From assembly GCA_002868925.1 (NCBI GenBank), contig PKTZ01000147.1, positions 1-35,030 of the forward strand: DNA of 35,030 bases. The letters run 5' to 3'. The notes beneath the pieces are model-generated. The model saw nothing but the letters and a program-made list of their open reading frames with translations. It was not told the origin of the DNA and searched no databases. This document shows, in pieces, positions 1 to 35,030 of this stretch. The stretch's first letter is position 1. The number at the start of each line of letters is the position of its first letter. This DNA comes from Desulfuromonas sp. GTDB lineage: Bacteria > Desulfobacterota > Desulfuromonadia > Desulfuromonadales > UBA2294. The position numbers and the translations under genes were made by a program.

Positions 1-3000
1 ATCGTCATGAACGGCACCATCCATATATTGGGCAAAAACACTATTTTCCCCCTCAGTTGTCGTTATCGACCAACTGCCAACTGAGTTGTATGTCTCCCAA
101 GCACTCCAAGGCCCGGAGGAGCTATCATTGGAGAACCGCATGAAAGCGCAGCCGGAGTCAGAAGTAGACGGAGCACCATATTTAACGGAACCATCATCCG
201 AGCAATAATTATTTAGACTTACTGATATTGTATTGGTCCACTCATCATCCGAATTGACCAGCAAAGGTGTGTTCGCAAATGGCGGATCATTTTCAACTAC
301 AGGATTCGTCTTCGGATCATTGTTGTATTCATCAAGGTTTACAAATCGGTCGAGGTCGATGTTCGCGTCCGGATCATAAACAATTGGCTCAACCCCTGAG
401 AACGGAGCTGTCGAATATTGGGCCTCCCAAGCATCGTCCATCCCATCATCGTCAGTATCAGGATCGTACGGATCGGTTTCATTGTCATGCTCGCCAAGAT
501 TGTTCAATCCATCAGGATTTGGAATGTCAAGGTCCCCTAATGCATCAGCAGGGTTATCGACAGGATTGAAATGAGCACTATTAAAATAAACAGTGTAATA
601 ATTCCACTCCCAGCCATCACTCATTAAATCATTGTCAGTATCCCAATTAAGTGGACTGGTTGAGAGACCTTCAACAAAGATATCGATCGTGCTGTATTCT
701 TCGTAGTTACTTAAACCATCAGAATCAAAATCATAATCACGGTCGGTTTGATCATTAGGATTCATACCGACAGAGCTGTTGTAAACAACAGGGCACTCCT
801 GATCTTCCGCATACAACACTTCCCATCCATTCGGGATATCGTCAAGATCCTGATCGATATCGGCATCAGGCGTTCTAATCAACAAGGAAAAACGCTCTTC
901 ATCCGAGTCCGACATTCCATCGCCGTCGCTATCATCAACCGTCGGGTTGGTCGCCTGGGTTAACCAGAGTTCCCTGTTATCCAACACCGGATCAACCGGA
1001 GCAGGCCAGTAGCGGCCATCGCGCGAGAGCTCAAATTCTTCGAGGTTTGTTAAACAATCGGTGTCGTTGTTATCGGTCGCGTCGGTATTGTCACGCAGGT
1101 TCAGTCCATAATAATCCTCAAACCCGTCCCACATTCCGTCGCCATCGGAATCTGGATTGTTCGGTATACCGGCATTGTCTATCTGGTCTTCTTTAGAATC
1201 TTTAATGACATCAAAATAGGAGAATTCGGCATAGTTGGATAAACCATCGCGATCCGGATCCTCATATTTGTCAGCCGCGCTCAACGGATTCAGAATGGAA
1301 TAACCATTGGTAGGGTGCTTGTGGAAATAGAAATACTCGAAATAATCCCACATGCCATCACCATCGGTGTCCTTGGTGTCTGGCTTTGTTTTTATATTCC
1401 ACTCACCAATATTTGTAAGATTGTCACCATCGAGATCGTCATCTGCGTCATCTACGGTCGGGTCCAGTCCGTAATATTCTTCCCACGGGTCCGGCATGCC
1501 ATCGCCATCTTCATCCGGCATATAGAGCGGGAATTCATTAAAAACGGTGATCGCGGCCTGCTCGGTGCCGGTCAGATCGGCATAAACCGGTTCTTCGGTG
1601 ATAGCATCATAGATCGGATCACCATAGGTACCGATCTGCTGCAACCTAATCTGGTTATAAGCAGCGCCATTCCAATCAGAACCACTCTGCGCATCAGCAA
1701 CGAAGTAGTAATACCCGCCCAGGTAAACATATTCACCACCGAACAGTGCCGGATGGTATGCAGTCCCAGGCCAATCGACATACGAAGGATCGGATGGATT
1801 AACACTATAGACCCGCAAAATACTGCTCGGAACTAAAATCTCGCCAGGAAAGGCAATATCATCAAGGAATGCCTGGTCGGGATATTTGGTGATATCGGAG
1901 TCCTTTTCATAGGTCCAGCGGAATGAATGCGGACCAACGCCAACAGAATACGACACCTGAACCCAGCCGGACGAACCGGTATTACGATTATAGGAGTCTG
2001 TCAATTCGCCATCGATATAGAAGTGAAGTTTGTCATTCGCATCGGCACCGATCTGATACCAGAATGAAATATCACTCCCGTTACATTCAACCAGCATCTC
2101 AACTGAAGATTTTTTTGAATCAGGAAGCAGGTATGGCCCATCAACATCCGATGGGCCGGGAGTCCCGGCAGCAAAATCTTCTATCGGGGCATCGAGAGAT
2201 GTTGAGCTATCTACTGCCCATAGGTAATCACGCAGAATCCAGTTTTCATTGAAACCACCTTCGTGAATACCGTTAAATTCATTGATCTTTTCAAAACCTT
2301 CGACAATCGTCTTCTGGAACGGGTTATCGACGATGATCCGGATATCATCCAGCCATGAGGAATCGTCATACTCTGAAAAAAGTTCATCTTTGCAAAAACG
2401 CCATTTTAAAGTGTGCTGTCCAGCCTCCAGTGGAAGCTCATACTTATCCCAACCGTTGAACGGGCTTGTTGCCCACATGTCTGAGATAAATTCGACCTCT
2501 TCATACTGAGTACCGTTCCATACAGAGTAGACACTGCCGTCCAGCAAAAACTTGAGATCGTCAAAATAAAACTCTGAAGAGTTGAGCCACCAGAAACTGA
2601 GGGTTGCATCCGTCTCAAGCGTGACATCTCTTTTGATGCTTGAGCAGTACTCTTCTCCTTCAGGAGCATCCGGCAACGCGTCTGCCACTCTGATTGAATA
2701 AGTCCCACCATGTACCGGGTTCAAGATGTCATAAGTGCCGGGCCGGTAATTTCCATCAAAATCGACAAGCGGGGGAGAAGTTTGTAGCGAATCAGTATCA
2801 CTGGCAACATGCCAGTAATAACTCGGATCTGGTGCCGACAGAGTCCAAAAACTCGTATCGATTCCAGACTCGAACCCTTCTTCAAAAATGCGTGCCATAC
2901 GGAGACCGGTTTCTGCATCGAGCAGACTTTCGCTCGGATCTCCATCCAGAAGGCCATCAGAATCGGAATCGGGGTTTGTAGGTGCGGTGCCATAACGGTA

Positions 3001-5223
3001 TTCGTCCGCATTGCTCAGGCCGTCATTGTCACAGTCATCACCACCGTCATCTGTTCCAACAATCAGAGTGCAGGTTGCGCCACCACCCCCAACAATAGGC
3101 TTCCCATTATAAAAAATTTCAAAGTCGTCATGCATGCCATCAAAATCATTATCCCCCGGCACACCTATTACTGAAAAGTAACTGATCGTCCCCTGAACAA
3201 CTTTGGTATTGCGATATTCATCCCAGGCGTAGGCCTGAATAACATTGTCCCCGTCCTGAAGGTTATTAACAGTAACTTCCCAGCGATCGAGCCATCCTGA
3301 CGGAGTGGGGTTCGGTACAGCGTACGGCCCCGATTCACCACCAACCCCATCGTTGTAGTAGTAGGATACGGCTCCGAATGTCGTTTCCGGGTCGGTGCTG
3401 ACCGAAACTGACTGAATTTCAATTCCGGAAGTTATATCCCCAGAAACGGTTTGATTTATATTTTCAACGCCGACGGCCGGACTCTTGACGTTGATAGTGA
3501 GAATTGGCGGGCTTTTATCAAGGCGGATATTGTCATAGAGAGTCCCGGAAACATCATCCTGAGAATCTCTGCAGACAACGAAGAAATCGACATCCTGTTC
3601 AATGTTGCCAGGATAGTCATCTTCGCTGATCGAATAGTATATGGCGGAATTATACGTATAAGAGTTCCAGTTGCTCTCCTGGAAATTAACCTCGTCATCA
3701 GGATGGGCACAAGCATTACTGGAATCATCATGAGTCACGCAGTAGTGGGTCACTTCCCGTCCGAGGCTCTCCCGGCAATCGATAGTGAGTTCAACATCTC
3801 GTGAACCTGTAATCGCCGCGCCATCATTGATCAAAACGGAACCGTAGATTCCACCTGAAACCCTTGCAACGGCAAAGTCTACAGTCCCGCTCGACGAAGT
3901 TTGATAGCCGGACAAAAGAAATCGCCCTGCATTGTCACGGGCAAGCCCGAATCCAAGATCTTCCCCTGAATCAAAATCTATTTTTGTGATGGCATCATTA
4001 TAATAACCAGGGTCGGGTGTATACGTTCCATCAATATCAAGCGTGCCATCATCGAGATAACGAGCGAATACGAAATCTTTAGTTGCTTGATTTGTAAAAC
4101 CTACCGCAACGTATTTATTATCCTCGGGCTGGAAATCGACTGCGTAAAAGGCATCGTTATTCTTCTTTGATTGATAATCAGTATTGACGACGCCGGGTAT
4201 ATCCCCTGAAGTGAATGTGGAATTTATCGTTCCATCTGCATACAACCTCAACAATGCAAGATCATTACTGCCACTTGGAGAAGCAGAAAAATTATCATAA
4301 AGATACCCGGCAACAATGATTTCATCTTCATCATTAACAACGAGATCGTTAGCCTCCCCCTGCTTCATAAGAACGTAGATTCCATCCACAGATGCAGAAA
4401 ACCCTGAATCAAGTGAGCCAGAAGAATCCAACCCAACAACAACAATTCTATTTTTACTTTTATTCGAATCAAATGAGTAACCAGCAACAACAATCCTGTT
4501 AGAATTCGCCGCGGAAAGAACGCCTATTGCATTTGCATAATCATCACTGCCGGATGTAATTGAAGATGATGTTGTCCCAATATCGATTATCGAAATGCCA
4601 GTTGAGTTGAAAGAGGGATCAAGCCCCCCGACTGAAGTCAACTTGGCTGCAAAAAAATCGTACGCGCTACCTCCCCCTTTAGTAGCCCCGGCAACAAAAA
4701 TCGAACCCGTTGAATCAACGATTACACTATTGATTTGGTCGTGAGCAAGCGAACCGGAAAAATCAGAAATCAAATAACCCGTAGCGTTGAAAGTAGTGTC
4801 GAGAGAACCATCACTATTAAATCGAGCAATAAGAGAATCATCTTTTGACCCACCATTTGAATATCCAACAACGAGGATTTTATCGCCATCAAGCAGCATA
4901 TCCGTCGCGTACTCATCACCGGCAAGGACAAGTGTTGCTACGCCGGCAGTACCAAAACCGGGGTCAAGGATGCCACTCTCGTCATAACGCTTTACGACTA
5001 TATCCGAGTCACTACTTGCCGAGGAATGACCGGCGACAAGGATCATCCCATCATCCTGAATGACCAAAGCATTGCCATACTCGTCATAGGAACCGGATGC
5101 GGCGTCAAGTTTCCCATCAAAACTGAAGCTCGAATCCAATTCACCAACCCAGGCTTGCGCAGGAACAGTTGTAATCAGAACAAGGCATATTCCAATAAAG
5201 AAACGATACCAGCGATTACTCAT
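1..5223 (-). CDS. Giant secreted surface protein with delta-60, MAM-like and TSP3-like repeats (C-terminus outside window)
   Basis: Reading the minus strand from the ATG at 5223 gives 1741 codons without a stop down to base 1, so the 3' end is missing. A signal peptide is clear (residues 1-24, ending AQA before W25). Residues about 29-457 hold seven delta-60-type repeats of the form LDPxF...DDYAxA...I.VAGY (family TIGR02608). Residues about 470-680 look Ig-like. Residues about 772-970 and 975-1140 are two related modules with FWW/FWY and WLDDI/FLDDI strands, like MAM or jelly-roll folds. From about 688, and densely from 1236 to 1600, come Asp-rich calcium-type repeats (DTDGDGMWD, DSDGDGMSD, DTDDDGMDD), thrombospondin-3-like. 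A new Ig-like part starts near 1650. GGAGAG lies 6 bases before this ATG. An in-frame ATG at 5268 is possible but has a poorer ribosome site and would bury the signal peptide. Likely an exported adhesin or matrix protein; the exact role is unknown. Composition is visibly more AT-rich than its neighbours. Confidence 0.85.
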   Translation of the reverse strand, partial: MSNRWYRFFIGICLVLITTVPAQAWVGELDSSFSFDGKLDAASGSYDEYGNALVIQDDGMILVAGHSSASSDSDIVVKRYDESGILDPGFGTAGVATLVLAGDEYATDMLLDGDKILVVGYSNGGSKDDSLIARFNSDGSLDTTFNATGYLISDFSGSLAHDQINSVIVDSTGSIFVAGATKGGGSAYDFFAAKLTSVGGLDPSFNSTGISIIDIGTTSSSITSGSDDYANAIGVLSAANSNRIVVAGYSFDSNKSKNRIVVVGLDSSGSLDSGFSASVDGIYVLMKQGEANDLVVNDEDEIIVAGYLYDNFSASPSGSNDLALLRLYADGTINSTFTSGDIPGVVNTDYQSKKNNDAFYAVDFQPEDNKYVAVGFTNQATKDFVFARYLDDGTLDIDGTYTPDPGYYNDAITKIDFDSGEDLGFGLARDNAGRFLLSGYQTSSSGTVDFAVARVSGGIYGSVLINDGAAITGSRDVELTIDCRESLGREVTHYCVTHDDSSNACAHPDDEVNFQESNWNSYTYNSAIYYSISEDDYPGNIEQDVDFFVVCRDSQDDVSGTLYDNIRLDKSPPILTINVKSPAVGVENINQTVSGDITSGIEIQSVSVSTDPETTFGAVSYYYNDGVGGESGPYAVPNPTPSGWLDRWEVTVNNLQDGDNVIQAYAWDEYRNTKVVQGTISYFSVIGVPGDNDFDGMHDDFEIFYNGKPIVGGGGATCTLIVGTDDGGDDCDNDGLSNADEYRYGTAPTNPDSDSDGLLDGDPSESLLDAETGLRMARIFEEGFESGIDTSFWTLSAPDPSYYWHVASDTDSLQTSPPLVDFDGNYRPGTYDILNPVHGGTYSIRVADALPDAPEGEEYCSSIKRDVTLETDATLSFWWLNSSEFYFDDLKFLLDGSVYSVWNGTQYEEVEFISDMWATSPFNGWDKYELPLEAGQHTLKWRFCKDELFSEYDDSSWLDDIRIIVDNPFQKTIVEGFEKINEFNGIHEGGFNENWILRDYLWAVDSSTSLDAPIEDFAAGTPGPSDVDGPYLLPDSKKSSVEMLVECNGSDISFWYQIGADANDKLHFYIDGELTDSYNRNTGSSGWVQVSYSVGVGPHSFRWTYEKDSDITKYPDQAFLDDIAFPGEILVPSSILRVYSVNPSDPSYVDWPGTAYHPALFGGEYVYLGGYYYFVADAQSGSDWNGAAYNQIRLQQIGTYGDPIYDAITEEPVYADLTGTEQAAITVFNEFPLYMPDEDGDGMPDPWEEYYGLDPTVDDADDDLDGDNLTNIGEWNIKTKPDTKDTDGDGMWDYFEYFYFHKHPTNGYSILNPLSAADKYEDPDRDGLSNYAEFSYFDVIKDSKEDQIDNAGIPNNPDSDGDGMWDGFEDYYGLNLRDNTDATDNNDTDCLTNLEEFELSRDGRYWPAPVDPVLDNRELWLTQATNPTVDDSDGDGMSDSDEERFSLLIRTPDADIDQDLDDIPNGWEVLYAEDQECPVVYNSSVGMNPNDQTDRDYDFDSDGLSNYEEYSTIDIFVEGLSTSPLNWDTDNDLMSDGWEWNYYTVYFNSAHFNPVDNPADALGDLDIPNPDGLNNLGEHDNETDPYDPDTDDDGMDDAWEAQYSTAPFSGVEPIVYDPDANIDLDRFVNLDEYNNDPKTNPVVENDPPFANTPLLVNSDDEWTNTISVSLNNYCSDDGSVKYGAPSTSDSGCAFMRFSNDSSSGPWSAWETYNSVGSWSITTTEGENSVFAQYMDGAVHDD

Positions 5224-5521
5224 TTGACTCTCCGTGTGCTTGTATGAAGAACTCTTATCTGCAGTCATAAATATCTCTTGAATAGGCTTTAAAAACGACA
5301 ACATTTGCATTATCACGCAAAAAATGCGTCACGTTCACTTACAGACCAAAACCGTGCAATAATGCACTTCCCATATAACCTGCTGAATTAGCGACATAAA
5401 ACCAACAAAACCGCTTAATTTTAGCTCTTTTATCGTTTTGTTCGTGAATAAAATTTGCAATTATCAGGCCACATACCACCTGAATACACAATCACGCATA
5501 ATCAATAAGTTAGCCTGCATA

Positions 5522-5549
5522 ATTATACTTAATTTAATACAACATTAAA
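5522..5549 (-). promoter_or_regulatory. Candidate promoter for the giant surface-protein gene
   Basis: On the minus strand a perfect -10 hexamer TATAAT (5522-5527) follows, after 16 bases, a weak -35 TTTAAT (5544-5549). Transcription would start near 5515 and leave a leader of roughly 290 bases. The weak -35 suggests that an activator is needed. The location is inferred; only the hexamers are seen. Confidence 0.4.
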
Positions 5550-5563
5550 TTTTGACCCGATCA

Positions 5564-5582
5564 TGTGTCACACTTTGGCACA
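5564..5582. promoter_or_regulatory. Imperfect dyad, possible activator site
   Basis: TGTGTCA and TGGCACA form an inverted repeat (6 of 7 positions complementary) around a 5-base centre. The centre lies about 58 bases upstream of the predicted start of the giant-gene promoter, a usual position for an activator. It is CRP/FNR-like in its TGTG half-sites, but the spacing differs from the standard sites, so no regulator is named. Confidence 0.35.
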
Positions 5583-5603
5583 ATAGGGGGATATCATGAA
5601 TTC

Positions 5604-5640
5604 AAAAAGCAATCGGGCGGCTCATTTGAGCCGCCCGATT
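5604..5640 (-). terminator. Rho-independent terminator after the Wzc-like gene
   Basis: A perfect 14-bp GC-rich inverted repeat (AATCGGGCGGCTCA and its complement, 5611-5640, very short loop) is followed on the minus strand by GC and five Ts (5604-5608). It lies about 30 bases beyond the stop of the tyrosine autokinase gene. It should insulate the giant surface-protein gene from the export operon. Confidence 0.9.
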
Positions 5641-5669
5641 GAATCCTATCGATATTTGTTAAACAGAGG

Positions 5670-8054
5670 TCAGTCCCGTTTTTTTCCGAATGGTAGCCTG
5701 TCGATAAATCCACGCGACTTCTTCTCCTCACTACCGTACCCACTACTGTAGTAACCATATTGACCGTAACCGTATTTGCCATAACGGTCGCGATAGTAAC
5801 TATAGTATTCCATCCCCTTGCCGGTCTTGTCATTCAGTACCAGTCCGGCAACTTTAATCTGCAATGAATCGAGCAACTCCTTCATTCTTTGTGCAGCTTT
5901 AACCTGGACCCGGCCAGCTTCAAGGACCAGTAATGCCATATCAGCATATATTGAAAGCAGGGAAGCATCAGTAACAGCTAACAAAGGTGGCGCGTCGAGA
6001 ATTACCGAATCATATTCATTTGTTAGATCATCTAGAATATCACCCATCCGAGATGATCCGATCAGTTCCGAAGGGTTCGGTGGAGTCATACCGGCACTGA
6101 TAAAGTCGAGTTGATTGATCCCTGTACGGTGGATGGTTTTTTCTATCTCAACATCTCCGATTAACACTTCAGTCAGACCTGGAGAACGAGGTTGGGTGAA
6201 AATCTCATGCAGGGAGGGCCGCCGCAAATCACATCCAAGGAGCAGCACACGCGAGCCGGTTTTGGCCATTGTCTCGGCTAAGTTGGCTGAAACCGTCGTC
6301 TTCCCTTCTCCCGGAAAAGCACTGGTCACGAGCAGAACCTTCTTTTCGGTGTTGACTGAAGAAAAATGGAGTGCGGTACGCAGGGATCGAAACGCTTCTG
6401 CCGCAGGAGACCGCGGCTCAAGATGGGTAATCAAGGTCCTCTTTACTTTTTCTTCAGTCCCTTCCCCGTTCGCACTCGGCAGACTTATGTAAGGAATCAC
6501 CGACAAAACAGGAACACCGAGTATTGCACGTGCTGACTCGGCATCCTTGACCGTATCATCCAGATATTCAAGAAAAAAGGCGACACCAATGCCGGCCATA
6601 CAACCGACGATCAAAGCGAGCAACAAATTCTTCTTTTTATTCGGTTTAACGGGTTCATCCGGCACAATCGCAGGGTCTATGATGTTTATGCTACTGATCG
6701 TGGCAGCACGGGCAATACGTGCTTCTTCGTGTTTTTGCAACAGGAAGGTATAGATGTCGGCATTAACGGTGGCGAGACGGGTCAGGCGCGCTAACTGCTG
6801 CTCGGCTTCGGGCAGCTTTTTAAGTTCGACCTCCAACCCGGCAATATCATCATCGAGATCATCTATTCTCTTCAGAAAACCGTACTGCAGAGACTGGAAG
6901 GTGTCGAGCATCCGCTTTTGGGCCGCGACAATCTGGCTGGATAACAACTGCACCGAGGGATGCGCTTCAGTGAAGTCGGCCATCAACCCTCTCCGTTCGA
7001 CCTCCAGCTTCGCCAATTCCTTGGCCAGTTCAGCCAGAACCGGATCATCGAGCAGCGACGACGGGGCATAAGCCTTGCCATCCCGGATCGCTTCCTGCAG
7101 AGCCTTGATCGCGAACTCCGCCTGCCGCGAATGGAGACGGATTGCCGTCTTCTCCTTGTCGGCGAGGGTCAATCGCTCGATCAACGCCTCCGCTTCACTG
7201 TCGAGGCGGACGATACCCGACTCCCGCTTGTAATCCTGCAGCGATTGTTCGGCATCGTCGAGCAACTTGCGGACATCATCGAGCTGCTGCTTGATAAATT
7301 CGACAGATTTACGCGCCTCTTCCGTTTTGAGCACGACATTCCGATCAAGGTAGACCGTGGCCAGGTTGTTGACGATTTCGCTGGCAAGAACCGGATCGGT
7401 ATTCTGGTAGGTCAATCGGATGATATTGGTCCCTTTGCCGACCTCACTCGCCTGTACCGCTGCACGCAGGCTTCTTACAACACTGTTAAAAGATTGCAGG
7501 GTCAGAGTAAAACCGTCGCCCGGGTCTCCTTCAAGGGTCTCGATCAGCAATGACAGCGATTCTGTCTTCAAAAGCTTGCCGACCTGCCCTTCAACTCCGG
7601 ATTCCCAATCCTCCCCCTTAACGGAATAAAACCCGGGCTGGGTTAAGGTAATCCGGTACTCGGGATCCTCGTCCTGACTGGAGAATTCAAGCAGGTTGAA
7701 ATGCACCGAGTCATCAATATCGTCGACCGCCCAGTTGAGCCGTAAACGTCGGACAACTTCTTCGACGTTGGTCCTCGACTTGAGAATCTCAACCTCGGTC
7801 TCGATCGGATTGTCACGCGACAAGCCTAAATCACCGAGCAGATCCCCCCCCTTGACCTTCTCGTCCTGAACATGCAGGGTAGCGCTCGCCTCAAAAACCG
7901 GGCGGGAGATCAATGTATAGAGAACGACCAGAACGACGATTGTAAAAAATGTCGCCAGAGCATATTTTCGACGACGGAATAATACATTCAGGTAGTCCTG
8001 AAGGTGCACCTCTTCGGTGTGCGGCGGCCCCGGTTGTCTGTTTTGTTGATTCAT
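5670..8054 (-). CDS. Wzc/ExoP-type polysaccharide co-polymerase and tyrosine autokinase
   Basis: The 794-residue inner-membrane protein is a fused chain-length regulator and bacterial tyrosine kinase. Residues 15-110 match the Wzz domain with a first membrane helix at about 31-50. A long coiled-coil region spans about 245-425, then a GNVR-like segment (residues 425-475, ending DEPVKPNKK) and a second helix at about 477-497. The cytoplasmic kinase has Walker A (PGEGKTT, 581-587), Walker A' (CDLRRP, 608-613) and Walker B (ILDAPP, 685-690). The tail (750-773) carries eleven tyrosines interleaved with glycines, the expected autophosphorylation cluster. It lies 48 bases after the Wza-like gene and probably shares its transcript, with the terminator at 5604-5640 closing the unit. 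The PHP phosphatase gene upstream is the natural antagonist. No glycosyltransferase genes are visible nearby, so the polymer is unknown. Confidence 0.93.
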   Translation of the reverse strand: MNQQNRQPGPPHTEEVHLQDYLNVLFRRRKYALATFFTIVVLVVLYTLISRPVFEASATLHVQDEKVKGGDLLGDLGLSRDNPIETEVEILKSRTNVEEVVRRLRLNWAVDDIDDSVHFNLLEFSSQDEDPEYRITLTQPGFYSVKGEDWESGVEGQVGKLLKTESLSLLIETLEGDPGDGFTLTLQSFNSVVRSLRAAVQASEVGKGTNIIRLTYQNTDPVLASEIVNNLATVYLDRNVVLKTEEARKSVEFIKQQLDDVRKLLDDAEQSLQDYKRESGIVRLDSEAEALIERLTLADKEKTAIRLHSRQAEFAIKALQEAIRDGKAYAPSSLLDDPVLAELAKELAKLEVERRGLMADFTEAHPSVQLLSSQIVAAQKRMLDTFQSLQYGFLKRIDDLDDDIAGLEVELKKLPEAEQQLARLTRLATVNADIYTFLLQKHEEARIARAATISSINIIDPAIVPDEPVKPNKKKNLLLALIVGCMAGIGVAFFLEYLDDTVKDAESARAILGVPVLSVIPYISLPSANGEGTEEKVKRTLITHLEPRSPAAEAFRSLRTALHFSSVNTEKKVLLVTSAFPGEGKTTVSANLAETMAKTGSRVLLLGCDLRRPSLHEIFTQPRSPGLTEVLIGDVEIEKTIHRTGINQLDFISAGMTPPNPSELIGSSRMGDILDDLTNEYDSVILDAPPLLAVTDASLLSIYADMALLVLEAGRVQVKAAQRMKELLDSLQIKVAGLVLNDKTGKGMEYYSYYRDRYGKYGYGQYGYYSSGYGSEEKKSRGFIDRLPFGKKRD

Positions 8055-8102
8055 TTCAATCTCATGTCCTGCATGGCAAAAGGCCTACCGTCCGGCGACC
8101 GG

Positions 8103-9155
8103 TTAATTGTTATCACTGAGGTATTCAATCTGAACAAAGGGGGCCAGCATGGCACTAACCAGCTGCAACGACGGCAGGATCTCCTCGATCGCCTCGTTCC
8201 AGTTTCCAACCTTGCTGCGTGGAACGTAAACGATATCCCCCTCTTTCAATACAAACGGCAATGCCCTGCCGCGTAAGGTCGCATCAAGATCGACGACCAG
8301 CAGTTCTCCCCGGACCGGGCTATGCGAACGGATGATGCGGATATAGCGACCATGACCGCGGATGTCGTCGATTTCGGCCGAAGCGAGCGCCTGTGGCAGG
8401 GTCAATTGGCCGTTCGGCATCGATACCGGGCCGGGCCGATCGACTGCACCGAAAACGAACACGTTAAGATTCTTGTCGTCCGGCACGTAGATGGTGTCAC
8501 CCGATTGCAACCAGACATTCTGTGACGAACTGCCACCATTGAGCAGGGCGTAGAGGTCGACCGGCATCGTCTTGTCGCCCCGGACCAGACGGGCACTGCT
8601 CAGATTCGCCGTATCGAGCAGTCCACCTCCTTCGGAAATCCCCTGCAACAAAGTCAGCGGCCGCTCCATGTATACGGTTCCGCTGTTGCGGAACTGGCCG
8701 ATCAGGTAGATCGGCTGGCTGTGGTATTCGGCGACCTCGACCACGACCCACGGCTCGTTGAGATAGAGCGAAAAGACGGTCCGCAGAGTCGCCTCAACTT
8801 CGGAGACGGTCTGGCCGGCGATATGGACACTGCCGACCAGCGGCAGGTGAATATTCCCTTCGCCGTCGATCCGGTTCCCCTGAATCTTCGACGAGGAGTT
8901 CATAACTGGGCTGCCCATCTCCGGTACGCCCTGAACATTGACGTACAAGACATCGCCGGACCCAACACGGTAATCATGCGCCGGCTTCTCATCCGCCACG
9001 ATCGGTTCAACATTTATAACTTCGCTCGATATGACCGGAGTATCTTCGACCGAGAGCACGGTCCCGGCCGGAAGGTCGGTATATGAAGAGCAACCAACTA
9101 GATGAGATAAAAAAACAATGGCCGACAGCGCCATTTTAAGATCAAGTTTGATCAT
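8103..9155 (-). CDS. Wza-like polysaccharide export lipoprotein (SLBB family)
   Basis: This protein of about 350 residues should form the outer-membrane export channel for a polysaccharide. The start at 9155 is preferred over an upstream TTG because GGGGGA lies 7 bases before it and it places the lipobox LVGC correctly (Cys22). The Poly_export domain (YRVGSGDVLYVNVQG...) begins about 50 residues after the Cys, with the typical DGEGNIHLPLVGSV segment. Repeated SLBB-type stretches follow (PIYLIGQFRNSGTVYMERPLTLLQGI; NVFVFGAVDRPGPVSMPNGQLTLPQAL), each ending in a GDIVYVP-like motif. It is followed directly by its Wzc-like partner, and a good promoter lies just upstream. The C-terminal amphipathic helix of Wza is not obvious, as in many homologues outside enterobacteria. 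Confidence 0.92.
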   Translation of the reverse strand: MIKLDLKMALSAIVFLSHLVGCSSYTDLPAGTVLSVEDTPVISSEVINVEPIVADEKPAHDYRVGSGDVLYVNVQGVPEMGSPVMNSSSKIQGNRIDGEGNIHLPLVGSVHIAGQTVSEVEATLRTVFSLYLNEPWVVVEVAEYHSQPIYLIGQFRNSGTVYMERPLTLLQGISEGGGLLDTANLSSARLVRGDKTMPVDLYALLNGGSSSQNVWLQSGDTIYVPDDKNLNVFVFGAVDRPGPVSMPNGQLTLPQALASAEIDDIRGHGRYIRIIRSHSPVRGELLVVDLDATLRGRALPFVLKEGDIVYVPRSKVGNWNEAIEEILPSLQLVSAMLAPFVQIEYLSDNN

Positions 9156-9189
9156 ATAATGATCCCCCAAAGATGTCTAAAACCTTTAA

Positions 9190-9218
9190 AATATAACAGA
9201 AATCGACAAAATGCGCAA
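9190..9218 (-). promoter_or_regulatory. Promoter for the wza-wzc-like pair
   Basis: On the minus strand TTGCGC (213-218 of the 9000s) and TATATT (9190-9195) are separated by 17 bases, with 4 of 6 and 5 of 6 consensus matches. Transcription would start near 9183, about 28 bases before the ATG. The promoter sits between the phosphatase stop and the export gene, so the two export genes can be transcribed without the phosphatase. Confidence 0.6.
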
Positions 9219-9232
9219 TCAGTCAATATCGA

Positions 9233-9973
9233 TCACAACAGCCCGGAATGATCCAATCGAACCTCGTTTAAAGCCTGGGTCAAAAATGACTGTAATCCAC
9301 CCAAATCGTGACCATCACTTCCGTAACAGGAGTAGAGACCTGCCTCACGGAAACGTTTCTCCTGCTTCTTCACCAGGGAGCCATAGTAGCCACCGACGCT
9401 GCCGAGATTCCCCTGAAATTCACACCCCATCACCTGCAGTTCGGCGAGCAGAGTATCATTGATCGATTGTGTCGACTCAGCACTGCCCGACTGCGCCCAG
9501 CTTTTGACCCGATTGAACATCGATCCGCTATCCGAACCGGGCGGAGCCAGAAATGCATGCCGCTCCGGATGAGCGAATATAGGGGTATAGCCGTGACGAA
9601 CTAGATAAAAAATATTTTCTCGCAAAAGTTGCGGATCGGCATGCGCCGGTGTTTCGACCAACACCCTCTTGGTTTCGCCGAGAGTGATCGGGTCGGGACC
9701 GAAATCATCGGCGAAGAACTCGTCGAGGCAATACTCCATCCCGGGCCATAGTTCAAGTTCTACCCTTTCACGCTTCAACGCCTCGGTTGCTTCGGCAACT
9801 GCGTTTCGCATCAACTCCGGGTCGGTGTCGTACATCCCACGCAGTCGATGCGGCGTGCAACAGACAGTCGTGTACCCCACCTCAGCAAGCAGAGCAGCCA
9901 TCGCTAACGTTTCGTCGAGTGACGAAGCGCCATCGTCAATACCGGGGAGAAGATGACAATGCCAGTCGATCAT
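9233..9973 (-). CDS. CpsB/YwqE-type PHP tyrosine-protein phosphatase
   Basis: The 246-residue cytoplasmic protein belongs to the PHP metal-dependent phosphatases that dephosphorylate BY-kinases such as Wzc. Metal-binding motifs are all visible: WHCHLLPGIDDG at the N-terminus (His5, His7, Asp13/14), TPHR near residue 40, GMEYCLDE, FAHPERH and a C-terminal GSDGHDLG. Length matches the family (about 250). The gene precedes the Wza- and Wzc-like genes, which fits a kinase/phosphatase cycle controlling polymer length or export. The ribosome site before the ATG is weak, and the upstream region carries the phased 10-bp repeat. Confidence 0.9.
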   Translation of the reverse strand: MIDWHCHLLPGIDDGASSLDETLAMAALLAEVGYTTVCCTPHRLRGMYDTDPELMRNAVAEATEALKRERVELELWPGMEYCLDEFFADDFGPDPITLGETKRVLVETPAHADPQLLRENIFYLVRHGYTPIFAHPERHAFLAPPGSDSGSMFNRVKSWAQSGSAESTQSINDTLLAELQVMGCEFQGNLGSVGGYYGSLVKKQEKRFREAGLYSCYGSDGHDLGGLQSFLTQALNEVRLDHSGLL

Positions 9974-10030
9974 TAAAATATAAATTCCGTTTAAATTTTG
10001 TATGAATCTGTTTTATTGGTTGCTTTGCGA

Positions 10031-10080
10031 TTTAAACAAATTAAAACTAATTGAACCAATTTAAACAGGTTTAAACCAAC
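10031..10080. repeat. Five degenerate 10-bp tandem repeats in helical phase
   Basis: Five consecutive 10-base units begin at 10031, 10041, 10051, 10061 and 10071, each a variant of TTAAAC(C/A)AA (TTTAAACAAA, TTAAAACTAA, TTGAACCAAT, TTAAACAGGT, TTAAACCAAC). One contains the palindrome GGTTTAAACC (10068-10077), and a further GTTTAAA is at 9989. A weak minus-strand promoter for the phosphatase gene (TTGTTT near 10034, then TAAAAC) would abut the array. Phased A/T runs would bend the DNA or present sites on one helix face. That function is inferred; the repeat itself is seen. Confidence 0.65.
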
Positions 10081-10081
10081 C

Positions 10082-11059
10082 CTATTCATTCCGGATACGC
10101 GGATCAGCCAGAGCATAACTGATATCGGCGATCAGGTTGCCGAGCAGGGTCAATACCGCGACGAATACCAGGTTGCCCATAATCAGCGGATAATCCCGCA
10201 TCATAACCCCGTCGTAGAAAAGTTTACCCATCCCGGGGATGGCAAAGATCGTCTCGAAAATGACACTGCCGCCGATCAACCCAGGCACCGACAGTCCAAG
10301 AATGGTAATGACCGGAAGCAGGGCGTTGCGTAAGGCGTGCTTGAGGATAACGGTCCGCTCGCTCAACCCCTTGGCGCGGGCGGTCAGGATAAAATCCTGG
10401 CGAATAACCTCCAGCATGTTCGAACGCATATAACGGGAGAAACCGGCCAGACCGCCGAAGGCCGACACAAAGACCGGCAACACCAGGTGGTGTGCCAGGT
10501 CAAGGACCTGCCGAGCCGAAGACATGTATTCGTAGCCGAAGGAACGCAGTCCGGAGATCGGGAACAGGCCGAGCCGGACACCGAGGTAGTCCATCAAAAT
10601 CAGGGCAAGCCAGAACGACGGCATCGCGAACCCGAGAAATACAAATACGGTGGCTGACCGATCGAACAGGCTGTTTTGACGGATCGCTGAAACAATGCCA
10701 ATCGGCACCGAAAATACAAGGATCGCCAGGATCGAGAACAGATTGATCGAAATCGTCACCGGCAACCGCTCGACGATCTTCTCGGTGACCGGACGGTGGT
10801 CGAGGGCGAATGATTCACCAAAATCGAGACGGGCGATCCGGGCAACCCAGTCGACATACTGAATGTGCAACGGGCGATCGAGGCCGTACTGGGCACGTAA
10901 CTTCTCGCGCAACTCGAGACTCGCCTCGGGATTCAGATCGGTCTGCAGGTCGGTCGGTTCGCCCGGAGCCAGGTGGATAACGACGAAGGAGATCAGGGTG
11001 ATCCCGATCAGGAGCGGGATCATCATCAGCAGCCGTTTACCGATGTAGGTCAGCACCAT
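10082..11059 (-). CDS. DppB/OppB-type ABC transporter permease
   Basis: The 325-residue polytopic inner-membrane protein starts [25 protein letters not shown], the standard opening of dipeptide/oligopeptide permease B. It has about six helices. The cytoplasmic coupling loop is seen in [38 protein letters not shown] (the EAA-type loop), and [28 protein letters not shown] near the end is highly typical. The gene lies 9 bases after the substrate-binding protein gene. GGGAG is close to the ATG, so the GTG one codon later may be the true start. The partner permease (DppC) and ATPases (DppD/F) are not downstream, as the next gene is the polysaccharide phosphatase. They must lie elsewhere or be lost. 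Confidence 0.93.
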
Positions 11060-11068
11060 TCACTCCCG

Positions 11069-12697
11069 TCATCTGGTATATTTCTGCATCTCTTTCGGAA
11101 CGTACCAGTCCCGGAAGTTATAGGTAATGCCGGCGGCCGCCGGTTCGATCCCTTGAAAGCGGCTGGCAACGACCGGTAACGCCTCAGCGACATACAGAAA
11201 CGTATACGGCTGGTCTTCCGCCAGAATCTCCTGGAATCGACCGTAATAACGGCCCCTCTCTTCCTGATCGAAGGTACGACGTCCTTTCTCGAGCAGATCA
11301 TCGACCTCCGGATTGTTGTAACCGATAAAATTGAGCTGACGCGGTCCGGTCTTGCTCGAATGCCAGATATTGTACTGATCCGGCTCGGGACCACTGCTCC
11401 AGCCGAGAATGGTCGCGTCGAAATTCCCGGGATTTATAAACTCCTTCAAAAAGGTCGCCCATTCGATCACCCGCAGCTTGACATCGATACCGACATCGCG
11501 GAAACGGCGTTGTATGATCTCACCCGACTTGACCCGCAGATCATTGCCCTGGTTGGTCACGATGGTAAATGCGAACGGCTTGCCGTCCTTATCGAGGATC
11601 CCGTCGCCGTCACTGTCCTCCCATCCTGCTTCAGCGAGCAGCTTCTTCGCCCGGGCCGGATCGTAGGAAAACTTTTCAACATTATCGTTATAGACCCAGG
11701 AGTCCGGCTTGTAAGGGCCGGTCGCCGCCTGGCCGAGACCGAGCAGAACACCGTCGATGATCTCCTGTTTGTCGATGGCGCAGGTCAGCGCCTGGCGAAC
11801 CCTCTTGGCTTTGAAGAGGTCCCGCTTCAGGTTATAGCCGAGATAGGTATAGGCAAAAGCGATGTAGCGGTACCTGTTGAAGTTCTTTTTGAACGTCGGG
11901 GTATCGGTCTGGGTCGTGTACTGGATCGGGGTCAACCCCATCGAATCGAGGCCACCGGCCTGCAGTTCGAGGAACATGGTCGACTGATCGGGAATGATAC
12001 GGTAAACCACGCGGTCGATATTCGGCCGGCCTTCGAAATAGTCGTCATTGGCGGTCAGGACCAACCGCTCTCCGGTACGCCACTCTTTGAAGCGATAGGG
12101 ACCGGTTCCGACTGGACTTCGGGAAAGCTCGCTTTCGGTCAACACCTTCCCTTCGAGCAGATGTTTCGGATGGATGGCGAGCCCCCAGCTGCCGAGGGCT
12201 GGAGCATAGGGTTTCTCGTAGGTCACTTTAAAGGTATAGGGATCGGGCGCTTCCGCTTTTTTTACCTGGCGGTATGATTCGGCGTAAGCGGTCGGAGTTT
12301 CGGGATCGACGTACATCCGGTAGGTAAAGAGGACATCGGCCGAACTGAACGGGGCACCGTCATGCCACTTAACCCCTTTGCGCAGATGAAAGGTTATGGT
12401 CAGACCGTCTTCCGATATCTCCCACTCTTTTGCGAGTTCACCCTCCAGTTTCAAATCCTTGTCGTAGCGAACGAGACCACTGTAGACGAGGCCGTTGATA
12501 TCGGACGAAGCGGAGTCGGAAGCGAGGACCGGCAACAGGTTGTTCGGTTCGCCGATCGAGGCCTCGATAAAGGTATCACCCTGAATCGGTCCGCGGCTGT
12601 CACCACGGCTCACATCCTCCTGCTGCTGTCGGTTCTCGCATCCGGCAAGAAACAGCAACAAAACGAAAAGAATGAAAGACCAAAACTGTTTATTCAT
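11069..12697 (-). CDS. Peptide-type ABC substrate-binding lipoprotein (SBP_bac_5)
   Basis: This is a protein of about 542 residues of the DppA/OppA family, which binds peptides or similar solutes in the periplasm and delivers them to the permease. The start at ATG 12697 is preferred over an upstream TTG (12712): GAGG precedes it at proper spacing and the lipobox LAGC then falls at Cys20. Family hallmarks are GEPNNLLPV near the mature N-terminus, LAKEWEISEDGLTITFHLRKGVKWHDGAPFSSADVLFTY, GTGPYRF, and LTCAIDKQEIIDGVLLGLG in the middle. An Asp-rich DSDGDGILDKDGKPF loop could bind calcium. It overlaps no gene but starts 12 bases after the LolA-like gene stop, and the permease follows at 9 bases, so co-transcription is likely. 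The ligand cannot be told. Confidence 0.93.
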   Translation of the reverse strand: MNKQFWSFILFVLLLFLAGCENRQQQEDVSRGDSRGPIQGDTFIEASIGEPNNLLPVLASDSASSDINGLVYSGLVRYDKDLKLEGELAKEWEISEDGLTITFHLRKGVKWHDGAPFSSADVLFTYRMYVDPETPTAYAESYRQVKKAEAPDPYTFKVTYEKPYAPALGSWGLAIHPKHLLEGKVLTESELSRSPVGTGPYRFKEWRTGERLVLTANDDYFEGRPNIDRVVYRIIPDQSTMFLELQAGGLDSMGLTPIQYTTQTDTPTFKKNFNRYRYIAFAYTYLGYNLKRDLFKAKRVRQALTCAIDKQEIIDGVLLGLGQAATGPYKPDSWVYNDNVEKFSYDPARAKKLLAEAGWEDSDGDGILDKDGKPFAFTIVTNQGNDLRVKSGEIIQRRFRDVGIDVKLRVIEWATFLKEFINPGNFDATILGWSSGPEPDQYNIWHSSKTGPRQLNFIGYNNPEVDDLLEKGRRTFDQEERGRYYGRFQEILAEDQPYTFLYVAEALPVVASRFQGIEPAAAGITYNFRDWYVPKEMQKYTR

Positions 12698-12708
12698 AAA
12701 TCGAAACC

Positions 12709-13524
12709 TCAACCTTCCTGCGGAATCGGAACAACCATGTAGGACGCTGGGGGATCGAGCCGGAACACCCCCTCTTTATGATCGATATTCAGCTCGATTT
12801 CGGACAACTCCATCTTGACGTCGATCGACTGGTCCGGGATAACCAGATCGATCTGCCGCGGGAAACCTTCTACATACTCACCGTAGGAAAGGCCGAGTTG
12901 CCTTCGGTTCGCGTAAAAAAAATCGACTCCCTGGATATCCCCTGATCGATTAAAGGAAAACACCTGTGAAAGCTGATCGGTGATCAGGGTCAGCCGGTTC
13001 CCCGCTTCGCTATAGTCAACCTCGGCCTCCTCCCAGGGGATCGGTTCGACCTTCTGCAGGAGGAAGGCAACGATGTCGGTCGTCCGCAGCGGCAACCGGG
13101 TGACCCGTTGCAAAAAACCATTACCGGCCGGGCCGACATAGGCGCGGCTCTCGCCCGGTAGCAGAATCGTCGTCCGGGCGCCGTCGGTCGTGGCCAGTAG
13201 CGCCGGCGCACCGAAGAGTCCCAGCACCTCGACCCGGAGCTTGTCCGGGTATTCGGCCAGAAGCGCCTGGGTGGTCGTTTTTTTATCCCCGTCCCGGGCC
13301 ATGGTGATCCTGGTCAGACCGCGAAACGAGCGGAACATCCCGGCCGTCTGTTCGATCCGGGCGAGCATCTCGCTCCGGCTCATCTCCTTTGCAGGTGGCA
13401 ACAGCTTCGTCGACGGGGCACAAGCCAACAACAGAAAAAGAATGGCAAAAACCGGAAAAAGGCCTGATACGCTCAGGAATTTTCTCCGGATCCCGGCATT
13501 GCTTTCAGCCCCTACCCGTCTCAT
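12709..13524 (-). CDS. LolA/LolB-like (DUF4292-type) outer-membrane lipoprotein
   Basis: The 271-residue protein has a signal sequence with lipobox LLAC (Cys35). The body (residues 50-265) has the alternating strands of the LolA/LolB fold: FRSFRGLTRITMARDG..., LLAEYPDKLRVEVLGLFGAPALLATTDGARTTILLPGESRAY, and a late FSFNRSGDIQGVDFFYANRR. This fold binds acyl chains, and DUF4292 proteins of this type are common lipoproteins of uncertain role. The ATG overlaps the TGA of the upstream TPR gene (ATGA), indicating translational coupling, so the two proteins may work in the same envelope complex. I am sure of the lipoprotein call but less sure of the LolA-like fold. Confidence 0.75.
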   Translation of the reverse strand: MRRVGAESNAGIRRKFLSVSGLFPVFAILFLLLACAPSTKLLPPAKEMSRSEMLARIEQTAGMFRSFRGLTRITMARDGDKKTTTQALLAEYPDKLRVEVLGLFGAPALLATTDGARTTILLPGESRAYVGPAGNGFLQRVTRLPLRTTDIVAFLLQKVEPIPWEEAEVDYSEAGNRLTLITDQLSQVFSFNRSGDIQGVDFFYANRRQLGLSYGEYVEGFPRQIDLVIPDQSIDVKMELSEIELNIDHKEGVFRLDPPASYMVVPIPQEG

Positions 13525-15152
13525 TCGGTGTCACTCTTCAAGGCATCGATCTTCTGCAACAGCGTCTCGGTATCCGGCTCTTGCGCCGACATCGCCTTTT
13601 CGAAAGTCGCAAGCGCCTCCTGCTTGCGCCCGAGTGCAGTCAGGACGTCGCCAAGATGCTGAAGAACAACCGAATCATCGATCAACTCCTTCACTGCCCG
13701 CTGTAATTCAGCAAGTGCTTCATCGTATTTGCCGAGACGGTAAAGAACCCAGCCCAGGGTATCGCGAATATACGCCTCATCCCTGATCGCCAGTGCTTTA
13801 TGGGCCATTTCCAAAGCCTGGTCGAGCTTGACATTCCTGACCGCATAGGAGTAGGCAAGATAATTCAAGGCGTTGACATGCTCCGGGTTCACCTGCAGCA
13901 GGGTTCGGGCAGCATTATCCGCCTCACCCTTCTCCCCCATTTTGTCGAGCAGTACCACCTTGCGAAAAAGCAGGTCGTTATCGTCCGGGAAAAGACCCAG
14001 GCCATCATCAACAATCGACAGCGCTTCTTGCGAACGGCCCTGATCGTTGTAAAGAAACGACAGGTAGTCGAAGATTCCGGGCCGCTCGACAAACAGATCC
14101 CGGTTTTGCTCGAGCAATGTGATCGCCTCGGCAGTGGAACCGGTATTATGAAGGATGTATCCCTGGTGGATCAGGGCATCGGCATAGACACTGCTGTCGG
14201 GAGTGATCAGGCGGAACGATTCGAGCGCATCCTGCCAATGTTCCGCCCCTTCTTCGGCAATCCCCCGGTAATAGATAGCCTGGGAATCGGCCGGGTCGAG
14301 TGCGACGAGCCGATCGAAGCAATTAATCGCCGCTCCCCAGTCCTTCAACTCGAGATAGAGCAGGCCCGATTTACGCAACGTCGTAGAATCATCGGGGTAT
14401 CGGTCGAGAATGATCTGTAACTGCCGCAGGGCTTCATCGAAACGTTCGGCATCGATATAAAAACTGACCAGTTCATTTCTGACCGCAAGGGACGACTCGG
14501 TATTAAGAGCAAGGAGGCTTTGATAAGTCTGCTCCGCCAGCACGGGAAGGTCGGTCTGGCGATAGGCGCGGGCAAGGCTCAGCAGGGCAAAAGAATTCTC
14601 CGGCGAGTCTTCAAGAACCTCCTTGAGTTGAGCGATTGACTGGCCCATTTCGCCGGCATCACCGTAGAGAAGAGCGAGTTTCATCCTGATCCGCTCATTA
14701 TCCGGCTCGATCGCCGCAGCCGATTCCATGTGCCTGATCGCCGCCTGCATATCCTGCTCCCGGGAGTAAATCTCCACCGCCATCAGATGGCCCTGCAGTA
14801 GATCCGGATCCCTGATCAGGGCATCTTCGACCGCCCGCAGAGCCTTCCGGTTCTGCCCGAGATGAAGATAGAGTTCGGCCAGGTTCAGCTTCAGAAAGAC
14901 TGAATCGGGATCGGCTTTCAACGCCGCTTCGAGTGCTCCGACGGCAGCATCGATATCGCCGTCCATTCCAGCCAGGTGAGCCACCGAAAAGTGGTAAAGG
15001 GCAGACGAGAACGGATCCGCTCGGCGCGAATCGTACAGATCGTCATACACCAGCGGTAAATAAGCGTTCTCTGCCGGTTTTATCTTCCCCTGGCAGCCGA
15101 TCAGGAACAACACTGTTATCAGAACAGGAGTTATGTAAAAACGAAAATTCAT
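13521..15152 (-). CDS. TPR-repeat lipoprotein
   Basis: This is a protein of about 543 residues made almost wholly of tetratricopeptide repeats, which form scaffolds for protein-protein contact. The start at 15152 is chosen because it gives a clean lipoprotein signal with lipobox LIGC (Cys20) and has GGTGA 6 bases upstream. The open frame extends to 15227 but has no ribosome site there. From about residue 50 on, at least twelve 34-residue repeats can be followed (for example GAAINCFDRLVALDPADSQAIYYRGIAEEGAEHWQDALESF). The neighbours downstream are the LolA-like lipoprotein (4-base overlap), a solute-binding lipoprotein and a permease. A good promoter lies at 15263-15290. The partner is unknown; assembly of an envelope or export machine is a reasonable inference. 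Confidence 0.88.
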   Translation of the reverse strand: MNFRFYITPVLITVLFLIGCQGKIKPAENAYLPLVYDDLYDSRRADPFSSALYHFSVAHLAGMDGDIDAAVGALEAALKADPDSVFLKLNLAELYLHLGQNRKALRAVEDALIRDPDLLQGHLMAVEIYSREQDMQAAIRHMESAAAIEPDNERIRMKLALLYGDAGEMGQSIAQLKEVLEDSPENSFALLSLARAYRQTDLPVLAEQTYQSLLALNTESSLAVRNELVSFYIDAERFDEALRQLQIILDRYPDDSTTLRKSGLLYLELKDWGAAINCFDRLVALDPADSQAIYYRGIAEEGAEHWQDALESFRLITPDSSVYADALIHQGYILHNTGSTAEAITLLEQNRDLFVERPGIFDYLSFLYNDQGRSQEALSIVDDGLGLFPDDNDLLFRKVVLLDKMGEKGEADNAARTLLQVNPEHVNALNYLAYSYAVRNVKLDQALEMAHKALAIRDEAYIRDTLGWVLYRLGKYDEALAELQRAVKELIDDSVVLQHLGDVLTALGRKQEALATFEKAMSAQEPDTETLLQKIDALKSDTE

Positions 15153-15262
15153 TCGATTCACCGAAAGCCGGGAGCCCCTTTCTTCCGAAGCACCCCTCAC
15201 ACGTTTCCCACTGTTTGAAACTAACATACGCGCAAGTTATGCGTCAACGTGATAACCTCCGT

Positions 15263-15290
15263 GATATAGCACCTTTACAGCTGATTTCAA
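15263..15290 (-). promoter_or_regulatory. Promoter for the TPR-lipoprotein operon
   Basis: Minus-strand TTGAAA (15285-15290) and TATATC (15263-15268) are separated by 16 bases, matching the sigma-70 consensus at 5 and 4 of 6 positions. Transcription would start near 15256, leaving about 100 bases before the chosen ATG. Confidence 0.5.
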
Positions 15291-15351
15291 TGTGGTAACT
15301 TATAGATAAGGTCGAGCAGAGGCAAGACGACCACTGACGCACCAAATTCAA

Positions 15352-15357
15352 TATAAT
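15352..15357 (+). promoter_or_regulatory. Candidate -10 box for the transporter-phosphatase cluster
   Basis: A perfect TATAAT lies about 36 bases before the start of the small membrane-protein gene. No good -35 element is seen at the right distance, so the promoter may depend on an activator. It would drive the plus-strand cluster and is divergent from the TPR operon promoter. Confidence 0.35.
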
Positions 15358-15392
15358 ATCATCCATTTCAACCCTGCGGGCAACCGGATAGT

Positions 15393-15653
15393 ATGGCCAG
15401 AGAAATCAAAGATACTTTTCGTTTGAGAGAGAGCTGGATACTCTGCTTTATTCTCGGCATTGTTATGCTCAACTATCCATTTCTCCACATCTTCAACAAG
15501 GCGTCGACTTTTCTTGGTATTCCCATACTTATCCTCTACTTCTTCATCGGCTGGCCGATTTCAATTTTCATCATCTACCTTTTCGCACGGGTTCTCGATG
15601 CCTCGCCCGGATCTGAGAAAAATGAAAATTCTGAAAAGCGGGATGAGCCATGA
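15393..15653 (+). CDS. Small two-helix membrane protein, putative partner of the SLC5-type sensor
   Basis: The 86-residue protein has two hydrophobic helices (about residues 15-33 and 41-65) around a short NKASTFLGIP loop, and a charged hydrophilic tail. Its ATG follows a weak GGAT site. Its TGA overlaps the ATG of the next gene in an ATGA junction, so the two are translated together. The size and position recall the small subunits found beside some sodium/solute symporters (DUF4212-type), but the sequence does not show that family's full pattern. A structural or regulatory partner of the downstream transporter domain is inferred. Confidence 0.8.
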   Translation: MAREIKDTFRLRESWILCFILGIVMLNYPFLHIFNKASTFLGIPILILYFFIGWPISIFIIYLFARVLDASPGSEKNENSEKRDEP

Positions 15654-18600
15654 TATCGGTCACGTCGGTTGCCATCATAACGCTCATCTATTTCGGTTTT
15701 CTTTTCGCCGTCGCTTATTATGCTGACCGGAAACGGGAACAGGGTCGGAGTATTATTTCCAACTCCTACATCTATTCCCTCTCCCTTGCCGTCTACCTGT
15801 CGTCGTGGACGTTTTACGGTAGCGTCGGTCGTGCCGCCACCAGCGGCCTCGACTTTCTGCCGACCTATCTCGGGCCGACCCTGATCGCCTTCACCTGGTG
15901 GTTTTTGCTGCGCAAGATCATCATGGTCTGCAAAGAGCAGAACATCGTCGGCATCGCCGACTTCATCTCGAGCCGATACGGAAAATCCCAGGTACTCGGC
16001 AGTGTGGTCACAGTCTTTGCGGTGATCGGCATCATGCCCTACATTGCGCTTCAGTTAAAGGCGGTTGCTCATACCTTTGACCACCTCGCGACAAACCCGG
16101 AGGCGTTGACACACAGTATCGGTCGGATACTGCCCGGATTCCCGATGACCATCGACACCGGTTTCATCGTTGCCTTTATGCTCGGTATATTCGGCGTCCT
16201 GTTCGGAGCCCGCCACCTCGACGCCTCAGAGCGCCATGAAGGACTAGTCGCAGCTGTCGCCTTTGAGTCACTGGTTAAGCTCGTCGCCTTCGTAACGGTC
16301 GGAATTTTCGTCACCTACGGCCTTTTCGACGGGTTCACTGATATTTTCAACCAATTCAATGAACAGTTTCCGGACCGGGCTCACCTGCTCTACCTGGCAC
16401 CGGAGAATATCCCCTACTCGCGCTGGTTCACCTTAACCTTCATCGCCATGATGGCGTTCATGTTCCTTCCACGCCAGTTCCACATCCTGGTTATCGAAAA
16501 CTCCAATATAGAACATATTAAAAAGGCGATGTGGCGTTTTCCGGCCTACATGTTCCTGATCAACCTGTTCGTTATCCCGATCGCACTCGGCGGACTGATC
16601 CTGGCCAACGGCGACACCACCAACGCCGATTACTTCGTCATCGACCTGCCGCTCCAGACAGGGCACCCGGGTTTGGCGATGCTGGTCTTTATCGGTGGTT
16701 TTTCGGCCTCGGCCGGCATGGTCATGGTCTCCTCCGTCGCCCTGGCAACGATGATCCTCAATCATATCATCATGCCTATCATCCTTAGACTGGGGCTGGC
16801 GCAGAAAAACATCTATCACACCCTGATCAATATCAAGCGACTCGCTATCATGGGAGTCATCTTCCTCGGCTACGGCTACTACCGGATCATCGGCGAATCG
16901 TACGCGCTGGTCAACATCGGGCTGATTTCGTTCATTGCCGCAACCCAGTTCGCTCCGCCTCTGATAGGCGGTCTCTACTGGCGCCGGGCCACGCGACGCG
17001 GGGCGATCCTCGGCCTGACCCTCGGCTTCTTCACCTGGTTTTACACCCTGCTCATCCCCTCCTTCGTTCGTTCCGGTTGGCTCGAAAGCAATATTCTCGA
17101 AGAGGGACTTTTCGGTATCGCCGCCCTGCGTCCGCTCGAACTTTTCGGCATGTCCGGATTCGACATCTGGACCCACTCCCTGTTCTGGACCATGTTTTTC
17201 AATATCGGGTCTTTTTTGACCCTCTCCCTGCTGACCAAACCAAACCGACTTGAAAGGGAGCAGGCGGTCAAATTTATCGACAGCCCGGAAGCCCGCCCGA
17301 TCTTCATAACGCGTGAGCGGATCGACAAGGCGCCGACCGTCGTCGAGTTTGTCGAGTTGATGGCGAAATTTATCGGTAACAAACAGGCGCACCTGGCGAT
17401 CTCGGAGTACCTTGGCGACCGTGAAATCGACCACAAGGGGAGCGTCTCGGAATACGAACTTCCAAAATTAAAACGTTTCACCGAAAGGACCCTCGCCGGC
17501 TCGGTCGGGGCAGCCCCGGCCAAGATCATCATCGAGAATTACCTCGAAACTCGCGGCAGCACCATGGAAGAGGTCTTCGATATTTTCGGCACGGTCACCC
17601 TGAGCCGCACAGCCAGCCGCGAACAGTTGGGAGTCCTTTACGAGGCCGCCAGGATCGTTGCCAGCGGGAAGAACCTGGACAACATACTTGACAGCATCCT
17701 CTCTCTGCTCAGGGAACAGTTCAAATTCGACCTCTGCGTCATCCGGATCCTCGATCCCGACACCATGACTCTCTCCGTCAAAAGTCAGCAGGGGATGTCA
17801 TCACTGCACCTCGGGAAATCGGAAAGAACCATCGACATGGAGACCTGTATCGGAGAGGCTTTTTTGACCAACAGGGAGGTTATCGTCAACGACACGGCGA
17901 CCATGGACAAACCGATTTCAGCTGAAATCGCCAAACGTGAAGGGATCGTCGCCCTTGCCCACGCCCCGATCACCATTGAAGGGGAACCTATCGGTGTCCT
18001 CTCCGCTTTCTCACGCGCCTCGAAGGGGATCTTTACCAAGGAGTTTGTCGAGCTTCTTCACAACCTTGCCGGGCAGATCGGCGTCGCATGGCGGAATTCC
18101 GAGCAAACCCACAAACTGATCGAAGCGCGGGAGAACGAGCGCGAACTGATGATCGCCAAGAGGATCCAACTCAGCCTCCTCCCCTCCGCGTTCCCGGAGA
18201 TCGAAGGATTCGATATTTCCGGGCTCTGCGTTCCGGCACGCCAGGTCGGCGGAGATTATTTCGACATCCTCGCGCAAAACGAAACCTCCCTCGATGCCGT
18301 TATCGCCGATGTTTCGGGGCATAATATCGGCGCGGCGCTGATCATGGCAGAAACCCGGACCCTGATCAGGGGAGGTCACGAAAAATTCGATTCACCAGCA
18401 GAATTGATGCACAGTCTCAATGAGTTCTTCTACGATGACCTGACGCGCACTGAACTCTTCATTTCGATGTTCTACCTGCGCATCGATCTCGAGACGAAAA
18501 CCGTCCACTATGCCAACGCGGGGCACAACTTGCCGCTACTTTACCGGGACAATGAAGGTAAGATCGAAACCCTCGACGCCGACGGACTCATTCTCGGCGT

Positions 18601-18868
18601 CAAAAAGGGGATTTCTTTCGCGGAAGAAAAGACAACCCTGCATCCAAACGATATCCTTGTTCTTTACACAGACGGCATTACCGAAGCGGAAAGGTCCGAC
18701 GGCGAGTTCTTCGGAGAGGAGAGGCTCAAGGATATTATTTTCGAAGCGAAAAGAATGAGCGCCCAGGAAATTATCGACCATGTCCTCGAGCAGGTCCGTA
18801 TTTTCACCGGCAGTCACAATTTTAACGACGATATTTCGATGGTGGTGTTAAAATCGAACCGCCCTTAA
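15650..18868 (+). CDS. SLC5 symporter-STAC-GAF-PP2C (SpoIIE-type) fusion: transporter-linked phosphatase
   Basis: The 1072-residue protein joins a membrane carrier to a signalling enzyme. Residues 1-530 are a complete sodium:solute symporter (SLC5) domain with about 13 helices, including the start YADRKREQGRSIISN, TFYGSVGRAATSGLDFLPTYLGPT and a serine pair (S361-S362) where Na+ coordinating residues usually lie. Residues 565-640 match the STAC linker (RFTERTLAGSVGAAPAKIII), known between SLC5 domains and kinases such as CbrA. Residues 660-815 form a GAF domain. Residues 855-1070 are a PP2C/SpoIIE phosphatase with all metal Asp motifs: GGDYFD (Asp869), ADVSGH (Asp887), YTDGITEA (Asp1008) and NDDIS (1059-1063). 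It should dephosphorylate the STAS protein encoded next. Whether the carrier part transports or only senses a solute is unknown. Confidence 0.92.
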   Translation: MISVTSVAIITLIYFGFLFAVAYYADRKREQGRSIISNSYIYSLSLAVYLSSWTFYGSVGRAATSGLDFLPTYLGPTLIAFTWWFLLRKIIMVCKEQNIVGIADFISSRYGKSQVLGSVVTVFAVIGIMPYIALQLKAVAHTFDHLATNPEALTHSIGRILPGFPMTIDTGFIVAFMLGIFGVLFGARHLDASERHEGLVAAVAFESLVKLVAFVTVGIFVTYGLFDGFTDIFNQFNEQFPDRAHLLYLAPENIPYSRWFTLTFIAMMAFMFLPRQFHILVIENSNIEHIKKAMWRFPAYMFLINLFVIPIALGGLILANGDTTNADYFVIDLPLQTGHPGLAMLVFIGGFSASAGMVMVSSVALATMILNHIIMPIILRLGLAQKNIYHTLINIKRLAIMGVIFLGYGYYRIIGESYALVNIGLISFIAATQFAPPLIGGLYWRRATRRGAILGLTLGFFTWFYTLLIPSFVRSGWLESNILEEGLFGIAALRPLELFGMSGFDIWTHSLFWTMFFNIGSFLTLSLLTKPNRLEREQAVKFIDSPEARPIFITRERIDKAPTVVEFVELMAKFIGNKQAHLAISEYLGDREIDHKGSVSEYELPKLKRFTERTLAGSVGAAPAKIIIENYLETRGSTMEEVFDIFGTVTLSRTASREQLGVLYEAARIVASGKNLDNILDSILSLLREQFKFDLCVIRILDPDTMTLSVKSQQGMSSLHLGKSERTIDMETCIGEAFLTNREVIVNDTATMDKPISAEIAKREGIVALAHAPITIEGEPIGVLSAFSRASKGIFTKEFVELLHNLAGQIGVAWRNSEQTHKLIEARENERELMIAKRIQLSLLPSAFPEIEGFDISGLCVPARQVGGDYFDILAQNETSLDAVIADVSGHNIGAALIMAETRTLIRGGHEKFDSPAELMHSLNEFFYDDLTRTELFISMFYLRIDLETKTVHYANAGHNLPLLYRDNEGKIETLDADGLILGVKKGISFAEEKTTLHPNDILVLYTDGITEAERSDGEFFGEERLKDIIFEAKRMSAQEIIDHVLEQVRIFTGSHNFNDDISMVVLKSNRP

Positions 18869-18946
18869 CAGCTATTTCAGCATGAACGAACGATGCGCAT
18901 ATGATATTCTAAACAGAATTGAGTTAGATAAACAGGAGGCAAAAAT

Positions 18947-19282
18947 ATGAACATCAATATTGAGGAAAAAGCAGCGACGGTCCTGATTGAGATCAAAGAG
19001 GAACGTCTCGACGCACACAACAGCAGCGAGCTGAAAACCCAGATTCTCGCCCTGTTCGATGAAGGGAAGAATAATCTCGTAATCGATCTGCAGGATGTCC
19101 GGTTCGTCGATTCCTCCGGACTCGGTTCACTGGTTTCAGGTTTTAAAAATGCCAGCGCCCGCAACGGCAACCTGAAGCTGTGCGGTCTACAGCCCCAGGT
19201 CAAGTCGATGTTCGACCTGACCCGCCTGCACAGGGTTTTCGAAATATTCCCCGGAGCCGAAGAAGCGCTCGCCAGCTTTTAG
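18947..19282 (+). CDS. STAS-domain anti-anti-sigma factor (SpoIIAA/RsbV-like)
   Basis: The 111-residue cytoplasmic protein is a single STAS domain. The phosphorylation loop DSSGLGS is at residues 55-61, so Ser57 (or Ser56) would be phosphorylated by the HATPase kinase encoded next and dephosphorylated by the PP2C domain of the upstream gene. AGGAGG stands 7 bases before the ATG, the strongest ribosome site in the cluster. A 78-base gap follows the phosphatase gene. In the known partner switch the unphosphorylated STAS protein binds the kinase/anti-sigma protein and frees its target. No sigma factor gene is in the window, so the target is open. Confidence 0.93.
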   Translation: MNINIEEKAATVLIEIKEERLDAHNSSELKTQILALFDEGKNNLVIDLQDVRFVDSSGLGSLVSGFKNASARNGNLKLCGLQPQVKSMFDLTRLHRVFEIFPGAEEALASF

Positions 19283-19326
19283 GGAACCGGCGGTCAAAGA
19301 TGAGTTAACATCAACCGGCCAATTAA

Positions 19327-19746
19327 ATGGACAATGTCGAAATTGACATAAAAGTACCAAACCAGACCCGCTATCTCAGCCTGATCGGCAAGATCGGCGA
19401 GGATGTGGCGCGCACCCTCAAGCGCTACCGGGGTGATCGGGAGGAGCTTGCCTACCAGATCAACCTGGTCCTGACCGAGGCGACCTCGAACGCCATCCTG
19501 CACGCCTCGGACGACGCCGCAGACCGGACGATCCATATCAACATTGCGGTTATCAACCGCAACCTGCACATCAGGGTATTTGACCAGGGACAGGGATTTG
19601 ATCCCGAAGCATTACCAAACCAGGATTTTCAGGAGCCGGGAGAAAGCGGCAGGGGAGTCTATATAATACGGTCAATCATGGACAAGGTCAACTTCTCGCG
19701 GGTCGACGGCGGGCATGTCCTGGAAATGATCAAATTCCTCCATTAA
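19327..19746 (+). CDS. HATPase anti-sigma/serine kinase (RsbW/SpoIIAB-like)
   Basis: The 139-residue protein has the GHKL ATP-binding fold of anti-sigma serine kinases. The N box reads LVLTEATSNAILHA with Glu51 and Asn55, the G1 box is DQGQGFD (Asp86), and the G2 part is GRGVYIIRSIMDKV (108-121). Length is normal for the family. It lies 44 bases after the STAS gene, completing phosphatase, substrate and kinase in one cluster. It would phosphorylate the STAS serine and sequester another partner when free. It is convergent with the HAD gene, with 23 bases between and no terminator seen. Confidence 0.92.
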   Translation: MDNVEIDIKVPNQTRYLSLIGKIGEDVARTLKRYRGDREELAYQINLVLTEATSNAILHASDDAADRTIHINIAVINRNLHIRVFDQGQGFDPEALPNQDFQEPGESGRGVYIIRSIMDKVNFSRVDGGHVLEMIKFLH

Positions 19747-19769
19747 CAACCAATCCAACCAATTAAATC

Positions 19770-20396
19770 CTACCCCACTCCCAATACATATTGCATCAGG
19801 TGGTAGTGGTCTGAAAATCGTAGCGGTGTCTTGACCTGCGACTTGTAAGCGGCAAACCGGACTCCGGCGCTCTCGGACGCGGCATGATCGTAGCGTGAGT
19901 CGCCAACAAAGAGGACATCACCGAGCCCGAGCTCGAGCTGTTCAACGGCCAGCAACAACATGTCGGGATGCGGTTTCGGCTTCTTCACATCACGGCTTGT
20001 GACCACCGCCGAGAAAAAGTGGGTCAATTCAAAATGATCAAGTATCTCCGGCATGCTGCTCCCCCGGTTGGTTGCCACCGCCAACGGGACACGTTCAGCG
20101 AGTTGCTCGAGAACATCGTACAGCCCCGGCTCGGGGACCATGAACGGAATAAACTTGCGATAGTCGATCCGGGCGGCAAACTCGAGGGCATCGGTAATGC
20201 GATGTGCACCAAGCAGTGTCGTCAACACTTCGGGACTGGCGGCAGTATGGCAAAGGTCCGCTTTTTCCCTGTCATTTTCGGTGACCGGATCCTCACCGAA
20301 GAAGTTCAGAATGTCATTGTAATAGGCAAGATTCGCCTGGCGGCTTTCGAACATAACGCCGTCGCAGTCGAAGATCACCCCTTTAATCGGCATCAT
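19770..20396 (-). CDS. HAD-superfamily phosphatase (phosphoglycolate phosphatase-like)
   Basis: The 208-residue cytoplasmic hydrolase has the nucleophile motif FDCDGVMFES (Asp10, Asp12), motif II VATNRGS, a Lys motif in VKKPKPHPDMLLLA and motif IV FVGDSRYDHAASESAGV. The helical cap between residues 16 and 85 marks subclass I, as in Gph or PpaX proteins. The substrate cannot be told. GGAGAT lies 6 bases before the ATG, inside the end of lgt, and the two genes overlap by 14 bases, so they are co-translated. Confidence 0.88.
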   Translation of the reverse strand: MMPIKGVIFDCDGVMFESRQANLAYYNDILNFFGEDPVTENDREKADLCHTAASPEVLTTLLGAHRITDALEFAARIDYRKFIPFMVPEPGLYDVLEQLAERVPLAVATNRGSSMPEILDHFELTHFFSAVVTSRDVKKPKPHPDMLLLAVEQLELGLGDVLFVGDSRYDHAASESAGVRFAAYKSQVKTPLRFSDHYHLMQYVLGVG

Positions 20397-21174
20397 GGGT
20401 GGATCTCCGATACGTCCAGAATAGGCCGAGTAGACCGATCACGATCATCGGTGTCGACAGCAACTGGCCCATAGTAAAGTTGCCCCACAGAAAACCGAGA
20501 TGTTCATCCGGTTGGCGGAATAATTCAACGACGGTGCGGGACAGTCCATATCCGGTCAGAAACAGGAAGATAACACCACCGCGCCATATACTTTTTTTAT
20601 GTGCGAACCAGAGAAGCAAAAAAAGGACGATCCCTTCCAGCAAGGCCTCGTATAGCTGGCTTGGGTGGCGTGGCAACGGACCTGCACCGGGAAAGACAAT
20701 CCCCCAGGGCACATCGGTCACCCGCCCCCAGAGTTCGCCGTTGATAAAGTTGCCGATGCGACCGAAACCGAGACCGATCGGGGCCGCCGCGGCAGCAAGG
20801 TCACCGAGTTCGAGAATCGATTTTTGGCGGCGATAACAGAACAGGACAACGGCACAACAAACACCGAGCAGGCCGCCGTGGAAGCTCATGCCGCCCTGCC
20901 AGACATAAAGTATCTCAAGCGGCGCCCGGCTGTAATATTTGAAATTATAAAAAAGGCAGTACCCGAAACGGCCGCCGAGAATAACTCCGAAAACGCCGTA
21001 AAAAATAAGATCGGAGACATCGTCACTACTCAACGCGAACTTGCGTAAACGCGCAAGATACTGCATGTAGAAAAAACTGCCGACGAAGCCGAGCAGGTAC
21101 ATCAGCCCATACCAACGGATGGCCAACGGCCCGACTTTGATAATAACCGGGTCTATTTGCGGTAAATCAAGCAT
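20383..21174 (-). CDS. lgt: Prolipoprotein diacylglyceryl transferase
   Basis: The 263-residue inner-membrane enzyme transfers diacylglycerol from phosphatidylglycerol to the lipobox cysteine of prolipoproteins, the first step of lipoprotein maturation. Seen are RWYGLMYLLGF near the start, GGRFGYCLFYN, MSFHGGLLG with the catalytic-region His, and the family signature GRIGNFINGELWGR. About seven helices can be traced. At least four lipobox proteins in this same window are its likely substrates. The ATG overlaps the end of the pseudouridine synthase gene by 8 bases and the stop overlaps the HAD gene, forming a tight three-gene unit. Confidence 0.96.
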   Translation of the reverse strand: MLDLPQIDPVIIKVGPLAIRWYGLMYLLGFVGSFFYMQYLARLRKFALSSDDVSDLIFYGVFGVILGGRFGYCLFYNFKYYSRAPLEILYVWQGGMSFHGGLLGVCCAVVLFCYRRQKSILELGDLAAAAAPIGLGFGRIGNFINGELWGRVTDVPWGIVFPGAGPLPRHPSQLYEALLEGIVLFLLLWFAHKKSIWRGGVIFLFLTGYGLSRTVVELFRQPDEHLGFLWGNFTMGQLLSTPMIVIGLLGLFWTYRRSTHDAD

Positions 21175-22114
21175 CGAGCGGACCGAATATCTTTTCTAAA
21201 ACAGTTTTCATATCCACGGGAAGATCGACCTCAAAAGAGAGTTGCTCGCGGGTGACCGGATGTCTAAAAGCGATCGCATGAGAATGTAGCATATGCCGCC
21301 CCACTTGAATATCCCCTATCATCACCCCGCCGCCGTACCGGGTATCACCGAGTAGAGGGTGTCCCGCTTCGGAGAAGTGCGCCCTTATCTGGTGTGAACG
21401 GCCGGTCTCGATTTCAACTTCAAGGTAGGAGACTTGATCGGTCGCCTCGATCAGTCGATAGTGGGTGATCGCCTCCTGGCCGCCCCTGGCAACCGATTTC
21501 ATGGAGTTGGTCGCCCGGCGCCGCGCGAGTTGTGTATGGAAAGTACCGACAGGCTCCTCCATCCGTCCCTCGACCAGAACCCGGTAACGTTTGATGACAT
21601 CACGTTGCGCAAAAATGCGGGTCATCTCCTTGTGCGCAGCCTGATGAATCGAGAAAACCATGAGGCCGGAGGTATCACGATCAAGACGCTGAACCATACC
21701 GATGCTCGGCCGCAGATCCTTGCGCAATGGATCCTTGAGATAATCAGTGACAGCGTCATACATCGTCCCCTTGTAGCGCGACGGCGTCGGTTGGCAATCG
21801 ATCCCGGCCGGCTTGTTGACCACCAACAGATGTCTGTCCTGAAACACGACAGCATCCTCTGTCAACCGGTAAGGGGTAAGCGGCAGACCGTCGATATAAA
21901 AATCAACCCGATCACCTGCCCTGAGTGATAGCGAGCACTTTCTGGTCCGCCTGCCCTTGACATGGGCCGCACCAAGATCGACCAGTTTCCGGATCACACC
22001 GCGTGAAATCCCGTCACAACGGGCAGCGAGAAACTGATCAAGCCTGAGCTCAGTCTCTTCGGCCGCAACCTGCAGGCGATAGGTTTTCCGTTTCATCGGT
22101 TGCCGGTTTGACAT
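21167..22114 (-). CDS. RluA-family 23S rRNA/tRNA pseudouridine synthase (RluC/RluD-like)
   Basis: The 315-residue enzyme would isomerise uridine to pseudouridine in rRNA or tRNA. Residues about 15-80 are an S4 RNA-binding domain (LRLDQFLAARCDGISRGVIRKLVDLGAAHVKG). The catalytic core starts at LLVVNKPAGIDCQPT and carries the active-site motif VQRLDRDTSGLMVFS with the catalytic Asp; the usual His before RLD is Gln here. GRSHQIRAHFSEAGHPLLGDTRYGG is the later family signature. The start at 22114 has only a weak ribosome site; an in-frame ATG at 22096 is possible. That matters because the 6S RNA promoter overlaps the first codons. The exact target site is not told by the sequence. Confidence 0.92.
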   Translation of the reverse strand: MSNRQPMKRKTYRLQVAAEETELRLDQFLAARCDGISRGVIRKLVDLGAAHVKGRRTRKCSLSLRAGDRVDFYIDGLPLTPYRLTEDAVVFQDRHLLVVNKPAGIDCQPTPSRYKGTMYDAVTDYLKDPLRKDLRPSIGMVQRLDRDTSGLMVFSIHQAAHKEMTRIFAQRDVIKRYRVLVEGRMEEPVGTFHTQLARRRATNSMKSVARGGQEAITHYRLIEATDQVSYLEVEIETGRSHQIRAHFSEAGHPLLGDTRYGGGVMIGDIQVGRHMLHSHAIAFRHPVTREQLSFEVDLPVDMKTVLEKIFGPLDA

Positions 22115-22135
22115 TTGATCGATCTCGGTTAGATT
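22108..22135 (+). promoter_or_regulatory. Sigma-70 promoter of the 6S RNA gene
   Basis: A perfect -35 TTGACA (22108-22113) and a -10 TAGATT (22130-22135, 4 of 6) are separated by 16 bases. Transcription would start near 22142, just where the long closing stem of the RNA begins. The -35 overlaps the start codon of the divergent pseudouridine synthase gene. Confidence 0.65.
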
Positions 22136-22141
22136 AATAGT

Positions 22142-22316
22142 AACCCCATCCGGGATGTCATTGGGAACTGCTGTTTGACCAACAGCAATGAAAATGCCCT
22201 CAAAGGTAAGTTCGTGGTGAGCAAGCCCGTCAGCGAGCGGGAAGCCTGAAGCGACTTCCGGGGGCGATGCGTAACCGAATAAGGTTCAAACGCTTCCCCA
22301 ACGGCATCCCGGAACC
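22142..22316 (+). ncRNA. ssrS: 6S RNA
   Basis: This gene-free stretch of about 175 bases folds into a long rod. The ends pair over some 16 bases: CCGGGATGTCATTGGG (from 22150) with the complementary stretch ending at 22312. The middle holds GGTGAGCAAGCCCGTCAGCGAG, then GGGAAGCCTGAAGCGAC, close in order and wording to the GGTGAGC..CGAGAAGCCTTAAAACTGCGAC part of E. coli 6S RNA. A good promoter ends just before it. 6S RNA imitates an open promoter and binds housekeeping RNA polymerase in stationary phase. The minus-strand reading was considered but fits the known RNA less well. Exact ends are estimates. Confidence 0.78.
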
Positions 22317-22326
22317 TGAAACACAA

Positions 22327-22349
22327 AAGCCCTGCTGAATGCAGGGCTT
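22327..22349. terminator. Terminator hairpin between ihfB and 6S RNA
   Basis: AAGCCCTGC, a 5-base loop TGAAT and GCAGGGCTT form a perfect 9-bp stem. On the minus strand it is followed by a T-rich CTTTTGTGTTT and would end ihfB, about 65 bases after its stop. On the plus strand a weaker T run (TTAATTGTTTT) could end the 6S RNA. It is probably bidirectional. Confidence 0.75.
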
Positions 22350-22415
22350 AATTGTTTTCAAGAACATTCCGGCCGGGATAAATCGCATTGAGGGCGATCA
22401 ACCGGGCATCCGATA

Positions 22416-22694
22416 TCAGCTGTCGACCCTGGCCCGCAGCTCTTTACCGGTTTTGAAAAACGGGGTCTTCTTCGATGGAATCTTGACGACTTCGCCGCTT
22501 TTGGGGTTACGAGCTTCCCGGGCGTCCCGTTCGCGGATACTGAAGGAGCCGAAGCCGCGAATTTCGACGCGATCGCCCCCGACCAGGGCATCGCCGATGC
22601 TGTCGAAAATCGTATTGACGATCAGTTCAGCTTCTTTCTTGTTCAGACCAGGATCGGCCGCAGAGAGTTGTTCTACCAGTTCACTCTTTGTCAT
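22416..22694 (-). CDS. ihfB: Integration host factor beta subunit
   Basis: The 92-residue DNA-bending protein of the HU/IHF family has MTKSELVEQL at the start, VEIRGFGSFSIRERDAREARNPKSGEVVKIPSKKTPFFKTGKELR in the beta-arm and C-terminal part, including the intercalating-proline arm region RNPKSG. RIEIRGFGSFS and PxFKxGKELR are more IHF-beta-like than HU-like. The start at 22694 is chosen because GGAGG stands 8 bases before it; the GTG at 22703 sits on top of that site. The ribosome site is formed by the last codons of sppA, whose stop lies 5 bases before this ATG, so the genes are coupled. Confidence 0.9.
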   Translation of the reverse strand: MTKSELVEQLSAADPGLNKKEAELIVNTIFDSIGDALVGGDRVEIRGFGSFSIRERDAREARNPKSGEVVKIPSKKTPFFKTGKELRARVDS

Positions 22695-22699
22695 GTCAT

Positions 22700-23596
22700 T
22701 CACCTCCCGATTGTCCCATTCCAGATATACTGCAATCCACTTTGACTCTGTTCGCGCAGTCCCTTTTCAAAATGACTGAAAGCTTCCTGCATGAAATATT
22801 CTATAAAGTCCGGCTTCTCTTTCGGCGGATAAACAAGCCGGGGGTCACCATCGATCTCCGCCAGCGTGGCGGCCACCTCTACGGCATCCTGAAAATTGCC
22901 GAGTTCATCGACCAACCCGATCTGCTGTGCCTGACGGCCGGTAAAAATACGACCATCGGCAAATGAAAGGACCGCGTCGACCTCGAGTTCGCGCCCTTTG
23001 GCAATGGCATCGACAAATTGGCGATGAACGTCGTCGATCAACCCTTGCAGAATGGCCCGGTCTTCATCGGTCATCGGACGCACCGGAGAACCGATATCCT
23101 TGTGCTCGCCGCTTTTAACGACCGTGTTTTTCAAGCCGATCTTGTCGAGCAACTCCTGATAATTGGTAAAGCCCATTATCACGCCGATGCTGCCGGTAAT
23201 GGTGCCGGGGTTGGCAACGATACGATCGGCCGGAACGGCGACGTAATAGCCCCCCGATGCGGCGACAGAACCCATCGAAACCACGACCGGCTTCACCTCG
23301 GTCAAGCGCTCGATCTCGACATAGATTTCCTGTGAGGGTCCAACCCCGCCGCCGGGCGAATCGACCCGCAGGACGACCGCTTCGATCGAATCATCCTTGC
23401 TGAAATCGACGATTTCACGAACCGTCTTGTCTGAGGAGACGATCGGACCGACGACCTGAATTACCCCGACCTTGTGGCCGATCGGCAAATGGGCCGAATT
23501 CCCGACGATGCCGGCAACGGCAACGATAATCACCACGAAGCCGACAAAAACAGCCCCAATGACAAGCAGAGCCATCAGAAATGGCCTTTTCTTCAT
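22700..23596 (-). CDS. sppA: Signal peptide peptidase SppA (36K type)
   Basis: The 298-residue membrane-anchored serine protease digests cleaved signal peptides. An N-terminal helix (about residues 8-33) is followed by the S49 domain: VVLRVDSPGGGVGPSQEIY, VSMGSVAASGGYYVAVPADRIVANPGTITGSIGVIM with the nucleophile Ser in the AASGGYY region, and KSGEHKDIGSPVRPMTDEDR whose Lys is the general base in this short SppA class. The frame is open to 23647, but that would start within the rpsA terminator, so the ATG at 23596 (AAGG upstream) is the real start. It lies between rpsA and ihfB. Confidence 0.93.
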   Translation of the reverse strand: MKKRPFLMALLVIGAVFVGFVVIIVAVAGIVGNSAHLPIGHKVGVIQVVGPIVSSDKTVREIVDFSKDDSIEAVVLRVDSPGGGVGPSQEIYVEIERLTEVKPVVVSMGSVAASGGYYVAVPADRIVANPGTITGSIGVIMGFTNYQELLDKIGLKNTVVKSGEHKDIGSPVRPMTDEDRAILQGLIDDVHRQFVDAIAKGRELEVDAVLSFADGRIFTGRQAQQIGLVDELGNFQDAVEVAATLAEIDGDPRLVYPPKEKPDFIEYFMQEAFSHFEKGLREQSQSGLQYIWNGTIGR

Positions 23597-23609
23597 AAAC
23601 GGGACCTTG

Positions 23610-23644
23610 AAAAAAAGACCCCCCGCGTCAGAGACGTCGGGGGG
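23610..23644 (-). terminator. Rho-independent terminator after rpsA
   Basis: On the minus strand a GC-rich stem (CCCCCGACGTC, loop TCT, GACGCGGGGGG, one small mismatch) is followed by TCTTTTTTT (seven Ts at 23610-23616). It lies 17 bases after the rpsA stop and ends just before the sppA start, so sppA and ihfB would need read-through or a promoter not recognised here. Confidence 0.88.
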
Positions 23645-23661
23645 CATGTTAATCGTACTAT

Positions 23662-25374
23662 TTATTCAGACTCGGAGTCACTGCTCTTGCTCAGGGCTCC
23701 CTGAACCAGTGCACCGAGATTGGTCGTTGCACTTTCCTGGGCTCCCATGTAAGCGTCGACCTCGGCCTTTTCCTTCTGGCTGGCAATCTGCTTGATCGAC
23801 AGGGCGATCTTGCGATCGACGGTATCGACATTCAGCACAACCGCCTCGAGCTCGTCACCAACCTTGGCAAAGTCCTTCGGCGTATCGACTTTCTCATTGC
23901 TGATTTCCGATACGTGGATCAGACCCTCGATCCCTTCTTCGATCTCGATGAAGATACCGAAATCGGTGACCGAAGTGACTTTCCCCTTGACGATGGTACC
24001 CGGAGCGTAGCGGGTCGGAATCGACTGCCACGGATCCTCGACCAGCTGCTTGATACCGAGGGAGAAACGCTCGTTATCACGATCGATATTCAGGACAACG
24101 GCCTTGACCGTATCGCCCTTCTTGTAGAGTTCGGACGGGTGCTTGACCCGCTTGATCCAGGAGAGGTCCGAGATGTGAACCAGTCCGTCGATTCCTTCAT
24201 CGACTCCGACGAAGACACCGAAATCGGTGATATTCTTGACCTGGCCTTCAATAATGGTTCCGGCCGGGAACTTCTCACCGATCACATCCCACGGATTCGG
24301 CTCGACCTGCTTGAGACCGAGGGAAATCCGCCGATTCGGGATATCGAGCGCCAACACGACCGACTCAACTTCGTCGCCGATATTGAGGACCTTGTTCGGG
24401 TGCTTGACCCGCTTGGTCCAGCTCATTTCAGAGACATGGATCAGACCCTCGATGCCATCGCCGAGTTCGACGAATGCACCGTAATCGGTCAAGCTGACAA
24501 CCTTGCCGTTCACCTTGGTGCCGACCGGGAAGTTATTCTCGACCTCAAGCCACGGATCGGTCGAAGTCTGCTTCAGACCGAGCGAGACGCGCTCTTTTTC
24601 CTTGTCGAACTTGAGGATCTTGACATTGATCGTGTCGCCGACGGAAAGGATATCGGAAGGATGATTCACCCGTCCCCACGACATGTCGGTGATGTGCAGC
24701 AGTCCGTCGATACCGCCGAGATCGATAAATGCACCGTAATCGGTCAGGTTCTTGACTACACCTTCGGCGATCTGTCCCTCTTCGATATTCTTCAGGGTCT
24801 CGCCGCGGAGCGACTCACGCTGTTCCTCGAGCAGTACACGACGGGAGAGGACGATATTGCCACGACGCTTGTTGAGCTTGATGATCTTGAACTGGAATGT
24901 CTCGTTGATCATCTTGTCAAGATTACGGACCGGGCGCAGATCGACCTGAGAGCCGGGGAGGAATGCGTTGACGCCGATATCGACGGTCAAACCACCCTTA
25001 ATCCGGGAGACGATACGGCCATCGACGACCGCCCCTTCTTCCAGTTCGTTCCAGACTTTCTGGCGATCGGCTTTCTCCTTCGAAAGGGAGATCAGGCCGT
25101 TCTCGTTTTCGGTGCGTTCGATCAGAACATCGAATTGATCGCCAACTTTTATATCGGCAGCCCCTTCTTCACCGGCAAATTCGCGCAGCGGAATTACACC
25201 CTCAGACTTGCCGCCGACATCGACGACGGCATCATCATCATTGACCTGCACTATTGTACCGGTTACGACATTGCCGGGCTTCAGTTCCTTGATGCTGTTC
25301 TCGAAGAGCGCTTCAAAGCTCTCTTCCATTTCTTCTTCTTCGTTCGGGTTGACAGTTTCGTTGTTTTCTACCAT
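23662..25374 (-). CDS. rpsA: 30S ribosomal protein S1
   Basis: The 570-residue RNA-binding protein brings mRNA to the ribosome. Six S1 (OB-fold) domains can be followed at about residues 33-100, 114-180, 199-268, 286-355, 373-442 and 460-530. The last four carry the typical LTDYGAFVELGDGIEGLIHVSEMSW pattern, and the first two are more diverged, as in E. coli S1, where they bind the ribosome. The N-terminus is acidic (EEEEMEESFEALFENS). Length agrees with six-domain S1 proteins. The ribosome site GGGGG stands rather far (about 10 bases) from the ATG. A hairpin-rich leader precedes the gene, and a strong terminator follows it. Confidence 0.97.
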   Translation of the reverse strand: MVENNETVNPNEEEEMEESFEALFENSIKELKPGNVVTGTIVQVNDDDAVVDVGGKSEGVIPLREFAGEEGAADIKVGDQFDVLIERTENENGLISLSKEKADRQKVWNELEEGAVVDGRIVSRIKGGLTVDIGVNAFLPGSQVDLRPVRNLDKMINETFQFKIIKLNKRRGNIVLSRRVLLEEQRESLRGETLKNIEEGQIAEGVVKNLTDYGAFIDLGGIDGLLHITDMSWGRVNHPSDILSVGDTINVKILKFDKEKERVSLGLKQTSTDPWLEVENNFPVGTKVNGKVVSLTDYGAFVELGDGIEGLIHVSEMSWTKRVKHPNKVLNIGDEVESVVLALDIPNRRISLGLKQVEPNPWDVIGEKFPAGTIIEGQVKNITDFGVFVGVDEGIDGLVHISDLSWIKRVKHPSELYKKGDTVKAVVLNIDRDNERFSLGIKQLVEDPWQSIPTRYAPGTIVKGKVTSVTDFGIFIEIEEGIEGLIHVSEISNEKVDTPKDFAKVGDELEAVVLNVDTVDRKIALSIKQIASQKEKAEVDAYMGAQESATTNLGALVQGALSKSSDSESE

Positions 25375-25404
25375 TACTTAGAGTTACCCCCTGGAGATTT
25401 TTTA

Positions 25405-25479
25405 CTCCGGTTTACGGAGCAGTGTGACTTTGTCACGAAGCAGGAAGATATCATAAAGGTTCCTAAAAAACAAACCTTT
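25405..25479 (-). promoter_or_regulatory. Structured leader of rpsA with three hairpins
   Basis: Three short perfect inverted repeats stand in the 103-base gap between ispH and rpsA: CTCCG/CGGAG (25405-25419), GTGAC/GTCAC (25424-25436) and AAAGGTT/AACCTTT (25455-25479, overlapping the ispH stop codon, with a T-rich loop). E. coli S1 represses its own translation through a leader with several hairpins, so a like role is inferred here. No matching promoter was found in the gap. Confidence 0.4.
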
Positions 25480-26317
25480 ATTTGCCTACTTGCGAGACCT
25501 TTTCGTAGACTTCATCGATGATCCATTGCGGTGTTGAGGCACCGGCGGTAATGCCGACCCTGTCGACATCATGGAACCATTCGGGGTTAATCTCGGCAGC
25601 CGTCTCGACGTGGTGTGTCTCCGGCTGAATCTCCTTGCAGATCCTCGCCAGCCGTGACGTATTAGCGCTGTTGTAACCGCCGATAACCAGCATCAGATCG
25701 ACCGACTCGGCGATGGAGCGGGCCTCGTTCTGGCGGACCGTGGTCGCATCGCAAATCGTATTGAAGACCCGCAGTTCACGGCACTTGCTGAGACAGGACT
25801 CGACAATCTGCGCAAAATTATCGTAGGACTGGGTGGTCTGGGCGACCACACCGACCTTCTTCATACGCGGCAACTTCTCGGCGTCTTCGAAACTGGCGAC
25901 CGTGTAAACGTCGGTCTCGGTCCCGTAGGAGATAATCCCCTGCACTTCGGGATGTTCGGCCTCCCCGGCCAGGACCACGGAGTACCCTTCCCGGCTGAGC
26001 TGCTGCGCATAATCCTGGGCTTTCTTGACGAACGGGCAGGTCGCATCGACGATATCGAGATCCTTATCGAGGATCTGGTGCAGTTCATCGGCCGACACCC
26101 CGTGCGAACGGATGATCACAGCACCGGCCGGGATATCTTCGATATCACTGACGACATCGACTCCGTGCGCGGCGAGCTTTTCAACCATCTGCGGCGAATG
26201 GATAATCGGCCCGTGTGAGCAGATATGCTCGTACTTTTCAGCCGCTTCGAGCGCCATATTGGTCGCGCGCTTGACGCCGAAACAGAAACCGGCGCTCTGG
26301 GCAAGAAGAATCTCCAT
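25478..26317 (-). CDS. ispH: 4-hydroxy-3-methylbut-2-enyl diphosphate reductase
   Basis: The 279-residue [4Fe-4S] enzyme makes IPP and DMAPP in the last step of the MEP isoprenoid pathway. The three cluster cysteines are Cys12 (GFCFGVKRA), Cys94 (DATCPFVKKA) and Cys189 (FNTICDAT). Substrate-binding His40, His72 and His122 and the catalytic Glu124 (GEAEHPEVQG) are present. Length is close to the shorter forms of the family. A second ribosomal S1 fusion, known in some Firmicutes, is not present, as rpsA is a separate gene downstream. It starts 3 bases after the cmk stop with AGGGTG before the ATG. Confidence 0.96.
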   Translation of the reverse strand: MEILLAQSAGFCFGVKRATNMALEAAEKYEHICSHGPIIHSPQMVEKLAAHGVDVVSDIEDIPAGAVIIRSHGVSADELHQILDKDLDIVDATCPFVKKAQDYAQQLSREGYSVVLAGEAEHPEVQGIISYGTETDVYTVASFEDAEKLPRMKKVGVVAQTTQSYDNFAQIVESCLSKCRELRVFNTICDATTVRQNEARSIAESVDLMLVIGGYNSANTSRLARICKEIQPETHHVETAAEINPEWFHDVDRVGITAGASTPQWIIDEVYEKVSQVGK

Positions 26318-26320
26318 ATA

Positions 26321-27004
26321 TCACACCCTGTTTGTATTCCGGGAACGGACGACGTCGAGCATCCGTTCCAAGACCTGTTCGATCGACAGACCGGTGGTAT
26401 CGATTTCAACGGCATCATCGGCCTTGACCAGGGGAGAATGGCTCCGCTCGGAATCGGCCCGGTCCCGCGCCTCGACCTCGCGGACCGTCTCCTGCAGATC
26501 GACCGTAACTCCCTTTTGCTGAAGTTCGAGAAAACGCCGCCGTCCTCGCTCTTCGGCCGAAGCAACCATGAACAGCTTGACCTCTGCCTGCGGGAAGACC
26601 ACCGTCCCGATATCCCGTCCCTCGAGGACGACCCCGCCATTCTTACCCATCCGGCGCTGACGATCGACCATCGCTTCCCGGACCCGGGGAATTGCGGCGA
26701 CGATCGGCGTGAGTCGACTCACCTCCGGCGTCCTGATTTGCTCAGAGACATCATCGCCGTTAAGCAGAACTTTTTCGCCATGCCCTGAACGGATAAAAGT
26801 AATGTCGAGCGTATCAAGCAGGGCGGAGACTTGCGCCACATCATCCGGCGAGACAGCTTGACGGTCCAGCGCCAGGGCGACCGTACGGTACATTGCGCCG
26901 GTATCGATATTGATATAACCGAGCCGTTCGGCCAGCATCTTGCTCAGGGTGCTCTTGCCGACCCCGGAAGGGCCGTCGATGGCAACAATCAGACTGTTTT
27001 GCAT
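26321..27004 (-). CDS. cmk: Cytidylate kinase
   Basis: The 227-residue cytoplasmic enzyme phosphorylates CMP and dCMP with ATP. The P-loop GPSGVGKST is at residues 11-19. INIDTGAMYRTVAL is the CMP-binding signature, and VVLEGRDIGTVVFPQAEVKLFMVAS and DSERSHSPLVKADDAVEIDTTGLSIEQV follow in the usual order. The gene lies 6 bases after aroA. No Shine-Dalgarno sequence is visible; instead TATAAT stands 5 bases before the ATG. Confidence 0.96.
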   Translation of the reverse strand: MQNSLIVAIDGPSGVGKSTLSKMLAERLGYINIDTGAMYRTVALALDRQAVSPDDVAQVSALLDTLDITFIRSGHGEKVLLNGDDVSEQIRTPEVSRLTPIVAAIPRVREAMVDRQRRMGKNGGVVLEGRDIGTVVFPQAEVKLFMVASAEERGRRRFLELQQKGVTVDLQETVREVEARDRADSERSHSPLVKADDAVEIDTTGLSIEQVLERMLDVVRSRNTNRV

Positions 27005-27010
27005 GATTAA

Positions 27011-28306
27011 TTATATACCGGCGGCACTCTGCAGCAGCGGCCAGAACCCGGGAAAAGAGGTTTCGGTACAGGCGGTATCGGAAATTTCGACCTCACCGGA
27101 GGCAACCAGAGCGGCGACCGCCATGCTCATGGCGATGCGATGGTCACCGTGCGAGTTGACCCGGCCGCCGGAGAATTGTTCGCACCCCTCGACAACCATT
27201 CCGTCGTCGCGTGGTTCGACCGTAGCACCTAGACCCTGCAGAGTCTCGACCATCGCCGCGATCCGGTCGGTCTCCTTGACCCGCAACTCTTTGGCGTCAC
27301 AAATCGTCGTTCTCCCTTCGGCGCAGGCGGCGGCGACACTGACAACCGGGAACTCATCGATCGCCCGCGGCACGACCGAGCCGCCGATTTCGATCCCCTT
27401 GAGACGGCTACTGCGCACCAGGATGTCGGCGACCGGCTCACCGGAGAGCTCACGCTGATCAAGCAGCTGCAGGTCCCCGCCCATCTCCAACAGGATATCG
27501 ATAATGCCGCTCCGGGTCGGGTTGATCCCGACATTACGGATCAGCAGTTCGCTGTTAGGTACAATCAGGCCGGCGACCAGGAAGAAGGCGGCCGAGGAAA
27601 TATCGCCCGGAACATGAATCTCCCGGGCCGTCAGGCGGGAACCGGGAGTTATCGTCACCCCGCCCACAAAGGTTTCAAGGGTCGCCCCGAAGCTGCGCAG
27701 CATCCGTTCGCTGTGATCGCGAGACAGGTGCGGCTCATAAACAGTGGTCGGGACATCTGCATACATGCCTGCAAGCAGCAGCGCCGACTTGATCTGGGCA
27801 CTCGCAACCGGCGAGCTGTATTCGATGCCATGTAAACCGCCGCCCTGAATCGCCAGTGGTGCCAATTCGCCGCCGTTGCGGCCACTGATATTCGCACCCA
27901 TTTCAGTCAGCGGGGCAACGACCCGCCGCATCGGTCGGCGGCGCAGGTATTGATCGCCGCTCAACACGGAAAAGAAATCCTGGCCGGACATCAGGCCAGT
28001 CATCAACCGCATGGTCGTTCCCGAGTTGCCACAATCGATAACATCGGACGGTTCCTTTAGCCCATGCAGCCCAACACCGGAGATCGCGAGTTCACCGTTA
28101 CCACGATCGTCTATTTCGACCCCCATCGAACGGAAGGCCTTAAGCGTCGCGTAATTATCCTCCCCTTGCAAAAAGCCGCTGACCCGGGTCACCCCGTCGG
28201 CCAGGGAGCCGAACATGATCGAGCGGTGAGAAATAGACTTATCGCCCGGCACCGAAACTTCGCCGCGCAGGCCGGGGGATGCACTTATTGTTCTGGTTTC
28301 AGACAT
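27011..28306 (-). CDS. aroA: 3-phosphoshikimate 1-carboxyvinyltransferase (EPSP synthase)
   Basis: The 431-residue enzyme joins PEP to shikimate-3-phosphate in the shikimate pathway. Substrate-binding motifs are VPGDKSISHRSIMFGSLADG near residue 20, DCGNSGTTMRLMTGL near 90, a middle GDISSAAFFLVAG and the late LRVKETDRIAAM. The PEP-site stretch reads GNSGTT, so the usual glycine is present. It follows tyrA at 15 bases and precedes cmk at 6 bases, in the aromatic gene block, and supplies the chorismate route used by PheA and TyrA. Confidence 0.97.
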   Translation of the reverse strand: MSETRTISASPGLRGEVSVPGDKSISHRSIMFGSLADGVTRVSGFLQGEDNYATLKAFRSMGVEIDDRGNGELAISGVGLHGLKEPSDVIDCGNSGTTMRLMTGLMSGQDFFSVLSGDQYLRRRPMRRVVAPLTEMGANISGRNGGELAPLAIQGGGLHGIEYSSPVASAQIKSALLLAGMYADVPTTVYEPHLSRDHSERMLRSFGATLETFVGGVTITPGSRLTAREIHVPGDISSAAFFLVAGLIVPNSELLIRNVGINPTRSGIIDILLEMGGDLQLLDQRELSGEPVADILVRSSRLKGIEIGGSVVPRAIDEFPVVSVAAACAEGRTTICDAKELRVKETDRIAAMVETLQGLGATVEPRDDGMVVEGCEQFSGGRVNSHGDHRIAMSMAVAALVASGEVEISDTACTETSFPGFWPLLQSAAGI

Positions 28307-28321
28307 CTTTTAGTATCCAAG

Positions 28322-29188
28322 TTATAGAATCGCGTCGCGACTCTGTTTCGACTTGAGGAAAAAATCGTAAAGTTTCCGGCCGTCTCCGGAGCTGACATCC
28401 TCCTTCAACTCGGCAAAGACGGTTTCGAAATGGTTCATCATCTCGAGCAGGGCATCGCGATTGGCCAGGGCGATATCGCGCCACATGGTCGGATCGGACG
28501 AAGCGATCCGGGTAAAATCCTTGAAACCGCCCGCCGAATACTCGAGGATATTTTCATCGTAGCGATCGTATGAGCTGCCGGCAACAACCAGGGCGTATGC
28601 GACCATGTGCGGCAGGTGACTGATCGCTGCCAGGACACGATCGTGCTTCTCAACGTCCATGACCACCACTTCGCTGCCGGCCTTCTGCCAGAGGGACTTT
28701 ACCAGAGAGACGGCATCGGCATCGGTCTTTTCCGTCGGGGTCAGGATACAGCGGCGATCCCGGTAGAGGGTTGCAAAGGCGGCTTCAGCCCCGCTGTGCT
28801 CGGTACCGGCGATCGGGTGCCCCGGCACGAAATGGACTGATTCGGGCAGGAGCGGCTCGATCGCATCGATCATCGCCTCTTTGACACTGCCGCCATCGGT
28901 CACGATTGCTCCCGGCTTCAGGTTGGCGGCAATCTGTTCGACCACATCGCCAGCCGACAAAACCGGCGTCGCCAGGAAAACCAGGTCGGCATCATCGACC
29001 CCTTCGGCCGGGTCGGTCGTGTAGCGATCGACGATACCGAGCTTCAGTGCCGTTTTTAGATTATCAACACCGCGACCGACACCGACCACCTCACCGACCA
29101 CGCCTGCTTGTTTCAAGGCAAGGGCGAAAGAGCCGCCGATCAGGCCAACACCGATAACCGTCATTCTCGGGATCAAAAATTCAGACAT
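28322..29188 (-). CDS. tyrA: Prephenate dehydrogenase
   Basis: This protein of about 288 residues makes 4-hydroxyphenylpyruvate from prephenate with NAD in tyrosine synthesis. The dinucleotide fold MTVIGVGLIGGSFALALKQAG starts near residue 9, and the family motifs VTDGGSVKEAMIDAI, FVPGHPIAGTEHSGAEAA and ISHLPHMVAYALV (with the catalytic-region His) are clear. There is no chorismate mutase domain or C-terminal ACT domain. The ATG at 29188 is preferred, though a GTG at 29194 overlaps the pheA stop region and is also possible. It is 2 bases from the pheA stop, so the genes are coupled. Confidence 0.94.
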   Translation of the reverse strand: MSEFLIPRMTVIGVGLIGGSFALALKQAGVVGEVVGVGRGVDNLKTALKLGIVDRYTTDPAEGVDDADLVFLATPVLSAGDVVEQIAANLKPGAIVTDGGSVKEAMIDAIEPLLPESVHFVPGHPIAGTEHSGAEAAFATLYRDRRCILTPTEKTDADAVSLVKSLWQKAGSEVVVMDVEKHDRVLAAISHLPHMVAYALVVAGSSYDRYDENILEYSAGGFKDFTRIASSDPTMWRDIALANRDALLEMMNHFETVFAELKEDVSSGDGRKLYDFFLKSKQSRDAIL

Positions 29189-29190
29189 AC

Positions 29191-30288
29191 TCACTCTGCC
29201 CCCTTCTCCTTTTTCCGATTGGCAATCGGATAGGAACCGAGAATCTTGAGAAAGTGGCAGTGACCGCGCAGCTCCTCGATCGCCGCGGCGATATCCTCGT
29301 CATCCATATGCCCGACCAGATCAAGGAAGAAGATGTATTCCCAGGCCTTCTGTTTCATCGGCCGGCTTTCGATCTTGGAGAGGTTGATCTGACGCTTGCT
29401 GAACGGTTCGAGCATTCTGTAGAGGATACCGGGCTGGTCTTTGACGCTGAACATGATCGAGGTCTTGTCATGCCCGCTCTTGTCCGGCCGTTTCTTGCCG
29501 ATGACCAGGAACCGGGTGAAATTGTACGGGTTATCCTCGATTTTCGCCTTGACGATCTTCAGGCCGTACTGCACGGCAGCCGCTTCGCTGGCGATCGCCG
29601 CCGTCGACTCGTCCTCGGCCGCCAGCTGGGCTGCAGCGGCGGTACTGGCGACATCGACCAGTGGAATATCGGCCATATTCTCTTCCAGCCAATGCCGGCA
29701 TTGGGCGAGCGGCTGCGGATGGGAGACGATCTTGGTGATCTGGTCGATCTGACCGCTCTTCGACAGCAGGTTATGCGAGATCTCGAGCATGATTTCGGCG
29801 ACGACCTGAAGGTCGGAACCGATAAACATGTCGAGGGTGTGGTTGACCACCCCCTCGGTCGAGTTCTCGACCGGTACCACGCCGTAGTGAGCACGTCCAC
29901 GCTCGACTTCTTCAAAAACCGAAGGGATGCTCTTGAGCGGCACCAACTGCGCCGAGAAGCCGAACTGCTGCATTGCCGCCATATGGGTAAAAGTCGCCTG
30001 CGGCCCGAAGAAAGCAACCTTCATCTGCTGCTCGAGATTTAGCGAGGCCGAGATGATCTCGCGAAACACCCGCCGGATGCCGTCATTGGGGAATGGTCCA
30101 GGATTCTGCTCGGTCAGGCGCTGGTAAATTGCCTGCTCCCGGCTCGGCACGTAAAAGTCGCTGCTCGCCCCCTCCTTGAGGCGACCAACCTCGACCACGA
30201 CCCCGGCCCGCTCGTTGAGCAGAGTGAGGATCTTGTCGTCGATCTCGTCAATCTTCTGGCGCAGCGGCGCAAGCTTCTTTTTTGCCAT
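29191..30288 (-). CDS. pheA: Bifunctional chorismate mutase/prephenate dehydratase
   Basis: The 365-residue enzyme converts chorismate to prephenate and then phenylpyruvate for phenylalanine. Residues 1-85 are an AroQ-type mutase (LRQKIDEIDDKILTLLNERA..VGRLK). Residues about 92-270 are the dehydratase, with GPQATFTHMAA, VPVENSTEGVVNHTLDMF and the active-site NFTRFLVIG (Thr-Arg-Phe). Residues about 280-355 are an ACT domain, with GILYRML and KIESRP, which gives feedback control by phenylalanine. It heads the block pheA-tyrA-aroA-cmk-ispH behind a promoter at 30327-30355. No leader peptide with a Phe run or attenuator was found. Confidence 0.96.
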   Translation of the reverse strand: MAKKKLAPLRQKIDEIDDKILTLLNERAGVVVEVGRLKEGASSDFYVPSREQAIYQRLTEQNPGPFPNDGIRRVFREIISASLNLEQQMKVAFFGPQATFTHMAAMQQFGFSAQLVPLKSIPSVFEEVERGRAHYGVVPVENSTEGVVNHTLDMFIGSDLQVVAEIMLEISHNLLSKSGQIDQITKIVSHPQPLAQCRHWLEENMADIPLVDVASTAAAAQLAAEDESTAAIASEAAAVQYGLKIVKAKIEDNPYNFTRFLVIGKKRPDKSGHDKTSIMFSVKDQPGILYRMLEPFSKRQINLSKIESRPMKQKAWEYIFFLDLVGHMDDEDIAAAIEELRGHCHFLKILGSYPIANRKKEKGAE

Positions 30289-30326
30289 AAAAACATCAAC
30301 CTTTCACAGACTGGAATGAATGCGGC

Positions 30327-30355
30327 AATTTATCGTAATTCCACTTAAAAATCAA
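30327..30355 (-). promoter_or_regulatory. Candidate promoter of the pheA-led operon
   Basis: Minus-strand TTGATT (30350-30355) and TAAATT (30327-30332) are 17 bases apart, each matching the sigma-70 consensus at 4 of 6 positions. Transcription would start near 30320, about 30 bases before the ATG of pheA. The same 75-base gap separates it from the ADP-ribosylglycohydrolase gene, and no terminator is seen there. Confidence 0.5.
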
Positions 30356-30364
30356 CGCGGAAGC

Positions 30365-31330
30365 TCAAGTAATCAGTTCCGAAAGTTGTACCGCGACCTC
30401 GCGCAAAGCATCATACCCATCCTCTCCCCGTTCAAGGCCGTCATGCCAGCGCTGCGGTAAGGCTTCGGCGCCGTGCATCGCTCCGACCACAGCTCCGCAC
30501 ATCGCGGCGATGGTGTCAGCATCGCCGCCGGCGCCAACTGATTCAATAATCGCCTGCTCCGGGTCATCGATATAGCGAAATGCCAGGTAGAGGGCGGTCG
30601 GTACTGAATCGATAGTCCGCACCCCGTTACCGAGTTGTACGACTGCGTCATCAACTTTCACCTTTTTCGACAGGAGATCGGCAGCCAACCCGACCCGGGC
30701 ACGCATCTGATCATCGTGACAGAGAGAGGAATATTGCCGGAGACGTTCGACCGGGTCAAATGAACGGTAATCGGCCATCCGGCTCAGCCCGGCAACCGCA
30801 ACCGCGACTAAAAATGCGCCGTCGACCGCTTCCGGATGGGTGTGGGTCGCACGGACCGCCTCGGCAACATCTCGGCGCAAATCGGAGATATCGTCAGGCT
30901 CGAACAACAAACCGACCGGCGCAATACGCATCGCCGCACCGTTGCCGAACGATCCTCCGGGAAAGAGCATAGTCGCTGTTTCTCGGTAATCGGCCCCGTC
31001 CCGCAGTGCGTTGAGAATAGCGGTGGCGCTACGACCGTAGCCCCGATCCGGGTCGAACAGTTCGGCGCAGCTACTGGCACAAACAGCTCCATCGACTCCG
31101 TGACAGCGGACCAGCGAACGGCCGGTAGCGAGCAGCATCTGGGTGTCATCGGTATAACAACCGGCGCCGAGACGGGCCTCGACATAATCGCGCACTTCGC
31201 CGAACTCGTTCCGGATCGCGTCCGGCGTCCAGCCCTCGACCGGGGCGCCGAGAGCATCGCCAAAGGCGGCACCGAGAATGGTCCCGACGCAGCGGTCAGT
31301 AAAATCGATCCCATGTTGACTCATTGCCAT
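30365..31330 (-). CDS. ADP-ribosylglycohydrolase family protein
   Basis: The 321-residue all-helical hydrolase belongs to the DraG/ARH family, which removes ADP-ribose from proteins or related ADP-ribose links. Metal-binding motifs are present: TDDTQ (residues 60-64) after GAAFGDALGAPVEG, and GAGGDADTIAAMCGAVVGAMHG near the C-terminus with the Asp pair that holds the second metal. GGGGAG lies 9 bases before the ATG. No ADP-ribosyltransferase (DraT) gene is nearby and no nitrogenase genes are seen, so nitrogenase reactivation cannot be claimed. The substrate is unknown. Confidence 0.9.
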   Translation of the reverse strand: MAMSQHGIDFTDRCVGTILGAAFGDALGAPVEGWTPDAIRNEFGEVRDYVEARLGAGCYTDDTQMLLATGRSLVRCHGVDGAVCASSCAELFDPDRGYGRSATAILNALRDGADYRETATMLFPGGSFGNGAAMRIAPVGLLFEPDDISDLRRDVAEAVRATHTHPEAVDGAFLVAVAVAGLSRMADYRSFDPVERLRQYSSLCHDDQMRARVGLAADLLSKKVKVDDAVVQLGNGVRTIDSVPTALYLAFRYIDDPEQAIIESVGAGGDADTIAAMCGAVVGAMHGAEALPQRWHDGLERGEDGYDALREVAVQLSELIT

Positions 31331-31407
31331 TGCAAAGCACTCCCCTTCCCTTAATTTTGTTTCTGTTTACCACAGGCCGAGCTGCAATCCCAGTCCGTTT
31401 CAAACCT

Positions 31408-31435
31408 TGACCGTCTGACGGGCACAGGATAAACT
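31408..31435 (+). promoter_or_regulatory. Candidate promoter of the aminotransferase-transporter pair
   Basis: TTGACC (31408-31413) and TAAACT (31430-31435) are 16 bases apart, matching the consensus at 5 and 4 of 6 positions. A perfect TATAAT at 31448-31453 lies closer to the gene but has no -35. The start codon follows AGGAG by 11 bases. Confidence 0.45.
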
Positions 31436-31470
31436 GCCGGTCATTTCTATAATCAGGAGTTATTTCAATC

Positions 31471-32658
31471 ATGGAGATATCAGAAAAAGTTGCAGCATGC
31501 ATTGAGCGGGCCTCGTGGATCAGGAAAATGTTCGAAGAAGGCGCCCGCCTCAAGAAAGAGAGGGGTGAAGAGAACGTATTCGACTTCACCCTCGGCAATC
31601 CGACCATCGAACCGCCCGCCGCGCTCACGGCCCGGCTGAAAGAGCTGGCCGAAAACCCGGTTCCGGGCATGCACCGCTATATGAATAACGCCGGGTACGA
31701 CGATACCCGCGCCGCTGTTGCGGCAAGGCTCGCGGCCGACTCCGGAAAGACGGTGCAAAAAGAGCAGATCATCATGACCTGCGGGGCCGGTGGAGCCCTT
31801 AATGTCGTTCTAAAAACAATCCTCAATCCGGGTGAAGAGGTTATCATCCTGACCCCGTTTTTCGTCGAGTACAAGTTCTACATCGACAATCACGGTGGCA
31901 TCCCGATCGAGGTCACGACCGACCTCGAAACCTTCCAGCCCGATATCGACCGGATCGCCGCCGCCATCAACGACAAGACCCGGGCTATTATCCTCAACTC
32001 GCCGAACAACCCGACCGGGGTGATCTACCCGAAACAGACCCTCGATGCCCTCGGGACACTGCTGAAAAAGAAAGAACAGGAACTGGGTCGCCAGATCTAC
32101 GTCATCTCCGACGAACCGTACGCCCGGCTCTCTTATGACATGGCGGTCCCGCCGGTTTTTGCCAGCATCGCCAACTCGGTCGTCGTCACCTCGCACTCCA
32201 AGGACCTCGCCCTGCCGGGGGAACGGATCGGCTACCTCGCCGCCAACCCGGAGATGGCCGACGTTGCGCAGTTCATGGAAGGGGCGGTGTTCTGCAACCG
32301 GGTACTCGGCTTCGTCAATGCCCCGGCCCTGATGCAGCGTCTGGTCGCCGACTTGCAAAACGAGTCGGTCGACATCGAAATCTACCGTCACAAGCGCGAC
32401 CTGCTCTACGACAAGTTGACCGAACTCGGCTTCTCGACGGTCAAACCGGAAGGCGGCTTCTATTTCTTCCCCCGCGCCCCGATCGAAGACGATATCGCAT
32501 TCGTCAACAAGGCTCAGGAATTCGGTATCCTGCTGGTCCCCGGAGCCGGATTCGGCGCTCCCGGTTTCTTCCGCATCGCCTACTGCATCGACGATGAGGT
32601 CATCGAACGGAGTCTGCCGGCCTGGGAAAAGCTGGCAGACGCTTACGGGTTGAAATAA
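31471..32658 (+). CDS. Class I/II pyridoxal-phosphate aminotransferase
   Basis: The 395-residue enzyme has the aspartate-aminotransferase fold type I. The PLP lysine is Lys244 in SHSKDLALPGERIGYL. NSPNNPTG (176-183) and SDEPY (213-217) bind the cofactor, and Arg368 in GFFRIAYC would hold the substrate carboxylate. GNPTIEPP near residue 43 is the usual N-terminal substrate loop. The amino donor cannot be told; aspartate, alanine or aromatic acids are all possible. The next gene, a formate/nitrite channel, begins directly at the base after the TAA, so they are one transcript. Confidence 0.92.
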   Translation: MEISEKVAACIERASWIRKMFEEGARLKKERGEENVFDFTLGNPTIEPPAALTARLKELAENPVPGMHRYMNNAGYDDTRAAVAARLAADSGKTVQKEQIIMTCGAGGALNVVLKTILNPGEEVIILTPFFVEYKFYIDNHGGIPIEVTTDLETFQPDIDRIAAAINDKTRAIILNSPNNPTGVIYPKQTLDALGTLLKKKEQELGRQIYVISDEPYARLSYDMAVPPVFASIANSVVVTSHSKDLALPGERIGYLAANPEMADVAQFMEGAVFCNRVLGFVNAPALMQRLVADLQNESVDIEIYRHKRDLLYDKLTELGFSTVKPEGGFYFFPRAPIEDDIAFVNKAQEFGILLVPGAGFGAPGFFRIAYCIDDEVIERSLPAWEKLADAYGLK

Positions 32659-33474
32659 ATGGAAAAGAAATTTCTGACACCGGTCGAAGCTGCCGAGGCG
32701 GTCATGGGAAACGGCAAACGGGTTCTGACCCAGCCGATCGCCAGTACCATCGTCCTCAGCCTGCTGGCCGGGTTCTATATCGCCTTCGGCGCCCAACTGG
32801 CGACCGTCGTCACCCACGATGCGACGGCTCACCTCGGCAGCGGCGTCGCCCGTTTCCTCGGCGGCAGCGTCTTTTCGGTCGGCCTGATGCTGGTCATCAT
32901 CTGCGGTGCCGAACTCTTTACCGGCAACACCCTGCTGGCGAAATCCGCCCTGCACGGCGAGATCCCCTGGCTAAAACTGGCCGAGAACTGGGTCGTCGTC
33001 ATTCTAGGCAACTTCGTCGCCTCGATCCTCTTCGCCTGGATGATGTCGCGCTCCGGACTGCTTACCGGCGACATCGCCGAGCACGCGGTCAACATCGCCG
33101 CCCGCAAGTGTAACCTGCCATTTACCGAGGCTTTGATCCGTGGCATCCTCTGCAACTGGCTGGTCTGCCTGGCGATCTTCATGGCGGTCTCTGCCCGCGA
33201 TATTCCCGGCAAGATTCTCGCCTGCTACGTACCGATCATGGCTTTCGTCACCAGCGGCTTCGAACACAGCGTCGCCAACATGTACTTTATTCCGGCCGGC
33301 CTTTTTGTTGCCGGCGGCAGCGGTCTCGATCCGATCGGCCTGAACTGGAGTGCTTTTTTACTCGGGAACCTGCTACCGGTGACCATCGGTAACATCATTG
33401 GCGGCTGTCTCTTCGTGGCGGGGGCCTACTGGTTCATCCACCTGCGCGGACAAAAAACCAGCAGCTCATCATAG
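32659..33474 (+). CDS. Formate/nitrite transporter family channel (FNT)
   Basis: The 271-residue inner-membrane protein has six helices and the FNT signatures: ICGAELFTGNTLL in the first half, GNFVASILFAW, and the second-half FEHSVANMYFIPAGLF with the central histidine of the pore. VSARDIPGKI resembles the VAKDVTGKI loop of FocA. It would move formate, nitrite, hydrosulfide or a similar small anion. The residues that separate these subfamilies cannot be judged by eye. It starts right after the aminotransferase stop, with no clear ribosome site of its own, so coupling is likely. Its stop is 15 bases from that of recJ on the other strand. Confidence 0.93.
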   Translation: MEKKFLTPVEAAEAVMGNGKRVLTQPIASTIVLSLLAGFYIAFGAQLATVVTHDATAHLGSGVARFLGGSVFSVGLMLVIICGAELFTGNTLLAKSALHGEIPWLKLAENWVVVILGNFVASILFAWMMSRSGLLTGDIAEHAVNIAARKCNLPFTEALIRGILCNWLVCLAIFMAVSARDIPGKILACYVPIMAFVTSGFEHSVANMYFIPAGLFVAGGSGLDPIGLNWSAFLLGNLLPVTIGNIIGGCLFVAGAYWFIHLRGQKTSSSS

Positions 33475-33489
33475 ATCACAACAAAACGG

Positions 33490-35030
33490 TCAGACGCTCG
33501 GCTTCCAGTCTTTGACCCGCAACTGGATTTCGGTTCGTCCGTTCCAGCGGTTCAATTCCGGCACCGCTAGCAGATCGACCTCACCGGTCAACTCATCCGC
33601 ACGTTCAGCCATCCCAAATGCGATACAGGAGAACGAATAGCCGCCCTGCCGCGCCGTAAATTTGAGATGGCGCTCGCCCACGACCTTACATCCCAGAATA
33701 CGCACTTCACCGATAACGAACAGCGGCTTCGGGTTGCCCATACCATGCGGTTCGAGCCGTAACAGGTCGTCGACCAACATTTCATCCAGCTCCTCGAGCA
33801 ATAGATCTCCGTCGTGCTCAAGGGCGGGGAGTACCGCGTCCGGCAGTTGTCGGACGACAGCATCCTCGAAACAGTCAGCGAACGAGTCGATCCTTTCAAC
33901 ATCGAGAGAGAGGCCGGCAGCGGCGGCATGACCTCCAAAACCACGCAACTGATCCGCACATTCGGCCAGGGCGTCATAAAGGACGATCTCCCGGGTCGAG
34001 CGGCCCGAGCCTTTCGCCTGACCGTTCTCAATTGCCAGCAATATCGTCGGCCGATAATAACGATCGACCAGACGGCTGGCGACAATACCGATCACTCCCG
34101 GGTGCCACTCAGGATCGGAGAGGACAACGCTTCTGCGTGCATCATCTAGATCGGCAACCGCACTTTCACACTGTCGCAGGATCCGGATTTCGAGATTCTG
34201 CCGATCCTTGTTGAACCGATCGAGAACAGTGGAGATTTCATCCGCCTCGCCCCGATCCTTGGTCAACAACAGTTTGACGCCCAGGGCAGCATCCTCGATC
34301 CGGCCGGCGGCATTAAGGCGTGGCCCGAGCTTGAATCCGACCGCCCCCGAATCGATCTCCTTGAGCCGGGCTACCTCACTTAACGCAACAATTCCAACCC
34401 GGCCACCGCCGTTGAGCACCTGTAGCCCGACCCGGGTCAGGAGTCGGTTCACACCGGTCAAGGGGACGACATCGGCGATGGTCCCGAGCGCGACCAGGTC
34501 GAGATAATGACGAAGATCCGGCTCCGGGGTAGCGTCTGAAAAGTAGTTTTTATCACGCAGTGCCTTGCGCAGGGCGACCGCCACAAAAAAGGCGACCCCG
34601 ACTCCGGCCAACCCCTTGTCGGGAAAAGAGCAATCGGACTGGTGCGGATTGATGATCGCCAGGGCGTCGGGAAGCTGCTCGGGGGGCTGGTGATGATCGG
34701 TTATGATCAAGTCAATGCCGTAGTCGAGGGCGAGTCGCGCCTCGTCGACGGCTGTCACCCCGCAATCGACCGAAACGATCAGGCTGACCTCCTGCGCCGC
34801 CGCCCGGTCGATCGCCTGCGCGGAGAGCCCGTAACCATCCTTAAGACGCAGCGGGATGTGGTAACCGACTTCGGCGCCGATTTCGCTCAGGAACTCAACC
34901 AGCAATGAGGTGCCGCTGATGCCGTCGACATCGTAGTCGCCGTGCACCAGTATCTTTTCACCAGATTCGACCGCCTTGACCAACCGCGCGACACCTGTTT
35001 CCATCCCTTTCATGGCAAAAGGATCGGGCA
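33490..35030 (-). CDS. recJ: Single-stranded-DNA exonuclease RecJ (5' end outside window)
   Basis: The visible 512 residues cover all but the first 60 or so of a protein that is usually about 570 long. The frame runs open to the window edge, and residues before the Met at 35013 read PDPFAM, matching the usual DPF.L.gM start region, so that Met is internal. DHH-type motifs are seen: VHGDYDVDGISG, VSVDCGV and ITDHHQPPE, then the DHHA1 domain with GPRLNAAGRIEDA and GSGRST-REIVLYDALAEC. RecJ degrades single strands 5' to 3' in recombination and mismatch repair. Confidence 0.95.
   Translation of the reverse strand, partial: PDPFAMKGMETGVARLVKAVESGEKILVHGDYDVDGISGTSLLVEFLSEIGAEVGYHIPLRLKDGYGLSAQAIDRAAAQEVSLIVSVDCGVTAVDEARLALDYGIDLIITDHHQPPEQLPDALAIINPHQSDCSFPDKGLAGVGVAFFVAVALRKALRDKNYFSDATPEPDLRHYLDLVALGTIADVVPLTGVNRLLTRVGLQVLNGGGRVGIVALSEVARLKEIDSGAVGFKLGPRLNAAGRIEDAALGVKLLLTKDRGEADEISTVLDRFNKDRQNLEIRILRQCESAVADLDDARRSVVLSDPEWHPGVIGIVASRLVDRYYRPTILLAIENGQAKGSGRSTREIVLYDALAECADQLRGFGGHAAAAGLSLDVERIDSFADCFEDAVVRQLPDAVLPALEHDGDLLLEELDEMLVDDLLRLEPHGMGNPKPLFVIGEVRILGCKVVGERHLKFTARQGGYSFSCIAFGMAERADELTGEVDLLAVPELNRWNGRTEIQLRVKDWKPSV

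Follow-up and report, generated by a model that had tools for sequence, protein, structure and literature searches.

Can a serine phosphatase with an SLC5-STAC receptor at its front run a partner switch, and if so, where did it come from, what does it sense and what does the switch control? These questions are raised by four ORFs, all on the plus strand, at 15393-19746 of the window, as we call the whole 35,030-nucleotide stretch of Desulfuromonas sp. DNA that was analysed. The original prediction had placed there a small membrane protein, an SLC5-STAC-GAF-PP2C fusion, a STAS protein and a HATPase, and the ORF list bore out its coordinates, strands and four-gene cluster (Table 1). We think it likely that the locus is a partner switch in which a membrane transceptor, produced by one swap of a kinase for a PP2C domain, serves as the phosphatase, with RpoS as the leading candidate for the target.

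Table 1. Positions in the window of the four genes and of the domains and sites in the fusion protein.
Feature	Position	Strand	Description
Small membrane hairpin gene	15393..15653	+	86 aa; CbrX-like in position and topology
Fusion gene, SLC5-STAC-GAF-coiled coil-PP2C	15650..18868	+	1072 aa
SLC5 transporter-like domain	15650..17239	+	residues ~1-530; CbrA 10ed_A match; VIA Z up to 33 to CHT1/SGLT/NIS
K210	16277..16279	+	counterpart of CbrA K196 (the residue filling the Na2 site) in the alignment; K in 34/35 homologues
STAC domain	17315..17569	+	residues 556-640; four predicted helices
GAF domain	17669..18088	+	residues 674-813; relative of 2QYB; Pfam
Long helix 797-843	18038..18178	+	predicted coiled-coil linker, GAF to PP2C; swap point near residue 838
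PP2C/SpoIIE serine phosphatase domain	18200..18859	+	D869, D887, D1008, D1060/D1061
STAS gene	18947..19282	+	111 aa; anti-sigma-antagonist-like; putative phosphorylatable S56/S57 in DSSG
RsbW/SpoIIAB-like GHKL serine kinase gene (HATPase)	19327..19746	+	139 aa; N-box E51/N55 and G boxes intact

Domains and partners of the fusion protein

Pfam matched the fusion to SSF weakly (1e-6), to GAF at 5e-17 and to SpoIIE/PP2C at 7e-52; STAC was absent from the Pfam matches. The SLC5 and STAC homology that had been predicted was shown instead by comparison with CbrA. Fusion residues 3-635 matched the CbrA SLC5-STAC structure 10ed_A with an E-value of 1e-73 and 32% identity over 588 positions, and the STAC segment alone scored 20.7 bits against CbrA, with 1000 shuffles scoring 5.8 or less. 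Transceptors of the CbrA/CrbS/RpuS kind characteristically have 13 transmembrane helices; the predicted model was all-helical over the SLC5-STAC part, with a predicted STAC bundle of four helices at 564-634, and structure comparison gave SLC5 fold matches with Z of 24-33 as well as GAF and PP2C fold matches. CbrA pocket residues Y51, S53, W55, F71, Y75, F406 and K196 have identical counterparts in the fusion, while pocket positions A56 and F248 differ. At the other end, the metal-binding aspartates of the PP2C domain were invariant in 35 homologues. No histidine-kinase DHp/CA C-terminus was found; the fusion ends in SpoIIE/PP2C. Thus the predicted architecture, with its metal aspartates intact and a phosphatase where a histidine kinase is usual, was upheld.

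The two downstream genes, predicted to be STAS and GHKL partners in one operon with the fusion, have the expected identities. Pfam found STAS in the 111-aa protein (3e-21) and HATPase_c_2 in the 139-aa protein (1e-22), and their profiles matched SpoIIAA/RsbV-type structures and RsbW/SpoIIAB, respectively. The serines of the STAS DSSG motif were invariant in 20 homologues, as were the HATPase N-box E51/N55 and G boxes. The locus is therefore like RsbU-RsbV-RsbW and SpoIIE-SpoIIAA-SpoIIAB in its PP2C domain, its STAS protein with the DSSG serine and its GHKL serine kinase with intact motifs, but its phosphatase has an SLC5-STAC transceptor front and its operon has no sigma factor. In the window genome there are one Pfam STAS protein, one RsbW-like kinase and two SpoIIE phosphatases, namely the fusion and a second protein of ~400 aa. 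In one family the fusion has been lost and STAS-HATPase retained in place, which indicates that the STAS protein and the kinase are the core of the module.

A genome search and tally of neighbours, as the prediction had proposed, found the order CbrX-like gene, fusion, STAS, HATPase again in nearly all orthologous loci, with fusion identities of 41-77%, and this four-gene synteny spans the order and class of Desulfuromonas/Geobacter relatives. The pattern of domains, residues and gene order at the locus is not due to chance. A scan for sigma-70 promoters upstream gave nothing clearly better than shuffles.

The small protein has two helices (3-35 and 39-70) in its AlphaFold model, and its gene shares the ATGA of a 4-nt overlap with the fusion gene, in keeping with the predicted translational coupling. 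It is not without precedent, however, since CbrX binds the SLC5 domain of CbrA (PMC13022988); removal of CbrX leaves growth unaffected (PMC13022988). The small gene occupies the position that cbrX has in Pseudomonas, and the orthologues conserve such a gene, which encodes a small membrane peptide of two helices and overlaps the gene for the transceptor. Small proteins encoded upstream of SLC5-STAC genes in Azoarcus and Paracoccus scored 54 and 39 bits, respectively, against the window protein. CbrX itself was not found with a profile of the small proteins searched against the PDB, nor by phmmer with the Azoarcus homologue, and the score of the Amphritea CbrX orthologue against the small protein was no better than shuffles.

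Origin of the phosphatase output

Among characterized systems, CbrXA/CbrB of Pseudomonas, an SLC5-STAC-PAS histidine kinase with the peptide CbrX, shares with the window locus the SLC5-STAC part and an overlapping gene for a small two-helix protein just upstream. CbrA has a PAS-histidine kinase output, whereas the window fusion has GAF and PP2C, and there is no response regulator at the locus. Other relatives are found in further lineages of the phylum, where SLC5-STAC-GAF ends in HisKA-HATPase. These histidine kinases (loci L055-L068) are alike to the fusion up to residue ~838, with 45-50% identity, and often have a CbrX-like small gene upstream; no relatives of the window STAS or HATPase were found in the loci read. 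In a tree the PP2C forms all fell on one side of a branch with SH-aLRT 93. The PP2C form thus has a single origin, with moderate tree support, and it was probably a single exchange of outputs that converted a two-component receptor into one for a partner switch. An SLC5-STAC-GAF kinase in an ancestor of the Desulfuromonas/Geobacter class would have had its histidine kinase replaced by a PP2C domain. Structural work has led to the proposal that kinases and PPM phosphatases exchange GAF-type sensors as modules by way of coiled-coil linkers (PMC12143880), and the locus is a natural case of it: with the same SLC5-STAC-GAF-helix unit, one lineage drives a kinase and its sister lineage a phosphatase.

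The prediction that the system was undescribed holds in part. A search of the open literature found no papers on geobacterial partner switches or SLC5-phosphatase fusions, and no study of the module. On the other hand, SSS+GAF+PP2C+HATPase proteins have been mentioned in Actinobacteria (PMC7918813). By their description, these share the symporter domain, GAF and PP2C with the fusion, but the ATPase is fused in, and STAC, a STAS partner and a small protein are not reported. A GAF of this kind has also been solved, as a fragment alone: 2QYB, the GAF of a close relative from Geobacter sulfurreducens that is described as a putative membrane protein, is 61-63% identical to fusion GAFs in related families of the class and ~42% identical to the window GAF. 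The PDB title of 2QYB gives it no function.

The proposed switch and the target of its HATPase

We infer the biochemical steps of the switch as follows. The SLC5-STAC-GAF part would be changed by a solute that the SLC5 domain binds or moves, by a ligand in the cytosol that the GAF domain binds, or by both; the small hairpin protein may pack on the SLC5 domain, by analogy with CbrX on CbrA. The change would travel along the GAF-PP2C coiled coil and determine whether the PP2C domain is dimeric and how active it is. The HATPase would phosphorylate STAS at Ser56/57, and the PP2C domain would take the phosphate off. Unphosphorylated STAS would then capture the HATPase, and the target of the HATPase would be released.

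Neither the window operon nor any of the neighbour loci read was found to encode a cognate sigma factor. Likewise, the genes adjoining the switch in the orthologous loci read, those adjoining the ~400-aa PP2C and those adjoining distant homologues of the HATPase in the phylum included no target gene. The prediction was right that no sigma factor is encoded nearby, but its conclusion that the kinase may control something else does not follow, because two of the window genome's three sigma-70 factors (RpoD, RpoS and RpoH), namely RpoS and RpoH, are encoded on contigs other than the window's, and Gram-negative partner switches can act on RpoS (PMC6482189). RpoS is the leading candidate for the HATPase's target, an identification that we would sooner doubt than accept.

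The chances seem to us evenly balanced that the partner switch is real and its target is not RpoS, but RpoH or a non-sigma protein, e.g., a diguanylate cyclase or another regulator. The SiaC-SiaD system is a Gram-negative partner switch with a non-sigma target. HsbA-FlgM provides another example (PMC6482189), and the absence of a target gene from the operon in every locus read also fits this reading. Further, genome G300, which is 100% complete, keeps the whole module and has no RpoS, so RpoS is not an obligate target. Against this, RpoS is present in ~52 of the 56 genomes of the order, including all those without the fusion, and in G300 and G055 (83% complete), neither with an RpoS match, the HATPase is unusually diverged relative to RpoD, as fits a lost or changed partner. 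Given how widespread RpoS-like sigmas are, their co-occurrence with the module is weak evidence either way. The presence of RpoS across the phylum was rejected as a test of the target: it does not discriminate, since RpoD-like sigmas of almost every genome obtain a score with the NCBIfam RpoS model, and no genome's match passes the model's cut-off.

The input signal and what the module may mean

Previous work with CbrA/CrbS chimeras and deletions showed that kinase activation does not depend on transport through SLC5 (PMC5715377). The description of the module as transporter-driven is accordingly unproven. The signal may instead be cytosolic and read by GAF; SLC5-STAC would then anchor the protein in the membrane or act as a carrier in its own right, and would not drive the phosphatase. 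We lean toward this reading slightly less than away from it. Signalling is not obviously lost when the SLC5 domains of CrbS and CbrA are swapped or when STAC is deleted (PMC5715377), and a review holds that CbrA likely senses a signal inside the cell and names PAS as the likely candidate for the sensing site (PMC7918813). In the fusion, GAF stands where PAS does in CbrA, and the coiled coil joins GAF directly to PP2C. Against this reading stand the conservation of the SLC5 pocket residues and of the lysine at the Na2 site and the retention of SLC5-STAC in the protein when its output was swapped, both of which suggest a role in function.

It is unlikely, in our view, that the fusion is one of several interchangeable inputs and the soluble ~400-aa PP2C the main STAS phosphatase: similar ~400-aa SpoIIE proteins occur in most relatives, even in the f4 genomes that lack the fusion, and paralogous fusions without their own STAS/HATPase lie near other gene sets, but the fusion adjoins STAS-HATPase throughout the class. 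Since the switch survives without the fusion in one family, the transceptor is not indispensable.

In its fullest form, a CbrA-type nutrient transceptor, rewired once at the GAF coiled coil from a histidine kinase to PP2C, would feed a class-wide partner switch controlling RpoS, a combination that we put forward only tentatively and consider improbable as a whole. If it is true, a transporter-like solute sensor directly sets the general stress/stationary-phase programme in Desulfuromonas/Geobacter-type bacteria. Because reading out a phosphatase and STAS is a different kind of measurement from reading out a kinase, the SLC5-STAC-GAF-PP2C module also makes it possible to ask whether transport is the means by which SLC5-STAC transceptors signal. 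Carried almost universally by the class, the module is a candidate for a missing layer of control in Geobacter-type bacteria.

The four-gene unit and its domains

The four plus-strand genes of the original prediction were all found where it had placed them. The end of the small protein gene and the start of the fusion gene overlap at ATGA. On the minus strand, the unit is flanked upstream by a gene for a TPR protein and downstream by genes for a HAD phosphatase and Lgt, names that we assigned from the sequences. The genome to which this one contig belongs measures 2.57 Mb and is 88% complete, and its nearest named relatives are Desulfuromonadales. In many relatives (loci L004, L069, L070, L072, L075, L079 and L156) a conserved protein of ~520-590 aa, with an AAA_33 ATPase part and a weak APH match (L004:4188-5738), is encoded between the TPR gene and the switch; it is missing from the window.

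Open reading frames of the four-gene unit
Feature	Position	Strand	Type
Small protein gene	15393-15653	+	ORF
Fusion gene	15650-18868	+	ORF
STAS gene	18947-19282	+	ORF
HATPase gene	19327-19746	+	ORF

Pfam matches to the unit were GAF, SpoIIE, STAS and HATPase_c_2, with a weak SSF match (1e-6). In contrast to the latter, fusion residues 3-635 matched the CbrA SLC5-STAC cryo-EM entry 10ed at E 1e-73, which argues strongly for an SLC5-STAC front. The STAC segment by itself scored 20.7 bits, versus at most 5.8 for shuffles, and the AlphaFold model of the fusion (mean pLDDT 81) has four predicted helices in the STAC region, 564-634. Parts of this model match CHT1, SGLT, NIS and other SLC5 structures (SLC5), 2QYB, the GAF of a Geobacter relative (GAF), and the PP2C of RssB, SiaA, SpoIIE and Rv1364c (PP2C). 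A predicted helix, 797-843, leads out of GAF into PP2C; a coiled-coil mechanism has been described for PPM phosphatases, GAF-linked ones included (PMC12143880). Homologue alignments showed no variation at the PP2C metal Asp residues, the STAS DSSG serine, or the HATPase N-box and G-box residues. These conserved parts suggest that the unit would act as a partner switch.

Distribution and origin of the PP2C form

The fusion, or large parts of it, was matched in 53 of the 58 genomes of the window's order; the five without a match all belong to one family. Across 395 sampled genomes of the phylum, only the window's order and class showed the full-length PP2C form, and in other lineages the same SLC5-STAC-GAF arrangement runs to residue ~838 and is followed by HisKA-HATPase. 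In a quick SLC5-STAC tree, with a long CbrA branch and moderate support, a branch with SH-aLRT 93 had all 28 PP2C proteins on the same side, adjoining the phylum's kinase forms. The simplest reading, moderately supported, would be a single event in which PP2C took the place of the kinase at the coiled coil. The open-access literature searched yielded no earlier description of the four-gene unit or the output swap; SSS+GAF+PP2C+HATPase proteins of Actinobacteria had already been mentioned (PMC7918813), as had GGDEF outputs on STAC (PMC5715377).

One orthologous fusion, L023 (G021:C1:2788806-2792009, a single-contig genome), carries a TAG in frame near codon 689, within the part encoding GAF. 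Elsewhere, in unrelated bacteria, SLC5-STAC proteins are encoded near CBS-DUF294 nucleotidyltransferase and/or exonuclease-domain genes (L132, L088, L076).

The SLC5 pocket and the small upstream protein

The CbrA pocket includes Y51, S53, W55, F71, Y75, F406, A56 and F248 (PMC13022988). The first six residues are the same in the window fusion, while A56 and F248 are replaced by Thr54 and Ala266. The CbrA Na2-site lysine K196 corresponds to K210, which 34 of the 35 homologues share; if the analogy with CbrA holds, the window carrier would be proton-coupled, not sodium-coupled. The window's SLC5-STAC is 44% identical to a Paracoccus kinase, 40% to a Sinorhizobium protein whose gene adjoins another SSS symporter, 38% to a CrbS-like protein and 31-32% to CbrA. 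Because it is closer to the first three than to CbrA, histidine is not to be assumed as ligand. SLC5 may or may not drive the output. In CbrA and CrbS, SLC5 domains could be exchanged and STAC removed with no obvious loss of function (PMC5715377), although in P. putida STAC deletion lowered expression of a CbrA target (reported in PMC7918813).

The small protein, predicted to be a helical hairpin, is kept upstream of PP2C fusions, in most cases overlapping them by 4 nt as in the window, and relatives lie upstream of SLC5-STAC kinases and of one SLC5-STAC-GGDEF-EAL protein. Its position and topology match those of Pseudomonas CbrX. CbrX is bound to SLC5 in a solved structure, and growth on histidine is possible without it (PMC13022988). 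No sequence homology to a true CbrX orthologue was detectable, and we therefore use the label "CbrX-like". At L131:3781-7177, on Azoarcus sp. KH32C plasmid pAZKH, SLC5-STAC is fused to GGDEF-EAL, which gives this front module yet another output, with a related two-helix protein upstream.

Candidate target and a possibly shared switch core

No target gene adjoining the switch was found. The genome's sigma-70 factors are RpoD, RpoH and an RpoS-like protein, whose gene adjoins an NlpD-like gene. RpoS is under partner-switch control in Pseudomonas and Shewanella (PMC6482189). In the order, RpoS-like proteins are present in ~52 of 56 genomes, fusion-less ones included. RpoS is a tentative candidate target, judged somewhat less likely than not. 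Against it stands genome G300, 100% complete, which has the module and no RpoS. In G300 and G055 (83% complete, no RpoS match), the HATPase has diverged beyond expectation from RpoD distances: identity to nearest relatives is 50-56% and 43%, respectively, compared with 64-71% in RpoS-bearing pairs of the class with similar RpoD identity. Loss of a partner could account for such divergence, but two cases are not enough to decide; in G002, another genome with no RpoS match, whose assembly is very fragmented, the HATPase is normal. The fusions of G300 (L057/L082) and G055 (L156/L159) are unusually diverged too, and the G055 fusion lies on a different contig from the STAS-HATPase pair.

In 5 of 5 genomes of the fusion-less family, STAS and HATPase stay in the same neighbourhood, flanked by the TPR gene and the HAD or Lgt gene. 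The window's genome has one Pfam STAS protein, two SpoIIE proteins and one RsbW-like HATPase, remaining matches to the HATPase family being weak and in large proteins. A SpoIIE protein of ~400 aa (L125:3210-4400 and relatives L119-L128), its N-terminal part without Pfam match, occurs in most genomes of the order with no fixed neighbours; it is likely a second phosphatase of the same switch. Several genomes carry extra fusion copies without their own STAS or HATPase (L003, L005/L078, L077, L074, L076, L006), near genes read from sequence as TRAP transporters, AOR-like oxidoreductases, a FAD-linked oxidase, universal stress proteins or type I secretion genes. Several sensors may therefore feed, and share, one STAS-HATPase pair.
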